Part shown: positions 1-64,000 of the stretch, piece after piece
How the letters are laid out: every line of letters starts with the position of its first letter
Position numbering within the stretch: position 1 is the stretch's first letter
Origin: Desulfarculus sp.
Lineage (GTDB): Bacteria; Desulfobacterota; Desulfarculia; Desulfarculales; Desulfarculaceae
NCBI GenBank assembly: GCA_016218705.1
Contig: JACRDC010000083.1
Location: 54,620-118,619 of the forward strand
Direction: 5' to 3'
Length of the DNA: 64,000 nt
Notes under the pieces: model-generated
What the model was told of the DNA's origin: nothing
Seen by the model: the letters and a program-made list of their open reading frames with translations, nothing else
Databases searched by the model: none
Program-made: the position numbers and the translations under genes

Positions 1-94
1 AGCAGGCGTGGGTGCCCAGGTCCTTGAGCCCCAGCACCGTCTCGCCGCCCTCGCGGGGGGCGCGTCCGGCCAGGTCGTAGATGGTGGCGGGCAT
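1..94 (-). CDS. partial CDS running off the left edge (N-terminus MPATIYDLAGRAPREGGETVLGLKDLGTHAC...)
   Basis: ATG on the minus strand at 92-94, preceded by SD GGGAGGAGAC; open to the window edge; same direction as the radical SAM gene upstream. Confidence 0.5.
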   Translation of the reverse strand, partial: MPATIYDLAGRAPREGGETVLGLKDLGTHAC

Positions 95-146
95 GTCTCC
101 TCCCAGGTATTGTGACTGCCCGGCGGGCCTGCCGCCGAGGCTGGTT

Positions 147-1322
147 TTAATCCGCTGGCGCGGGCTGCTCCATGAGGGCGCAGAGCACCGGGTCGGGCCG
201 GTCCGGGGCCGGGGCGCGGAAGCGGCAGCCGCCGCCGCAGTCCAGGGCCACCTGGCAATCGCGGCAGCCTTGCACGCGGGCCAACTCCAGGGGCCGCCGG
301 CGCTGCCAACAGGTCCACAGCCCCTCCTCTGCCCGGCCCAGGGGGTCGTCCAGGTAGAAGCCGCATTGGGCTACCCGCCCATCGGCGGCCACGGTGGCCA
401 GGTGCAGGCCGCAGGCCAAGGCCTGGCCCTCAGGCCCGGTGCCGCTGCCGTGGTAGGAACCGCCAAAGGCATAAGCCATGGCCTGGGCGGCCTCCCGCGG
501 CGTAACCGCCAGCTCGGGGTGCTGGCTGAGCCTCCCAGCCAGGCAGGGCGCGTCTATGCCCCACTCGCGGGCGCCCAGGTCTTGCACCAGCTCGGCCAGG
601 CCCTCCATCTCGGCCAGATTGCCGGCGTGGGCCATGGTGGCGATGGACAGACCCAGCCCCGCCGCGCGCACCCGGCGGGCGGCCTCCAAGGCCGGCGCGA
701 AGCTGCCCGGCCCCCTGAGCATCTCGTGGCCGGGCGCCAGGCCGTCCAGGCTGATCTGCACCTCGTCGCAGTTTAGCCCGGCCAGGCGCTTCTCATCCAG
801 CAGCAGACCGTTACTTAAGAGCACCCGGCGCATGCCGGCGGCGCTCAAAAGGGCGTTGATCTCCGGCCAGGCAGGGTGCATCAAGGGCTCGCCGCCGCTG
901 ATGAGCACCCTGAGGCCGTTCATGGCCTCGAACTCCCTGAGCAGGGCCGCCACCCTCGCCACGGGCATATCCACCCCCCGGGCCGGCCCCAGGTAGCAGT
1001 GGCGGCAGGCCAGGTTGCAGCGCCAGGTGATTTGCAGCTCCAGGTAGCGCAGGGAGGGCAACGGGCCGGGTCCCAGGGCCAGGGGCCGGGGCCGGGGCTG
1101 GTCGTGTAGAACAAGAAGGCCCTCGGCCAGGCAAAATTGCTGGAACTCGGACTCCAGGCCCACCTGCTCCAGGGTCAGGTGCCCCCGGCAGAGCTTCAGG
1201 GCCGTTAGGCCTTCGTCGTTGAGTTCGTAGAGGTCGTCGTTATTGCGGTCGTAGAGGCAGGGGGTCTCCAGCAGGCGCAGGCAGACGTGCCCGGCCAGGC
1301 TGACGTACTGGGGGCCGGCCAC
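147..1322 (-). CDS. radical SAM/SPASM peptide maturase with N-terminal RRE/PqqD-like region
   Basis: CNLACRHC radical SAM motif, GGEPL motif, C-terminal SPASM-like CGF..CRDCQVALDCGGGC; N-terminal ~90 aa (YVSLAGHVCLRLLETPCLYDRNNDDLYELNDEGLTAL...) resembles a PqqD/RRE fold. Confidence 0.88.
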   Translation of the reverse strand: MAGPQYVSLAGHVCLRLLETPCLYDRNNDDLYELNDEGLTALKLCRGHLTLEQVGLESEFQQFCLAEGLLVLHDQPRPRPLALGPGPLPSLRYLELQITWRCNLACRHCYLGPARGVDMPVARVAALLREFEAMNGLRVLISGGEPLMHPAWPEINALLSAAGMRRVLLSNGLLLDEKRLAGLNCDEVQISLDGLAPGHEMLRGPGSFAPALEAARRVRAAGLGLSIATMAHAGNLAEMEGLAELVQDLGAREWGIDAPCLAGRLSQHPELAVTPREAAQAMAYAFGGSYHGSGTGPEGQALACGLHLATVAADGRVAQCGFYLDDPLGRAEEGLWTCWQRRRPLELARVQGCRDCQVALDCGGGCRFRAPAPDRPDPVLCALMEQPAPAD

Positions 1323-1325
1323 GGG

Positions 1326-1649
1326 CTACAGGCCCAGGTCGCGGCCCGCAGCCAGGAGCCCGGCCACGGCGCGCAGCCCGCCGCAGGGGGCGCAGTCGGC
1401 CGGGTCCACGGCCGGGTCGCGGAAGTCGCAGCCGTCGGCCTGGTACTCGCAGCCGGCGCAGACCTTGTGCAGGCGGGGGTCGTCGGGTTTCAGCCCGAAG
1501 AGGGGGTTTGACCCCTGGGGGGCCAGGCGGTGTATCTCGCCGGCCAGGTGGGGCCGCTTTTCCAGCCACGCCAGCCCGCCGCAGCCGGGTTCCTCCCGGC
1601 GGCCGGGCTTGTGGTAGCGGCACAAAGGCTGGCAGACGGCCTGGCGCAT
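1326..1649 (-). CDS. 107-aa Cys-rich protein, SPASM-like cysteine spacing
   Basis: SD GGAGG before ATG; Cys pattern CxxxC...CAGCEYQADGC...CAPC; 3 bp from the maturase gene. Confidence 0.72.
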   Translation of the reverse strand: MRQAVCQPLCRYHKPGRREEPGCGGLAWLEKRPHLAGEIHRLAPQGSNPLFGLKPDDPRLHKVCAGCEYQADGCDFRDPAVDPADCAPCGGLRAVAGLLAAGRDLGL

Positions 1650-1662
1650 GGTCCTCCAAGCG

Positions 1663-1693
1663 AAAAGGGGGGAGGCCGTTAACGCCTCCCCCC
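1663..1693 (-). terminator. intrinsic terminator/attenuator-like hairpin between the 20-aa ORF and the 107-aa gene
   Basis: Minus strand GGGGGGAGGC-GTTAACG-GCCTCCCCCC followed by TTTT; perfect 10-bp stem. Confidence 0.7.
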
Positions 1694-1709
1694 TCGTGCT
1701 AGCCTCGGG

Positions 1710-1772
1710 CTAGCAGGAGCTCTTGCATTTGCAAAGCCCGCGCTGGCTGCGCACGATTTTCTGGATCTTCAT
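1710..1772 (-). CDS. candidate RiPP precursor peptide MKIQKIVRSQRGLCKCKSSC (20 aa)
   Basis: ATG with SD GGGAGGAAGATC-ATG and TAG stop; three Cys in the last 7 residues; located directly upstream of maturase genes; absent from the ORF track because of length. Confidence 0.68.
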   Translation of the reverse strand: MKIQKIVRSQRGLCKCKSSC

Positions 1773-1816
1773 GATCTTCCTCCCGGCCCCTTCTTGGGGC
1801 GTTTGTGTTACCTCAA

Positions 1817-1845
1817 ATTGTTGCAACGGCCAGGGCCGTTGTCAA
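1817..1845 (-). promoter_or_regulatory. sigma70-like promoter for the 20-aa ORF with a dyad in the spacer
   Basis: Minus strand TTGACA - 17 nt - AACAAT; spacer overlaps the perfect inverted repeat CAACGGCC-ag-GGCCGTTG (1824-1841). Confidence 0.5.
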
Positions 1846-1859
1846 GGGCCGGGTGGGGA

Positions 1860-3131
1860 TTAATCCAGGCGCGGATTGAAGTAGCCATGCCTTAGCCTGG
1901 GGAAGCGGGCGCGCATCATTTTTATGAGCTGCTCCATGCCCAGGCGCTTGTCCGGCTGGCCCAGGCCCAGCTCCTTGAGGTACACCTCGGTGTCTATGTT
2001 CAGGTTGCGCCACTGGATCATGTCCAGGCCGGTGTCCTCCACCAACTGGCACAGGGCCTCCACCTCCTCGGGCCGGTCGGTGAGCCCGGGCAGGCACAGG
2101 AGGTTGATGGAGCAGAAGCGGCCCACCCGCTTGACCTCCTTGATGGTGGCGATGGCGTCTGTGAGCGACCAGCCGTTGGGCTGGTAGTAGGCCTGGTGGC
2201 GCTCCGGGATGAGGCTGTTGAGCGACACGCGCATGGAACTCAGGCCCTCGCGCAAGAGCCGCGCCGCCACCTGGGGCAGGCTGCCGTTGCTGTTGAGATT
2301 GATGGTGCCCTTGGGCCTCAACTGGCGTATCTGGCTGATGGCCTCGGCCAAAAGTTCACCCATGAGCAGGGGCTCGCCCTCGCAGCCCTGGCCGAAGCTC
2401 ACCAGGGGGTCGCGGCCCTTGTTGAAGTGGTGCAGGGCCACCTCGGCCACCTCGTCGGCGCTGGGGGTGAACTTGATGCGCTCCTGGGTGGCCGGGAAGC
2501 GCCCCGTGGGCTGGCTGGAGAGGCAGCCCAGGCAGGAGGCGTTGCAGGCCGGGCTGGTGGGCAGTGGCCCCTCCCAGCGCCCCAGCATCAGATTGCGCGC
2601 CGCCGGGCAGCAGTTGGTGAGCGCGCAGGTGCCCAGGTGCTGCCATAGGCGGTTCTTGGGGTAGGAGCGCAGGAGCTTCTTGGCCGCCAGGGCCAGACGC
2701 TCCGGGGCGGGGAAGCGGGCGGCGTCCTGGCGGGGCGAGGAATCCACGCGCAGGCCGGCGGCCACGAAGCCCCCCCGCGAGAAGCCCACGGCCGTGTAGG
2801 CGAACAAGGGCAGGGTGGGCGCGCCGGCCTGGGTCTGGTAAGCGGCGCTCAAGGTGCTGGTATGGGCCGGCGCCAGGAAGGCAGCCACCGCCGTGGGCTT
2901 GTGGTAGGGGTCGTTGGGGTCGGACTCCAGCACCTCCAGGCGCCCGCCCGGCCCCACCCCCACCGGTAGGCGGCCAGGCAGCAGGAACAGCTCGCTGCCC
3001 TCGGGCAGGGGGATGCACTGGGTCTCGTCCACCGGCTCCCAAGCGCCGGCCGCCGCGCCGGCCATGGCCAGGCCGGGATGATCGTAGATATTGCCTTCAT
3101 GGTCGGCGTAGACCAGGCGGGGGGCGCTCAT
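1860..3131 (-). CDS. radical SAM domain protein (423 aa)
   Basis: CNASCLGC CxxxCxxC motif and radical SAM-like barrel; extended N-terminal domain. Confidence 0.85.
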   Translation of the reverse strand: MSAPRLVYADHEGNIYDHPGLAMAGAAAGAWEPVDETQCIPLPEGSELFLLPGRLPVGVGPGGRLEVLESDPNDPYHKPTAVAAFLAPAHTSTLSAAYQTQAGAPTLPLFAYTAVGFSRGGFVAAGLRVDSSPRQDAARFPAPERLALAAKKLLRSYPKNRLWQHLGTCALTNCCPAARNLMLGRWEGPLPTSPACNASCLGCLSSQPTGRFPATQERIKFTPSADEVAEVALHHFNKGRDPLVSFGQGCEGEPLLMGELLAEAISQIRQLRPKGTINLNSNGSLPQVAARLLREGLSSMRVSLNSLIPERHQAYYQPNGWSLTDAIATIKEVKRVGRFCSINLLCLPGLTDRPEEVEALCQLVEDTGLDMIQWRNLNIDTEVYLKELGLGQPDKRLGMEQLIKMMRARFPRLRHGYFNPRLD

Positions 3132-3227
3132 GCATGCCTCGCGGGAGGGTGACTGGGATAAAAAGGTTATGATACCCCATCAAGGCGGGGCTGGCTTGCC
3201 CCGGGGACCGGGATGACCGGTCCGGGG

Positions 3228-3764
3228 CTACTTTATGGCCTTAAGCCAGACCTCCACCTCCAGGGCGGGCCATAGCCAGGCCAGGTGCTGCTCGTAGAAG
3301 CGGCCATGGCGGTTGGCCCAGGCCGCGATGCCCAGGCCGCCCCCGCGCCCGAAGATCAGCCGCCGGCTCTGCATCCGGTAGCGAAAGGCCAGGGGCTTGA
3401 AGTCGTCCACGGCCAAGCCGCAGAAGTAGTCGAAGCTGTACAGCCCCAGGTGCAGGCGGTGGCTGGGGTCGGTGAAAGAGGCGGCGGACGAGAAATGGGG
3501 CGTAAGGACATGGACCAGGCCGCCGGGCATAAGCACCCGGTGCACCTCGCCTAAAAGGGCCGCCAGGTCGGCGGCGTGCTCGGCCACGTGGCCAAGCCGC
3601 GCCCGCTGGAAGCTATTGTCCTGGAAGGGCAGGACCTTGCTGAAGTCGGCCACCAGGTCCACCCCGGGGTGGGGGGCCAGGTCCAGGCCCACGGCCCCGG
3701 GAAGCTTGCCCCGGCCGCAGCCGATGTCTAGCACCAAGTTACGCACCGGTGACACGATATTGAC
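3228..3764 (-). CDS. class I SAM-dependent methyltransferase
   Basis: VLDIGCGRGKLPGAVGLDL motif I and VLMPGGLVHVLTPH; start chosen among GTG codons near 3746-3764 because the upstream ORF extension runs into the hairpin repeat. Confidence 0.78.
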   Translation of the reverse strand, partial: VNIVSPVRNLVLDIGCGRGKLPGAVGLDLAPHPGVDLVADFSKVLPFQDNSFQRARLGHVAEHAADLAALLGEVHRVLMPGGLVHVLTPHFSSAASFTDPSHRLHLGLYSFDYFCGLAVDDFKPLAFRYRMQSRRLIFGRGGGLGIAAWANRHGRFYEQHLAWLWPALEVEVWLKAIK

Positions 3765-3777
3765 CGTATCCTGGATT

Positions 3778-3931
3778 GCGGGCCATGGATGGCCCGCCGG
3801 GCGCGCCAGCGCCCGGGAGGCCTGGCAAAACCACGGGGTCCCCACAAAACGAAGTTTTGTGGGGTGTAACCACGCTTTTACCAGGCCGATAGGCCATCAA
3901 AGCCATGGATGGCTTTGATGGCCTCCTGGTA
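3778..3931. repeat. mosaic hairpin repeat, copy A
   Basis: Successive hairpins GCGGGCC-atggat-GGCCCGC (3778-3797), CCGGGCGC-gcca-GCGCCCGG, CCCCACAAAAC-gaa-GTTTTGTGGGG (3840-3864), AGGCCATCAAAGCC-atggat-GGCTTTGATGGCCT (3891-3924) inside TACCAGG/CCTGGTA. Confidence 0.8.
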
Positions 3932-4012
3932 TAGAATACGCGCTGACATGGCAGCTTATTAGCACGGCGGGCGGTGGCCAGGCAACCGCCCGCGCCCAGG
4001 GAAGGACAGGGC

Positions 4013-5164
4013 ATGCGGGGCCGCTACGACGTCATCATCGTGGGGCTGGGGCCAGCCGGGGCCGCGGCTGCCGTGACCCTGGCCCGGGCCGGGGCCAAGG
4101 TCCTGGCCCTGGACGCCCGCCCTGGCCATGCCAAGCCCTGCGGCGGCTGCCTGTCGGCCCGCGCCATGGCCTCCCTGGCCTTTCTGGACCCCCCGGCCTG
4201 GCTGACCACCCGGCCCGTGGCCACCATGTATCTGGAGGCCGGCGGGCGCCCCTCGCGGCGCTTCACCACCCAGACCGCCGGGGCCTACTTCGTGGAGCGG
4301 GCGCGCCTGGATGCCTGGCTGGCCCAGCGCGCCGGGGAATCCGGGGCCGAGGTGGTCCATGAGCGCGCCCGGGGCCTGGAGCCCCAGGCTGGTGGCTGGG
4401 CAGTGCGCACCAGCCAGGGCGCCTGGCAGGGCGGCTGGCTCTTGGGGGCCGACGGCGCCACCAGCCTGGTGGGGCGCGCCTTGGACCTGGGGCGCACCAC
4501 CTTTGCCTACAAGGCCATCGTGGAGGAGCGCCCCCTGCCCCCCGGCCTGGCCGAGCGGCTGGAGGGCGCCGCCCTGTTGGACCTGGGCGGGGCGCCCGGG
4601 GGCTATGCCTGGGCCTTTGGCCGCCAGGGCGTATTGAACCTGGGGCTGGCTGGCCGGGGGTCCCGGACCGGCTCCACCACCAATCTGGTTGGCCGCTACG
4701 GGGCCTTCTTGGCCCGCCTGGGCCTGGGCCGGCCCGGGGCCTGGCGGGGGGCCTTGATCCCCTGCCCCGACGGCCGGCCCGCCCGCCTGGCCAGGGGCCG
4801 GGCGGCGGTGATCGGCGACGCCGCCGCCGCCGCCGACCCCTTTCTGGGCGAGGGCATCGGACAGGCGGTGCACAGCGGCCTCTTGGCCGGCCGGGCCATC
4901 CTGGAGGGCGGCCTGGACCTCTACCAGGCCCGCATGCGCGCCGGGCTTCTGCGCGAACACCGGCACGCCCGCCTGCTGGCCCGGCTCATCTACCGCGCCC
5001 CGGCCCTGTTTCAGTCCCTGGCCCAGCGCCACCCCGGGGCCACCGAGCTGGCCTGGCAGGTGCTCAGGGGTCAGCGCGCCTACGCCGGCATCTGGGCAGG
5101 CGTGACCCGCCTGCTGCTGGGGCTCTCCGCCGGACCGCCGCCCCAGGCAAGCCTTGACCGGTAG
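4013..5164 (+). CDS. geranylgeranyl reductase-family NAD(P)/FAD-dependent oxidoreductase
   Basis: YDVIIVGLGPAGAAAAVTLARAG Rossmann motif; CGGCLS; GDAAAAADPFLGEGIGQAVHSG. Confidence 0.87.
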   Translation: MRGRYDVIIVGLGPAGAAAAVTLARAGAKVLALDARPGHAKPCGGCLSARAMASLAFLDPPAWLTTRPVATMYLEAGGRPSRRFTTQTAGAYFVERARLDAWLAQRAGESGAEVVHERARGLEPQAGGWAVRTSQGAWQGGWLLGADGATSLVGRALDLGRTTFAYKAIVEERPLPPGLAERLEGAALLDLGGAPGGYAWAFGRQGVLNLGLAGRGSRTGSTTNLVGRYGAFLARLGLGRPGAWRGALIPCPDGRPARLARGRAAVIGDAAAAADPFLGEGIGQAVHSGLLAGRAILEGGLDLYQARMRAGLLREHRHARLLARLIYRAPALFQSLAQRHPGATELAWQVLRGQRAYAGIWAGVTRLLLGLSAGPPPQASLDR

Positions 5165-5209
5165 CCGGCGGGCCATTATAGTAGCCCTAGTTATTACTAG
5201 GCCCAGGGG

Positions 5210-5530
5210 GTGGATTTGGCTTTGCATTTCGGCGGCAGGCTGGCGTGGCCCCTCTTGGTGGCCGGGGTGCTGGCCTTGTGCGTCCTGGGCCTGACCCGGG
5301 GCCTAGGCAACCTGAGCCAGGTGCGCGAGGAACTGCAACAGGTGCGGGCCACCAACCAGCGCCTGGACAAGGAAAACCGCGCCATGTACCGTCAGGTGGA
5401 GCGCCTGCGCTCCGACCCCCAGGCCCTGGAGCGGGCCGTGCGCCGCGACATGGGCGTGCTGCGCCCCGACGAGGTGGTCTACCAGCAGGAACAACCCCTG
5501 CCCAAGCCGGCGGCCAAGGAGCAGCCGTGA
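5210..5530 (+). CDS. FtsB/DivIC-family septum formation initiator
   Basis: Single N-terminal TM, coiled coil, VRRDMGVLRPDEVVY. Confidence 0.8.
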   Translation: MDLALHFGGRLAWPLLVAGVLALCVLGLTRGLGNLSQVREELQQVRATNQRLDKENRAMYRQVERLRSDPQALERAVRRDMGVLRPDEVVYQQEQPLPKPAAKEQP

Positions 5531-6261
5531 TGAGCCAGCCGCCCGCGCCAGCCGAACTGGCCCTCTTGGAGAGCGCCGTGGCCGAGAACCCCGGCTCGCG
5601 GCTGTTCTTGCGTCTGGCCCGCGCCTACCTGCAGGCCGGCCGCCTGGGCCAGGCTGGCCAGACCCTGGCCAGGGGCCTGGAGCTGCAACCCTGGGAGGTG
5701 GAGGCCCACCAGCTCCTGGCCGAGGTGCTGCAAAAGCAGGGCGACCAAGAGGGGGCCTTGGCCCAGCTCTGCCAGGCCGCGGCGCTTTTGAGCCGCCACG
5801 CCGGCCTCTATCAGGGTTTGGCCGGCCTGTTGATGGCCCAGGGCCGCGGCCAGGAGGCCATGGTGGCCCAGCGCCTGGCCCGCGACCTGCAAGCCGGCTT
5901 TACCGGCCCGCCCGCCCCGGCGGGCCAGGCCGCCCCGCCGGAGGCCGCCGGCCAGGACACACCCACCCTGGCCGAGATCTACGCCACCCAGGGCCTGACC
6001 GCCAAGGCCGTGGAGATATACCGCCGCCTGCTGGCCTTGGAGCCGGACAACCGGCGCCTGGCCCAGCGCCTGGCCCAACTGGAGGGCGCCAGCCTGGAGA
6101 TAGCTCCCGCTGGCCCGGGGCCGGAGGTCATGGCCCGCCTGGAGGCCCTGCAAGGGGCCGCCCTGGCCCGCCTGGGCGGGGCCGGGGGGGGCGGCCAGGC
6201 CCTCTTGGGGCGCCTGGAGGCGCTTAGACGCTCGGCCCTGGCACGCGCCGGCCAGGCCTGA
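5530..6261 (+). CDS. tetratricopeptide repeat protein
   Basis: TPR-like repeats (LARAYLQAGRLGQAGQTLARGLELQP..., YRRLLALEPDNRRLAQRL); ATG overlaps the preceding TGA. Confidence 0.8.
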   Translation: MSQPPAPAELALLESAVAENPGSRLFLRLARAYLQAGRLGQAGQTLARGLELQPWEVEAHQLLAEVLQKQGDQEGALAQLCQAAALLSRHAGLYQGLAGLLMAQGRGQEAMVAQRLARDLQAGFTGPPAPAGQAAPPEAAGQDTPTLAEIYATQGLTAKAVEIYRRLLALEPDNRRLAQRLAQLEGASLEIAPAGPGPEVMARLEALQGAALARLGGAGGGGQALLGRLEALRRSALARAGQA

Positions 6262-6324
6262 CACCTTAACCGCGCGTTACAATCGCACAATCAGCAAACC
6301 CCATAATCAGCCGAGGCTTTTGTC

Positions 6325-6882
6325 ATGTACAGCACCGCAGATTTCCGCAGGGGGCTCAAGGTCGAGATAGACGGCAAGCCCTTCATTATCGTTGACTTCC
6401 AGCACGTGAAGCCCGGCAAGGGCGGCGCCTTCGTGCGCACCAAGCTCAAGAACCTGGAGACCGGCCAAGTCCTGGAGCAGACCTTCCGCTCCGGCGCCAA
6501 GGTGGGGCGCCCCGACATGGAGCAGAAGTTCATGCAGTACCTCTATCAGGAGGGCGAGCAGTACGTCTTCATGGACACCCAGACTTATGACCAAGTCTTC
6601 ATCCAGGGCGAGTACCTGGCCGACGCCATCCCCTTCCTGATGCCCAACATCGAGTTGCAGGTGCTCTACTTCAAGGGGCGGCCCATCGGCGTGGAACTAC
6701 CGGTCTTCGTCATCCTCACCGTGACCCAGTGCGAGCCCGGGGTCAAGGGCGACACGGCCACCGGCGCCACCAAGGCCGCCACCCTGGAGACCGGCCACGT
6801 GGTGCAGGTGCCCCTGTTCATCGAGGAAGGCCAGAAGCTCAAGATTGACACCCGCACCGGGGAGTACATGGAGCGTGCCTAG
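6325..6882 (+). CDS. efp: translation elongation factor P
   Basis: Full-length EF-P; KPGKGGAFVRTKLKNL and C-terminal domain GDTATGATKAATLETGHVVQVPLFI. Confidence 0.97.
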   Translation: MYSTADFRRGLKVEIDGKPFIIVDFQHVKPGKGGAFVRTKLKNLETGQVLEQTFRSGAKVGRPDMEQKFMQYLYQEGEQYVFMDTQTYDQVFIQGEYLADAIPFLMPNIELQVLYFKGRPIGVELPVFVILTVTQCEPGVKGDTATGATKAATLETGHVVQVPLFIEEGQKLKIDTRTGEYMERA

Positions 6883-7936
6883 TACCTTCGCGCCCCACTT
6901 CACGGCCACGGGCGTGGGCACCCTGCCCCACCTGGACCCCCGGGCGGCGGTGGCCGACGTCTGCGCCCGTCTGCCCCAGATGCCCTACTGGCCCCAGTTG
7001 CCCCGGCTCTCGGCCATCGAGGACATGAACCTACAGTACGCCCGGGCGCTCAGCCCCCTGGTGGCCGCCGACCTGGAGGGACGCAGCCTGCTGGCCCATC
7101 CGGGCATGAGCCGCGAGGAGGCCCTGGCCGCCTTTTACGAGCGCCTGCTGGCCGGCCCCCAGGAGGACTTCGGCCTCTTGCCCCATGAAGCGGCGGGCTT
7201 CTTCGCCTTTTTGGAGCAGGTGGGCGCCGCCGGCCCGGGGGCCTTCCCCTGGGTCAAGGGACACGTCACCGGGCCGCTGACCCTGGCGGCCTCGGTGCTG
7301 GGCACCGACGGCAAGGCCCTCTTGTACGACGACGAGATGGCCGAGGCCCTCGCCAAGGGCCTGGGGGTGGCGGCGGCGGCCCAGGTCCGCCAACTGGCGC
7401 CCCTGGGCCGGCCGGTGCTGCTCTTCTTCGATGAGCCCTTTCTCTCGGGCTATGGCTCGGCCTTCTCACCGGTCAGCCGCGAGAAGGTCGTTGAGTTGCT
7501 CGGCCTGGCCGCCCAGGAGACCCGCGCGCGGGTGGACGCCGTGCTGGGGGTGCACTGCTGCGGCAACACAGACTGGGGCATGCTGGTGGACGCCGGCCTG
7601 GACGTGCTCAACCTGGACTCGGCCGGCTTCGGCGAGCACCTCTTGCTCTACCCCCAGGCCCTGCGCGATCTCTACGCCCGGGGCGGGGCCGTGGCCTGGG
7701 GCGCCGTGCCCACCGTCAAGTTCACGGGCCAGGAGACGGCCCCCGGCCTGTGGGCCGGCCTGCGCGGCCTATTGGACAAGCTGGTGGCCTCGGGCTTCGA
7801 CCCGGCCACCCTGGCCCGCCAGGCGCTCATCACCCCGGCCTGCGGCCTGGGAGGCCTGGAGCAGGACAAGGCCCTGGCCATCCTCGACCTCACCCGCCAA
7901 GTCTCGGAGTTGGCGCGCCAAGAATTAGCGGTCTAG
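6875..7936 (+). CDS. methionine synthase/uroporphyrinogen decarboxylase-like (MetE C-terminal/UROD superfamily) protein
   Basis: HCCGNTDW, LNLDSAGF, LITPACGLGG motifs; GTG start at 6875 overlapping efp. Confidence 0.7.
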   Translation: MPSTFAPHFTATGVGTLPHLDPRAAVADVCARLPQMPYWPQLPRLSAIEDMNLQYARALSPLVAADLEGRSLLAHPGMSREEALAAFYERLLAGPQEDFGLLPHEAAGFFAFLEQVGAAGPGAFPWVKGHVTGPLTLAASVLGTDGKALLYDDEMAEALAKGLGVAAAAQVRQLAPLGRPVLLFFDEPFLSGYGSAFSPVSREKVVELLGLAAQETRARVDAVLGVHCCGNTDWGMLVDAGLDVLNLDSAGFGEHLLLYPQALRDLYARGGAVAWGAVPTVKFTGQETAPGLWAGLRGLLDKLVASGFDPATLARQALITPACGLGGLEQDKALAILDLTRQVSELARQELAV

Positions 7937-8107
7937 CCTGAAAGGGGCCCCAGCCGGGGCCCTTCACGTCAACATTTGTAGTTGATTTATCCCCTTCCAG
8001 AATGCTATGCTTGCCCTGCCCAATGCCTTGACCTGCCGGGGGCATGTGGGGGGGAACCCGCGAAAAATCCATATCCAGCGCTTACGCGACTATCGCATGG
8101 GGGGACC

Positions 8108-9382
8108 ATGTCGTTTCAGGTCGTCTATCTGGGACACGTGGGGATCAACTTCCAGCACACCGTGGTGGCCGACTGGCTGGCCCAGGAGCTGGGAATCCAT
8201 CGTCGGCAGGCGTTGGTCATGCTCAAGCAACCCCGCTTGGTCATGAAAAAAGGGCTCAGTGAAACCGAGGCCCGGGAAGAGTCGGCCAGGTTCTGGGAGC
8301 AGGGGGTGGTGGTCGAGGTGGAGGAAATGCCCGCCACCGCGAGCGAAGACCAACAAGCCCCGCCCGCCCAATCATTGTTCTTGGAATTCCAGGGCAAGGG
8401 CAGTGAGTACTTCCGCATCTGGATAGTCAACCTAGCGCTGACCATCGTCACCCTGGGCATTTATTCGGCCTGGGCCAAGGTGCGGCGCAAGAGCTACTTC
8501 TACGGCAACACCCGCCTGGGCGGCGAGGGATTCGAGTACCTTGCCGACCCCAAGAAGATACTAAAGGGCCGGCTTATCGCCGTGGGGCTCTTGGCCGTCT
8601 ATCAGGTGGCCCTACACTTCCATCCCGTGGCCGGGGGCATAGTTTTTCTGGGGCTGGCCGTCTTCTACCCCTGGGCCATGGTCAAGAGCCTGGCCTTCAA
8701 CGCCCGCAACAGCGCCTTCCGCAACATCCGCTTCAACTTCAACGGCCGCTATGGCCCGGCCTACGTGGCCTTCCTGCTTTGGCCCTTCCTAGGCAGCCTC
8801 ACCCTGGGCATCCTCTGGCCCATGGCCTACCGCCGGCAGAAGAAGTTCATCGTGGATCACCTCAGCTACGGCACCCAGCCCTTCACCTTGAACGCCGCCA
8901 ACAAGGACTTCTACAAAATTTTTTTCCACACCTTTCTGGTGGGCATTCTCGGTATCGTGGTCTACGGGATTCTCATGGCGATGATTGACAGCGCGTCAAA
9001 AAGCATGATGAGCCAGAATCTGCCCAATATTCGGATTGCTCTTCCCTTTCTCATGGCTCTGGTTTCCGTGTTCACCTACTCTTGCTTCACGGCCCAAACC
9101 AGCAACCTGGTCTTCAACACCAGCCATGGCGGCGACACCCGGTTCTACTCCACCCTGCCGGCCTTGGGATATGCCTGGGTGGTGATCTCCAACACCATCC
9201 TCACCGCCCTGACCCTGGGCCTGTTCCACCCCTGGGCCTCGGTGCGGGCCTGGCGCTACCGCATGTCCCACCTGAGCCTGAGCACCCCCAGCTTGGATGC
9301 CTTCGTCTCCGCCCAGGCCGAACAGGTCAGCGCCCTGGGCAGCGAGACCACCGACATCATGGGCTTTGACTTCGGGCTATGA
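8108..9382 (+). CDS. YjgN/DUF898-family membrane protein with N-terminal extension
   Basis: FRIWIVNLALTIVTLGIYSAWAKVRRKSYFYGNT signature repeated; multiple TM segments; ATG at 8108. Confidence 0.85.
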   Translation: MSFQVVYLGHVGINFQHTVVADWLAQELGIHRRQALVMLKQPRLVMKKGLSETEAREESARFWEQGVVVEVEEMPATASEDQQAPPAQSLFLEFQGKGSEYFRIWIVNLALTIVTLGIYSAWAKVRRKSYFYGNTRLGGEGFEYLADPKKILKGRLIAVGLLAVYQVALHFHPVAGGIVFLGLAVFYPWAMVKSLAFNARNSAFRNIRFNFNGRYGPAYVAFLLWPFLGSLTLGILWPMAYRRQKKFIVDHLSYGTQPFTLNAANKDFYKIFFHTFLVGILGIVVYGILMAMIDSASKSMMSQNLPNIRIALPFLMALVSVFTYSCFTAQTSNLVFNTSHGGDTRFYSTLPALGYAWVVISNTILTALTLGLFHPWASVRAWRYRMSHLSLSTPSLDAFVSAQAEQVSALGSETTDIMGFDFGL

Positions 9383-10446
9383 GCCGCGTCCTGGGGCATT
9401 GGCTGGACGGCCAGAGTTCGGCCCGGGTGGCGGCGGCCCTGGTTTCGCGGCCAGAGGGCGGCCTGCGCGTGGAGCGCCTGGAGGATGGCCTGGCCCTGTT
9501 GACCCAGGATAAATTCCAGGCCCAGGTCTCGCCGCGTCTGGGCAGCACGCCCCGCCACATTAGGTTTCCCCAGGGCGCCCAGTTCGTCAGCGAGGACAAC
9601 CAGGGGGTGGACGAGTTGCTCTCGGCCCTGGGCCGGCCCCGGCCCTGGATGGCCCTGGTCCAGGCCCTGGAGGCCCACAAGGGCTACGTGGCCCTCAGCC
9701 TGGCGGCGGTCCTGCTCATAATCTTCGTGGCTGTGCGCTATGGCATGCCCCTGGCCGCGCGTGAGGTGGCCTCGCGCCTCTCGCCGGAGGTTATGCGGCA
9801 GACCGAGGAGCAAATCCTCGCAGTATTGGACAAGACCGTCCTGTCACCCACCCAATTACCGCCCCAGGTTCAGGCGCGCCTGCAAAACCACTTCCGCCCG
9901 GCCCTGCTGGGCAATCCCCTCTACAACCTGCGCGTGCTTTTCCGCAAGGGCGGCGACCTGGGTCCCAACGCCCTGGCCCTGCCGGCCGGCGCCGTCGTCT
10001 TCACCGACGAAATGGTGAACCTGGCCCAGCACGATGACGAATTGCTGGCGGTGCTGGCCCATGAGATCGGCCACGTGGTGCACCGGCACAGCCTGCGCAT
10101 GCTGGTGCAGAATTCCCTGTTGGCCTTAATGGCCCTGGCCGTCACCGGCGACGTGAGCGGCACCTCCAATGTTTTCCTGGGTGCGCCGGTGGTGCTCACC
10201 GAACTGTACTACTCGCGGGAGTTCGAGCGCCAGGCTGACCTGCACGCCCTGCGCTTTCTGTGCGCCAGGGGGATTAAGACAAGCCGTTTCGCGGACCTGC
10301 TGATCAGGGTCAGTGCGGAGGTGGACAAGAAACGAGGCGGCGGCGACCAGAAATGGGGCAGCTATTTTTCGTCCCACCCCGGCACCGCCGAGCGAGTCCT
10401 GCCCTTCCAGGCTGGAGCCAGCGGCTGTGCTAATGCATTCAACTGA
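9379..10446 (+). CDS. M48-family metallopeptidase
   Basis: HEIGHVVHRH zinc motif and REFERQADLHAL; ATGA overlap with the upstream YjgN-like gene. Confidence 0.9.
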   Translation: MSRVLGHWLDGQSSARVAAALVSRPEGGLRVERLEDGLALLTQDKFQAQVSPRLGSTPRHIRFPQGAQFVSEDNQGVDELLSALGRPRPWMALVQALEAHKGYVALSLAAVLLIIFVAVRYGMPLAAREVASRLSPEVMRQTEEQILAVLDKTVLSPTQLPPQVQARLQNHFRPALLGNPLYNLRVLFRKGGDLGPNALALPAGAVVFTDEMVNLAQHDDELLAVLAHEIGHVVHRHSLRMLVQNSLLALMALAVTGDVSGTSNVFLGAPVVLTELYYSREFERQADLHALRFLCARGIKTSRFADLLIRVSAEVDKKRGGGDQKWGSYFSSHPGTAERVLPFQAGASGCANAFN

Positions 10447-10449
10447 GGG

Positions 10450-10950
10450 CTAGAGCCGCTCCAACCGGCTGCTCTGGCGGCGCTTGGCCTTGGGCTCGCG
10501 GCGGGCTGGCCCCTTTTTCTTGGTGCTGAAGTCCCAGCCCTCTTCGTCTTCCTCGATCAGCAGGGGCGAGCCCTGGGCCGTGGCCATGAGCCGGCCAGCG
10601 AAGACCCGCGCCGGGATAACCTCGGCGCCGGCGGAGCGGCACAGGCCGGCCAGCTCGCGGTCGTCGGTGATGACCGTGGCCCCAGAGCCTTGCGCCCGCG
10701 CCAACTCCACGATCACCTGGTCGGCCTTGAGACGCGTCCCCGAGAAGATCACCGGCACCCCCTGGGCCGAGGCGCGCCGGGGCTCCGGGTCCTGGCCGCC
10801 GTCAAAAACCACCGTGAGCCGGTGGGGCCTCTTCTTGCGGTACAGGCGCAGGGCCAGGAGCAGGGCCTGGCGGCCCTGGCCCAGATCGGCGGCCAGGAAC
10901 AACTCCGGCGTCTGGTGGATGAGGTTGTAGCCGTCAATGATGAGGTGCAT
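10450..10950 (-). CDS. NYN/PIN-like domain protein (YacP family)
   Basis: MHLIIDGYNLIHQTPE, VVFDGG, VITDDRELA; start set at 10950 because the ORF extension reads into hairpin copy B. Confidence 0.85.
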   Translation of the reverse strand: MHLIIDGYNLIHQTPELFLAADLGQGRQALLLALRLYRKKRPHRLTVVFDGGQDPEPRRASAQGVPVIFSGTRLKADQVIVELARAQGSGATVITDDRELAGLCRSAGAEVIPARVFAGRLMATAQGSPLLIEEDEEGWDFSTKKKGPARREPKAKRRQSSRLERL

Positions 10951-10960
10951 GGTATCTACT

Positions 10961-11080
10961 GCTGATATGCAATCAAAGCCGTCCATGGCTTTGATTGCAT
11001 ATCAGCCGGGCAAAACCCGGGGTCCCCAAGCAAACGCAGTTTGCTTGGGGTGGTTCTTGGCCCGCATACCAATTTGCCCC
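10961..11080. repeat. mosaic hairpin repeat, copy B
   Basis: Perfect 20-bp stem GCTGATATGCAATCAAAGCC-gtccat-GGCTTTGATTGCATATCAGC (10961-11006), then CCCCAAGCAAAC-gca-GTTTGCTTGGGG (11024-11050). Confidence 0.85.
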
Positions 11081-11086
11081 TCTGTG

Positions 11087-11992
11087 CTAGCGGCCAAGGA
11101 GCTCCAGGAGCCGCTCCAACTCGCCGTCGGAGAAGAAATGCAGGATAATCTGGCCCTTCTTGGCCTTGCGCTTGATCTCCACCTTGGTGCCCAGGTTGGC
11201 GCGCAGTTGATCGGCCAGGCTCTCGATGTAGGCCTTGTCCGGGTCGGGGCGCTTGGCCCTGGGGGTCTTGAGCAGGTTCTTGACCAAGCGCTCGGTGGCC
11301 CGCACGCTTAAGTGCTGCTTGAGGATCAGGTCGCGGGCCTGGCGGATCAGTGGCGCCGAGCCCAGGGCCAAGAGCGCCCGGGCGTGGCCGGCGCTTAGGG
11401 TGCCGGCGGCCAGGTCGTCCTGGATCAGGTCGGGCAGCTTCAAAAGGCGCAGGGTGTTGACCACCGTGCTGCGGTCCTTGCCCACCCCGGCGGCGATGTC
11501 CTCGTGACTGAGCGCGAACTCGTCCATGAGCCGCTGGAAGGCCCGGGCCTCTTCCAGGGGGTTAAGGTCCTCGCGTTGCAGGTTCTCCAACAGCGCCAGG
11601 AGGAGCGCCTGCTCGTCGGTGGCCTGGCGCACCACCACCGGCACCCGGGTCAAGCCGGCCATCTGGCTGGCGCGCAGGCGCCGCTCGCCGGCGATGAGCT
11701 GGTAGCCCCGCTCCACGGGGCGCACCAACAGGGGCTGGATCACGCCATGCTCGGCGATGGAGGCGGCCAGGGTCTCCAGGGCGGCGGGGTCGTAGACCCG
11801 CCGGGGCTGGAAGGGGTTGGGCTCGATGCTCTCCAGGGGCAGGTCTATGACCTTGTCATCGGGCTTGGGCGCCGTGGGCGGCTGGCCGGGCACCAGGTTG
11901 TCGTCGCCCAAAAGGGCGGCCAGGCCGCGCCCCAGGGCCAGGGGCTTCTTGCGGGGGGGGGCGCTCTTTTTAGGCTCTTGTTCGCCGGTCAT
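11087..11992 (-). CDS. parB: chromosome partitioning protein ParB/Spo0J
   Basis: IPLLVRPVERGYQLIAGERRLRA-type ParB motif, HTH, adjacent parA. Confidence 0.95.
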   Translation of the reverse strand: MTGEQEPKKSAPPRKKPLALGRGLAALLGDDNLVPGQPPTAPKPDDKVIDLPLESIEPNPFQPRRVYDPAALETLAASIAEHGVIQPLLVRPVERGYQLIAGERRLRASQMAGLTRVPVVVRQATDEQALLLALLENLQREDLNPLEEARAFQRLMDEFALSHEDIAAGVGKDRSTVVNTLRLLKLPDLIQDDLAAGTLSAGHARALLALGSAPLIRQARDLILKQHLSVRATERLVKNLLKTPRAKRPDPDKAYIESLADQLRANLGTKVEIKRKAKKGQIILHFFSDGELERLLELLGR

Positions 11993-12780
11993 GCCGCCTC
12001 TCCCTGGCCGGCCTGGCCCTGGCCACCGGCCATCAGCTCGCGGGCCAGGTCCAGGTAGGCCTGGGCCCCGCTACTGCGCACGTCGTAGAGCAGGGCCGGC
12101 ATGCCGTGGCTGGGGGCCTCGGACAGGCGCACGTTGCGCGGCACCACCGTGTTGAACACCAAGCGCCCGAAGTGGCTGCGCACGTCCTCGGCCACCTGGC
12201 GGCTCAGGTTGTTGCGGCCGTCGTACATGGTCAGGAGAATGCCGTCCAGGGCCAGGGAGGGGTTCAAGGTGCGGCGCACCCGCGCCACGGTGTGCAAGAG
12301 CTGGGTCAGGCCCTCCAGGGCGTAGTACTCGCACTGCATGGGTATGAGGACACCCTGGCAGGCCGTGAAGGCGTTGAGGGTCAAGAGCCCCAGGCTGGGC
12401 GGGCAGTCCAGCAGAATGTAGCGAAAACGCTCGCGCAGCGGCTCCAGGGCCTTGGCCAGAAGGTACTCCCGCTGTTGCTCGCCGGCCAGCTCCATCTCGG
12501 CGCCGAAGAGGTTGACGTCGGAGCCGATGATCTGCAGGTGGGACAACTCCGTGGGGCGCAGGGCTTCCTGGGGGGTAGCGGCCCCGATGAGCACCTGATA
12601 GATGGTGGGGTCGCCGGGGCTGAGCTTGACCCCCAGGCCGCTGGTGGCGTTGCCCTGGGGGTCGCAGTCCACCAGCAGGGTCTCCTGCTCGGCGGCGGCC
12701 AGGCTGGCGGCCAGATTGACGGCGGTGGTGGTCTTGCCCACTCCGCCTTTCTGGTTGGCGATGGTGATTATGCGCCCCAT
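11989..12780 (-). CDS. parA: chromosome partitioning ATPase ParA/Soj
   Basis: MGRIITIANQKGGVGKTTTAVNLAASLA; deviant Walker A. Confidence 0.96.
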   Translation of the reverse strand: MGRIITIANQKGGVGKTTTAVNLAASLAAAEQETLLVDCDPQGNATSGLGVKLSPGDPTIYQVLIGAATPQEALRPTELSHLQIIGSDVNLFGAEMELAGEQQREYLLAKALEPLRERFRYILLDCPPSLGLLTLNAFTACQGVLIPMQCEYYALEGLTQLLHTVARVRRTLNPSLALDGILLTMYDGRNNLSRQVAEDVRSHFGRLVFNTVVPRNVRLSEAPSHGMPALLYDVRSSGAQAYLDLARELMAGGQGQAGQGEAA

Positions 12781-12821
12781 AAGGCTAAACCTTACCCACG
12801 CCCGCCGTCCCTTGGCAAGGG

Positions 12822-12869
12822 AAAAGACCCCGCCGCCTCGTCCTCGCCAGGGAGGGCGCGGCGGCGGGG
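12822..12869 (-). terminator. intrinsic terminator downstream of secF
   Basis: CCCCGCCGCC...GGCGGCGGGG inverted repeat followed on the minus strand by TCTTTTCCC. Confidence 0.65.
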
Positions 12870-12906
12870 CGTAGATGGATCATAGGCGATAACCAGCCGC
12901 TTGGCC

Positions 12907-14172
12907 TCACTTCTTCTTGCGCTTGCCGCGGCTCTGCTTGCTCCCTCGGGGCCGGGTGGTGGTGCCCAGGGTGCGCGCCACCTGACGGGGGGCCTTTTCC
13001 TCGGTTCCCTCCTCGTCCTCCTGGGCGGGCGCCTGGGACCTGGCGGCCGGCCGAGACGTGGGCCGGGCCACGGGCTTGGCGGCCTTGGCCGCCGGGGCCG
13101 AGAAGCTCAAGAGCCCGCCGCCCGTGGGCATCAACAGCAGCATGGGGCTGGCCATGTACACCGAGGAATAGGTGCCCACCGCCGTGCCGATCAACAACGC
13201 CAAGGCGAATTCCTCGATCACCCCGCCACCCAGGGCCACCAGGGCCACCAGCACCATTAGCACGGTGCCCACGGTGAGGATGGTGCGCGAGAGCGTCTGG
13301 TTGACCGAGTCGTTGACCAGGCTCTGCATGTCCTGGCGCGGGTTCTTGTGCAGGTTCTCGCGGATGCGGTCGTAGACGATGATGGTGTCGTTGATGGAGT
13401 AGCCGATGACCGTCAGCACCGCCGCCACGGTGGAGAGGTTGAACTCGCCTCCCAGCATGGTGTAGATGCCCACGGTGATGAGCACGTCGTGGGTCAGCGA
13501 GACCACGGCGCCCATGGCGTAGCGCAGGCGCAGGACCCAGCAGGCCAGGGCGGTGACCACCAGGCAGGTGACGATCATGGTGATTATCACCACGGTCTCG
13601 CCCAGGTGCATTACCTCGGCCAAGAGCCAGTACTCCACGATGGAGACGCCGGCCAGCACCGCGGCCATGACCCCGCTTAATATCCATTTGGCCTCGAAGC
13701 GGCCCGAGATGTACACGGCCATCAGCAAGAGCGAGAAGAAGATGGCCAAGAGCGCTTTTTGCCGTAGGTCCTTGCCCACCTTGGCGCCCACGGTCTCCAC
13801 GCGGCGCACCTCGAAGCCGTCGCTGTACACCGCCTTCAGCGCCGTGTTCAGGCCCTCGCCCAGGCCCTCCAGGTTAAGGTCGGGCTTCTGGGCGCGCACC
13901 AGGAACTCGTTGTCCTCGGCCTTGCCAAAGGACTGCACCTGGGAATCGTCCAGGGCCATGGGCTTGAGCGCCGCCCTGATGGCGCCGGGCTCGGTGGGCT
14001 TGGCGAACTTCACCTGGGCCAACAGACCGCCCGAGAAGTCTATGCCGTAGTTGAAACCGCCCTTGACGATCAGGGGTATCATCGCCGCCACCAGTAGCAG
14101 GGCGGAGATGGCCATGAGCAAGTTCTTCTTGCCCATGAAGTCAATATTTATGTCGGGTTTGATCAGTTGCAT
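12907..14172 (-). CDS. secF: protein translocase subunit SecF
   Basis: YGIDFSGGLLAQVKF, GYSINDTIIVYDRIREN; basic C-terminal tail RGSKQSRGKRKKK. Confidence 0.96.
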   Translation of the reverse strand: MQLIKPDINIDFMGKKNLLMAISALLLVAAMIPLIVKGGFNYGIDFSGGLLAQVKFAKPTEPGAIRAALKPMALDDSQVQSFGKAEDNEFLVRAQKPDLNLEGLGEGLNTALKAVYSDGFEVRRVETVGAKVGKDLRQKALLAIFFSLLLMAVYISGRFEAKWILSGVMAAVLAGVSIVEYWLLAEVMHLGETVVIITMIVTCLVVTALACWVLRLRYAMGAVVSLTHDVLITVGIYTMLGGEFNLSTVAAVLTVIGYSINDTIIVYDRIRENLHKNPRQDMQSLVNDSVNQTLSRTILTVGTVLMVLVALVALGGGVIEEFALALLIGTAVGTYSSVYMASPMLLLMPTGGGLLSFSAPAAKAAKPVARPTSRPAARSQAPAQEDEEGTEEKAPRQVARTLGTTTRPRGSKQSRGKRKKK

Positions 14173-14197
14173 GTTAGCTCCGCGTTGGCCGCCGGTA

Positions 14198-15805
14198 TTA
14201 GATGCTCAAGGTCTTGGGCCGGAACCGGTTGAGCACGTAGTCGAAGATCAGCCTGGTCACCACGATGGCCGTGAACATGGAGCTGACCAGACCGATGGTC
14301 AGCGTCACGGCGAAGCCCTTGATGGGGCCGGTGCCGAACTGGTAGAGCACCAGGGCGGCGATGACCGTGGTGAGGTTGGCGTCGAAGATGGTCACCGTGG
14401 CCCGGGCGTAACCGGCCTCTACGGCCCCGGCGATGGTCTTGCCCAGCCGAAGCTCCTCGCGTATGCGCTCGTTGATCAGCACGTTGGCGTCCACGGCCAT
14501 GCCTATGGTCAGAATGATGCCGGCGATGCCAGGCAGGGTCAGGGTGGCCTGCATGCCGGCCATCACCGCCAAGAGGATGATGATGTTCAGCACCACCGCG
14601 AAGTTGGCGGCCAGGCCCGAGAGCTTGTAGTAGATCACCATGAACAACAGCACCGCCAGGCCGCCCACCAGGGCCGCCATGACGCCCTGGTTGATGGAGT
14701 CGCGGCCCAGGCTGGGGCCCACGGTGCGCTCCTCCAGTATCTTGACGGGGGCCGGCAGGGCGCCCGAGCGCAGCACCACCGCCAGGTCGCGGGCCTCCTC
14801 CATAGTGAAGTCGCCGCTGATGCGGGCCTCGCCGCCGGTTATGGGCTCCTGGATCACCGGCGCCGACTGCACCTTGTTGTCCAGCACGATGGCCAGGCGC
14901 TTCTTGACGTTGCGCGTGGTCAGATCGCCGAACTGGCGGGCGCCGGCGGCGTTGAAGGCCACCGAGACATAGGGCTCGTTGTGCTGGGAATCCAGTTGCA
15001 CCCGGGCGTCGGTGATGGTCTCGCCAGTCATGCTGGCGCGGCTGCGCACCACGATGGGCTCGCGGGGGTTGGAGCGGCCGGTGGAGCGGTCGCGGGTCAC
15101 CAGATGGTTGAGCTCGGTGCCCGGGGGCAGGGTGGCCTTGGTCGCCGTCTTGGGGTCCACGGCGTCGTCCACCAGCTTGAACTCCAACTGGGCGGTCTTG
15201 CCGATGAGCGAGATGGCCCGCTGGGTGTCCTTGACGCCCGGCAACTGCACCAGGATGCGCCCGCCCGGCTGGGGCACGATCTCGGGCTCGGTGACGCCGA
15301 ACTGGTCAATGCGGTTGCGGATGGTCTCCAGGGCCTGGGTGGCGGCCTGCTCGCGGATATTTATGGCCGCCTTGTCTTGCAGCTTAAGCGTCATGGCCAC
15401 CTGGCCGTCGCCCAGGGTGCGCCCGGGCTCCAGGGCGTAGTCCGGGAAGCTCTTGGCCACCACGTCCTCGAACTTGGCCCGCTCGCTTTCGGCCAGCAAG
15501 TTGACGCCTATGCGCAGGTTGTGGTCCGACTCGGGGCGGGTGGTGCGCACGTTGTCGTCTTTCAGCTTGCGGGCCAGTTCCTGGCTGGCGCGCTCCACGC
15601 TAGAAGCCACGGCCTTTTCCACCTCAACTTCCAGGATGAGGTGCATGCCGCCTTGCAGGTCCAGGCCCAGGCGGATCTTCTCGGAGGGCAGGAAGCTCTT
15701 CCACCAGGAGGGTAGGTCGCTGCTCAGGCTGGGCATGAGGAACAACAGGGACAGAAAGACCACCACCACCACCGACAAGAGCTTGAGGGTGAAGTTCTTA
15801 GGCAA
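14198..15805 (-). CDS. secD: protein translocase subunit SecD
   Basis: LGLDLQGGMHLILEVEV, IILTIGMAVDANVLINERIREEL. Confidence 0.97.
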   Translation of the reverse strand: MPKNFTLKLLSVVVVVFLSLLFLMPSLSSDLPSWWKSFLPSEKIRLGLDLQGGMHLILEVEVEKAVASSVERASQELARKLKDDNVRTTRPESDHNLRIGVNLLAESERAKFEDVVAKSFPDYALEPGRTLGDGQVAMTLKLQDKAAINIREQAATQALETIRNRIDQFGVTEPEIVPQPGGRILVQLPGVKDTQRAISLIGKTAQLEFKLVDDAVDPKTATKATLPPGTELNHLVTRDRSTGRSNPREPIVVRSRASMTGETITDARVQLDSQHNEPYVSVAFNAAGARQFGDLTTRNVKKRLAIVLDNKVQSAPVIQEPITGGEARISGDFTMEEARDLAVVLRSGALPAPVKILEERTVGPSLGRDSINQGVMAALVGGLAVLLFMVIYYKLSGLAANFAVVLNIIILLAVMAGMQATLTLPGIAGIILTIGMAVDANVLINERIREELRLGKTIAGAVEAGYARATVTIFDANLTTVIAALVLYQFGTGPIKGFAVTLTIGLVSSMFTAIVVTRLIFDYVLNRFRPKTLSI

Positions 15806-15909
15806 GGTCCACTCCTTGGCTGCAAGGCAACCCCAGCGCCCATGCCGGACGGGCGTCCAGCCAAGGGGCGGGACCGCCCGTCTGGGGCCTGGTCACGGGT
15901 TGGCGGAGA

Positions 15910-16296
15910 CTACTTCTTTTCTTTGTCCTTGTCCTGGGCCGGGGCGGGGGCGGGGGTACCCTCGCTGGTGGCCAGGCCGGAGACGTGGCCGCGGGCAATC
16001 TTGATGCGCACCTGGGGGGCGATCTCGATCACCACCATGTCATTGGTGATGCCGGTGATCTTGCCGTAGATGCCGCCGCTGGTGATGATGCTGTCGCCCT
16101 TGTGCAGGTTGGCCAAAAGCTCCTTGTGCGCCTTGGCCTTCTTCTGCTGGGGCCGGATGAGCAGGAAGTAGAAGATGGCGAACATCAGGATCAACATGGG
16201 CAGGGGACCCTGGATGAGCTGGCCCAGGCCGCCGGCCGCCTCGCCGCCCGCCGCTTCCCCGGCCCAGGCCAGGCTGGGCGTCAACAGATCAAACAT
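15910..16296 (-). CDS. yajC: preprotein translocase subunit YajC
   Basis: IFYFLLIRPQQKKAKAHKELLANLHKGDSIITSGG. Confidence 0.95.
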   Translation of the reverse strand: MFDLLTPSLAWAGEAAGGEAAGGLGQLIQGPLPMLILMFAIFYFLLIRPQQKKAKAHKELLANLHKGDSIITSGGIYGKITGITNDMVVIEIAPQVRIKIARGHVSGLATSEGTPAPAPAQDKDKEKK

Positions 16297-17440
16297 GCTT
16301 TCCTCCCTCGGTGAATGCCTCGCCGGGGTCGTCGTCCTCGGCCAGTCTGGCCGCGAACTGCCGGGCGAAGGCTTGGTATGTGTCGTGGCGGATGGCCTGC
16401 CTGAGGCTGGCCATCAGTTCCAGGATGTAGTGCAGGTTGTGGATGGTATTGAGCCGGTAGGCCAACAGTTCGCGGGCCATGAACAGGTGGCGCAGGTAGG
16501 CCCGGCTGAAGCGGCGGCAGGCCAGGCAGCCGCAGTCTTCGTCCACCGGAGCGGGGTCGTGGGCGTGGCGGCTGTTGCGGATGTTAAGCCGGCCCCGGGG
16601 GGTGAGCAGGGTGCCGTTGCGGGCCATGCGCGTGGGCAGCACGCAATCAAAAAGGTCCACCCCCAGGCCGGCGCAGGCCACCAGGTCGGCCGGCTCGCCC
16701 ACGCCCATCAGGTAGACGGGCTTGTCCTGGGGTAGCCGGGGCACGGTGGCCGCGATAACTTCCATCATCACCTCTTTGGGTTCGCCCACGCTAAGTCCGC
16801 CCAGGGCGTAGCCGTCCAGGTCCAAATGGGCCAAAAGCTCCAGGCTGCGCCGCCGCAGGTCCAGGTGCACCCCGCCCTGCACGATGCCCAGCAAGGCGCC
16901 GCCCCGGGGGCCGCGGGCGGCCAGGGCCCGGCTGGCCCAGCGGGCGTCGCGCTCCAGGGAGCGCTCCAGGTAGTCCCGCCCGGCCCCTGGCGGCGGGCAC
17001 TCGTCCAGCATCATCATCAGGTCGCTGCCCAGCATCTCCTGGGCCTCGACCGCCGTCTCCGGGGTCAGCCTGAGCAGGCGGCCGTCCAGGTGCGAGCGAA
17101 AGCTCACACCCTCTTCCTCCACCTTGCGCAGACCGGCCAGGCTGAAGACCTGAAACCCGCCGCTATCGGTGAGGATGGGCCCTGTCCAGCCCATGAAGCC
17201 GTGCAGCCCGCCCAGGGCGGCCACCACCTCGGCCCCCGGCCGCACCATCAGGTGGTAGGTGTTGGCCAGGATGATCTGGGCGCCCTGGGCCGCCACCTCC
17301 TCGGGCAATAGCCCCTTGACCGTCCCCTGGGTGCCCACGGGCATGAAGGCCGGGGTGTCCACGGCCCCCCGCCGGGTGGTCATGGTCCCCAGGCGGGCGG
17401 CCCCGCTGGCGGCCTTCTGCTGGTAGCGCAGCCGCTGCAC
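16289..17440 (-). CDS. tgt: queuine tRNA-ribosyltransferase
   Basis: TPAFMPVGTQGTVKGL, DSGGFQVFSL, CDCGC-type zinc site (EDCGCLACRRFSRAYLRHL). Confidence 0.97.
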   Translation of the reverse strand: MQRLRYQQKAASGAARLGTMTTRRGAVDTPAFMPVGTQGTVKGLLPEEVAAQGAQIILANTYHLMVRPGAEVVAALGGLHGFMGWTGPILTDSGGFQVFSLAGLRKVEEEGVSFRSHLDGRLLRLTPETAVEAQEMLGSDLMMMLDECPPPGAGRDYLERSLERDARWASRALAARGPRGGALLGIVQGGVHLDLRRRSLELLAHLDLDGYALGGLSVGEPKEVMMEVIAATVPRLPQDKPVYLMGVGEPADLVACAGLGVDLFDCVLPTRMARNGTLLTPRGRLNIRNSRHAHDPAPVDEDCGCLACRRFSRAYLRHLFMARELLAYRLNTIHNLHYILELMASLRQAIRHDTYQAFARQFAARLAEDDDPGEAFTEGGKHV

Positions 17441-17444
17441 GCGC

Positions 17445-18536
17445 CTAGATCAACAACATGGCGTCACCGAAGCTGTAGAAGCGGTAGCCCCGCTCCACGG
17501 CCTCGGCGTAGGCCTCTAACACCCGCCCGCGCCCGGCCAGGGCCGCCACCAGCATCAACAGCGTGGTGCGCGGCAGGTGGAAATTGGTAATCAGCCCGTC
17601 CACCGCCTGGAAGCGGTGGCCTGGGGCGATCAGGATGTCGCACCAGCCGGCCCCGGCCCGGGGCACCCCGCCGGGTCCCACCCGCCACTCCAGAGCGCGC
17701 AGGCTGGTGGTGCCCACGGCCACCACCCTACCACCCCGGGCCTTGGCTCGGGCCACGGCCTGACAGGTGGCCAAGGGCAGATCCACCCATTCAGCGTGCA
17801 GGCGGCCGGCGGCCAGGTCGGCCGGCGAGGGCTCGGCAAAGGTGCCGTAGCCCACGTGCAGGGTCAACCGGGCCAGTTCCACTCCCCGCCGCTCCAGGGC
17901 CGCCAAGAGCTCGGGGCTCAGGTGCAACCCCGCGGTGGGCGCGGCCACGGCCCCGGCTCTGGCGGCGTAGACCGTCTGGTAGCGCCGCCGGTCGGCCGCG
18001 CCGGGGCCTTGGGGCCGCTTGATATAGGGCGGCAGCGGCACCTGGCCAAAAGCCTCGGCCAACTCCAGGGCCGGGCGGGGCAGGCTCAAGCGAGCCCAGC
18101 CCCGCGGGCCGCGCTCCAGCACCTTGACCGGCCGGTCCGGCCAGTCAGGCAGGCGCAACTCCTGGCCGGCGGCCAGGGGGCGGTGGCTTTTTAGCAGGGC
18201 TTGGTGCACCTCGCCGCCATCGGCCAGCCGTTCCAGGGGGCTGGCCGGGGCCAGGAGCAGCACCTCCACCCGCCCGCCCGAGGGTTTTTGGCAAAAGAGC
18301 CTGGCCGGCACCACCCGGGTGTCGTTGACCACCAGGAGGTCCCCGGACCGCAGAAACCTAGTCAGCCCGGCCACCCGGGCGTGCTCCAGCACCTGGCCGG
18401 CCCGCCCCAGCACCATCAGCCGAGCCTGCACCCGGCGCCGGGCCGGAACCTGGGCGATGCGCTCGGGGGGCAGGTGATAGTCGTAGGCGGCCAGGGGATC
18501 ATGCCCCAGGCCGGGCCTCTGGCGGGCGGGGAGCAT
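17445..18536 (-). CDS. queA: S-adenosylmethionine:tRNA ribosyltransferase-isomerase
   Basis: YDYHLPPERIAQVPARRR, VVNDTRVVPARLF, PTAGLHLS, ITNFHLPRTTLLMLV. Confidence 0.97.
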   Translation of the reverse strand: MLPARQRPGLGHDPLAAYDYHLPPERIAQVPARRRVQARLMVLGRAGQVLEHARVAGLTRFLRSGDLLVVNDTRVVPARLFCQKPSGGRVEVLLLAPASPLERLADGGEVHQALLKSHRPLAAGQELRLPDWPDRPVKVLERGPRGWARLSLPRPALELAEAFGQVPLPPYIKRPQGPGAADRRRYQTVYAARAGAVAAPTAGLHLSPELLAALERRGVELARLTLHVGYGTFAEPSPADLAAGRLHAEWVDLPLATCQAVARAKARGGRVVAVGTTSLRALEWRVGPGGVPRAGAGWCDILIAPGHRFQAVDGLITNFHLPRTTLLMLVAALAGRGRVLEAYAEAVERGYRFYSFGDAMLLI

Positions 18537-18800
18537 ATCCTTTAGCCTTCGCAGCACTACAAACCAAGGCCGGCGGGCGCCACGGGCGCAAGCCATTAAA
18601 GACTTGCATGATATGCCCTTGGCCCGGGCTTGTCAAGATTCGACGCCGCCAAGGGCCAGGGCGCGGGAGGGCCAAGGCTTGCATTTCCACCCTGAAATTT
18701 CACCTTGACAGGGGCCGCCGATATAAGGACCATAGAGACCCGACCGCCTGCCGATAATACGGCGGCACCCCATACACCCGTTGCCAACCTGGGGGTAGAC

Positions 18801-18980
18801 ATGGCCCAAGTGTACGTTACCTGCAAAACTCCCGAATGCGGTGCCGAGGTCTTGGCGCCGGAGTCCAGCCAAGTGCCCGAGGACCAGTTGGCCTCGGTGC
18901 TACACAAGAAGAACTACTACCTGTGCATCAAGTGCGGGAAGGTCGGCGCCTACACGGCGGAGGATCACCACTACGCCTAG
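18801..18980 (+). CDS. small zinc-ribbon-like protein (59 aa)
   Basis: CKTPECG...CIKCG Cys pairs; ATG at 18801. Confidence 0.6.
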   Translation: MAQVYVTCKTPECGAEVLAPESSQVPEDQLASVLHKKNYYLCIKCGKVGAYTAEDHHYA

Positions 18981-19003
18981 GCCAGGCCCGCGGTAGGATA
19001 TCA

Positions 19004-19026
19004 CGGCCGGCCTCCCAGGCCGGCCG
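19004..19026 (+). terminator. strong GC hairpin downstream of the zinc-ribbon gene
   Basis: CGGCCGGCCT-ccc-AGGCCGGCCG perfect 10-bp stem; no clear T-tract. Confidence 0.45.
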
Positions 19027-19064
19027 CCTGCTTTGGCTAGCGGGCTGTTGAATGCAGCCTGCTT

Positions 19065-19185
19065 GCGGGCCATCCAAGGCCCGCCCAAAAGCGCGTGCCC
19101 TCTTGCGCCAAGCTTTTGGGGAGAGTTAGCCGATTCCATTTCGGCTAACTCGAGTTGAAAAAGGCCATGGGTGGACTTTTTCAAC
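19065..19185. repeat. mosaic hairpin repeat, copy E
   Basis: Four consecutive hairpins: GCGGGCC-atccaa-GGCCCGC; CCCAAAAGC...GCTTTTGGG; GAGTTAGCCGA-ttccatt-TCGGCTAACTC; GTTGAAAAAGGCC-atgggt-GGACTTTTTCAAC. Confidence 0.78.
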
Positions 19186-19191
19186 CTCCTG

Positions 19192-19959
19192 CTAATGCCC
19201 GGCCCGCTGGTCGCGGCGGCCCAAGGTCCGCATCCCCGCGGCCACCACCAAGTGCAGAAACTCGATTACCATCAGCACCAGCAGCACCAGGCCGGCGACG
19301 GTCAGGACGCGGGGGATGAAGTTCTCCCAGTTCCAGGGCCGCCCGGAGAAGACGCCCTCCTCCTCGAACAGCCAGTTCAGGGGCCGAAAGCCGCTGGTGG
19401 CCGCGCGCGGCGAGCGGGTGTCCATCTTGAGCAGGCCTTGCTGCACCGAGCGCTCCTGGACGATGTAGGCGCGCTGCTGGGGCTGCCGCTCCCGCTGCGT
19501 CTGCTCCTCGAACCACTGCTGGTCACTTACCCGCGACTCCTTGGGCAGATAACGCCTCTCCTGCACCTTGGGCCGCTTGCTCATGCGGTCGGCCTCGGCG
19601 CTGTAGACGATGTAGAACTGGGCCGCGATAAGGGGGATGCCCAGGCCGGGGCTGGCCTGGAATATTTGCCAGGCGTCCCAGTTTTCGGTGGCGATCATCT
19701 CGTCAATGAGCAGGAGGGGATCCTCGTGGACCTGGCGCAGGTATTCCAGGGAGGACGTATCGCTGGGCTCGAAGCCGTCGCTGAGCGAGCCGCCCCGGTG
19801 CAGGGTGGTCTGCGCCTCAATCTCGCGGCCAGGGAAGTGCACGCCCGCGGCCCAGGCCGGCGGAGCGCACAGGCTTAGGCACAGGCACATGATGGCCACT
19901 GCGCCCATCAGGCCCCTGGCGCCGGGGCCGGGGCCGGTCTGGTAACCCCAGCATTTCAT
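19192..19959 (-). CDS. hypothetical secreted/membrane protein (signal peptide, C-terminal TM)
   Basis: Hydrophobic N-terminus ending AWAAG; C-terminal VLTVAGLVLLVLMVIEFLHLVVAAG. Confidence 0.6.
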   Translation of the reverse strand: MKCWGYQTGPGPGARGLMGAVAIMCLCLSLCAPPAWAAGVHFPGREIEAQTTLHRGGSLSDGFEPSDTSSLEYLRQVHEDPLLLIDEMIATENWDAWQIFQASPGLGIPLIAAQFYIVYSAEADRMSKRPKVQERRYLPKESRVSDQQWFEEQTQRERQPQQRAYIVQERSVQQGLLKMDTRSPRAATSGFRPLNWLFEEEGVFSGRPWNWENFIPRVLTVAGLVLLVLMVIEFLHLVVAAGMRTLGRRDQRAGH

Positions 19960-20101
19960 GGCTATTAAAATATCATTTCTTCCCCGCCCTGGCTAGCCGG
20001 GGTTTGGAGGGCCTGGCCGGCCACGCCTAAATAAATTGACAGACCCGCCGGCCATGGCCTAGCCTGCCCCTAAGCCAAGGCCATCACCACAGGAGCCACC
20101 C

Positions 20102-20737
20102 GTGCCCCCAGAGACCCCGCCCCAGGAATTCGACTGGCGCCGGCCCCAGACCTTCCTGGCCGTGGCCGGCGCAGCCGTGACCTCCCCGCGCCAGTTCTTC
20201 GCCCAGATCACGCGCGGGGGCGGTTTCCTGGCGCCGGTGGCCTTTTTCCTGCTCGCCATGCTTGCTCCCACCATGGTTAACGCGTTGCTGCAGTGGTCCC
20301 AAGGCCCGCTGGCCATGCTCAGCTTTTTCGCCACCTCCCTGCTCAAATCGGCGGTAATGTTGGCGGCCTTCGCCCTGGTGCTCCACGGTGTCTGCCGGCT
20401 GGCCTTCAAAACCACGCTTAAGTTGCCCGACGTGCTGCGCATCGTCTGTTACGCCTCTGGCGTGCGGGCCCTGGAGTTCCTGCCCCTGGTGCTGTCGTCC
20501 CTGGCCGGAGGCCTGCTGAGCATCATTATCGTGCTGTTCATCGCCTACCTGGTCTGGGTGGGCCTGCAGGCCGCCGGGGGCTTAAACCGCTACCAGGCCC
20601 TAGGGGCCTTGCTGTTGGCCTTTGTGACCATGGTGGGCCTGTGGCTGGCGGTCAACTTCCTGCGGGGCGTCAATCCCCTGCCGAACCTGCCGGCCCCGCC
20701 CTCCCCGGCCGGCGCCCCGCCGGCCAGCCAGCCCTAG
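20102..20737 (+). CDS. YIP1-family membrane protein
   Basis: FLAVAGAAVTSPRQFFAQI...; multiple TM segments. Confidence 0.7.
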   Translation: MPPETPPQEFDWRRPQTFLAVAGAAVTSPRQFFAQITRGGGFLAPVAFFLLAMLAPTMVNALLQWSQGPLAMLSFFATSLLKSAVMLAAFALVLHGVCRLAFKTTLKLPDVLRIVCYASGVRALEFLPLVLSSLAGGLLSIIIVLFIAYLVWVGLQAAGGLNRYQALGALLLAFVTMVGLWLAVNFLRGVNPLPNLPAPPSPAGAPPASQP

Positions 20738-20745
20738 GACAGCCC

Positions 20746-22323
20746 ATGGAGCGCGCGCCCAGGTTGCGTCTTTCCCCCGGGGCCAAATGCCGCCTGGCCT
20801 GCATGTCCCTGGGCCTGGGCAACGTCATCGCCAACCTGGCCGGCATCCTGGTGGTGGAGATCCTGGACTATGCCATGGCCTCCCCCACCTTGGGGGCCGC
20901 CGCCCCGGTGCTCCAGGTGGTCTTCCCGGCCTTCGTGGCCGTGGCCTCCCTATTGGTGGCCAGCTTCCAGATAGTCTACGAGCGCCCCATCCGCCAGGCC
21001 TTTCGCGGCATGATCCTGGGCCAGGAGGTATCGCCCAAGACCCTGGCCCGTGGCCGGCGCCGCCTGCTCAATTCACCCTATGTCATGGTGCTGCTCAACC
21101 TGGCGGTGTGGTGCGCGGCGGCTTTTGTCTTCTCGCGGGCCGTGGCCACGGTGCCCGAGGCCCGGCACGTCGCGGCCATGGTGGCCATGCGGACCATAAT
21201 CATCGGTCTGATAACCTCCTCGGCGGCTTTTTTCCTGCTGGACCACATGATCCAGCACCGGTTGGCGCTGCTGCTCTTCCCCGAGGGCGGCCTGTCGCGG
21301 GTCAGGGGCGTGATGAAAAGCCGGCTGGTGGTGCGCCTCTTAGCCCTTATCTTCACCACGGTCATCGTGCCCTTCGCGGCCGTCCTGCTCACCATCAGGG
21401 CCTCGGCCAGGGCCGTGCTCATGGGTGTGCGGCCGGCGGAAGTGGTCCTGGAGCGCATGCAGACCGTGGTGGTGGTGGAGGCGATTATCTTCGTCATCAC
21501 CGCCTGCGCCCTGACCGGGTTGATGGCCATGAGCCTGCGCATCCAGTTGCGGGAGATCGTCGGCGTCCTGCGCGAGGTGGCCAAGGGGCGCTTCGGCCGT
21601 CAGGTGGTGGTCACCTCCAACGACGAAATAGGCTTCACCGCCGACGCCATCAACGAGATGACCAAGGGTCTGCGGGAGCGCGACCTCATCAAGGAGACCT
21701 TCGGCAAGTACGTCAGCCACGAGGTGCGCGACGAGATCCTGGCCGGCAACATCCCCCTGGACGGCGAGCACAAGGAGGTCACGGTGCTGTTTGCCGACCT
21801 GCGCAACTTCACTCCCCTGGTGGAGAGCACCCCGCCCAAGGAGGTGGTGGTCATCATCAACGGCTATTTCAAGGAGATGTCCGAGGCGGTCCAGCAACAG
21901 GGCGGCCTGGTGCTGCAGTTCATCGGCGACGAGATAGAGGCCGTATTCGGGGCGCCCCTGGCCCTGGACGACCACCCCCGGCGGGCGGCCCGGGCCGCCC
22001 TGGAGATGCGCCGCCGCCTGGCGCTGCTCAACCAGGAGCTGGCCGAACTGGGCTACCCCCCCCTGCAACATGGGGTGGGCATCCACTCGGGCCAGGTGCT
22101 GGCCGCCAACATCGGCAGCCCCGACCGGCTCTCCTACGCCCTGGTGGGCGACACCGTGAACCTGGCCTCGCGGCTGCAAGGTCTGTGCAAGGAATTTGGC
22201 GTGGACATCCTGCTCAGCGACGCCACGGCCGCCTTTTTGGGGCCGGAGTTCGGCCTGGGCGAGCTGCCGCCCACCATGGTCAAGGGCAAGAGCGAGCCGG
22301 TGAGGATATTCGCGTTGGAGTGA
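20746..22323 (+). CDS. membrane class III adenylate/guanylate cyclase with HAMP domain
   Basis: VTVLFADLRNFTPLVE, IGDEIEAVFGAP, GIHSGQVLAANIGSPDRLSYALVGDTVNLASRLQ. Confidence 0.93.
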   Translation: MERAPRLRLSPGAKCRLACMSLGLGNVIANLAGILVVEILDYAMASPTLGAAAPVLQVVFPAFVAVASLLVASFQIVYERPIRQAFRGMILGQEVSPKTLARGRRRLLNSPYVMVLLNLAVWCAAAFVFSRAVATVPEARHVAAMVAMRTIIIGLITSSAAFFLLDHMIQHRLALLLFPEGGLSRVRGVMKSRLVVRLLALIFTTVIVPFAAVLLTIRASARAVLMGVRPAEVVLERMQTVVVVEAIIFVITACALTGLMAMSLRIQLREIVGVLREVAKGRFGRQVVVTSNDEIGFTADAINEMTKGLRERDLIKETFGKYVSHEVRDEILAGNIPLDGEHKEVTVLFADLRNFTPLVESTPPKEVVVIINGYFKEMSEAVQQQGGLVLQFIGDEIEAVFGAPLALDDHPRRAARAALEMRRRLALLNQELAELGYPPLQHGVGIHSGQVLAANIGSPDRLSYALVGDTVNLASRLQGLCKEFGVDILLSDATAAFLGPEFGLGELPPTMVKGKSEPVRIFALE

Positions 22324-22369
22324 GGCCAATACGGCGCAACGGACGCGTATGCAGAAGCCAAATCAGGAA

Positions 22370-22452
22370 GGGCGGGGGTAAACCCCGCCCCTACATTAAG
22401 AAAAGGCAAAAACCACATTACCTTCATGTAGGGGCGGGGTTTATCCCCGCCC
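22370..22452. repeat. long inverted repeat/MITE-like or bidirectional terminator
   Basis: Arms GGGCGGGGGTAAACCCCGCCCCTACAT (22370-22396) and ATGTAGGGGCGGGGTTTATCCCCGCCC (22426-22452), 26 of 27 complementary. Confidence 0.85.
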
Positions 22453-22498
22453 GTGTATTGGTAATTTCGTCCCGCCTGCCCAGACCTGGGGCGTTCGG

Positions 22499-22717
22499 CT
22501 ACTCCTTGAACCCGGTGCCGCACCAGGGGCAGAAGTTGAAGGTGGAGTCGTGGATGGTCTCGCCGCAGGCCGAGCAGCGGATGACCATATCGCCGGCGCA
22601 GAAGGGGCAGTAGACAAAGGGGCCGCACTGGGCCTTGAGCTCGGGGGACATGGTCTCCCACTGCTCGGCGCACTGCTCCTCCAGACAGACCTTTTCCTTG
22701 CGCGCTTTCTCAGTCAT
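22499..22717 (-). CDS. zinc-ribbon protein (72 aa)
   Basis: CPFC...CSAC...CPWCG; overlaps the hypC 3' end. Confidence 0.7.
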   Translation of the reverse strand: MTEKARKEKVCLEEQCAEQWETMSPELKAQCGPFVYCPFCAGDMVIRCSACGETIHDSTFNFCPWCGTGFKE

Positions 22718-22964
22718 CGCCTCTTACCTCGCCGGCCTGCGCGGCGGCCACCGATTCCACCAGCTCGCGCAGCAGGTTGATGGAGGCCAGGGCCTCCTGT
22801 TCGTCCACGCGGTGCAGGGCGAAGCCTGCGTGGGTTATCACGTAGTCGCCCACTTGGAGATCGGGCACCAGCATCAGGCTGACCAGGCGCTGGACCCCGC
22901 CCACCTCCACCTTGGCCATCTCGCCGGTGATCTCAACTATCTTGGCCGGGACCGCCAAACACAT
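22710..22964 (-). CDS. hypC: HypC/HybG/HupF-family hydrogenase assembly chaperone
   Basis: MCLAVPAKIVEITGEMAKVEVGGVQRLVSL...VGDYVITHAGFALHRVDEQEA. Confidence 0.94.
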   Translation of the reverse strand: MCLAVPAKIVEITGEMAKVEVGGVQRLVSLMLVPDLQVGDYVITHAGFALHRVDEQEALASINLLRELVESVAAAQAGEVRGDD

Positions 22965-23478
22965 TGCGCACCTCTAGGGGGTTGTCCTTGGGCCGGGCCG
23001 GCCAGCCCAGGCCGGCCAGTTCCTGGAGCACCAAGGCCAGGAGGGGCTCCACCGCCTTCTCCACCTTGGGGGTCAGTTCCAGGCCCCAGTTGTCTATGTC
23101 CTCGTACTCCACGCCCAGCACCGTGACCTTGGGCGGCGTGCCCACCAGGGGTAGGGTGCCCATGGTCTCCATGAGGTCAATCTGGTGCAAGGTGTCCTTG
23201 TACTGGATGTGCTCGGGTTTGGCCTCCCAGTTGAAGCGGTAGAGGGTGCCGGGCTCGTCGCCGCCGCGCACCGCGTCCACCACGATCACCTGCTCGGCCT
23301 CCATCATGGTGCCCATGAGGCTTAGCCCCAGCACCCCGCCGTCCACTAGGCGCACGTTGGGGGCGAAGTCAAAGCGCGCCTCCAACTCGCGGATGATGCG
23401 CACGCCCACGCCCTCGTCCCGTAGCAGCACGTTGCCCACGCCCAGGATCAGGATGCGCTCTTGCTGGGAATTATCCAT
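22933..23478 (-). CDS. hydrogenase maturation endopeptidase (HyaD/HynC type)
   Basis: ILILGVGNVLLRDEGVGVRIIREL, VRLVDGGVLGLSLMGTM. Confidence 0.93.
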   Translation of the reverse strand: MDNSQQERILILGVGNVLLRDEGVGVRIIRELEARFDFAPNVRLVDGGVLGLSLMGTMMEAEQVIVVDAVRGGDEPGTLYRFNWEAKPEHIQYKDTLHQIDLMETMGTLPLVGTPPKVTVLGVEYEDIDNWGLELTPKVEKAVEPLLALVLQELAGLGWPARPKDNPLEVRNVFGGPGQDS

Positions 23479-23496
23479 GATTGCGCAGTATAGCAG

Positions 23497-23540
23497 AAAA
23501 CCTCCGGGGCGGCGAGGTAGACCCCGCCGCCCCGGAGGTT
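23497..23540 (-). terminator. hairpin between the hydrogenase large subunit and maturation protease genes
   Basis: AACCTCCGGGGCGGCG/CGCCGCCCCGGAGGTT perfect 16-bp stem, then TTTTC on the minus strand. Confidence 0.7.
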
Positions 23541-23556
23541 GCTTGCTGCTAAGGGT

Positions 23557-25209
23557 CTACAAGACCTTGAACTTGTGGACCTGGTTGGTCTGGGGGTCAA
23601 TGACGTGCACGCCGCAGGCGATGCAGGGGTCATAGGAGTGCACGGTGCGGATGATCTCCAGGGGCTTCTTGGGATCGGCCACCGGAGTGCCCACCAGGGC
23701 CTCCTCGATGGGACCCAACTGGCCCTTGGCGTCGCGGGGACCCAGGTTCCAGGTGCTGGGCACCACGAGCTGGTAGTTGTCAATCTTGTTCTTGCTCTGG
23801 CTGATCCAGTGGCCCAGCGCGCCGCGGGGCACGTCAATCAGGCCGGCGCCCATGCCCTTCTCGGGCCAGGACCAGTCGGCGCAGGTGTTGGTGTCGCCGC
23901 TCTTGACGCGCTCCACCACCTCCATGAGCCAGTTGACGGTCTGGTCGGCGATGACCTTGGTCTCGATGGCGCGGGCCGCCGTGCGGCCGAGCGTGCTGAA
24001 CAGGGCCGAGGCCGGCACGTCCAGGTGCTTGAGCACGCCCTCCACCAGGGCCTTGGTCTGGGGATGGCCCTTGGCGTAGGCGGCCAGCACCTGGGCCAGG
24101 GGACCGACCTCGGTGGCCTTGCCGTCGTAGCGGGGGGCCTTGAACCAGGAGTACTTGCCCTCGTATTTGTAGTCGGGCTTGATGGGCTTGGTCTCGCCCT
24201 TGGCCGGATGCAGGGGCGCGCCGTCCTCGTACCAGGCCCGCTTCACTTCCTCGGTGATCTTGCCGGGGTCCACGTCCATGGGCTTGGCGATGTCGCGGTT
24301 GGCGATGAAGGCGCCGGGTAGCCACATCTTCTCGGTGCCGTACTTGCCCGACTCCTGCGGGAAGTTGCCGTAGGCCAGGAAGTTGGTGGTGCCGCCGATG
24401 TTCTTGGCGCCCCAGTCCTTGTAGAAGCTGGCCACGGCCAGCAGGTCGGGGATGTAGACGTTGTCGATGAACGCCTGCATCTCTTTGAGATAGTAGAGGA
24501 ACTCGGCCAGGCGGTCCACGCTCAGGATGTCCTGCACGCAGGAGATGCCGCCGGTGACGTAGGTCTGCACATGGGGGTTCTTGCCGCCGAACATGGCCAT
24601 CATGCGCGCGGCCTTGACCTGCAGGCGCAGCCACTCCAGATAGTGGGCCACGGCCAGCAGGTTGGCCTCGGGGGGCAGGCGGTAGTCGGGGTGGCCCCAG
24701 TAGCCGTTGGCAAAGGGACCGAGCTGACCGCTGTCAACAAAGGCCTTGAGGCGGGTGGCCACGGCCTTGAAGTCGGCGGCGCCGCTCTTGGGGTAGTTGC
24801 CCAGGCTGTCGGCCAGGGCGGCGGTCTTCTTGGGGTCGGCCTTCAGCGCGCTGACCACGTCCACCCAGTCCAGGGCGTGCAGGGCGTAGAAGTGGGTGGG
24901 GTGGTCGTGGACGTACTGGGCCGCGTGTACCAGGTTGCGGGTCATGCGGGCCAGCGGGGGAATCTTCACACCCACGGCGTCGTCCAGGGCGCGGATGGAG
25001 GCCAGGGCGTGTACCTCGGTGCAGACGCCGCAGGCGCGCTGGGTGATATGGGGTGCGTCGCGGGGGTCGCGGCCCTTGAGGATGATCTCCAGGCCGCGGA
25101 AGAGCTGCGCGGAACTCCAGGCGTCTTTAACCTTCCCGCCCTCGATCTCCACATCGATGCGCAGGTGGCCCTCGATGCGGGTAATGGGATCGATGGTGTA
25201 TTTAGCCAT
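23557..25209 (-). CDS. hynB: [NiFe] hydrogenase large subunit
   Basis: RACGVC...H (L1) and DPCIACGVHVID (L2) plus cleavable C-terminal extension. Confidence 0.96.
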   Translation of the reverse strand: MAKYTIDPITRIEGHLRIDVEIEGGKVKDAWSSAQLFRGLEIILKGRDPRDAPHITQRACGVCTEVHALASIRALDDAVGVKIPPLARMTRNLVHAAQYVHDHPTHFYALHALDWVDVVSALKADPKKTAALADSLGNYPKSGAADFKAVATRLKAFVDSGQLGPFANGYWGHPDYRLPPEANLLAVAHYLEWLRLQVKAARMMAMFGGKNPHVQTYVTGGISCVQDILSVDRLAEFLYYLKEMQAFIDNVYIPDLLAVASFYKDWGAKNIGGTTNFLAYGNFPQESGKYGTEKMWLPGAFIANRDIAKPMDVDPGKITEEVKRAWYEDGAPLHPAKGETKPIKPDYKYEGKYSWFKAPRYDGKATEVGPLAQVLAAYAKGHPQTKALVEGVLKHLDVPASALFSTLGRTAARAIETKVIADQTVNWLMEVVERVKSGDTNTCADWSWPEKGMGAGLIDVPRGALGHWISQSKNKIDNYQLVVPSTWNLGPRDAKGQLGPIEEALVGTPVADPKKPLEIIRTVHSYDPCIACGVHVIDPQTNQVHKFKVL

Positions 25210-25264
25210 CTTATAGGTCCTCCTTCATGGAGCTAAGTAAAATCTCACCCAAAGCAAGCCCTGC

Positions 25265-26203
25265 CTAGATGGCCTCGTAGAACGGAGCCTGGGTGTCCCA
25301 GAAGTCCGGCTCGGAGCAGCCGATGCAGGGGTGGCCGGCGCCCACGGGCCAGTTGGTGCCGTCGTTGAACAGTACTCGGGCGCAGTTGTTGTGGGTGTTG
25401 GGGCCCTTGCAGCCGACCTCGGCCAGGCACCAGCCCTTCTTGGCGCCCTCGTCGCCGAACTTCTTGACGTACTCTTTGTTCTCGTAGTGAGAGCGGCGGG
25501 GGCAGTCGTCGTGAATGAGCTTGCCGTAGGCGAACAGCGGACGGCCTTCCTTGTCGGTGGCCGGCAGCTTGCCCAGCAGGAGGTAATGCACCACGGTGGC
25601 CACGATGTTGATGGCGTTGGGCGGGCAGCCGGCGATGTTGATGGTCTTGGCGCCGGTGGCCTTGGCCACGCTCACGGCCTGGGTGGGGTTGGGCTTGGCC
25701 GCCTGCACGCCGCCGTAGCAGGCGCAGGTGCCGATGCACACCGTGGCCAGGGCGTCCTTGGTGGCGGCCTTGGCGATGTCCAGCATGGTCTTGCCGCCCA
25801 CCTTGCCGTAGATGCCGCCGTCCTTCATGGGGATGCCGCCCTCGCACAGCAGGATGTACTTGCCCTTGTACTTCTCCATGGCGTCGTGCAGGGACTTCTC
25901 GGCCGCCTCGCCCGAGGGGGCCATGATGGTTTCGTGATAGGCGATGTTGAGGACTTCCAGGACCAGGTCGTCAACCCAAGGATAGGTGGTCCGCAGAAGC
26001 GCCTCGCTGCAGCCGGTGCACTCGGCGAACTGCAGCCAGATCACCGTGGGACGCTCCTTGGCGGTCACGGCCTGGGCCACCCTGGGGATCATGGTGGGGG
26101 CCAGACCCAGCACCGAGGTTACCAGCGTGCAGTACTTGATGAAATCACGCCGATTCACCCCTTTGCTCTCCATGATCTCCAACACTTCGTCTTTATGCTC
26201 CAT
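25265..26203 (-). CDS. hynA: periplasmic [NiFe] hydrogenase small subunit with Tat signal
   Basis: NRRDFIKYC Tat motif; ECTGCSE, CIGTCACYGG, GCPPN, HPCIGCSEP cluster ligands. Confidence 0.95.
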   Translation of the reverse strand: MEHKDEVLEIMESKGVNRRDFIKYCTLVTSVLGLAPTMIPRVAQAVTAKERPTVIWLQFAECTGCSEALLRTTYPWVDDLVLEVLNIAYHETIMAPSGEAAEKSLHDAMEKYKGKYILLCEGGIPMKDGGIYGKVGGKTMLDIAKAATKDALATVCIGTCACYGGVQAAKPNPTQAVSVAKATGAKTINIAGCPPNAINIVATVVHYLLLGKLPATDKEGRPLFAYGKLIHDDCPRRSHYENKEYVKKFGDEGAKKGWCLAEVGCKGPNTHNNCARVLFNDGTNWPVGAGHPCIGCSEPDFWDTQAPFYEAI

Positions 26204-26851
26204 CTCCCTTAGACCTCCTTGCTCCTCGCCTTCATGGTCGAGGAAACCCTGTTGCGAACCAGTTTACCGTTCGCCTTCAACCGCTGGCCCAGCCTACCCT
26301 ATAGGGACGAGGCGGCCTCCCCACGAGCCGCCAGGCCTTACCCAGGTTGCCCAAGCACGGCCCTCGCCCCATATATCCACTTAGCATAGGCCTTTTACCG
26401 CCAGCAAGCCCTAATACCGCGTTGGCCCGCACCCCCGCCGCGCGATACCTAATGTTTCCGCGGTGCGAGTAAGAGCCGCTATTCGCCAGCAAAACTGTAG
26501 GAGTTTTGTTGTGCAATTTGTGCGATAAATTCCGAGTTCCCCTTTATTTCTGCCGCATTATGCTAAATCTGACCTAGTAGGGTCAAATAGGAAATGCAAA
26601 TACTAAACAATTAGTCAAATCAATTTAACCCTCGGCCATGTTGGTAGAAAATTTCTTGTTACTGCATTTAATAAGCAGTAATTACTTGTTTATAATAACT
26701 TATATAGTCACCTATAATGTTATTGATGCACACTTGTTACCATGGTCCTCCCGGCCTCACCCCCACCAGCCACCTGAGTTTGTCTCGCTTTACACCAGCC
26801 GGCCCCGGACCTATATTTGAGCCGGCCCCCATCTTTATTTGAGGTTCCACC

Positions 26852-26917
26852 ATGACCGCGGTCTCTTTGTATAGCCTGGCTGGCCCCACCGGGAGCCAAC
26901 GCGAACTGCCAGCATGA
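26852..26917 (+). CDS. short upstream ORF (MTAVSLYSLAGPTGSQRELPA) overlapping the chelatase start
   Basis: SD-like GAGG upstream of ATG; TGA stop overlaps the next ATG (ATGA). Confidence 0.35.
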   Translation: MTAVSLYSLAGPTGSQRELPA

Positions 26918-28896
26918 CAGCCCCGCCCGACCCGTTACGGCAGCCGGGGCTCCCGGCCGGGTACCCCCTGGCGGCCCTGGTGGGGCAGGAGACCATGAAG
27001 CTGGCCCTGGTCCTGGCGGTCATAGACCTGGACCTGGGCGGGGTGCTCTTGCGCGGCGAGAAGGGCACCGCCAAGTCCACCGCCGCCCGGGGCCTGGCCA
27101 GCCTGCTGCCGCCCCTGACCACGGCGGCACGCCGCCCCCCGGCCGCGCCTTTCGTGGACCTGCCCCTGGGCGCCACCGAGGACCGCCTGCTAGGCTCCCT
27201 GGACCTGGAGACCGCCGTAGGGCAAGGCCGCTTGCGCCCACGCCCGGGGCTCTTGGCCCAGGCCCACGGGGGGGTGCTCTATGTGGACGAGATCAATCTG
27301 CTGCCCTTGCACCTGACCCACCTGCTCCTGGACGCCGCGGCCAGCGGCCAGGCCCGCCTGGAGCGCGAGGGCCTAAGCCGCCTCTACCCCGCCCGCTTCG
27401 CCCTGATCGCCTCCTACAACCCCGAGGAAGGCCCCCTGGGGCCGCAGCTTTTGGACCGCTTCGGCCTGTGCGTGGAGGTGACCGCCGAGGCCGACCCGGC
27501 CTTGCGCATGGAGGTGATAAAACGCCGCCTGACCTACGAGGCCGACCCCGCGGCCTTCGCGGCCCTCTGGGCGCCAGCCCAGGAGGACCTGCGCCGCCGC
27601 CTGGCCCGGGCCCGCCAACGCCTGTTGGCCGTGGAGGTTAGCCAGGGCGCCCGGGCCGAGGGCGCCCGCCTGGCGGCCCAGGCCGGCAGCCGGGGGGCGC
27701 GGGGCGAGTTGGCGATAGTGCGCGCCGCCCGCGCCCTGGCCGCCTGGCAGGGGCTCAAACGGGCCGGCCGGGAGCTGGTGCGCCAGGTGGCGCCCCTGGC
27801 CCTGTTGCACCGGGCCACCGGCCAGGACCAATCCCCTGCCCAGCTCCTGCCCCGCCCGCGCCCGGCCGCCTCCCGGCCCCGCGAGGAGGAGGAACCCTCC
27901 CCGCCTCCCCAGGCGGCGCGGGCGGCCGGTCCCCCAGAGCCCGCCCAGGCCGGCCACGCCCCCGGCCAGGAGCGCGGCCTGTCCGTCCTGGCGCCGGCGG
28001 CGGTAAGGCCCATCGCCACCCGCCTGCCGGCCCGCGAGGGCACCAGCCAGAAACAGGCCGGCCGCCGCTCATCCCGCCAGGTTACCGGCGACCGGGGGCG
28101 CTACCTGCGGGCCTCGGCGGAGCGGCTGGGGCGCTCCCTGGCCTTTGACGCCACCTTTCGGGCCGCGGCGCCCCATCAACGGGCGCGGCGCCGCCCGGGC
28201 GGGCCGGCCCTGGTGGTGTTGAGGCCCGACCTGCGCGAAAAGGTGCGCACCGCCCGGCGAGGGCGCCTGCTCATCTTTTGCGTGGACGCATCGGGCTCCA
28301 TGAACGCCGCCGCCCGCATGCGGGAAACCAAGGCCGCCGTGCTGGGGCTACTCACCGAGGCCTACCAGAAGCGCGACCGCGTGGGGGTCATCACCTTCGG
28401 GGGCCTCTCCGCCCGCGAGATGCTGCCCCCCACGGCCAGCGTGGAGGTGGCCCGGCGCATGCTGGCCGAGCTGCCCACCGGCGGCAAGACGCCCTTGGCC
28501 GCCGGCCTGGTGCTCCTGGGCCGGGCCTTGGGGCGCGAGCTGGCCCAGGACCCCAAGGTGCAACCCCTGGTGGTGATCCTCACCGACGGCCGGCCCAACG
28601 TGCCCCTGGCGGTGTCCTTCGAGGGCCAGGACCTCTCCAGGGCCGCTGGTGACAAGGGCGGCGGCTGGGGCGACAACTGGGGTGACGGCGGCTATGCCGA
28701 CCGCGAGGTCTTGAACCTCTCCCGCCGGCTACGCCAGGAGATGCGCGCCCGCTTCGTGCTGGTGGACCCCGACGTGGGCCACCACCACGAGATCAACCTC
28801 TGCCGGGCCATGGCCGAGTACCTGGGCGCGGCCTGCGTGCCGCTGCGCGCCGTCACCGCCGGCCAGGTGTTGGACCTGGTGCGGCAAAGCTGGTGA
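26914..28896 (+). CDS. fused magnesium/cobalt chelatase ATPase plus VWA subunit (ChlI-ChlD/BchI-BchD-like)
   Basis: RGEKGTAKSTAARGLA Walker A, VDEINLL, C-terminal VWA FCVDASGSM...LTDGRPN. Confidence 0.92.
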   Translation: MTAPPDPLRQPGLPAGYPLAALVGQETMKLALVLAVIDLDLGGVLLRGEKGTAKSTAARGLASLLPPLTTAARRPPAAPFVDLPLGATEDRLLGSLDLETAVGQGRLRPRPGLLAQAHGGVLYVDEINLLPLHLTHLLLDAAASGQARLEREGLSRLYPARFALIASYNPEEGPLGPQLLDRFGLCVEVTAEADPALRMEVIKRRLTYEADPAAFAALWAPAQEDLRRRLARARQRLLAVEVSQGARAEGARLAAQAGSRGARGELAIVRAARALAAWQGLKRAGRELVRQVAPLALLHRATGQDQSPAQLLPRPRPAASRPREEEEPSPPPQAARAAGPPEPAQAGHAPGQERGLSVLAPAAVRPIATRLPAREGTSQKQAGRRSSRQVTGDRGRYLRASAERLGRSLAFDATFRAAAPHQRARRRPGGPALVVLRPDLREKVRTARRGRLLIFCVDASGSMNAAARMRETKAAVLGLLTEAYQKRDRVGVITFGGLSAREMLPPTASVEVARRMLAELPTGGKTPLAAGLVLLGRALGRELAQDPKVQPLVVILTDGRPNVPLAVSFEGQDLSRAAGDKGGGWGDNWGDGGYADREVLNLSRRLRQEMRARFVLVDPDVGHHHEINLCRAMAEYLGAACVPLRAVTAGQVLDLVRQSW

Positions 28897-28921
28897 ACCT
28901 GGCGGTGGCCGCCCTGGGTCC

Positions 28922-31012
28922 TCAGGCCTCCCCGCCGTCCAAGGCCTGCCTGATCTTGCTCAAAAGCTCCACCCGCCCGAAGGGCTTGGGCACGTAACCC
29001 ACGGCCCCCGACTCCAGGGCGCTTTTTACCTGGCTGTTGGCCGTGTAGCCGCTGGCGATGACCACCTTGGCCTGGGGGTTGATCTCCAGGATGGTCTTGA
29101 GCGTCTTGTAGCCTCCCATGCCCGGCATGCTCAGGTCGGTGATGACCAGGTCCAGTTGGTCCATGTGCTTGCCATAGAGCTCAATGGCCTCCTCGCCGCT
29201 TTGGGCGGTCATGACCTGGTATCCCACCTGGCTAAGGATAGTCTGCCCCAGTTCCAGGAGCAGCTTTTCGTCGTCCACCAGCAGGATTTTCTCCTGCCCC
29301 CCCTCCGGCGGGGCCTGAGCGGGCGTGGGCAGGGATGGCTGGGCATCGGCCCCATGAAATACCGGCAGGAATATTTTGAAGGTAGTGCCGTAGCCAGGCT
29401 CGCTGTAGCAGGAGATGTGTCCCCCGTGGCTTTTGACGATGCCATAGACCGTGGAAAGCCCCAGGCCGGTGCCCTTGCCGGGCCCCTTGGTGGTGAAGAA
29501 GGGATCGAATATCTGCTCCCTGGTATGGGCGTCCATGCCCTGGCCGGTGTCGGATACCTGCAACAGCACGTAATCGCCCGGTTCCACCTTGAGGTAGGCG
29601 GCGCTAAAGTCCTCGGCCACGGTGACGTTATTGGTTTCCAGGACCAGGCGCCCACCCTGGGGCATGGCGTCCTGGGCGTTGGTGGCCAGATTGATTATCA
29701 CCTGTTCCAGCTCGTTGGGGTCGCCGTTGATGGTCTTGAGGTCGCCGGCCAGATGGGTGTGCACACTTATCATCTTGGGCAGGGTCCGCTCCAGAAGGGT
29801 CACGGCCTGGCCTATCTCACGGTTGAGGTCCAGGGGCCGCATCTCCGCCGCCCTGCGGCGGCTAAAGGTCAGAATCTTGCGCACCAGGTCGGTGGCGCGC
29901 TCACCGGCCTGTATCACTTGCCGCAGGTGCTGGGAGGCGCTCCCCTGGCCCAGTACACACTCCAGGGCCAGCTCGGAGAAGCCGGTCATCACCGCCAGGA
30001 GGTTGTTGAAGTCGTGGGCTATGCCGCCGGCCAGGGTGCCCAGGGACTCCATCTTCTGCGATTGGATCAACTGGGTCCTGAGCTTTTCCTGCTCCTGTTC
30101 GGCCAGCTTTTTTTGCGTTATGTCCTTCAGGCTGACCACTATGCCCTGCAAGGCATCCTCGTCGTCGCGCAGGCAGGCGGCGCTGAGGTTGACGTCCACC
30201 ACCCGGTGGTCCTTGGTCAGGCAATGCCCCTCCCAGCCATGGCAGGGTTCGCCGGCCAGGGCGCCGTAAAGGCGGCGCCGGGTCTGGTCGCCCTCGCCCG
30301 GCGGGGCCAGGTCCAGGGGCCGGCCCACGACCTCCCCCGCGCTCCAACCGAAGACCCTGGTGAAGGCCCGGTTGACGTACATGACCTTGCCGCCGTGGTC
30401 GTAGACGATCACCGGGTCGGCCACGGCCTCCATGAGGGTGCGGTATTTCTCCTCGCTGCGCCTCAAGTCGCGCTCGGCCCGCTTGCGTTCCTCCACCTCT
30501 TGCAGCAGCCGCTTGTTGGCCTGCTCCAACTGCCCTATCTTGTCCTCCAGCTTGTGGATGAGGGTCTGGTTGTATCCGCGCAGGAACACGCCTTCCTCTT
30601 CCACCAACGGGACGGCGTCCGCCAGCCGGCCCTCACGGTGCTCCTCCAGCACCTCCTCCAGGATGGCCATGAACAGCTCGGGCTCGGTGGGCTTGACGAT
30701 GAACCGGATGGCGCCCAGGCTTAAGGCAAACTCCTCGTCCTTGGGGTCGGTGTAGGTGGCGGTGTAGAAGATCAGGGGAATGCCGCTCAGGGTGGGGTCT
30801 TTCTTCCAGGCCCGGCAGAGGGCGAAGCCATCCATCTCGGGCATGAGTATATCGGTGATAATCACCTCGGGAGGGTCTTGGCGGGCCTTGGCCAGGGCCT
30901 CCACGCCGTTGCCCGCCGTGGCCACGCTATGCCCGTGCCCCTTGAGCAGCACCTCCAGTAGGTAGCGGTTGGCCTCCTGATCGTCCACCACCAATAACTT
31001 GGCCATGGTCAT
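28922..31012 (-). CDS. hybrid sensor kinase: REC-PAS-HisKA-HATPase-REC
   Basis: N-terminal LLVVDDQEANRYLL, PAS, GTLAGGIAHDFNNLLAVM H-box, G-boxes, C-terminal ILLVDDEKLLLELG. Confidence 0.92.
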   Translation of the reverse strand: MTMAKLLVVDDQEANRYLLEVLLKGHGHSVATAGNGVEALAKARQDPPEVIITDILMPEMDGFALCRAWKKDPTLSGIPLIFYTATYTDPKDEEFALSLGAIRFIVKPTEPELFMAILEEVLEEHREGRLADAVPLVEEEGVFLRGYNQTLIHKLEDKIGQLEQANKRLLQEVEERKRAERDLRRSEEKYRTLMEAVADPVIVYDHGGKVMYVNRAFTRVFGWSAGEVVGRPLDLAPPGEGDQTRRRLYGALAGEPCHGWEGHCLTKDHRVVDVNLSAACLRDDEDALQGIVVSLKDITQKKLAEQEQEKLRTQLIQSQKMESLGTLAGGIAHDFNNLLAVMTGFSELALECVLGQGSASQHLRQVIQAGERATDLVRKILTFSRRRAAEMRPLDLNREIGQAVTLLERTLPKMISVHTHLAGDLKTINGDPNELEQVIINLATNAQDAMPQGGRLVLETNNVTVAEDFSAAYLKVEPGDYVLLQVSDTGQGMDAHTREQIFDPFFTTKGPGKGTGLGLSTVYGIVKSHGGHISCYSEPGYGTTFKIFLPVFHGADAQPSLPTPAQAPPEGGQEKILLVDDEKLLLELGQTILSQVGYQVMTAQSGEEAIELYGKHMDQLDLVITDLSMPGMGGYKTLKTILEINPQAKVVIASGYTANSQVKSALESGAVGYVPKPFGRVELLSKIRQALDGGEA

Positions 31013-31395
31013 ACCTCTCCAGGTCCCGCGGGGGCCAGGAACTGTTCGATCTGGGCCAGGAAGGTTTCGGGGTTGATGGGCTTTTCTATATAGCCGTTGC
31101 AGCCGGAGGCCAGGATGCGCTCCCGGTCGCCGGCCATGGCGTAGGAGGTCACCGCCACGATGGGCACCATGGCCAGGCGGGGGTCGGCCTTCAGGGCCTT
31201 GGCCACCGCGTAGCCGTCCATCTCCGGCAACTGTATGTCCAGGAGAATCAGGTCGGGCAGGGCCTGGGCGGCCATCTCGATGCCCTGCTGACCGTCCCAG
31301 GCCTGCAGGACCTTGTGGCCATGCCGCTCCAGCATGAAGGTGGTCAGGTACATGTTCTGGTGATTGTCCTCGATGACCAGCACTTTTTTAGGCAT
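31009..31395 (-). CDS. single-domain response regulator
   Basis: VLVIEDNHQNMYLTTFML, LILLDIQLPEMDGY, EKPINPETFL. Confidence 0.93.
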   Translation of the reverse strand: MPKKVLVIEDNHQNMYLTTFMLERHGHKVLQAWDGQQGIEMAAQALPDLILLDIQLPEMDGYAVAKALKADPRLAMVPIVAVTSYAMAGDRERILASGCNGYIEKPINPETFLAQIEQFLAPAGPGEV

Positions 31396-34300
31396 GTTCG
31401 CCCCTTCCTTCCAAGGGCAGGGTAAAGCTGAAGGTGCTGCCCTGGTTTTCTCCCGCGCTTTGCACCCAGATGCCGCCTCCCAGCATGTCCACCAGCTTCT
31501 TGCAGATGTTCAACCCCAGGCCGGTGCCCTCGTAGCGCCGGGCCAGGCCGGTGTCTATCTGCCGGAAGGGCTGGAACAGCTTGGCCTGGTCCCCGGGCTT
31601 GATGCCGATGCCTGTATCGCGCACGCTGGTCAGCACATGGCCGTCTTGCACCCGGCAATCCAGATAAACGCCCCCCTGCTCCGTGAACTTAACGGCATTG
31701 TTCAGCAGATTGATGAGTATCTGCTCCACCCGCCGGCGGTCGCTGACCACCCGCCCCACCTCCGGGCCCACCCGGCACTCCAAGACCAGGCCCTTTTTGT
31801 CGGCCAGGGGCCTGAGGCCGCCGTGCACCTCGGCGATCAGCTTGGCCATGTCAAAGGGCTGGGGCTCCACCTTGAGCTGGCCGGCCTCGATCTTGGAGAT
31901 GTCCAGCACGTCGTTTATCAGGCTGAGCAGGTGGCGGGCGCTGTGCTGCACCATGCCCATCTGCTTGGCCTGCTCGTCGTTGAGCGGCCCCACCAGCCCC
32001 TGCAGGATGATGCCCGTGAAGCCGATGATGGAGTTCAAGGGCGTGCGCAGCTCGTGGGACATGGAGGCCAAAAAGGCCGACTTGAGGCGGTCGGCCTCCT
32101 GGGCCTTCTCCATGGCCACGGCCAGCTCGGCGGTGCGCGCCTCCACCAGGTGCTCCAGCTCCTGGCGGTAGAGGTTCAGCTCCTCCTCGTTGCGCTTGCG
32201 CTCGCTGATGTCCTCCAGGGCGGCCAAGAGGCCCACGGGCTTGCCCGCCACGTCCAGGAAGACGGTGATATTGATGCTGACGTCTATGATTTGGCCCTGC
32301 TTGGTGTACAGGCGCGACTCGAAGGAGTAGACCCCGCCGTCCAGGCGGTAGGCCTCCTTCACGGCATTGGCGGCGCTGTCTCTCTCCGGTTCGGGGATGA
32401 AGTCCAGGCGCTGGCCGATGACCTCCTGGGCGCTCCAGCCAAAGACGCGGGTGAAGGCGGGGTTGACGTAGACGACCTTGCCCTGGTTGTCGTAGGCGAT
32501 GATGCAGTTGGGCGAGGCGTTGAGCACCGCCCGGTGCTCCTCCTCGCTCTTGCGCAGGCTGATCTCCACCTGCTGGCGCTCGTATATCTCTTCCTGCAGG
32601 GCCTGCACCACGCTCTCCAGCTCGGCGGTGCGCTGGGCCACGCGGTCCTCCAGCTCCTGGCGCGCCGCCTCCAGGGCGGCCTCGGTACGCTTGCGCGCGG
32701 TTATGTCGCGCATCACCGCCGAGTAGCCGCCGATGGCGCCGTCCGGCCCGCGAAAGGCCGACATGACGTTTTCCATGGGCATGGTGCTGCCGTCCCGGCG
32801 CATGTAGAGCCATTCGCCCCGCCAGGAGCCCTGGTCCCTGACCTGGGGATAGACCTCGCGGCCGAAGCGCTCAAAGGACTGGTCGTCGGGGTGCACCAGC
32901 CGCGCCGACTGGCCGATGGCCTCCGGCCGCTGGTAGCCGAACTGCTCGCTGAAGGCCTGGTTGCAGTCTATGATGCGCCGCCCGGTGTCCAGCACGATGA
33001 TGGTGTCGGCCGAGCTGTCCACCAGGGCGCGCAGTTGGGCCTCGCTCTTGCCCAGGGCCTCCTCGGCCTGGCGGCGCTGGCGCACCGCCTTTTGCAGGCG
33101 CCGGTTCCAATACACAAACAGCGCCAGCACGGCCAGGCAGACCCCCACGATGGCCGCCAACATCCGCCACACGTAGGCCCAGTCCACCCCGTGCTCGAAG
33201 CGCATGGACACCCAGGAATCGTGGATGCGGGCCTTCTCGGCGGGGCTGATCTCGGCCAGGGCCTTTTCCAGTATCCCCGCCAGCTCTGGCCAGTCCTGGC
33301 GCACGGCAAAGCACAGGTCAAAGGAATAGGGCGTGGAGGCGGCGATCTTGAGGTTGGTCAGGCCGGCTTCCCTGGTGAAGTGGGTGATGGAGGCCAGGTT
33401 GTCCACCAGGGCCTGGGCCGAGCCCTGGCTGACCGCCAGCAGGCCTTGCTTGATGTCGCCCACGGGCTGGAGCTTCAACTCCGGGTGGTTGTTGGCCAGC
33501 AGTTCGTGGGATATGTAGCCCTGGCCCACCGCCACCGTCTTGCCCGCCAGGCCCTCCAGGCCGGTGATGAAGGGCGCGTCGTCGCGGGTGACCACGACCA
33601 TGGGGAAGGTCAGGTAGGGCTTGGTGAAGTTCAGGAATTTGCTCCGCTCCGGGGTCTGGGCGGCGCTGGCCAAGAGATCCACCTGTCCGGTCCTGGTCCC
33701 CTCCAGGGCCTGGGTCCAGGTCAGGCCGGGGACCACCTCCATGACCAGTCCCAGCTTCTCGGCCAGAAGGCGCACGTAATCCGAGGCCATGCCCGCATAG
33801 GCCCTGTCTGGCCCGATGTACTCAAAGGGTGGCCAGTTGGGGTCCACCCCCAGGCGCAGCCGCTGTTTGCCCTCCAGCCAGGCCCTCTCCTTGGGGGTGA
33901 GCGTCATCACCAGCGATCCGGCCAGGGTCGTGGCCCGGGGCGGCAGCCAGCGGCTGTTGATCTCGGCCTGCTCCTGGGTGGTTATGGTGTCCAGGGCCTT
34001 GTCCAGGATGCTCACCAATTGGGGCCAGTCGGGGCGGACACCGATGCGCAGTTGGGCGCCCGGCCAGGGAGCGGTACAGGCTATGCGTAGATCGGCCAGG
34101 GCCTCGCGCTTGATGATGTACTCCGCCACCAACAGGTTGCCCACATAGGCCCGGGCCTGGCCCGCCGCCACCGCTTCCAGGGCCGCCTGGGTGTTGGGCA
34201 CGGTCAACAGCTTGATGCGCGGGTATTCTTCGCGCAGGCGGCCGTGCAGGTAGAAGCCGTTCTCCACGGCCACGGTCTGGCTGTCCAACTCGCCCAGGGA

Positions 34301-36100
34301 GGCCACCGCGGGGCCGCCCTTGCTGGTGAAGACCATGTAGGGGCTGTAGAAATAGGGCTTGCTGAACTTGAGGAAGCTCTCGCGGTCCTCGCTCTGGGCG
34401 ATGCAGGCCGCGCCGGCCAGCTCCTTGCGCTTGACCTTTTCCAGCATGTCGGACCAGGCAAAGGCGCTCACCGCCCGCAGGCGCACGCCCAGCCGCTTCT
34501 CCAAAAGGCCCAGGTACTCGGCGGCCAGCCCCTGGTGGACCCCGTCCTCGCTCATGAACTCCAGCGGGGGATAATCCTGGGCCGCGCCCAAGACGATAAC
34601 CTTGTGGTCCTCCAGCCAGGCCTTCTCTTCCGGGCTCAGCCGGGGCAGCGCGGGGGTGCCCCCCAGGTACTGCATCTCCGGGGCGCTGATCCAGCGCCGC
34701 TCGATCTCGGCCAGCTCCTGGGGGCCGATGGCCTCGAAGCCGGCGGCGACCAGGGACGACAACTCCTGGTCGCCCTTGCGCACCGCGGCGTGGATGCGCC
34801 GGCTGATCTGCCAGCCCTCCAGGCGCCGGAAGGACCCCCGCTCGCCCAGGCGGTCCAGGTTGGCCATGGCCGCCGCCACCTCGGCCGCGAAGGCCTTGAC
34901 CTGGCCGTCGGCCGCCGCGCGTATCAGGACGTCGCTGTCGGCATAGGCCTTGATGCGCATTTCGGGGTGGTTGTCACGCAGATGCTGGTCCAGGAAAGAA
35001 CCCGCCACCACGCCCACCTCCTGGCCGGCCAGGTCCTCGACGCGCGCCGGGCGCAGGTAGCGGGGGTTGTAGAAGACCCCGGCCGGGGCGCCGTAGAAGG
35101 GCGTGGAGAAATCCATGCGCCAGGCGCGCTCGGCGGTATGGAACAGGCCAGAGTGGATGTCGGCCTGGCCCAGCTCCAGGGCGCGCAGCGAGCCGGCCCA
35201 GTCCTCGAAGCGAAACTCGATCTGCCTGCCAGTCTTCTGCGCCCAGAGCCGCCAGATGTCCACCAAGAGCCCGGCCGGCCGCGCCGAGGGGGTGAGGATG
35301 GTGAAGGGCGCGTTGCCCTTGGGGCAGGAGATGACCAGGCGCTCCTTGGTCTTGACGCTGGCGCTCTTGACCCAGCGCAGCTCCAGGGCCGCCCGCTCCT
35401 CGGGGGTGATCTGCTCCATGCCCTGGCGCACCAGCTCGGCCAGTTGCGTGTTTCCCCGCCGCACCGCCGCCACCCATGGCCGCTGGTACAGGGGCCGCTC
35501 GATGTCGAAGCGATACTGGTGCAGCAGGCCCAGGCGGGCGAGCTGATCCAGGGCGATGGCCGTGTCCTTGATGAAGACCAGCACCTCTCCCCGGGCGATG
35601 GCCTCGAAAAGGGCCACGTTGTCAGGGTAGATGGCCAGGGAGGAGGGGGGCAGCTTGCCCTCCAGGTACTCCAGGGCGTAGTCACCGGCGATCACCCCCA
35701 CCCTAAAGCCGCGCAGGCCGTCGAGGCCCTCCACGCCGAAGATGTTCTGGTGCACGAACAGGTTGGTCTGCACGTTGCAGACCGGCACCACGAAGTCCAG
35801 GAACTCCTGGCGCTGGGGGCTCTGGAAGCAGCCGGCGTGCACGTCGGCCTGGCCCTGGGCCACCAGGGTCAGGGTTTGGCCGAAGGGCACCGATTTGAAC
35901 TCCACGGCCACCCCGGTCTTCCGCGACCAGAGTTTCCACAGGTCCACCACCAGGCCCTGGGGCAGGCCCTGCTTGTCCTTAAAGTAGAAGGGTACGCTGT
36001 CGGAGCCCACGGCCACGGTAAGCCTGGCGGGGGCCGCCTGGGCCCACGGCGCCATCAGCCCCCACAAGAGCAGGGCAATGATTATGACCCTAAGCGTCAT
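31388..36100 (-). CDS. sensor kinase with four tandem SBP_bac_3-like periplasmic domains, TM, two PAS domains and HK
   Basis: Four SBP-like units (starting RLTVAVGSDSVPFYF, RLVISCPKGNAPFTI, VIVLGAAQDYPPLEF, RLRLGVDPNWPPFEY), TM, PAS repeats, FLASMSHELRTPLNSIIGF. Confidence 0.9.
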   Translation of the reverse strand: MTLRVIIIALLLWGLMAPWAQAAPARLTVAVGSDSVPFYFKDKQGLPQGLVVDLWKLWSRKTGVAVEFKSVPFGQTLTLVAQGQADVHAGCFQSPQRQEFLDFVVPVCNVQTNLFVHQNIFGVEGLDGLRGFRVGVIAGDYALEYLEGKLPPSSLAIYPDNVALFEAIARGEVLVFIKDTAIALDQLARLGLLHQYRFDIERPLYQRPWVAAVRRGNTQLAELVRQGMEQITPEERAALELRWVKSASVKTKERLVISCPKGNAPFTILTPSARPAGLLVDIWRLWAQKTGRQIEFRFEDWAGSLRALELGQADIHSGLFHTAERAWRMDFSTPFYGAPAGVFYNPRYLRPARVEDLAGQEVGVVAGSFLDQHLRDNHPEMRIKAYADSDVLIRAAADGQVKAFAAEVAAAMANLDRLGERGSFRRLEGWQISRRIHAAVRKGDQELSSLVAAGFEAIGPQELAEIERRWISAPEMQYLGGTPALPRLSPEEKAWLEDHKVIVLGAAQDYPPLEFMSEDGVHQGLAAEYLGLLEKRLGVRLRAVSAFAWSDMLEKVKRKELAGAACIAQSEDRESFLKFSKPYFYSPYMVFTSKGGPAVASLGELDSQTVAVENGFYLHGRLREEYPRIKLLTVPNTQAALEAVAAGQARAYVGNLLVAEYIIKREALADLRIACTAPWPGAQLRIGVRPDWPQLVSILDKALDTITTQEQAEINSRWLPPRATTLAGSLVMTLTPKERAWLEGKQRLRLGVDPNWPPFEYIGPDRAYAGMASDYVRLLAEKLGLVMEVVPGLTWTQALEGTRTGQVDLLASAAQTPERSKFLNFTKPYLTFPMVVVTRDDAPFITGLEGLAGKTVAVGQGYISHELLANNHPELKLQPVGDIKQGLLAVSQGSAQALVDNLASITHFTREAGLTNLKIAASTPYSFDLCFAVRQDWPELAGILEKALAEISPAEKARIHDSWVSMRFEHGVDWAYVWRMLAAIVGVCLAVLALFVYWNRRLQKAVRQRRQAEEALGKSEAQLRALVDSSADTIIVLDTGRRIIDCNQAFSEQFGYQRPEAIGQSARLVHPDDQSFERFGREVYPQVRDQGSWRGEWLYMRRDGSTMPMENVMSAFRGPDGAIGGYSAVMRDITARKRTEAALEAARQELEDRVAQRTAELESVVQALQEEIYERQQVEISLRKSEEEHRAVLNASPNCIIAYDNQGKVVYVNPAFTRVFGWSAQEVIGQRLDFIPEPERDSAANAVKEAYRLDGGVYSFESRLYTKQGQIIDVSINITVFLDVAGKPVGLLAALEDISERKRNEEELNLYRQELEHLVEARTAELAVAMEKAQEADRLKSAFLASMSHELRTPLNSIIGFTGIILQGLVGPLNDEQAKQMGMVQHSARHLLSLINDVLDISKIEAGQLKVEPQPFDMAKLIAEVHGGLRPLADKKGLVLECRVGPEVGRVVSDRRRVEQILINLLNNAVKFTEQGGVYLDCRVQDGHVLTSVRDTGIGIKPGDQAKLFQPFRQIDTGLARRYEGTGLGLNICKKLVDMLGGGIWVQSAGENQGSTFSFTLPLEGRGEHA

Positions 36101-36188
36101 GGGGCGGCACCCTTGGGTTGTTGCTTGAGCGCGGGGCCTTGCCAGTTGCCTGGCTCATGGCCGGCCTCCAAGGCTATTGGTTTTGGCT

Positions 36189-37319
36189 CTATCCGAGCAG
36201 GGCTTGGCGCTCCTCTTCATGGTCGGCCAGCTCCAGGGCGATTCTGCGGAACTCCTCTTGCAGCTCCAGGAAGGCCGCCACCACGTCGGGGCAAAAATGA
36301 CTGCCCGCGTCGCCGGAGATGATGGCCACGGCCTTCTCGTGGCTGAAGGGCGGCTTGTACACCCGCTTGCAGATCAGGGCGTCGTAGACGTCGGCCACGG
36401 CCATGATGCGCCCCGACAACGGGATGTCCTCGCCGGCCAAGCTCCGGGGGTAGCCGCTGCCGTTGAATTTCTCGTGGTGGGTGTAGGCGATGTCCATGGC
36501 TTGCGACAAAAAGGAAAGCTGGCTCTCGGCCGCCAGGAGCTTCTCGGCCCGCAAGAGGGCCTGGTAGCCCAGCTCGCAGTGGGTCTTCATGATGGCGAAC
36601 TCCTCGTCGGTGAGCTTGCCCGGCTTGAGCAGGATGGCATCCGGCACGCCCACCTTGCCGATGTCGTGCAGGGGCGCGCACTTGAAATAGAGCTGGATGG
36701 TGCGCTGGTCCAGGAGCGGGGCGTACTTGGGGGTGGTGGCCAGCTTCTTGGCCAGGGCCTTGACGTAGCGCTGGGTGCGCAGAATGTGCCCGCCGGTCTC
36801 GTTGTCGCGGGTCTCGGCCAGGCTGGCCAGGCTGTGGATGGTCACGTCCTGGGTCAGGGCCAGCTCCATGGTGCGCTCGGCCACCTTGATCTCCAGTACT
36901 TCGTTCTGCTGGGCCAGCTCGCGGCGGGCCAGTTCCAGCGACAGATGGGTCCTCACCCGGGCCTGCACCTCCAGCACCTCGAAGGGCTTGGTGATGTAGT
37001 CCACGGCCCCCACCTCGAAGCCCCGCGTCTTGTTGGCTATCTCGGTCATGGCCGTCAGAAAGATCACGGGGATGCCCTCCGTGGCCGGCTGGCTCTTGAG
37101 CCGGCGGCAAACCTCGTAGCCGTCAATGCCCGGCATCATGATGTCCAAGAGGATGATGTCCGGCGGCTCCTCGGCCACGCTCTCCAGGGCGCTCTCGCCG
37201 TCCATGGCCACCATGACCGAGTAGGTGTCGCCCAGGGCGTCCACCAGGATGTCCACGTTGGCCTCTGTGTCGTCCACCACCAAGACGGTGCATTCGTCAA
37301 TACCCTTCATGTTGTTCAC
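36189..37319 (-). CDS. response regulator with HD-GYP domain (putative c-di-GMP phosphodiesterase)
   Basis: REC VLVVDDTEANVDILVDAL; HDIGKVGVPDAILLKPGKL; HHEKFNGSGYP. Confidence 0.94.
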   Translation of the reverse strand: MNNMKGIDECTVLVVDDTEANVDILVDALGDTYSVMVAMDGESALESVAEEPPDIILLDIMMPGIDGYEVCRRLKSQPATEGIPVIFLTAMTEIANKTRGFEVGAVDYITKPFEVLEVQARVRTHLSLELARRELAQQNEVLEIKVAERTMELALTQDVTIHSLASLAETRDNETGGHILRTQRYVKALAKKLATTPKYAPLLDQRTIQLYFKCAPLHDIGKVGVPDAILLKPGKLTDEEFAIMKTHCELGYQALLRAEKLLAAESQLSFLSQAMDIAYTHHEKFNGSGYPRSLAGEDIPLSGRIMAVADVYDALICKRVYKPPFSHEKAVAIISGDAGSHFCPDVVAAFLELQEEFRRIALELADHEEERQALLG

Positions 37320-40547
<3,228 letters not shown>

Positions 40548-40553
40548 CTTGAT

Positions 40554-41081
40554 CTACGCCCTTGGCTTGACCTCGAAGCGGCACACGCGGTCACCGGTGC
40601 ACCAGCAGTCTATCTCCTTGACCTCGAAGTCCTGGCCGGTGAACTCCAGGAACAGGCCGTTGATGAACCCCTCGTCGTAGGTGCAGATGCTCTCGTTGGT
40701 CATGGGCAGGCCCGAGCAGTCCAGGTCCTCGGCCACGGTGAGTATGAAGTGCATCTTGTCCAGGTCGGCCTTTTCCAGGCGCAGGATGCCGATGTTCAAC
40801 TCGGCCAGGAGCTTTTGCACCTCCACCACGAACTGGTTGAAGTCGGTCCGCTGGGTCACCAGGTTCTTGTAGAACTGGCGCCCGGCCGACCGGCCGGCCT
40901 CGTAATATATGCGGTCGGCGGCCCGTGGCCCCAAGTCCCTGATGAGCACGTCGCGCAGGGTGAACTGCATCAGCCGGTAGACCGCCACGTTCATGCTGTT
41001 GCCCAGGTTGGGCCTACCCTCGGCGATGTCGCCCAACATGTCCCACGTGAACTTCAGGTCGTCCCTCTCCTCCTTGAACAT
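40554..41081 (-). CDS. V4R-domain-like sensory protein
   Basis: LRDVLIRDLGPRAADRIYYEAGRSAGRQFYKNL...CWCTGDRVCRFEV pattern of V4R proteins. Confidence 0.7.
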   Translation of the reverse strand: MFKEERDDLKFTWDMLGDIAEGRPNLGNSMNVAVYRLMQFTLRDVLIRDLGPRAADRIYYEAGRSAGRQFYKNLVTQRTDFNQFVVEVQKLLAELNIGILRLEKADLDKMHFILTVAEDLDCSGLPMTNESICTYDEGFINGLFLEFTGQDFEVKEIDCWCTGDRVCRFEVKPRA

Positions 41082-41099
41082 GGCGCGCCTCCTCCCAGG

Positions 41100-43484
41100 T
41101 TATTGCATCTCCGGCTGGCCCACGATCCTGTATTTCTGTCCCTGGCCCATCTTCTCCAGCAGGCCGTTGATCTCTTCCTTGAGCTCGATCATGCGCTCCT
41201 CGCGCCCCAGGGTCAGGCGGTTGAAGCGCTCCAGGTCCTCGACGTGTTGACGCACCTCCTCCTGCACCCGCTTGCGCTCGCTGATGTCCATCAGCCAACC
41301 CAGGATGCCCGGCTTACCCTCGAACTCGGTTTTCATGAAGGTGGCCAATATATCGCGCACCTCGCCCCGGGGCCCGCGCATGCGCACCTCCATTTCCGGC
41401 GCCACCTCCGCTTGCTCCAGGGCGCGCACCATGCGCTCACGGTCCTGGGGGTCAACGTAAATCTGCCGGGCTGGGTCGCCAAGGCGCGCGTTGACCAGCT
41501 CGCCGTAGCGGGGGTTGGCCAAGACGATCAGGCCCTCGGAGGAGATGGCCACTCCCAAGGGGCTGCTGTCCAGTATCCTTTGCAGCATCTGTTGGTTCTT
41601 GGCCAGGGCCGCTTCGGCCCGCTTGCGCTCGCTGATGTCGCGCACCGTGCCCACCGCGAACCACTCATGGTCCATCTGAAACGACGACAGGGTAACCTCG
41701 ACTGGAAATGCGCGCCCCTGGCGATCCAGGGCCTCGATTTCGGTGGTGGTGCCCAGCACCGGCCCCTGCCCGGTCTGGGCGAAACGGCGCAGTCCCTCCC
41801 TGGCCTTTTCCCTGTACTGGGGGGGCGTGGCCATTCCATGGAAGTCCAGGCCCATGGCCTCGCTGGCCGTGTAGCCGAAGAGCCTCTCCGCCGCCGGGTT
41901 GAAGAAGACCACTCGGCCGGCGCTATCCAGCATCACCAGGGCATCCTCCACCGCCTGGCTCATGGCCTTGATCTTGCGTTCGCTGGCCAGGTACTCCAGC
42001 TCGGCCAGCTTGCGTTGGGTGATGTCCAGGATGAAGCCGTCGTAAAACAATTGGCCATCGGGCTGCGGGTTGGGCGCGGCGGTCAGATTGACCCATTTCT
42101 CCTGGCCGCCGGGCAGAAGGATGCGCCCCACCAGGTTGTGGCTGGTGCGGGTGGCGAAACTGTTGGCTATCTGGCGGTTGATCCTCTCCCGGTCCTCCGG
42201 GTGCCAGTTGAGCAGGCGCTTTTCCCTTATCACCTCCTCTGGCCCCACCCCAAAAAACTCCTGGCAGCGGGGGCTCAGGTAGGTGTATTCGCGGCCTCCA
42301 CCTTCGTCCACGCGCAATTGGATGATAACCCCCGGCACGTTGGCAGCCATGGTGGCGAAACGCCGCTCGGCGCGGGCGCGGTCTTCCACTTCCTTGCGCA
42401 AGCGCAGATTGAACCTGGCCAGGAACACGGCCAGCGAGCCCACGAAAAGCAGCACCGCCAAGGCCGCGACGCCCACCCATAGGAACGGGGCAAGGTCAAT
42501 CTTGGCTTCCGGGTCATAGGTCAGGCCCTCCAGCTTGAAGTCCCTGGCCACCAGCCCCAGGTCGGCGAAGGTCTCGGCCATGTGCCGCCAGCGTCCGGGG
42601 TTCATGTGCCCCATCTGGATCATCTCCGGCTGCAACAGCTCGCGCATGGCCGCCGCCTCGAAGCGCAGATGGTCCCGGGTCTTCTTGGCCGCGTGCTTGG
42701 CCAGGATGAGCTCGATGACCTCCTCGGGGTGGTCCATGGCGTATTGCCAACCGCGCAAGGTGGCCCGGCGGAAGGCCTTGACCCTCTCCGGGTTGTCCTT
42801 GATCTCCTGCTCCGAGGTGAACAGGCAGTCGCCGTAGAAATTGATGCCATAGGTGGCTGGGCGTATGATGGCCGCCGCCATGCCCTTCTTTTCCAGGTAA
42901 TAGGGCTCATTGGTCAGGTAGGCATTGATGGCGTCGGTCTTGCCGGTTATCAGGTCATCAATGTTGAAGCTGGTGGGCAGGCGGTGTATCTTCTCCAGCC
43001 TGACGCCTTCCTTCATGAACATGGCCAATAGCTCGGCGTCGCCCATGCCGGGCATCATCATCACCCGCTGGCCCAGCATGTCCTGGGGCGTGTTGATGCC
43101 CGAGGCCTTGCGCGCCAGCAGGATGGAAGGCGATTGCTGGAAGATCACCGCCAGGACCTTGACTGGCTTGCCCCGCAGCCTGGCCAGGAGCACCTCGTTG
43201 CTGGCCGCCCCGTACTGGGCACGGCCGGAGAGCACCTCCTCGATGGGATCGCGCCCCGGCCCCCCCTCCACCAGGGTTACGTCCAGGCCCGCCTCGCGGT
43301 AATAGCCGTTTTCCAGGGCGGCGTAATATCCGGCGAATTGGAACTGGTGCAGCCAGCGCAGTTGGACCACCACCTTTTCGCCGCCCCCGGAGTCGGCCAG
43401 GGCTCCGCTGGAGCAAAGAAGCAGCAACAGGACACCCAGCAGGCTTGGCAGCCATGGATACTGGCCATTCGGTTTGCTGGTCAT
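41100..43484 (-). CDS. NMT1/THI5-like substrate-binding domain fused to TM and three PAS domains, no kinase domain
   Basis: VVVQLRWLHQFQFAGYYAALENGYYREAGLDVTLVEGG; TM; repeated PAS/PAC; ends in a coiled coil. Confidence 0.88.
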   Translation of the reverse strand: MTSKPNGQYPWLPSLLGVLLLLLCSSGALADSGGGEKVVVQLRWLHQFQFAGYYAALENGYYREAGLDVTLVEGGPGRDPIEEVLSGRAQYGAASNEVLLARLRGKPVKVLAVIFQQSPSILLARKASGINTPQDMLGQRVMMMPGMGDAELLAMFMKEGVRLEKIHRLPTSFNIDDLITGKTDAINAYLTNEPYYLEKKGMAAAIIRPATYGINFYGDCLFTSEQEIKDNPERVKAFRRATLRGWQYAMDHPEEVIELILAKHAAKKTRDHLRFEAAAMRELLQPEMIQMGHMNPGRWRHMAETFADLGLVARDFKLEGLTYDPEAKIDLAPFLWVGVAALAVLLFVGSLAVFLARFNLRLRKEVEDRARAERRFATMAANVPGVIIQLRVDEGGGREYTYLSPRCQEFFGVGPEEVIREKRLLNWHPEDRERINRQIANSFATRTSHNLVGRILLPGGQEKWVNLTAAPNPQPDGQLFYDGFILDITQRKLAELEYLASERKIKAMSQAVEDALVMLDSAGRVVFFNPAAERLFGYTASEAMGLDFHGMATPPQYREKAREGLRRFAQTGQGPVLGTTTEIEALDRQGRAFPVEVTLSSFQMDHEWFAVGTVRDISERKRAEAALAKNQQMLQRILDSSPLGVAISSEGLIVLANPRYGELVNARLGDPARQIYVDPQDRERMVRALEQAEVAPEMEVRMRGPRGEVRDILATFMKTEFEGKPGILGWLMDISERKRVQEEVRQHVEDLERFNRLTLGREERMIELKEEINGLLEKMGQGQKYRIVGQPEMQ

Positions 43485-43608
43485 TTGCGCTCCCGGCCCG
43501 AAGAGTGATTAACCAAAAGGGCAAGCACTGTATTCAAAATAACCCCTCGGCCAAGTCCAAGTCTACCGAGACACCCACCCGGCCCCAGCCCTGCAACTCT
43601 CTAGCGTG

Positions 43609-46353
<2,745 letters not shown>

Positions 46354-46414
46354 ACTTGAACCATCAGCCAGGGGCAGGCGGGATGACGAATTAGATATTG
46401 TAATGATGCGGTGT

Positions 46415-48661
46415 CTAGGTGCCCTTTGTCTTCTGAAAAGCGGCCAGGGCGGTGAGATTTAGAAGGGTCAACAGCCCCAGACAGGCCCCGAAGCCCAGGC
46501 TGGGCACCAGAAGTAGGGGCCAAAAGGCACCCAGCACCCCGCCGGCCAGGTCCAGGCCGTAGAGCCCTCCGCCCAGGCGGGCCAGGCGGGCCGGGCCGGT
46601 GGCCAGTAGGCGCCCGGCCCGGCCGGCCAGGGCGAAGTAAGCCCCGGTCAGGGCGCCGTCCAGGGCGGCCAGGGCCAGCACCAGCACCTGGTAGCCCTTG
46701 CCCGGCGCGCCCAAGAGCGACAGCCAGTGGGCTACCCCCAGGGTGGCCAGGCAGCCCAGGGCCAGGGTCCAGTGCCCCAGGCCCAGCCAGGCCGAGGGCC
46801 GGGCCAGGGCCTCCAGGCGGGGGCCGGCCCAGAGCGCCGCTCCGCCCATGCCCAGCATGAAGGAGCCCAAGAGCAGGGCCAAGCCCAGATACAGCGAGCC
46901 GAAGGCCGACTGCCAGGCCATGGTCAACAGCAGGGACCAGGCCGTGGAGGTGCAGCCGGCCACCAGCAACCCCCAACCCAGGCTTAGGCGGGCCCGACCC
47001 ACGGTGGCCTTCCCACGGCGGGCACGCCAGGCCAGGAGCGCCCCCAGGGCCAGGAGCGGCAGGCCCAGGTGCCAGGCGCGCAGGCCGGCCAGGGCCTCGG
47101 CCAGGGCGCTACGTCCGCCCAGTTGCACCCCCCAGAGATGGGGGTCGTGCAAGAGGGCCAGGGGATGCAGGTCGCGGTTGGGCCGGTGGGGGCCGGTCAG
47201 CTCCAGGGTCTCCAGGAATTGGCGCCGGCGCCAGGGGTCCAGGCCCTGGTCCAGGAGGTCATCGCGCACGGCGTGGACCTGGGGCCAGTCCCGCTGGGCC
47301 AGGCGCTCCCGCCAAAGGGCCGGGTCCTCGCTCAGGGTTCCCTCCTGCTTGGCGCAGAACAACAACAGCTCAGGCCCCCAGAAGGGCAGCACCTGGGCGA
47401 AGGAGGCGCGGGCCGCCGCCAGCAGGCTGCCCATCTGGCGGGCCTGCAAACGCCCCAGGCCCTCGCCCGGGCCGGCCAGCGCCAGCACCGCCACGCCCTG
47501 GGGGGTGAGGGCGCGCTGCAGGGCGGCCAGCCCCTCCTGGGAGTAAAAGCGGTTGAGCTGCACCGTGGCCGGCGGGGGAAGGTCCAGCACCACCAAATCA
47601 AAGCGCCCCTTGGCCCGTTGCAGGAACAGCCGGCCGTCGCCGTGCACCACTTGCAGGTTGTCGGGCCCCGCGCCTGGGGTGGCATGGGCGCTCACGAAGT
47701 CCAAGAGCCAGGGGTCGGGCTCCACCGCCGTGACCCGCACCTGGCTGGAACTGGCCATCTGCATTGCCGCGCCCTGGGCCGCGCCGCCTATGAACAAAGC
47801 CTGCCGGGCCTGGGGCAGGGCCAACAGCGGCAGCAGGCCCAGACGCTCGCGGCGCTGGCTCTCGGGCCAGGAAAGGAACCACAGGCCGCTGGCGTGGAAG
47901 TCGGTCTGGCCGGCCTGGCGGGTGGCCATGAGCTGGGCGTAGGGCGTCTCGGCCAGGGCCACCATGGCCCGCCCCGGCCACTGGGCCTGGCGCAGGACGC
48001 GGTCCCAGGTGCCGGCCTGAACAAGGCCCGAGGCCAGCAGCAGCGCCCAGGCCAAGGCCAGCCAGCGTCCCGGCAGCGGGGAGACGGCCACGGCCACCCC
48101 GGCGGCCAGCAAGGCGGCCAAGAGCAGGATCATCAGGGGAGAGCAGGCGGGCACCAGAAGGGTGGCAAACAGCGCCCCGGCCAGGGCGGCTCCCAGGGCC
48201 TCCAGGCCGTAGACCCGGGCCAAGACGCCGCTGGGGGCGGACTCCGTGGACGGGACCACGGCCAGGAGCAGGGGAAAGGCCGCCCCGGCGGCCAGGCCGG
48301 CGGGCGCGAGCGCCAAAAGGCACGACAGCAGGGCGCGCCCCAGGCCGGCGGCCTCGCCGGGGTCGAAGCCCAGGATGACCGGCGCCAGGCGGGCCAGGAC
48401 CAGGCCCAGCAGCCCGCCCACCCCCGCCACCAGCAAGGCCGGCAGCGGCGAAACGGGCGCCAGGGGCAGGCGCGAGGCCAAAAGGCTGCCCAGGGCGCTG
48501 AGGCACAGCCAGCCGGCCAGGCTTAAGGCCAGGCTGAGCTCGTTGCCGCCGGCCAGCACCAACAGCTCGCGCAGGAGCACCACCTGGTTGAGGCCGGCCG
48601 TTAGCCCCAGGGCGCCAGCCGCCCAGGCCAGGCGGGGCTGGGCGGCGGCTGGCCGGGGCAT
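46415..48661 (-). CDS. multi-TM protein with internal spermidine synthase-like domain
   Basis: Central VTAVEPDPWLLDFV...LQVVHGDGRLFLQRAKGRFDLVVLDLPPP flanked by TM segments. Confidence 0.8.
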   Translation of the reverse strand: MPRPAAAQPRLAWAAGALGLTAGLNQVVLLRELLVLAGGNELSLALSLAGWLCLSALGSLLASRLPLAPVSPLPALLVAGVGGLLGLVLARLAPVILGFDPGEAAGLGRALLSCLLALAPAGLAAGAAFPLLLAVVPSTESAPSGVLARVYGLEALGAALAGALFATLLVPACSPLMILLLAALLAAGVAVAVSPLPGRWLALAWALLLASGLVQAGTWDRVLRQAQWPGRAMVALAETPYAQLMATRQAGQTDFHASGLWFLSWPESQRRERLGLLPLLALPQARQALFIGGAAQGAAMQMASSSQVRVTAVEPDPWLLDFVSAHATPGAGPDNLQVVHGDGRLFLQRAKGRFDLVVLDLPPPATVQLNRFYSQEGLAALQRALTPQGVAVLALAGPGEGLGRLQARQMGSLLAAARASFAQVLPFWGPELLLFCAKQEGTLSEDPALWRERLAQRDWPQVHAVRDDLLDQGLDPWRRRQFLETLELTGPHRPNRDLHPLALLHDPHLWGVQLGGRSALAEALAGLRAWHLGLPLLALGALLAWRARRGKATVGRARLSLGWGLLVAGCTSTAWSLLLTMAWQSAFGSLYLGLALLLGSFMLGMGGAALWAGPRLEALARPSAWLGLGHWTLALGCLATLGVAHWLSLLGAPGKGYQVLVLALAALDGALTGAYFALAGRAGRLLATGPARLARLGGGLYGLDLAGGVLGAFWPLLLVPSLGFGACLGLLTLLNLTALAAFQKTKGT

Positions 48662-48675
48662 TTAGCTGTTGCTCC

Positions 48676-50256
48676 CTAGGATTGGGCGGGGTCGGCCGGA
48701 GGGGCGGCCTGGGGCTGGTCCGAGCCGGGTTGATCAGGCTTGGGACGCCGGGGCCGGCGGTGCCGGCGCTTCTTGGCCGCTGGAGCCCCCTCGGCGGTGG
48801 ACGCCGGCTGCGAGGCCGGCGCGCCGGCCGTCTCGCCCGGGGGCGTGGCCTGGGGCTCTCCGCCCGGGCCAGCCGGCTCGCTCGCCTGACGCGGCCGGCG
48901 CGGGCGCTCGGCCGGCCGGTCAGCCTGACGCTCACCCCGGCGCTCGCCACGGCGGTCACCCCGGCGTTCGCCGCGGCGCTCTCCGTAACGCTCCGGCCCG
49001 GGCTCGCGGCGGCGGGGGCGGTAGACCGGGGCCTGGTCGGACAAGAAGCAGGAGTCGTCGGCCCAGGCCACGGGTATCTTGGCCCCCAGGTACTGCTCCA
49101 CGAAGGGCAGGTGGGTGGCGTACTCGTCGCAGCACAGGGTGATGGCCTTGCCCACGGCCCCGGCCCGGGCCGTGCGCCCCACCCGGTGCACGTAGTCCTC
49201 GGGGTCGGCGGGCACGTCGAAGTTGATGACGTGGCTGACGTCCTCCACGTGCAGGCCGCGGGCGGCCACGTTGGTGGCCACCAGGATCTTGAGCTCGTCG
49301 TTCTTGAAGCGCTCCATCAGGCTCAGGCGCTTGCGCTGGTCCAAGGAGCCGGAGATGCCCTCGGCGGGCAGGCCGTTTTCCTGCAGCTTGAAGGTCAGCC
49401 AGTCCACGGCGTAGCGGGTGTTGGTGAAGATCATCACCCGCGTCCAGGTCTCGCGCTTGAGCAGACCCAGCAGCAGGTTGAGCTTCTCCTTCTTGGAGCA
49501 ATGGTAGAGCTCCTGGGTGACCTGCTCCACGGTGCGCTGGTCCCGGGCCACCGCCAACTCGGCCGGCAGGTTCATGTACTCGTAGGTCAGCTCCATGACC
49601 CGGTAGTTGAGGGTGGCCGAGAAAAGCATGGACTGGCGCTGGTCATAGTTGGGCAGGCGCCGCAAAATCCAGCGCAGGTCGGCCACGAAGCCCATGTCGA
49701 ACAGGCGGTCGGCCTCGTCTATGACCAAGAAGCGCAGGCCCTTGGGGTCCAGCACCCGCTGCTTCATGTAGTCAATCAGCCGGCCCGGCGTGCCCACGAT
49801 GATGTCCACGCCCTCGCGCAGGGCCTTGGCCTGCTTGCCGTAGTCCACCCCTCCGAAGATGGCCACGATGTTCAGTTCCGTGTGACGGCCGATGGCCTGG
49901 GCGTCGTCGTGGATCTGCACGGCCAGCTCGCGGGTGGGGGCGATGATCAGGCAGGAGGGCACGCCTGGGCGGCGCCCCTCGTCGCGCAGGATGTGGCTCA
50001 TGATGGGCACCAGAAAGGCGGCCGTCTTGCCGGTGCCGGTCTGGGCCTGGCCGGCGATGTCGCGGCCAGCCAGCCCCAGGGGAATGGCCATCTCCTGGAT
50101 GGGCGTGCATTGAAAATAGCCGGAGTCGTGCAGGCCCCGCAGCAGGGGCTCGGGCAGGTCGAACTCGGCGAAGGATTTTCCGCTGGCCAGGGGCGCAGGC
50201 GCGCTTTCGGTGGGCGGCGGGGTCGGGCTTACAATATTGTCATTCATATGGACCAA
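48676..50256 (-). CDS. DEAD-box ATP-dependent RNA helicase with Arg-rich C-terminal tail
   Basis: [31 protein letters not shown]; tail [18 protein letters not shown]. Confidence 0.95.
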
Positions 50257-50294
50257 CTATACCGCCCCGCCGCCAACCCGGCAACCACCGCCGG

Positions 50295-50732
50295 CTAGCG
50301 CAGGCGGGACTCCTTTTGGGAGCTGGGGGCCCGGCGCACCTTGCACAGCTCACCGCCCAGGCAATCAAAGGCCGGCGAGGTGTAGACCAGGGCGCCGTCC
50401 ATGAAGTAGACCCAGTGGGCGTCGGCCTTGGCATGGGTCCAGGCGATCTCGGCCAGGCCCAGGGTGGCCACGCCGGTCACGAAGCGGGGGATGGCCTCGC
50501 TGGGGCAGGTGGGTGTGTCGGGCACCATCTGATACTGCCAGACCTCGTAGTCGGCGTCGTGACCCTTGAAGCGCACGTAGTCCACCCGCTCGGGCTGGCC
50601 GATGGTGCGGCTCACCTGGGGCTTGCTCATGCCCACCTGCAGCTTGGCGAACTGGTCCTTGGAGGAGGCCACGCAACCGGTGGCCAAGAGCAATCCCGAG
50701 ATCAAGACGGCGGCAAGCAATTTCCTAGACAT
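50295..50732 (-). CDS. small lipoprotein (SmpA/OmlA-like)
   Basis: LLLATGC lipobox; KLQVGMSKPQVSRTIGQPERVD. Confidence 0.65.
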   Translation of the reverse strand: MSRKLLAAVLISGLLLATGCVASSKDQFAKLQVGMSKPQVSRTIGQPERVDYVRFKGHDADYEVWQYQMVPDTPTCPSEAIPRFVTGVATLGLAEIAWTHAKADAHWVYFMDGALVYTSPAFDCLGGELCKVRRAPSSQKESRLR

Positions 50733-51864
50733 GTCCCAAGCTCCTTGACAATGGTTCCACGCGGCCGGCGGCTGTTCCGCGCTGCCCCGACAGCGCCGCC
50801 CGCACCTTGATGAGTTCAGCCACGATGCTAATGGCTATTTCCTCCGGCGTCTCGGCGCCGATGTCCAGCCCGATGGGCGAGTGCACGGCGGCCAAGCGCT
50901 CCGGGCCGAAGCCTTCCTCCTCCAGGGCCTGGTAGATCAACTGGCGCTTGCGGCGCGAGCCGATCATGCCCACGTAGGCCGCCGGCAGGCCCAGGGCCTG
51001 GGCCAGGACCTCCTTATCGTGCAGGTGCCCCCGGGTGACGATCACCACATAGGACTGGGGGCCGATGTCCAGCCCCTGAAAGACCCCGGCGAAGCCGCGC
51101 ACCAGCACGTGATCGGCCATGGCGAAGCGGCGGGCGTCGGCGAATTCCGGGCGGTCGTCAATCACCACCAGATCGAAGCCGGCCAGCTTCACCAGGGGGG
51201 CCAGGCACAACGAGATGTGCCCACCTCCACATATATATACCACCGGTTGCACGATTATGGGCTCAAGAAAATAATTTTCCCGCCCGCCGGCCACGCTGCC
51301 CGCCCAGAGCCAGGGCCGGCCCTTGGGGAACATACCATCAATGTTGCTTAGCAATTCACCTGGGGGCCGCCAATGGCCGTCCTTGGGGGGCCACAAAAGC
51401 CCGCCGCCTTGCCACAGAAAGCGGCGCCCGGCCAGGCCGGAGAGCGGCCCCGGGCTGAGCCGGGTGGCCATGAGCGCGCCGCCACCGCCGGCCGTGGCCT
51501 GGCGGGCCGCCGCGGCGGCCAGGCCCCAGAACTCCAGGGCGCCGGGGTCGGCGGGAGTCTGGGGCTCCAGGTACACCTGTAACTGGCCGCCGCAGATCAT
51601 CTGGCTTTGGGCGGCATCCTGGCCGCTCAGGTGAAACTCCAGGAACTGGGCGCGCCCGTGGCCCAGGGCCTGGCCGGCGGCCTCCATGACCTGGGCCTCC
51701 AAAAGCCCGCCACCGATGGTGCCCCAGATGCCGCCGTCCTCCAGCACCAGAAAGCTGGTGCCCACCGAGCGCGGCGCCGAGCCCATCTGTCCCACGATGG
51801 TGGCCAGGCACAGGCGCCGGCCCGCGGCCAACTCCTGTTGTATTTTGCTGAATAAATCCTGCAT
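50725..51864 (-). CDS. XdhC/CoxI-family protein
   Basis: LATIVGQMGSAPRSVGTSFLV, YICGGGHISLCLAPLVKLAGFDLVVIDDRPEFA, GMIGSRRKRQ. Confidence 0.92.
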   Translation of the reverse strand: MQDLFSKIQQELAAGRRLCLATIVGQMGSAPRSVGTSFLVLEDGGIWGTIGGGLLEAQVMEAAGQALGHGRAQFLEFHLSGQDAAQSQMICGGQLQVYLEPQTPADPGALEFWGLAAAAARQATAGGGGALMATRLSPGPLSGLAGRRFLWQGGGLLWPPKDGHWRPPGELLSNIDGMFPKGRPWLWAGSVAGGRENYFLEPIIVQPVVYICGGGHISLCLAPLVKLAGFDLVVIDDRPEFADARRFAMADHVLVRGFAGVFQGLDIGPQSYVVIVTRGHLHDKEVLAQALGLPAAYVGMIGSRRKRQLIYQALEEEGFGPERLAAVHSPIGLDIGAETPEEIAISIVAELIKVRAALSGQRGTAAGRVEPLSRSLGHV

Positions 51865-51916
51865 GCCGGCAGTTATACCCCCGGCGCCGCCCTGGCGCCA
51901 GGGTGGGAAGGGGCCT

Positions 51917-52381
51917 TTAGACCTGGGCCTGGGTGGGGCGGGAGCGCACCACCATCACCGAGCAGGGGCAGCGTCGCACGGCCTTGGCGGCCACGGAGCC
52001 GAAAAAGACCTCGGCCAGGCCCGAGAGCCCCGTGGCCCCCACCACCAAGAGGTCCACCCCGCGCTGGCCCACCAGGTTGATGAGCTCCCGGCTGGGGTCG
52101 CCCTCCAGGACCACGGCCTCGGCCCTGAGACCCTGGGCCTGGTCCAGATAGCGGGTCTGAATCTCGCGCTGGGCCGAGTCGCTTAGGTCCTGACGCAGTT
52201 GCATGGTCATCTGGCTGACCGTCAGGTCGTCCAGCAGCGGACTGGGAGTTATAAGGGGCGGTATGACGTGCGCCACCAACAGCCTGGCGCCGGTCTGGCG
52301 GGCCAGGTCCAGGGCGGTGTCAAAGGCGGCCAAGGCCCCGGGCGAAAAGTCGGTGGCCACGGCGATGAGCTTGTAGTCCAT
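51917..52381 (-). CDS. universal stress protein
   Basis: IAVATDFSPGALAAFDTALDLA, DLLVVGATGLSGLAEVFFGSVAAKAVRRCPCSVMVVR. Confidence 0.93.
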   Translation of the reverse strand: MDYKLIAVATDFSPGALAAFDTALDLARQTGARLLVAHVIPPLITPSPLLDDLTVSQMTMQLRQDLSDSAQREIQTRYLDQAQGLRAEAVVLEGDPSRELINLVGQRGVDLLVVGATGLSGLAEVFFGSVAAKAVRRCPCSVMVVRSRPTQAQV

Positions 52382-52421
52382 GGGCCTCTCCCCCTGGGGT
52401 CCGCGCCCGCGCCCCGCCGCC

Positions 52422-53924
52422 CTAGGGCTTGGGCGCGTTGGTCAGCAGGAACTTGAGGTCGTCGTCGTAAAAGGTCAGACCGGCGCCGGCGAAGAAGGTG
52501 GCGTGGTCGTCCTCGCTGATGAAGTCGTCCACGCCGGCGGTGACGTAGAAGTACTTCCAGAACTTGTAGTCAGCCGCCGCCTTGAGGTGGGGCCGGGTGT
52601 CCACCCGGAAGTCGTTGGCCTCGAAGGTAAGCGTAAGCTGGTCCTTGAACAGGTGGTAGTCCAGGCCCAGGCCGCCCTTGCTGGCCAACAGGCCGCCGCG
52701 CAGGGTCAGGTCGTACCAGCGCTTGCCGATCTGGGCGTTGAACTTCAGATCGTCCTTGTCAATGGTGGTGGTCTTGACCTTGGTCTGGCTGCTGGTGCCG
52801 TTGGCGTAGGTGGTGGTGGTGTATTCCTTGTCGGTGCGCTTGCCCACCGGGTCGTCCACGATGCCCACCAGGTAGAACTTGTCGGCCTTGGGTTGCAGGC
52901 GCAGGTTCAGGGTGCTTTTGAGGGCCGATTCGCGGAACAGGTACTCGCCCCGGTAGTCCACGTACACCCGCCAGGCGTCGGCGCGGGAGAGGTAGTCGTT
53001 GATGCCGGTGAGGGCGTCGTCAATCTTGGTGACCGTGGTGTCGTCGTTTACCAGGCGGCCGATGGTGCCCTTGCCGTCCTCGATGCGCTTGGAGATTTCC
53101 TTGAGGGAGGACAGGGTGGAGTTGAGGTCGTCCACGGTGCGGCGCTCGTTGACCAGGGCGCCCACTGAGCCCTCGCCGCGGTCTATCTTCTCCACCACCG
53201 AGGTCAGCCCGGTGATGGTGCGGCTGAGCTGGCCGCTTATCTGCGAGAAGTTCTTGATGGTCTGGTCCAGGGCCTGCTTGTTGTCGCGGCTGAGCTGGCT
53301 AAGGTCGCCGCTGAACTGGTCCAGGTTGGCCACCACCCGGTTGAGCCGGTCCTGGTTGTCGGCCACCACCACCTTGAGGGCCGCCGTGAGCTCGCGAATG
53401 TTGTACAGGGACTCCTTGATGTTCTGCTGGCTCTCGGGCGAGGCCAGGCTCACGCGCAAGCTGGCGGTGATGTCCTTCAAGTCGTCGGCGATGTAGCCGA
53501 TCTTGGCCATGACCTGGTCCAGGTCGGTGGGCACCTTGGCCTTGGCCACCTCGTCGCCGGGCTTGAGCAGGGGCGCGCCGGGGCTGCCGGCGTCAATGGC
53601 CACGTATTTGTCGCCCAGGACGCCCCGGGTGCGGATCAGCACCACGCTGTCGGCGGGCAGCTTGACGTCGGGATGGACACGCAGGGTCAGGCGGGCGCGG
53701 CCCTGGTCCAGCTCGATGCGCTCCACGGTGCCGATCTGGATGCCGGCCATCTCCACGGGGGCGTTCCTCTTGAGCCCGGTGGCGCTATCGAAGGTGCCCC
53801 AGACCTCGTAGCCCTTGGGCTCGCCGAATTGTACCTTGCCCAGGCGCAGGGTCATGTAGGCCAGGATGGCCAGGGCCACCATGACGAAGACCCCCACCTT
53901 GGCTTCCGTGGAAAAACCGGCCAT
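52422..53924 (-). CDS. mlaD: long MlaD-family protein: TM, MCE domain, helical region, beta-rich C-terminal domain
   Basis: MCE motif (YEVWGTFDSATGLKRNAPVEMAGIQIGTV), DLSQLSRDNKQALDQTIKNFSQIS helical part, alternating amphipathic C-terminus. Confidence 0.88.
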   Translation of the reverse strand: MAGFSTEAKVGVFVMVALAILAYMTLRLGKVQFGEPKGYEVWGTFDSATGLKRNAPVEMAGIQIGTVERIELDQGRARLTLRVHPDVKLPADSVVLIRTRGVLGDKYVAIDAGSPGAPLLKPGDEVAKAKVPTDLDQVMAKIGYIADDLKDITASLRVSLASPESQQNIKESLYNIRELTAALKVVVADNQDRLNRVVANLDQFSGDLSQLSRDNKQALDQTIKNFSQISGQLSRTITGLTSVVEKIDRGEGSVGALVNERRTVDDLNSTLSSLKEISKRIEDGKGTIGRLVNDDTTVTKIDDALTGINDYLSRADAWRVYVDYRGEYLFRESALKSTLNLRLQPKADKFYLVGIVDDPVGKRTDKEYTTTTYANGTSSQTKVKTTTIDKDDLKFNAQIGKRWYDLTLRGGLLASKGGLGLDYHLFKDQLTLTFEANDFRVDTRPHLKAAADYKFWKYFYVTAGVDDFISEDDHATFFAGAGLTFYDDDLKFLLTNAPKP

Positions 53925-53980
53925 GGCTGCTCCCTACCCGTCCGTCGGCTACTCAGTATAAACCATTGGGCAACGATTAC

Positions 53981-54736
53981 TCAAAGCACCTCTATGGGCC
54001 CCTCGGCCCGGCCGTGGATGAACTGCTGCACCACCGGGTCCTGGCTGGCCCTTATCTCGTCTGGAGTGCCGCTGGCCACGATGCGCCCCTGGTAGAGCAT
54101 GGCGATGTTGTGGGCGATACGGTAGGCCCCGGCCAAATCGTGGCTTATGACCACGGCGGTGATGTTCAGGCGCTCCTGGGTATCCTTGATCAGGCGGTTG
54201 ATGGCGTCGGTCAGAAGCGGGTCCAGGCCGGTGGTGGGCTCGTCGAAGAGAATGATCTCCGGCTCCAAGGCGATGGCCCGGGCCAGGCCGGCGCGTTTGC
54301 GCATGCCGCCCGAAAGTTGGCTGGGCATCTTTACCTCGGCCCCGGTCAGCCCCACCATGGCCAGCTTCTCGGTCACCAGCTTCATGATGTCTTTTTCGTT
54401 GAGCTTGCTGTGCTCGCGCAGGGGAAAGGCCACGTTGTCGCCCACGTTCATGGAGTCGAACAGGGCCGCGTCCTGGAAAAGCATGCCAAAGCGCCGACGC
54501 GCCTGGTTCAGCTCGCGGTCGTCCAGTTGGGTGATGTCCTGGCCGGCCACCAGCACCTGGCCCTGGTCGGGCTTGATGAGCCCGATCATATGCTTGAGCA
54601 CCACGCTCTTGCCACCGCCCGAAAGGCCGATGATGACCGTGGTCCGGCCCCGGGGCACCTTGAGGGAAAGCCCGTCCAGCACCTTCTGCTTGCCGAAGGA
54701 TTTGTGGACGTCTATGAGTTCGATGATGTCGTCCAA
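53981..54736 (-). CDS. mlaF: MlaF-type ABC transporter ATP-binding protein
   Basis: GLSGGGKSVVLKHMIGLIKPD, QLSGGMRKRAGLARAIALEPEIILFDEPTTGLDP; TTG start at 54736. Confidence 0.93.
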   Translation of the reverse strand: MDDIIELIDVHKSFGKQKVLDGLSLKVPRGRTTVIIGLSGGGKSVVLKHMIGLIKPDQGQVLVAGQDITQLDDRELNQARRRFGMLFQDAALFDSMNVGDNVAFPLREHSKLNEKDIMKLVTEKLAMVGLTGAEVKMPSQLSGGMRKRAGLARAIALEPEIILFDEPTTGLDPLLTDAINRLIKDTQERLNITAVVISHDLAGAYRIAHNIAMLYQGRIVASGTPDEIRASQDPVVQQFIHGRAEGPIEVL

Positions 54737-54776
54737 GGCGCTTCCCTGAAAAAATCCCGCCGCCAGCCGGTGGGGC

Positions 54777-55553
54777 CTAGAACATGATGGCCGTGAGCAC
54801 GTAGTCAAAGGCCAGGATCAAGACGCTGGCCAGCACCACGGCCTGGGTGGTGGCCCGGCCCACGCCCTCGGCGCCGCCGTGGGTGTAGAAGCCCTTGTAG
54901 CAGCCCACCAACGACAGTATCAGGCCGAAGTAGGCGGCCTTGATAAGGCCCATGGTGATGTCGGAGACCTCCACGTACTCGATGATCTTGGCCATGAAGA
55001 TGCCGGCGTTGATGCCCAACAGGTGCACGCCCACGATGTAGCCGCCCACGATGCCGATGTAGTCGGCCACTATGGTCAGAATGGGCAGCATGATGATGGC
55101 GGCCACTATGCGCGGCAGCACCAGGTACTGCACCGGGTTGACGGCCATGACGTAGAGGGCGTCCACCTGCTCGGTGACGCGCATGGTGCCCAGTTCGGCG
55201 GCCATGGCGCTGCCGGCCCGGCCGGTGACCATGAGCGCGGTGAGCACCGGCCCCAGCTCGCGGGTGAGCGCCAGGGCCACGGTGGAGCCCACCAGGCTCT
55301 CGGCGCCGAAGAGCACGAAGCCGTGATGGCTCTGCAAGGCAAACACGCCGCCGGTGAAAGCGCCGGTGAGGATCACCACGTTGATGGACTTGATGCCCAC
55401 GAACTCCATCTGCTTGAAGATCAGGCGCAGGCGCCAGGGCGGCCTGAGGAGCCACAGCCCGGCCTGCACCAGGAGCAGGAGTATCTCGCCGGCCTCCTCC
55501 AGGCCGCGCAGAAAGCTCCTGCCCAGCGATTCCATGGGGCCTATCCAGCGCAT
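54777..55553 (-). CDS. mlaE: MlaE-type ABC transporter permease
   Basis: ELGPVLTALMVTGRAGSAMAAELGTMRVTEQVDAL signature. Confidence 0.94.
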   Translation of the reverse strand: MRWIGPMESLGRSFLRGLEEAGEILLLLVQAGLWLLRPPWRLRLIFKQMEFVGIKSINVVILTGAFTGGVFALQSHHGFVLFGAESLVGSTVALALTRELGPVLTALMVTGRAGSAMAAELGTMRVTEQVDALYVMAVNPVQYLVLPRIVAAIIMLPILTIVADYIGIVGGYIVGVHLLGINAGIFMAKIIEYVEVSDITMGLIKAAYFGLILSLVGCYKGFYTHGGAEGVGRATTQAVVLASVLILAFDYVLTAIMF

Positions 55554-55750
55554 GCCGGCTCCCTGAAGGTTGTCGCCGCTTGGCCCCAATGGCCGGGGCA
55601 CACAAAGGTCCGCCCCGGTGGCAAGCGCCGGGGCCAAAGGCTTATCCCACTATAGTGAGCGCCGGGCAAGGCGTCAACAACCTGTGATTTTTGGTTCATC
55701 AGGCCCTGGCGGTTGACGGGGCGGACGGCGGTTGCTAGGGTTAGGCATGC

Positions 55751-55880
55751 CTGGGGGTGCCCCAACGGGATGCTGAAAAAGTCCGTCCATGGACTTTTCA
55801 ACTCGTGGCTGAGAGCTCCGCGATAGATGCGCGGGGCGACCCCTAGAACCTGATCCGGGTAATGCCGGCGAAGGGAACGG
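55751..55880 (+). promoter_or_regulatory. TPP riboswitch (THI element) with extended P3 arm
   Basis: GGGGGTGCC ... GGCTGAGAG ... CGACCCCTAGAACCTGATCCGGGTAATGCCGGCGAAGGGAA; upstream of thiD-thiC. Confidence 0.93.
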
Positions 55881-55983
55881 CTGGTGTCCATCGGCCCCAC
55901 GCGGTCCTTGACCACCGGCCGTCCGCGCCGTCAACCGGCCGGACGGCCTTGGTCTTTGGGGGCCGGGGCCAGGAGTGGGCGCG

Positions 55984-56832
55984 ATGGCCGTGGCGCGGGT
56001 GATGGTCCTGGCCGGCTCCGACTCGGGCGGCGGGGCGGGCTTGCAGGCCGACCTGTTGACCGTGGCGGCCCTGGGCGGGCACGCCTGCACGGTGGTCACG
56101 GCGCTCACCGCCCAGGACACCCAGGCCGTGCGCGGCGTCTGGCCGGTGCCCACCGAGTTCGTGGCCGCCCAGTTCCAGGCGGTGCGGGATGACATCGGCC
56201 TGGACGCGGCCAAGACCGGCATGCTGCCCAGCGCGGCCCACGTGGAACTGGCCGCCGTCCTCCTGGCCCCCCTGGCCGTGCCCGTGGTGGTGGACCCGGT
56301 ATTGCGGGCCAGCGCCGGCCAGAGCCTGATGGAGCCGGAGGCCCTGGAGGCCCTCAAGGCGCGCCTGTTGCCCCTGGCCAGCCTGGTCACCCCCAATCTG
56401 GCCGAGGCCGAGGCCCTGACCGGGCTTACCGTGCGCGGCCCGGCGGCCATGGCCCAGGCGGCCCGCGCCCTGGTGGAGATGGGGGCCAAGGCGGCCCTGG
56501 TCAAGGGCGGCCACCTGGAGGGCCAGCCAATGGACGTGCTCTTCGACGGCTGGCGGGAGTGGCGCTTCAGCGCCCCGCGCCTGGCCTGCCCTCACGACCA
56601 CGGCACCGGCTGCACCCTGGCCTCGGCCGTGGCCACCTTGCTGGCCCAAGGCTGGGAGCTTACCAAGGCGGTGGAGCGTGCGCGGCTGTTGGTGCGGCGG
56701 GCCATCGCCGCCGGCCTGCCCCTGGGACGGGGCCGGGGACCCGTGCGCCCCCTGGCCGACCTGGAGTGCCGCCTGGCGGGCGGCCAAGCCGAAGAAAGCC
56801 CCGTGGGGCCGCCGGCTTGTCCGGTTACTTGA
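55984..56832 (+). CDS. thiD: hydroxymethylpyrimidine (phosphate) kinase
   Basis: VMVLAGSDSGGGAGLQADL, TALTAQDTQAV, KGGHLEG, DHGTGCTLASAVA. Confidence 0.95.
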   Translation: MAVARVMVLAGSDSGGGAGLQADLLTVAALGGHACTVVTALTAQDTQAVRGVWPVPTEFVAAQFQAVRDDIGLDAAKTGMLPSAAHVELAAVLLAPLAVPVVVDPVLRASAGQSLMEPEALEALKARLLPLASLVTPNLAEAEALTGLTVRGPAAMAQAARALVEMGAKAALVKGGHLEGQPMDVLFDGWREWRFSAPRLACPHDHGTGCTLASAVATLLAQGWELTKAVERARLLVRRAIAAGLPLGRGRGPVRPLADLECRLAGGQAEESPVGPPACPVT

Positions 56833-56947
56833 GCCAATTGTTGCGGGATGGCGGCAAACCCCCGCCATTCGCGCCCGGCTGCCACCAGGAGGCCACTTGG
56901 CCGGGTTTTTAACTAGGCTTTTTAACTTAGCAAGGTAACTATACGCG

Positions 56948-58246
56948 ATGGCAACCCAAATTGAATTGGCCCGCCAGGGGCGAATCACCCCGGCCATGGC
57001 CCAGGTGGCCCAGGACGAGGGCCTTGAGTTGGAGGTCCTGCGCTCACGGGTGGCCGCCGGCCTGGTGGCCATACCCGCCAACCCCGGCCATGAGGGCCTC
57101 AAGCCCTGCGGCGTGGGCCAGGGGCTAAGGGTCAAGGTCAACGCCAACCTGGGCTCCAGCCCCGACCGCTGCGACCCCGCCGAGGAGGCGGCCAAGTTAA
57201 AGGCAGCGCTTGAAGCCGGGGCCGACGCGGTGATGGACCTCTCCACCGGCGGCGACCTCAAGGCCCTGCGCCGCCAGGTGCTGGACAATTGCACCGTCGC
57301 CGTGGGCACGGTGCCCATCTACCAGGCGGCGGTCAACGCCGCGGCCCAGGACCGGGGCGTGGTGGACCTCACGGCCGACGATATTTTCTCGGTCATCGAG
57401 GAGCAGGCCCGGGAGGGCGTGGACTTCATGACCGTGCACTGCGGCGTGACCCGTCACGCCCTGGAGCGGCTCAGGACCGAGGGGCGCGTCACCGACATCG
57501 TCAGCCGGGGTGGCGCCTTTTTAGCCTGCTGGATCATCGCCAACCAGGCCGAGAACCCCCTCTACGAGCAGTTCGACCGTTTACTTGAAATAGCCCGCGC
57601 CCACGACGTTACCCTGAGCCTGGGCGATGGCTTGCGCCCGGGGTGCCTGGCCGACGCCACCGACCGCGCCCAGATCAGCGAGCTCATCACCCTGGGCGAG
57701 CTGACCCAGCGGGCCTGGGACGCCGGGGTGCAGGTGATGATCGAGGGGCCGGGGCACGTGCCCCTGGACCAAGTGCAGGCCAACATCCAGTTGCAGAAGC
57801 GCCTGTGCCACAACGCGCCCTTCTACGTGCTGGGGCCCCTGGTCACCGACGTGGCCGCCGGCCACGACCACGTGGCCTGCGCCATCGGCGGGGCCTTGGC
57901 CGGCTGGGCCGGGGCGGACTTTTTGTGCTACGTCACCCCCAGCGAGCACCTGGCCCTGCCCGGCCCGGACGAGGTCTACGAGGGCGTGGTGGTCACGCGC
58001 ATCGCCGCCCACGCCGCCGACATCGCCCGGGGCCGGCCCGCCTCCATCGCCCGCGACCGGGCCATGGCCGACGCCCGCCGGCGCATGGACTGGGAGGCCA
58101 TGTTCAGCCTGTGCCTGGACCCCCAGACCGCCCGCGCCATCCGCCAGAAGACCCCACCGGCGGAGTCCGAGGTCTGCACCATGTGCGGCAAGTTCTGCGC
58201 CATGCGCCTGATCCGCGACTACTTCCACCCCGGAGGGCGCAAGTAG
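56948..58246 (+). CDS. thiC: phosphomethylpyrimidine synthase
   Basis: DLSTGGDL, IEGPGHVPLDQ, C-terminal CTMCGKFCAM cluster motif. Confidence 0.98.
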   Translation: MATQIELARQGRITPAMAQVAQDEGLELEVLRSRVAAGLVAIPANPGHEGLKPCGVGQGLRVKVNANLGSSPDRCDPAEEAAKLKAALEAGADAVMDLSTGGDLKALRRQVLDNCTVAVGTVPIYQAAVNAAAQDRGVVDLTADDIFSVIEEQAREGVDFMTVHCGVTRHALERLRTEGRVTDIVSRGGAFLACWIIANQAENPLYEQFDRLLEIARAHDVTLSLGDGLRPGCLADATDRAQISELITLGELTQRAWDAGVQVMIEGPGHVPLDQVQANIQLQKRLCHNAPFYVLGPLVTDVAAGHDHVACAIGGALAGWAGADFLCYVTPSEHLALPGPDEVYEGVVVTRIAAHAADIARGRPASIARDRAMADARRRMDWEAMFSLCLDPQTARAIRQKTPPAESEVCTMCGKFCAMRLIRDYFHPGGRK

Positions 58247-58287
58247 CCAGAGAGGCTGACGTTCTTGGCCATTCAGGAGACAGCGGC

Positions 58288-59298
58288 ATGAGCGGTCAAA
58301 CCCTCTCGCGCCCCGGCCAGGTGCTAAAACTTTTGCTTGAGGCCTCGGCCCCCCGCTCCGGCCAGGAAATGGGCGCGCTCTTGGGGTGCAGCCGGGCCGC
58401 CGTGGGCAAGGCCGTGGATGTCTTGCGCGCCCAGGGCTTCGGTATCGAGGCCCGGCCCAACGCTGGCTACCTGCTGCTGCATGAGCCGCCCCTGCCCCTG
58501 CCGGCCCGCCTGGAGGCGCTGTTGCCCACCGGCGGCCTGGGCCTGCCGCTGTGGTATTTCAGCGAGATAGACAGCACCAACCTGGAGGCCCGCCGCCGGG
58601 CCGAGCAGGGCGCGCCCCACGGCGCCTGCCTGGTGGCCGAGTATCAGAGCGCCGGCCGGGGCCGCCTGGACCGGCGCTGGAGCGCGCCGGCCGGCTCCTG
58701 CCTGCTGTTTTCGCTCCTGTTGCGGCCCGACATGGCCCTGGCTGAGGTCTTCGGCCTTACAAATCTTATGGCCGTGGCCTTGTGCCGGGCCATCGAGGAC
58801 CAATGCGGGCTAGAGCCGGCAATCAAGTGGCCCAACGACGTATTTCTGGAGGGGCGCAAGCTGGCCGGCATCCTCAGCGAGTTCACCTGCCGGGCCGAGC
58901 GCCTGGACCACGTGGTGGTGGGCGTGGGGCTCAACGTCAACCTGACGCCCCAGGACTTGGCCCATCTGCCAGCCCCGGCGGCCTCGCTGCTGGCCGCCAG
59001 CGGCCAGACCTGGGACCGCGCCCCGCTGCTGGCGGCCATCATGCGCGAAGCCAGCGACCTCTACGGCCAGCTCTTGGCCGGCGGGCGCCAGCGGCTCACC
59101 GCCGAGTACAACCAGCGCTCCTGGCTGCAAGACCGCATGGTGGAAGTGCGCCAAGGCGATCAAGTTCTCTCCGGCTGGGCGCGGGGCGTGGCTGAGGACG
59201 GGGCACTGGTGCTGGAGCAGGCCACCGGCCAGACCACCCTCATCCGCCATGGCGACGTCAGCGTGCTGTCGGTGGACCACGTAATCCTCAAGCCTTAA
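58288..59298 (+). CDS. birA: bifunctional biotin operon repressor/biotin-[acetyl-CoA-carboxylase] ligase
   Basis: N-terminal HTH (MGALLGCSRAAVGKAVDVLRAQGFGIEA), EIDSTNLEARRRA, QSAGRGRLDRRW, KWPNDVFL. Confidence 0.94.
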   Translation: MSGQTLSRPGQVLKLLLEASAPRSGQEMGALLGCSRAAVGKAVDVLRAQGFGIEARPNAGYLLLHEPPLPLPARLEALLPTGGLGLPLWYFSEIDSTNLEARRRAEQGAPHGACLVAEYQSAGRGRLDRRWSAPAGSCLLFSLLLRPDMALAEVFGLTNLMAVALCRAIEDQCGLEPAIKWPNDVFLEGRKLAGILSEFTCRAERLDHVVVGVGLNVNLTPQDLAHLPAPAASLLAASGQTWDRAPLLAAIMREASDLYGQLLAGGRQRLTAEYNQRSWLQDRMVEVRQGDQVLSGWARGVAEDGALVLEQATGQTTLIRHGDVSVLSVDHVILKP

Positions 59299-59354
59299 CC
59301 CTCCCAGCAGGCTCCGGCCATCAGGCCCTTGCGTCCCCGGGCGATGCCTGCTAA

Positions 59355-59387
59355 ATTGTCAACCTATTTTACCAACCGGTTGACAAT
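59355..59387 (+). promoter_or_regulatory. BirA operator upstream of bioB
   Basis: ATTGTCAACC-13 nt-GGTTGACAAT perfect 10-bp dyad resembling known BirA sites. Confidence 0.85.
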
Positions 59388-59400
59388 CGTGAGGTCAGGC

Positions 59401-60444
59401 ATGTCCCGCAAGCCCAAATCCAAGAAAAAGCGCTCCCACGGCCCCCGCCCGGCCCAGCGCCGCCAGGAGCGCGAGGCCACCAGGCAGATATTAGAGTGGC
59501 TGGCCCCCACCTCCCTGGCCGAGATCGGCCATCTCATGGCCACGGCCAGCCTGCTGCGCCATGAGGCCCAAGGCGGCACGGTGGAGTTCTGCGCCATCGT
59601 CAACGCCCGCTCGGGGCGCTGCTCCGAGGACTGCTCCTTCTGCGCCCAGAGCGCCCATCACCACACCCAGGCCGAGACATACCCCCTCATGGATGCCGAG
59701 GAGATCGTGGCCCGGGGGCGGGCGGCGGCGGCCGCCGGGGCGGTGCGCTTCGGCATCGTCACCAGCGGACGCGACTGCCCCGGCGGCCCGGAGCTGGACA
59801 ACATCTGCCGGGCCATCGAGCGCCTGCGCGCCGAGAGGGTCATCATGCCCTGCGCCTCCCTGGGCCTGCTCAAGCAGGACCAGGCCGAACGCCTGGCCAG
59901 TGCCGGCCTGGCGCGCTACCACCACAACCTGGAGACCAGCCCCAGCTTCTTCCCCCAGGTCTGCACCACCCACTCCTACCAGGACCGCGAAGAGACCATC
60001 GCCACCGCCCGCGACGCCGGCCTGGAGCTGTGCGTGGGCGGCATCGTGGGCCTGGGCGAGACGCCCCAGCAGCGCCTGGAGTTCTTCGAGGCCGTGGCCG
60101 GGTTCCTGCCCGAGAGCGTGCCCCTGAACTTCTTGAACCCCATCGCCGGCACCCGGCTGGAGCAGGCCGCCCCGTTGGGCGCCCTGGAGGCCCTGGCGGC
60201 CATCGCGGTCTGCCGCCTGGTCATGCCCATGGCCCACATACGCACCTGCGGCGGCCGCCAGCAGGTGCTGGGCCGCCTGGCCCCCCTGATGTACCTGGCC
60301 GGGGCCGGCGCCACCATGATCGGCGACTACCTGACCACCCAGGGCGGCCAGCCAGGCCAGGACCTGGCCGACCTCACGGCCCTGGGCCTCAGGCCCGCCA
60401 CCCTGGACGACCTATTCGCCGAGTACCAAACGGAAGAAGACTAA
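59401..60444 (+). CDS. bioB: biotin synthase, variant auxiliary-cluster ligands, basic N-terminal extension
   Basis: CSEDCSFC radical SAM motif, YHHNLETSPSFF, LCVGGIVGLGE; start placed after the operator at 59401. Confidence 0.94.
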   Translation: MSRKPKSKKKRSHGPRPAQRRQEREATRQILEWLAPTSLAEIGHLMATASLLRHEAQGGTVEFCAIVNARSGRCSEDCSFCAQSAHHHTQAETYPLMDAEEIVARGRAAAAAGAVRFGIVTSGRDCPGGPELDNICRAIERLRAERVIMPCASLGLLKQDQAERLASAGLARYHHNLETSPSFFPQVCTTHSYQDREETIATARDAGLELCVGGIVGLGETPQQRLEFFEAVAGFLPESVPLNFLNPIAGTRLEQAAPLGALEALAAIAVCRLVMPMAHIRTCGGRQQVLGRLAPLMYLAGAGATMIGDYLTTQGGQPGQDLADLTALGLRPATLDDLFAEYQTEED

Positions 60445-60447
60445 ACC

Positions 60448-61809
60448 ATGGACCGCCGCCAGCAACTCACCGGCCAGGACCTGGCCCACCTCTGGCACCC
60501 CTTCACCCAGATGAGCCTGTGGCCCGGCGAACCTCCACTTATCATCGAGCGCGCCGAGGGCAACTGGCTCATTGACCTGGAGGGCAAGCGCTACCTGGAC
60601 GGGGTCAGCTCCCTGTGGGTCACCGTGCACGGCCACAACCACCCGGCCATCAAGGCTGCCATCGCCGCCCAACTGGAGACCCTGGACCACTCTACGCTGC
60701 TAGGGCTTTCTCACCCGCTGGCCATCCGCCTGGCCGCCGAACTGGCCGCTATCACCCCCGCGGGGCTGAACAAGGTCTTCTATTCCGAGAGCGGCTCCAC
60801 GGCGGTGGAGATCGCGCTCAAGATGGCCTTCCAGTATTGGCAGCAATCAGGCCAGCCCGGGCGCAAGACCTTCGTCACCCTGGAGGGCGCCTACCATGGC
60901 GACACCCTGGGCGCCGTGAGCGTGGGCGGCATTGACCTGTTCCACCAGGTCTACGGGCCGTTGCTCTTCCCGGTGCATAAGCTGCCCCAGCCCCACTGCC
61001 GGCTGTGCCGCCTGGGCCTGACCCACCCCGCCTGCGATTTGGCCTGCGCCCAGGCCCTGGAGCCCCTGCTGGCAGCCCACGGCCAGGAGATATGCGCCCT
61101 GATCGTGGAGCCTAGGGTGCAGGGAGCGGCTGGCATCATCGTGCAGCCGGAAGGCTACCTGCGCCGTCTGTGGGAGACAGCCCGCGCCCACGGCGTGCTC
61201 TTCATCGCCGACGAGGTGGCCACCGGCTTCGGCCGCACGGGCAGCCTGTTCGCCTGCGGGCTGGAGGGCATTGAGCCCGACCTCATGGCCCTGGGCAAGG
61301 GGCTCACCGGCGGAGTGCTCCCCCTGGCGGCCACCCTGGCCAGCGACCGCGTTTACCAGGCCTTCCTGGGCCGCTTCGAAGAGTTCAAGACCTTCTTCCA
61401 CGGTCACACTTACACCGGCAACCCAATCGCCTGCGCCGCGGCGTGCGCCAGCCTGGAGTTGATGCGCCAGAACGACCTGGTGGCCGGCCTGGCCCCGCGC
61501 GTCGAGCAATTGCGCCAGGGCCTGGCGGCCATCGCCCACATGCCCCACGTCATCGAGACGCGCCAACAGGGGCTCATGGCCGGCATCGAACTCACCGCCG
61601 ACAAGGCAACGGGACAAGCCTACGAGCCAGGATTGCGCATGGGCCACCGGGTCATCATGGCCTGCCGGCCCCTGGGGGTCATCATCCGGCCCCTGGGCGA
61701 CACGGTGGTGCTGATGCCGCCCCTGGCCAGCAGCGAGGATGAGATCGCCCATCTGCTCACGGCGGTGGAGAAGGCCATCGCCCAGGTCACGGAGGGCCGC
61801 CAGCCATGA
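60448..61809 (+). CDS. bioA: adenosylmethionine-8-amino-7-oxononanoate aminotransferase
   Basis: LWHPFTQM, DGVSSLWVTVHGHNHP, ALGKGLTGGVLPLAATL. Confidence 0.97.
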   Translation: MDRRQQLTGQDLAHLWHPFTQMSLWPGEPPLIIERAEGNWLIDLEGKRYLDGVSSLWVTVHGHNHPAIKAAIAAQLETLDHSTLLGLSHPLAIRLAAELAAITPAGLNKVFYSESGSTAVEIALKMAFQYWQQSGQPGRKTFVTLEGAYHGDTLGAVSVGGIDLFHQVYGPLLFPVHKLPQPHCRLCRLGLTHPACDLACAQALEPLLAAHGQEICALIVEPRVQGAAGIIVQPEGYLRRLWETARAHGVLFIADEVATGFGRTGSLFACGLEGIEPDLMALGKGLTGGVLPLAATLASDRVYQAFLGRFEEFKTFFHGHTYTGNPIACAAACASLELMRQNDLVAGLAPRVEQLRQGLAAIAHMPHVIETRQQGLMAGIELTADKATGQAYEPGLRMGHRVIMACRPLGVIIRPLGDTVVLMPPLASSEDEIAHLLTAVEKAIAQVTEGRQP

Positions 61810-62990
61810 CGCCGGTTCATCCCCTGGAGTTGTTGGAGCACCGCCTGGGCCGGCGCCGGCAGCAGGGCCTGGCCCGCCGGATGGTCTGCGTGGGCCACGC
61901 CACCGGCCCCCGGGTGAAGGTGGAGGGCCACGACTGCCTGCTCATGGCCAGCAACGACTACCTGGGCCTGGCCAGCCACCCCCGCCTGGCCGAGGCCGCC
62001 CTGGAGGCCAGCCTGACCTGCGGCACCGGCGCCGGGGCCAGCCGTCTGGTCTCCGGCACCCTGGAGGCCCACCAGGACCTGGAGCGGGCCATCGCGGCCT
62101 TCAAGGAGACCGAGGCCGCCCTGTTCTTCTCCACCGGCTACATGGCCAACCTGGGGGTGATAAGCGCCCTGGCCGGGCCAGGCGATTACATCGTCAGCGA
62201 CCAACTCAACCACGCCAGCCTGATTGACGCTTGCCGACTGTCGCGGGCCACGGTCAAGGTCTATGCCCACGGCGACGTGGCGGCGGCGGCCCACCTGCTG
62301 GGCGAGGCCCCGCCCGAGGGGCTCAAGCTCATCGTCACGGACGGCGTCTTCTCCATGGACGGGGACCTGGCGCCTCTGCCCGGCCTCTTGGCCCTGGCCG
62401 CCGAGGCTGGCGCGCTGTTGGTGGTGGACGACGCCCACGCCACCGGCGTCTGGGGCGCCCGTGGCCGGGGCAGCCTGGAGCACTTCGGTCTCAACCCCAC
62501 GCCCGAGGCGGTACTGGTGGGCACCTTCAGCAAGGCCCTGGGCGGCCTGGGCGGTTTCGTGGCCGCCTCGGCCACGGTGATCGAGGCCCTGGTCAACCTG
62601 GCGCGGCCCTTCCTCTACACCACGGCCCCGCCCCCGTCCCAGGCCGCCGTGGCCCTGGCCGGCCTGGCCCTGGTGGATGAGGAACCCTGGCGCCGCGACA
62701 AACTGCGCCAGTTGTGCGGACATTTCCGCGACCAGCTTAGCGGCCTGGGCCTGCGTCTGCTCTCCCAGGAAGGCGCCATCATACCGCTGTTGGTGGGCGG
62801 GGCCAATGAGTCGCTGGCCATGGGTCAGGCCCTCCTGCGCCGGGGGGTGATGGCCCCGGCAATCCGGCCGCCCACGGTGCCCGAGGGCACCAGCCGCATC
62901 CGGCTTACCGTAACCGCGGGCCACGAGATGGCCGACATGGACCAGGCCGCCCAAGCCATCGCGGCCGCCACCCAGGAGGTGGGGCTATGA
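61806..62990 (+). CDS. bioF: 8-amino-7-oxononanoate synthase
   Basis: LLMASNDYLGLASHPRLAEA, DDAHATGVWG, TFSKALGGLGGFV. Confidence 0.95.
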   Translation: MTPVHPLELLEHRLGRRRQQGLARRMVCVGHATGPRVKVEGHDCLLMASNDYLGLASHPRLAEAALEASLTCGTGAGASRLVSGTLEAHQDLERAIAAFKETEAALFFSTGYMANLGVISALAGPGDYIVSDQLNHASLIDACRLSRATVKVYAHGDVAAAAHLLGEAPPEGLKLIVTDGVFSMDGDLAPLPGLLALAAEAGALLVVDDAHATGVWGARGRGSLEHFGLNPTPEAVLVGTFSKALGGLGGFVAASATVIEALVNLARPFLYTTAPPPSQAAVALAGLALVDEEPWRRDKLRQLCGHFRDQLSGLGLRLLSQEGAIIPLLVGGANESLAMGQALLRRGVMAPAIRPPTVPEGTSRIRLTVTAGHEMADMDQAAQAIAAATQEVGL

Positions 62991-63718
62991 ACACCGCGCC
63001 CGGCATCTTCGTCACCGGCACCGACACCGACGTGGGCAAGACCGTGGTCTGCGCCGCCCTGCTCTTGGCCCTGGCCCAGCGGGGCGTGGACGTGGGCTAC
63101 TTGAAGCCCGTGGCCAGCGGCGGCGTGGAGAAAGACGGCCGCCTGGTCAGCCCGGACCTCTTGGCCGTGCAACAGCTCTGCGACCTGCCCGACCCCTGGG
63201 AGCGCATGAACCCCATCTGCCTGCGCCAGCCCCTGTGCCCCCTGGTGGCCGGCCGCCTGGAGGGGGTGCACCTGTCGGTCTCGCGGGTGCGCGCCGACCT
63301 GCGCCACACCCTGGAGCTGCACCGCTTCACGGTGGTGGAGGGCGTGGGCGGGGTGATGGTGCCCCTGACCTCGCGCCTGATCCTGCTGGATTTGATGGTG
63401 GACCTGGAGCTGCCGGTCTTGGTGGTGGCCCGCCCCGGCCTGGGCACCATCAACCACACCCTGCTCACCATCGGCGCGGTGCGCGACCGCGGCCTCAAGG
63501 TGGTGGGCTTTATCTTCTCCGGCCCCGACCCCACCCTGCCGCCGGACTCGGCCATACCCCACAATGCCGAGCTGATCACCGACTTCTGTGGCGTGCCCTA
63601 TCTGGGCACCCTGCCCTGGCAGGACAAGGACCACCTGGGGCAGATGGACCCCAAGGAACTCCTGGCCCAGGCCCAGGCCCACCTGGACCTGGAGCCCCTG
63701 CTGGCCCTGGTGCCCTGA
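62987..63718 (+). CDS. bioD: dethiobiotin synthetase
   Basis: IFVTGTDTDVGKTVVCAALL, YLKPVASG, VEGVGGVMVPLT. Confidence 0.96.
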   Translation: MNTAPGIFVTGTDTDVGKTVVCAALLLALAQRGVDVGYLKPVASGGVEKDGRLVSPDLLAVQQLCDLPDPWERMNPICLRQPLCPLVAGRLEGVHLSVSRVRADLRHTLELHRFTVVEGVGGVMVPLTSRLILLDLMVDLELPVLVVARPGLGTINHTLLTIGAVRDRGLKVVGFIFSGPDPTLPPDSAIPHNAELITDFCGVPYLGTLPWQDKDHLGQMDPKELLAQAQAHLDLEPLLALVP

Positions 63719-63782
63719 GCCCAGGAATTTTTACCCAGGCCGCAGGTCGCCGTTGACTGGGGCGGCGCTCGGCGCGTACCCT

Positions 63783-63825
63783 AAAAAAATGGGAGCATGA
63801 AACCACCTGGATTCGTGCTCCCATT
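63783..63825 (-). terminator. intrinsic terminator for a minus-strand gene to the right of the window
   Basis: AATGGGAGCA...TGCTCCCATT hairpin followed on the minus strand by TTTTTTT. Confidence 0.65.
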
Positions 63826-63841
63826 CGCTTGGCAGGTCTTG

Positions 63842-63998
63842 TACCAAGTTGCGATCAACCGAGTAGTTTGATCGCAACTTGGTATGCGGGCCATGGATCC
63901 ACCCCAAGCAAACTGCGTTTGCTTGGGGACCCCGGGGAATGGCCCGCCGGGCGCGAAAGCGCCCGGGAGGCCGGGCAAAACCACGTTTTTGCCCGGCC
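63842..63998. repeat. mosaic hairpin repeat, copy C
   Basis: TACCAAGTTGCGATCAA/TTGATCGCAACTTGGTA (17 bp), CCCCAAGCAAAC-tgc-GTTTGCTTGGGG (inverted copy of B), CCGGGCGC-gaaa-GCGCCCGG, GGCCGGGCAAAA/TTTTGCCCGGCC. Confidence 0.85.
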
Positions 63999-64000
63999 GA

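Follow-up and report, generated by a model that had tools for sequence, protein, structure and literature searches.

A 20-codon gene and the radical SAM/SPASM gene close to it, near the left edge of the window (the whole 64,000-nucleotide stretch of DNA that was analysed), very likely encode the precursor and maturase of an undescribed RiPP-type pathway, for which there is no biochemical evidence. The best explanation of the data is a new RiPP precursor-maturase family that probably forms thioethers. The gene, its conservation, its linkage to the maturase in both search directions, the fusion of a neighbouring protein to that enzyme and the RRE/SPASM anatomy were established computationally. 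Few radical-SAM-made peptide-derived cofactors are known, and their precursors escape gene calling. With a 20-codon precursor and an accessory protein that matches no Pfam or PDB entry, the system is a strong new candidate, and its fixed core makes the chemistry of the peptide directly testable. The features of the locus are collected in Table 1.

Table 1. Features of the peptide-maturase locus in window coordinates.
Feature	Position	Strand	Remarks
Start of cupin-like protein (117 aa in the full contig), truncated by the window edge	1..94	-	Cupin_2 match below cut-off
391-aa maturase with RRE/PqqD-like domain (residues ~5-75), radical SAM core and SPASM domain	147..1322	-	PF04055, PqqD profile, fold
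107-aa Cys-rich protein, putative accessory subunit of the maturase	1326..1649	-	Neighbour of the maturase; fused to it in f61
Terminator-like GC-rich hairpin with T run, directly 3′ of the peptide stop	1663..1695	-	12-pair stem in fold
20-aa precursor peptide gene, MKIQKIVRSQRGLCKCKSSC	1710..1772	-	~33 genomes, length constant at 20 aa, core CKCxSSC
5′UTR hairpin (5-bp stem, ANGAA loop), immediately 5′ of the Shine-Dalgarno sequence	1786..1800	-	15/19 loci
Promoter of the peptide gene, TTGACA-N17-AACAAT	1817..1845	-	10/12 consensus matches
Second radical SAM protein, 423 aa, no SPASM match	1860-3131	-	Ends just 5′ of the peptide promoter

The peptide gene is a compact unit of promoter, 5′UTR hairpin, Shine-Dalgarno sequence, 20 codons and terminator. 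The initial annotation, made from the sequence alone, had described a short frame with a good Shine-Dalgarno sequence and a promoter-like sequence of its own, followed by a Cys-rich protein and a radical SAM/SPASM enzyme. Both signals were present, the former as GGAGG, and the two downstream genes were located as described. The promoter-like site was the only one in positions 1-4000 (0.2 expected), and in relatives a TTGACA with an AATAAT-like second hexamer again occurred 5′ of the peptide. The terminator-like hairpin and the covarying 5′UTR hairpin had not been reported. Hairpins like the former occur 3′ of the peptide in families f1 and f2 and in record CP070673. The 5′UTR hairpin showed double changes at all five pairs in f1 and f2, with all cells pairing, and only 4 of 9500 segments in a shuffled control contained an ANGAA hairpin, against the 15 of 19 loci observed. 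Since these hairpins were found through their own motif, the percentage paired is biased. The hairpin was not found in the f61, f27 and CP070673 copies examined. By inference, its role may be to stabilise a short, highly expressed mRNA or to bind a protein. At one locus (L096, 9572-9819, minus strand) two peptide genes stand in tandem, one with the core CKCHSSC and the other with CKCKSSC, and both have a 5′ hairpin and a terminator of their own.

The 20-aa ORF is a real gene, and purifying selection on it is strong. Simple counting over 29 distinct gene copies, without correction for phylogeny, gave pN/pS values of 0.186/0.720 for the whole gene and 0.062/0.754 for the core (residues 14 to 20 plus the preceding residue). 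Every copy has 20 residues and three Cys. In the core CKC[K/H/A/R]SSC the residues C14, K15, C16, S18, S19 and C20 are invariant and only position 17 varies. This conservation pattern fits the division proposed in the initial annotation into a leader, formed by the basic N-terminal half, and a C-terminal core.

The peptide-maturase system occurs mostly in Desulfobacterota, in at least six families, and in one record that the tree tool labels Myxococcota (CP070673), which brings the total to about 33 genomes. In profile searches 17 f1 and f2 genomes had the peptide, at E values of 1e-10 or better. Neither peptide nor maturase was found in G002, G006 and G011, and in G013 the contig end cuts the maturase. 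Orthologues of the maturase were present in the same family and order as the window genome, and those beside the peptide were 36-89% identical to the window enzyme. A search blind to the enzyme, whose only query was a degenerate DNA pattern of the peptide and which was run over 395 genomes of the phylum and two further orders, returned, besides copies in f1, distant ones in f61, f27, f50 and f11, each of the latter adjoined by a maturase orthologue of 36-59% identity; in G442 and G117 the maturase beside the peptide is truncated at the contig end. All 20-codon pattern matches adjoined a maturase orthologue except in G020, where a contig break places peptide and maturase at two contig ends and a Cys-rich-like frame comes straight after the peptide. 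A pattern match with longer spacing in G158 (C33) had a different reading frame content and was left out of the counts as a chance match. In the reciprocal search 10 maturases were found in the 18 genomes of the f61 order, with the peptide beside 10 of 10; two of these peptides begin MTIKK (MTIKKVVKMSKGLCKCKSSC) and lie outside the pattern, which demanded MKI. The peptide was present wherever a maturase orthologue had complete surroundings. Searches in both directions thus bear out the expectation of the initial annotation that the short ORF is conserved beside maturase orthologues, and no peptide ORF with better conservation was noticed in the vicinity. Outside the Desulfobacterota a single scan was made, for close relatives of the enzyme. 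In a search of plasmids, all matches were to distant radical SAM proteins and extended over less than 80% of the query.

The three Cys codons of the short ORF, with a terminator immediately after it and Cys-rich genes beyond, could also mark a regulatory leader peptide, with ribosome stalling at the Cys codons controlling the terminator in a cysteine-responsive attenuation of the downstream genes. This was rejected, and we give it next to no weight, because selection acts at the amino acid level across the entire peptide while synonymous sites are free to change, because the f27 peptide sits 3′ of the maturase, and because the tandem copies in L096 each have a terminator. In g4, moreover, a DUF192 gene separates peptide and maturase.

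The N-terminal domain of the maturase, which had been called RRE/PqqD-like, matched PqqD domains from related genomes in a profile comparison (92.8% probability, E 4e-7), whereas seven other slices of the same enzyme, used as controls, reached only 0.1-0.2%. The RRE was not detected by Pfam and PDB sequence HMMs. An AlphaFold2 model of a natural fusion of Cys-rich protein and maturase from G158 (pLDDT 88.6) had SkfB, the best match, SuiB and CteB as its nearest folds, all RRE-bearing RiPP maturases. In 24 of 24 maturases all 12 Cys are invariant, comprising the CxxxCxxC motif, seven SPASM Cys and two in the N-terminal domain, and these enzymes form a fully supported clade that excludes 13 further SPASM proteins from related genomes. 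The SPASM part matches C-X9-15-G-X4-C...CX2CX5CX3C...C, the canonical 7-Cys motif.

The maturases have no Cys a short way N-terminal to the first of the seven SPASM Cys. This pattern is consistent with a SPASM domain that probably holds an open, under-ligated cluster site, as far as can be judged from the sequences. In CteB and SkfB an auxiliary cluster leaves a site open that can accept a substrate Cys (PMC8326336). Because the Cys pattern is consistent with such a site, thioether formation is the favoured chemistry, with roughly an even chance of being right. It is not forced, since SuiB, also a close fold match, makes C-C bonds and has fully ligated clusters (PMC8326336). The three core Cys together with the probable open site are compatible with a thioether of the sactipeptide or ranthipeptide type, the thioether itself being inferred.

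The peptide might instead remain unmodified and be, rather than a substrate, a tiny ligand for metal or Fe-S that acts as a subunit or cluster-delivery factor of the radical SAM enzyme. While CxCxxxC is plausible as a metal site and the peptide is strictly linked to one enzyme, the RRE-like domain implies recognition of a peptide substrate, and the separate strong promoter, the terminator and the tandem copies suggest an excess of peptide over enzyme. Furthermore the peptide is never fused to the enzyme, whereas the Cys-rich domain is. We regard such a role as very unlikely and infer with high confidence that the maturase modifies the 20-aa peptide. The RiPP-like reading of the initial annotation is supported.

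The Cys-rich gene adjoins the maturase gene in f1, f2, f11, f50 and CP070673, and at loci of the f1/f2 type it lies directly 5′ of it wherever the sequence extends that far, with the 20-aa peptide again 5′ of both. In f61 it is fused to the N-terminus of the maturase, and because of this fusion the protein is assigned to the maturase, of which it is best read as a putative subunit. It has seven invariant Cys and one nearly invariant Cys, and gave no convincing match in Pfam, PDB sequences or PDB folds. No NCBIfam or Pfam family describes either this protein or the precursor. In f27 just a 65-aa Cys-containing frame was present, overlapping the maturase start. The operon is completed in three families (f1, f2 and f11) by the cupin-like gene 3′ of the maturase. 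This gene was found in 17 of 40 relatives, in all 17 together with the maturase and nowhere else among the 40; the Cupin_2 match was below cut-off in all five members (5/5). The peptide gene has a flavin pyridine-nucleotide oxidoreductase as neighbour in f61 and f27 (L088-L089, L127-L131 and L090, L133). The enzymes of the two families are distant and of different subfamilies, and as possible redox partners they give a weak hint of a redox role. The second radical SAM protein, upstream of the peptide, was rejected as a general component, being present only in L101/L035, L045/L021 and L100/L041.

The scores of the window enzyme and of the G158 fusion were below every NCBIfam cut-off among the matches listed. 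Membership of the GeoRSP-like class, which the initial annotation had mentioned, is unsupported: both systems pair a radical SAM/SPASM protein with a PqqD-like part and occur in related bacteria, but this part is fused to the maturase in the window system, and the enzyme matched TIGR04303 over the core only, with 66.9 bits against a cut-off of 400. Sactipeptide maturases (AlbA, SkfB) likewise have a radical SAM core with auxiliary clusters. Unlike those systems the window system is without exporter or immunity gene, and the maturase was far below the cut-off of all NCBIfam sactipeptide models. The ranthipeptides (SCIFF/CteB) share a conserved Cys-rich precursor thought not to be antimicrobial and an RRE-SPASM maturase, but the criterion of six Cys in ~45 residues is not met by any copy of the 20-residue, three-Cys precursor; the window system also has the extra Cys-rich protein and the cupin and belongs to another phylum. 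With mycofactocin and PQQ it shares a very short precursor with an invariant end, a SPASM maturase and the lack of transporter and immunity genes (PMC3023750). Its core, in contrast, has no aromatic residues, no other maturation genes of those systems were seen, and the maturase scored far below the cut-offs of TIGR03962 (60.2 bits, cut-off 265) and TIGR02109 (57 bits, cut-off 381). A literature search returned nothing on CKCKSSC or geopeptide, and GeoRSP solely in an unrelated paper.

In the pathway that we propose, the short gene would yield the 20-aa precursor from its own promoter and terminator, and the RRE-like domain of the maturase would be the docking site for the basic N-terminal half (MKIxK[IV]xR...). 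The radical-SAM cluster would generate a 5′-deoxyadenosyl radical that abstracts a hydrogen from a residue of CKCxSSC, most likely K15, S18 or S19, since apart from the Cys no other core residue is invariant. A Cys thiolate bound to the under-ligated SPASM cluster could then close the thioether. The Cys-rich protein or domain would act as a maturase subunit, and the cupin may serve in late tailoring, as a carrier or in metal binding. The product is envisaged to remain inside the cell, where it would have a redox or metal role, either as a cofactor or as a carrier.

Neither a peptide exporter nor a leader peptidase nor an immunity gene was recurrent in the neighbourhoods of the system, and no protease was seen for it, in agreement with the initial annotation, which had noted the lack of a visible transporter or protease. 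The near-invariant core and the absence of export and immunity genes suggest a cofactor-like rather than an antimicrobial product. The main alternative is a RiPP with an exported product, an antimicrobial, signal or metallophore. The enzyme architecture is that of bacteriocin maturases, the patchy distribution and an f50 sequence falling within the f1 clade suggest horizontal transfer, and in g4 genes for metal and cobamide transport lie close by. Antimicrobial peptide cores usually diversify, whereas this core is almost constant across maturases down to 36% identity; the adjacent transporters, moreover, are confined to few genera. We consider export rather unlikely. An intracellular redox or metal cofactor-like product is favoured over it, by analogy and with the chances about balanced, because the near-invariant core, the lack of a recurrent exporter or immunity gene and the very short precursor mirror the reasoning by which mycofactocin was proposed (PMC3023750). 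The more specific reading, in which CKCxSSC is cross-linked by its own radical SAM enzyme and Cys-rich subunit into a new ribosomally derived cofactor that carries electrons or metal within the cells of Desulfobacterota, as mycofactocin and PQQ do in other bacteria, is tentative and falls somewhat short of an even chance.

A copy of the system is present in G007, which is probably Desulfarculus baarsii and, if so, would make a host that can be cultured available. In a previous survey of RiPPs in anaerobes D. baarsii was named once, for a precursor of the nitrile-hydratase-leader type (PMC4289311).

Two sets of transport genes were rejected as parts of the system. The BtuFCD/CbiZ genes, considered as a peptide importer, resemble cobamide salvage genes and stand beside the peptide only in g4, and the SO_0444 efflux and ArsR genes occur in g3 and g4 only. 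In one genus (L094-L097, L099) the system is surrounded by a BtuFCD-like transporter with a CbiZ fusion, DUF192 and an SO_0444-type Cu/Zn efflux protein with ArsR. Elsewhere in the window a TPP riboswitch was detected at 55743-55894 on the plus strand (61.5 bits).

Follow-up and report, generated by a model that had tools for sequence, protein, structure and literature searches.

The P3 arm of the TPP riboswitch upstream of thiD-thiC in Desulfarculus sp. carries a lineage-specific insertion of a repeat-derived hairpin, found in a 64,000-nt stretch of contig JACRDC010000083.1 that is referred to as the window hereafter. The reading that best accounts for the observations as a whole, to which I assign a probability of about 0.85, is that a MITE-like fragment inserted into the P3 loop and that the switch is probably still functional. 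A fragment of ~42 nt, made up of a terminal inverted repeat and the first hairpin of the parent element, would have settled in a P3 apical loop of ~6 nt on the lineage leading to this Desulfarculus sp., once it had diverged from the closest congener sequenced. TPP riboswitches with a variable P3 and MITE-like repeats are both known kinds of element; what is new is their combination, for which empty and filled sites are both available.

The riboswitch and its P3 arm

The riboswitch lies between a divergent mlaE-type permease gene and thiD-thiC (Table 1). As expected of RF00059, the match to the model is complete, all conserved segments are present and the element stands upstream of thiD-thiC; it differs from its relatives in a P3 that is prolonged by the repeat-derived hairpin. 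The thiD start may be located further in, and the profile scan was taken from 55993. Downstream of the aptamer, a terminator-like candidate expression platform is conserved in the two congeners G001 and G005, and a consensus scan made no call at this position. The genome (G000) has a second TPP riboswitch with a short, ordinary P3 (L021, G000:C41:3602-3710), which is located upstream of a putative Thi4-like FAD-dependent gene, as read from the sequence.

Within P3, the flanks GGGGGTGCC and GGCTGAGA enclose CCAACGGGATGCTGAAAAAGTCC-GTCCAT-GGACTTTTCAACTCGT, and the whole segment reads GCC-CCA-ACGGG-AT-GCTGAAAAAGTCC-GTCCAT-GGACTTTTCAA-CTCGT-GGC. The initial annotation had described these flanking segments and the hairpin accurately, and alignment to the Rfam model assigns the extra nucleotides to the P3 loop. 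It had also proposed that GCC/GGC and ACGGG/CTCGT can pair around the repeat; both pairings are used by the minimum-energy fold, in which the hairpin is paired as well and P2 and P3a are in place. Compared with the congeners, the net length of the insert is +38/39 nt, with exact ends that are uncertain by a few bases.

Table 1. Positions of the riboswitch, its insert, the neighbouring genes and a full-length repeat copy in the window.
Feature	Position	Strand	Basis or remark
mlaE-type permease, divergent upstream neighbour, orthology anchor	54777..55637	-	TIGR00056; synteny in relatives
TPP riboswitch aptamer (RF00059), thiD-thiC operon	55743..55894	+	cmscan 61.5 bits, gathering threshold 54.3; model positions 1-105, full-length
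P3 proximal strand GCC	55759..55761	+	paired with GGC 55807-55809
Repeat-derived insert, P3 apical loop	55764..55806	+	alignment with five congeners; R1 match 55766-55807, E = 8e-15
ACGGG, repeat-derived P3 extension stem	55765..55769	+	paired with CTCGT 55802-55806, mean pair probability 0.60
Hairpin TGAAAAAGTCC-GTCCAT-GGACTTTTCA, first hairpin (hp1) of the repeat	55774..55800	+	3' arm one T shorter than in most copies
Aptamer P3a hairpin, position unchanged	55815..55837	+	Rfam match and fold
Candidate expression platform, terminator-like: GGCCGTCC..GGACGGCC stem, then TTGGTCTTT	55917..55948	+	conserved in G001 and G005
thiD (HMP/HMP-P kinase)	55975..56832	+	TIGR00097, 280 bits
thiC (phosphomethylpyrimidine synthase)	56948..58246	+	PRK13352 and TIGR00190 above cut-off
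Full-length (~158 nt) repeat copy; copy E is its hp1 part, 19149-19191	19038..19195	-	R1 match and copy alignment

The insert belongs to a genomic repeat family

A covariance model (R1) was built from six other genomic copies of the hairpin, leaving out the riboswitch copy to avoid circularity. When searched against the whole genome, R1 matched the riboswitch insert with 55.1 bits and E = 8e-15, and found eight full-length matches at E <= 8e-15 (the E-values are rough owing to a short calibration, with a large margin), among them the insert and copy E on the minus strand, so that the likeness to copy E pointed out in the initial annotation is real. Copy numbers given here are from model and pattern searches. 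With up to two mismatches, the 12-mer TTGAAAAAGTCC had eight matches in the window versus 0.94 expected, and exact 10-mer matches across the genome revealed further occurrences of the hairpin, most of them followed by a second hairpin (GAGTTAGCCGAAAT..ATTCGGCTAACTC). R1 matches were present in 10 of the 64 genomes of the class, and G001 and G005 have strong copies too.

The resemblance could in principle be one between palindromes with A/T runs, if P3 had been extended locally by replication slippage or template switching that made a palindrome. P3 length does vary among TPP riboswitches, especially in eukaryotes (PMC6414600, PMC11683625), and the stem of the insert is one T short. However, the loop GTCCAT and flanking bases that are unpaired (GGGATG, CTCG) are all part of the 42-nt match, whose E-value comes from a model that excluded the insert, and the tip motif CCRTCCATGG is itself a genome-wide repeat signature, with 224 occurrences in 4.2 Mb versus 8 for the reversed control. 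A local origin is thus highly improbable. The insert is a member of the hairpin family, as the initial annotation had it, with the refinement that it comprises only the left (5') end and the first hairpin of an element of ~158 nt; no right-end sequence is left in P3.

In copies aligned from three genomes, this parent element consists of inverted-repeat ends and a series of conserved hairpins, and the terminal inverted repeats of full copies read TTARCAGG...CCTGYTAA (TTARCAGG..TGTTGAAAAA). For the structure specified, 92.9% of cells were standard pairs and nine pairs were changed on both sides. The covariation score of 0.099 was higher than that of any of 500 shuffles (mean 0.063) or any slid version, which is supportive and short of proof, because related sequences can beat such shuffles without structure. 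Rfam scans of the composite repeats in the window gave no match at the gathering threshold, and when the thresholds were relaxed for two of these repeats, the matches (TD-2, RsmW and others) were all sub-threshold and were treated as chance.

In its size, inverted-repeat ends, stable hairpins and dispersal, the element resembles bacterial MITEs such as Chunjie of Geobacter uraniireducens and QMITE2 of Coxiella, which likewise have truncated derivatives resembling REPs (PMC10969869); the element here had no related sequence in a plasmid collection searched with its full length, and is MITE-like by its ends, size, hairpins and dispersal. It shares with RAYT-associated REP palindromes the small palindromes and the many copies, but the unit is a multi-hairpin element rather than a single REP, and the aligned hp1 copies do not have a GTAG tag at the hairpin base. 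A RAYT transposase was considered as the mover and rejected: the 99%-complete draft genome contains no intact RAYT (Y1) transposase, and its sole PF01797 match is a broken, degraded IS200-like remnant with an internal stop (L033, around 2440-2680, G000:C126). No intact transposase able to move the element was identified.

Empty sites in relatives

The order mlaE-TPP-thiD is conserved in all five congeners, and mlaE-thiD synteny is firm in six of the seven other genomes of the family, the mlaE match being weak in G020. The comparison of P3 with relatives, which the initial annotation had suggested as a check, gave a GGGGTG-to-CTGAGA length of 22-23 nt in the congeners, 23 nt in G007 and 29 nt in G020, i.e., 22-29 nt in seven family genomes versus 61 nt in the window, and the insert is absent from the orthologous site in all seven. 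The closest relative, G001, shares 93% (thiD) and 94% (mlaE) amino acid identity and has a P3 segment of 22 nt; it carries many repeat copies elsewhere and none in the riboswitch, and G005 is likewise repeat-rich with a riboswitch that is free of the repeat. The initial annotation had named a P3 sequence shared by vertical descent, together with the lack of a genomic repeat family, as the outcome that would speak against its reading; relatives turned out to have a P3 without the insert, and the repeat family exists.

Across the class, 79 TPP matches were found in 53 of 64 genomes, of which only three others were at least 130 nt long, and R1 overlapped none of the 78 other listed TPP elements. 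One of the long elements is the thiD riboswitch from a different genus of the family (L126, G007:C268:300001-300163), with a P3a arm enlarged by ~65 nt; it was considered as a parallel case and rejected, given that the expansion is in P3a and not in P3. The other two, L128 (G061:C19) and L129 (G024:C66), are 144 and 130 nt long. A collection-wide scan for similar hairpins inside TPP-like cores was likewise discarded: its 42 matches are about the number estimated for chance, few of them were true TPP elements by eye (e.g., L084 and L087), and none had the hairpin of the repeat. In a survey of the phylum only the best 150 matches were taken, so no rate can be derived from it.

Whether the fragment would have arrived directly or as the leftover of a larger insertion bears on the route within the preferred explanation. 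Under the latter, the full ~158-nt element would have entered the P3 loop and its inner and right parts would later have been deleted, leaving the first hairpin, with selection retaining a deletion by which a P3-like stem was re-formed. Copies with internal deletions are common in the family: a copy in this genome (L040) has hp1 joined to hp4, with a complete orthologous copy in G001 (L080), and the G001 copy at the orthologous site of copy E is internally deleted, with ~100 nt missing from the middle. Given such deletions in other copies, the fragment may have inserted as it stands or may be what deletion left of a larger insertion, and the missing right-end sequence in P3 also fits the latter. 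On the other hand, it needs two events, no relative with an intermediate was found, and the right edge of the insert at CTCG coincides with a module border, as in L040, so that I place this sub-route at somewhat below even odds. A target-site check at copy E met a G001 site occupied by the deleted copy and a G005 site that is too diverged.

Predicted consequences for the switch

The fragment is palindromic and its outer bases can pair (CGGG/CTCG), and for this reason it would prolong P3 without competing with P2, P3a or the P4/P5 arm; with P3 prolonged and no competing folds, the TPP-binding core and the switch would probably remain functional. This agrees with published work, according to which the distal portion of P3 is dispensable for ligand binding and the L5-P3 contact (PMC6414600) and fungal P3 arms are ~150 nt long on average (PMC11683625), long variable arms being described mainly in fungi and plants.

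Ligand-free folding with the insert gave mean pair probabilities of 0.92 for P2, 0.34 for P3 and 0.76 for P3a, and folding with the insert excised gave 0.93, 0.34 and 0.47. Among 300 versions with shuffled inserts, P3 averaged 0.03 and none had both P2 and P3 above 0.9. P4/P5 was poorly populated in the ligand-free state with and without the insert, and since it was low in every version, folding says little on the ligand-bound state. With the insert left aside, aptamer identity to G001 is 95.7%, versus 86.6% for the upstream DNA, and the four substitutions in the aptamer (55745, 55752, 55816 and 55859) are all outside the conserved binding core.

It is conceivable that the insert inactivated the riboswitch and that thiD-thiC is now constitutive or off. 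An insertion of 40 nt in an aptamer could do damage, as illustrated by the random inserts that break P3 in folding, and the Rfam score is lower here (61.5 bits) than in G001 (68.5 bits). Nevertheless, the insert is a hairpin with which P2, P3 and P3a are predicted to be kept, and conservation is higher in the aptamer than in the DNA upstream of it, with substitutions that lie outside the binding core, which makes loss of function unlikely. The initial annotation's view that the repeat can extend P3 without breaking the ligand core holds at the level of an intact core sequence, a score above gathering and a predicted folding that retains P2, P3 and P3a. The insert is most likely tolerated by the riboswitch, and regulation by TPP has probably been retained, judging from sequence conservation and modelled folds.

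An adaptive role would go further: a long, fast-forming P3 hairpin may alter the kinetics of co-transcriptional folding or RNA stability and thereby retune thiamine regulation. The assembled genome contains the insert, and the predicted rise in P3a pairing upon insertion points in this direction, but this is a single case and a neutral insertion accounts for all observations, and I consider adaptation improbable.

Hairpin tips as possible sites of insertion

In the first ~30 loci inspected, the CCRTCCATGG tip sits on different stems (TTGAAAAAGT, GCAATCAAAG, CCGGAGAAAG and GGCGGG), with a minority of loci showing no stem. In the window, such tips occur at 3887-3928, 10961-11006 and 55774-55800, among others, and paired tips are often ~81-97 nt apart, which implies a large composite repeat superfamily. 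Another hairpin, CCCCAAGCAAACGCAGTTTGCTTGGGG, and its variants occupy the tips of host hairpins of two kinds, GGCGGGCC..GGCCCGC and GGCCGGGCAAAA..TTTTGCCCGGCC. A module of this nested type, GGGGTCCCCAAGCAAACGCAGTTTGCTTGGGGTGG with its variants, lies in the tip of two different host hairpins and is present in the window at 3836-3868, 11018-11055 and 63896-63947, and at L052, L062, L161, L168 and L170.

Hairpins within hairpin tips are thus recurrent in this genome, and the tip of P3 is therefore less surprising as a site. Hairpin tips may even be actively targeted. A broader version of this idea would be that the lineage hosts a superfamily whose palindromic modules expand or insert preferentially at hairpin tips and can thereby colonise structured RNAs, with the P3 loop as one case that yielded a working chimeric aptamer; this is tentative, and rather doubtful at present.

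Discussion

Searches of an open-access library turned up neither a published report of a riboswitch aptamer that contains a repeat nor any description of this order's very abundant family of hairpin repeats. In a review of such repeats (PMC10969869), riboswitches are discussed as structures that repeats could form, not as aptamers with a repeat inside them. Compared by description, there is an analogy with the Rickettsia palindromic elements (RPE), palindromic repeats that are inserted within functional genes and tolerated (PMC10969869); their hosts in that review are protein-coding genes, whereas the host here is an RNA aptamer.

Accounts of variable riboswitch arms usually record differences in length with no known source. 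Here the donor family, the empty site and the filled site are all visible, so that the entry of a repeat into an aptamer arm can be assigned to a lineage and is directly testable. Desulfarculus sp. and G001 form a natural pair with and without the insert, which would reveal whether 40 extra nucleotides in P3 alter TPP affinity, folding speed or gene control. The finding also points to a family of hairpin repeats that is very abundant in this order of bacteria, and is a case from nature in which mobile-type DNA has been incorporated into an RNA that probably still works.
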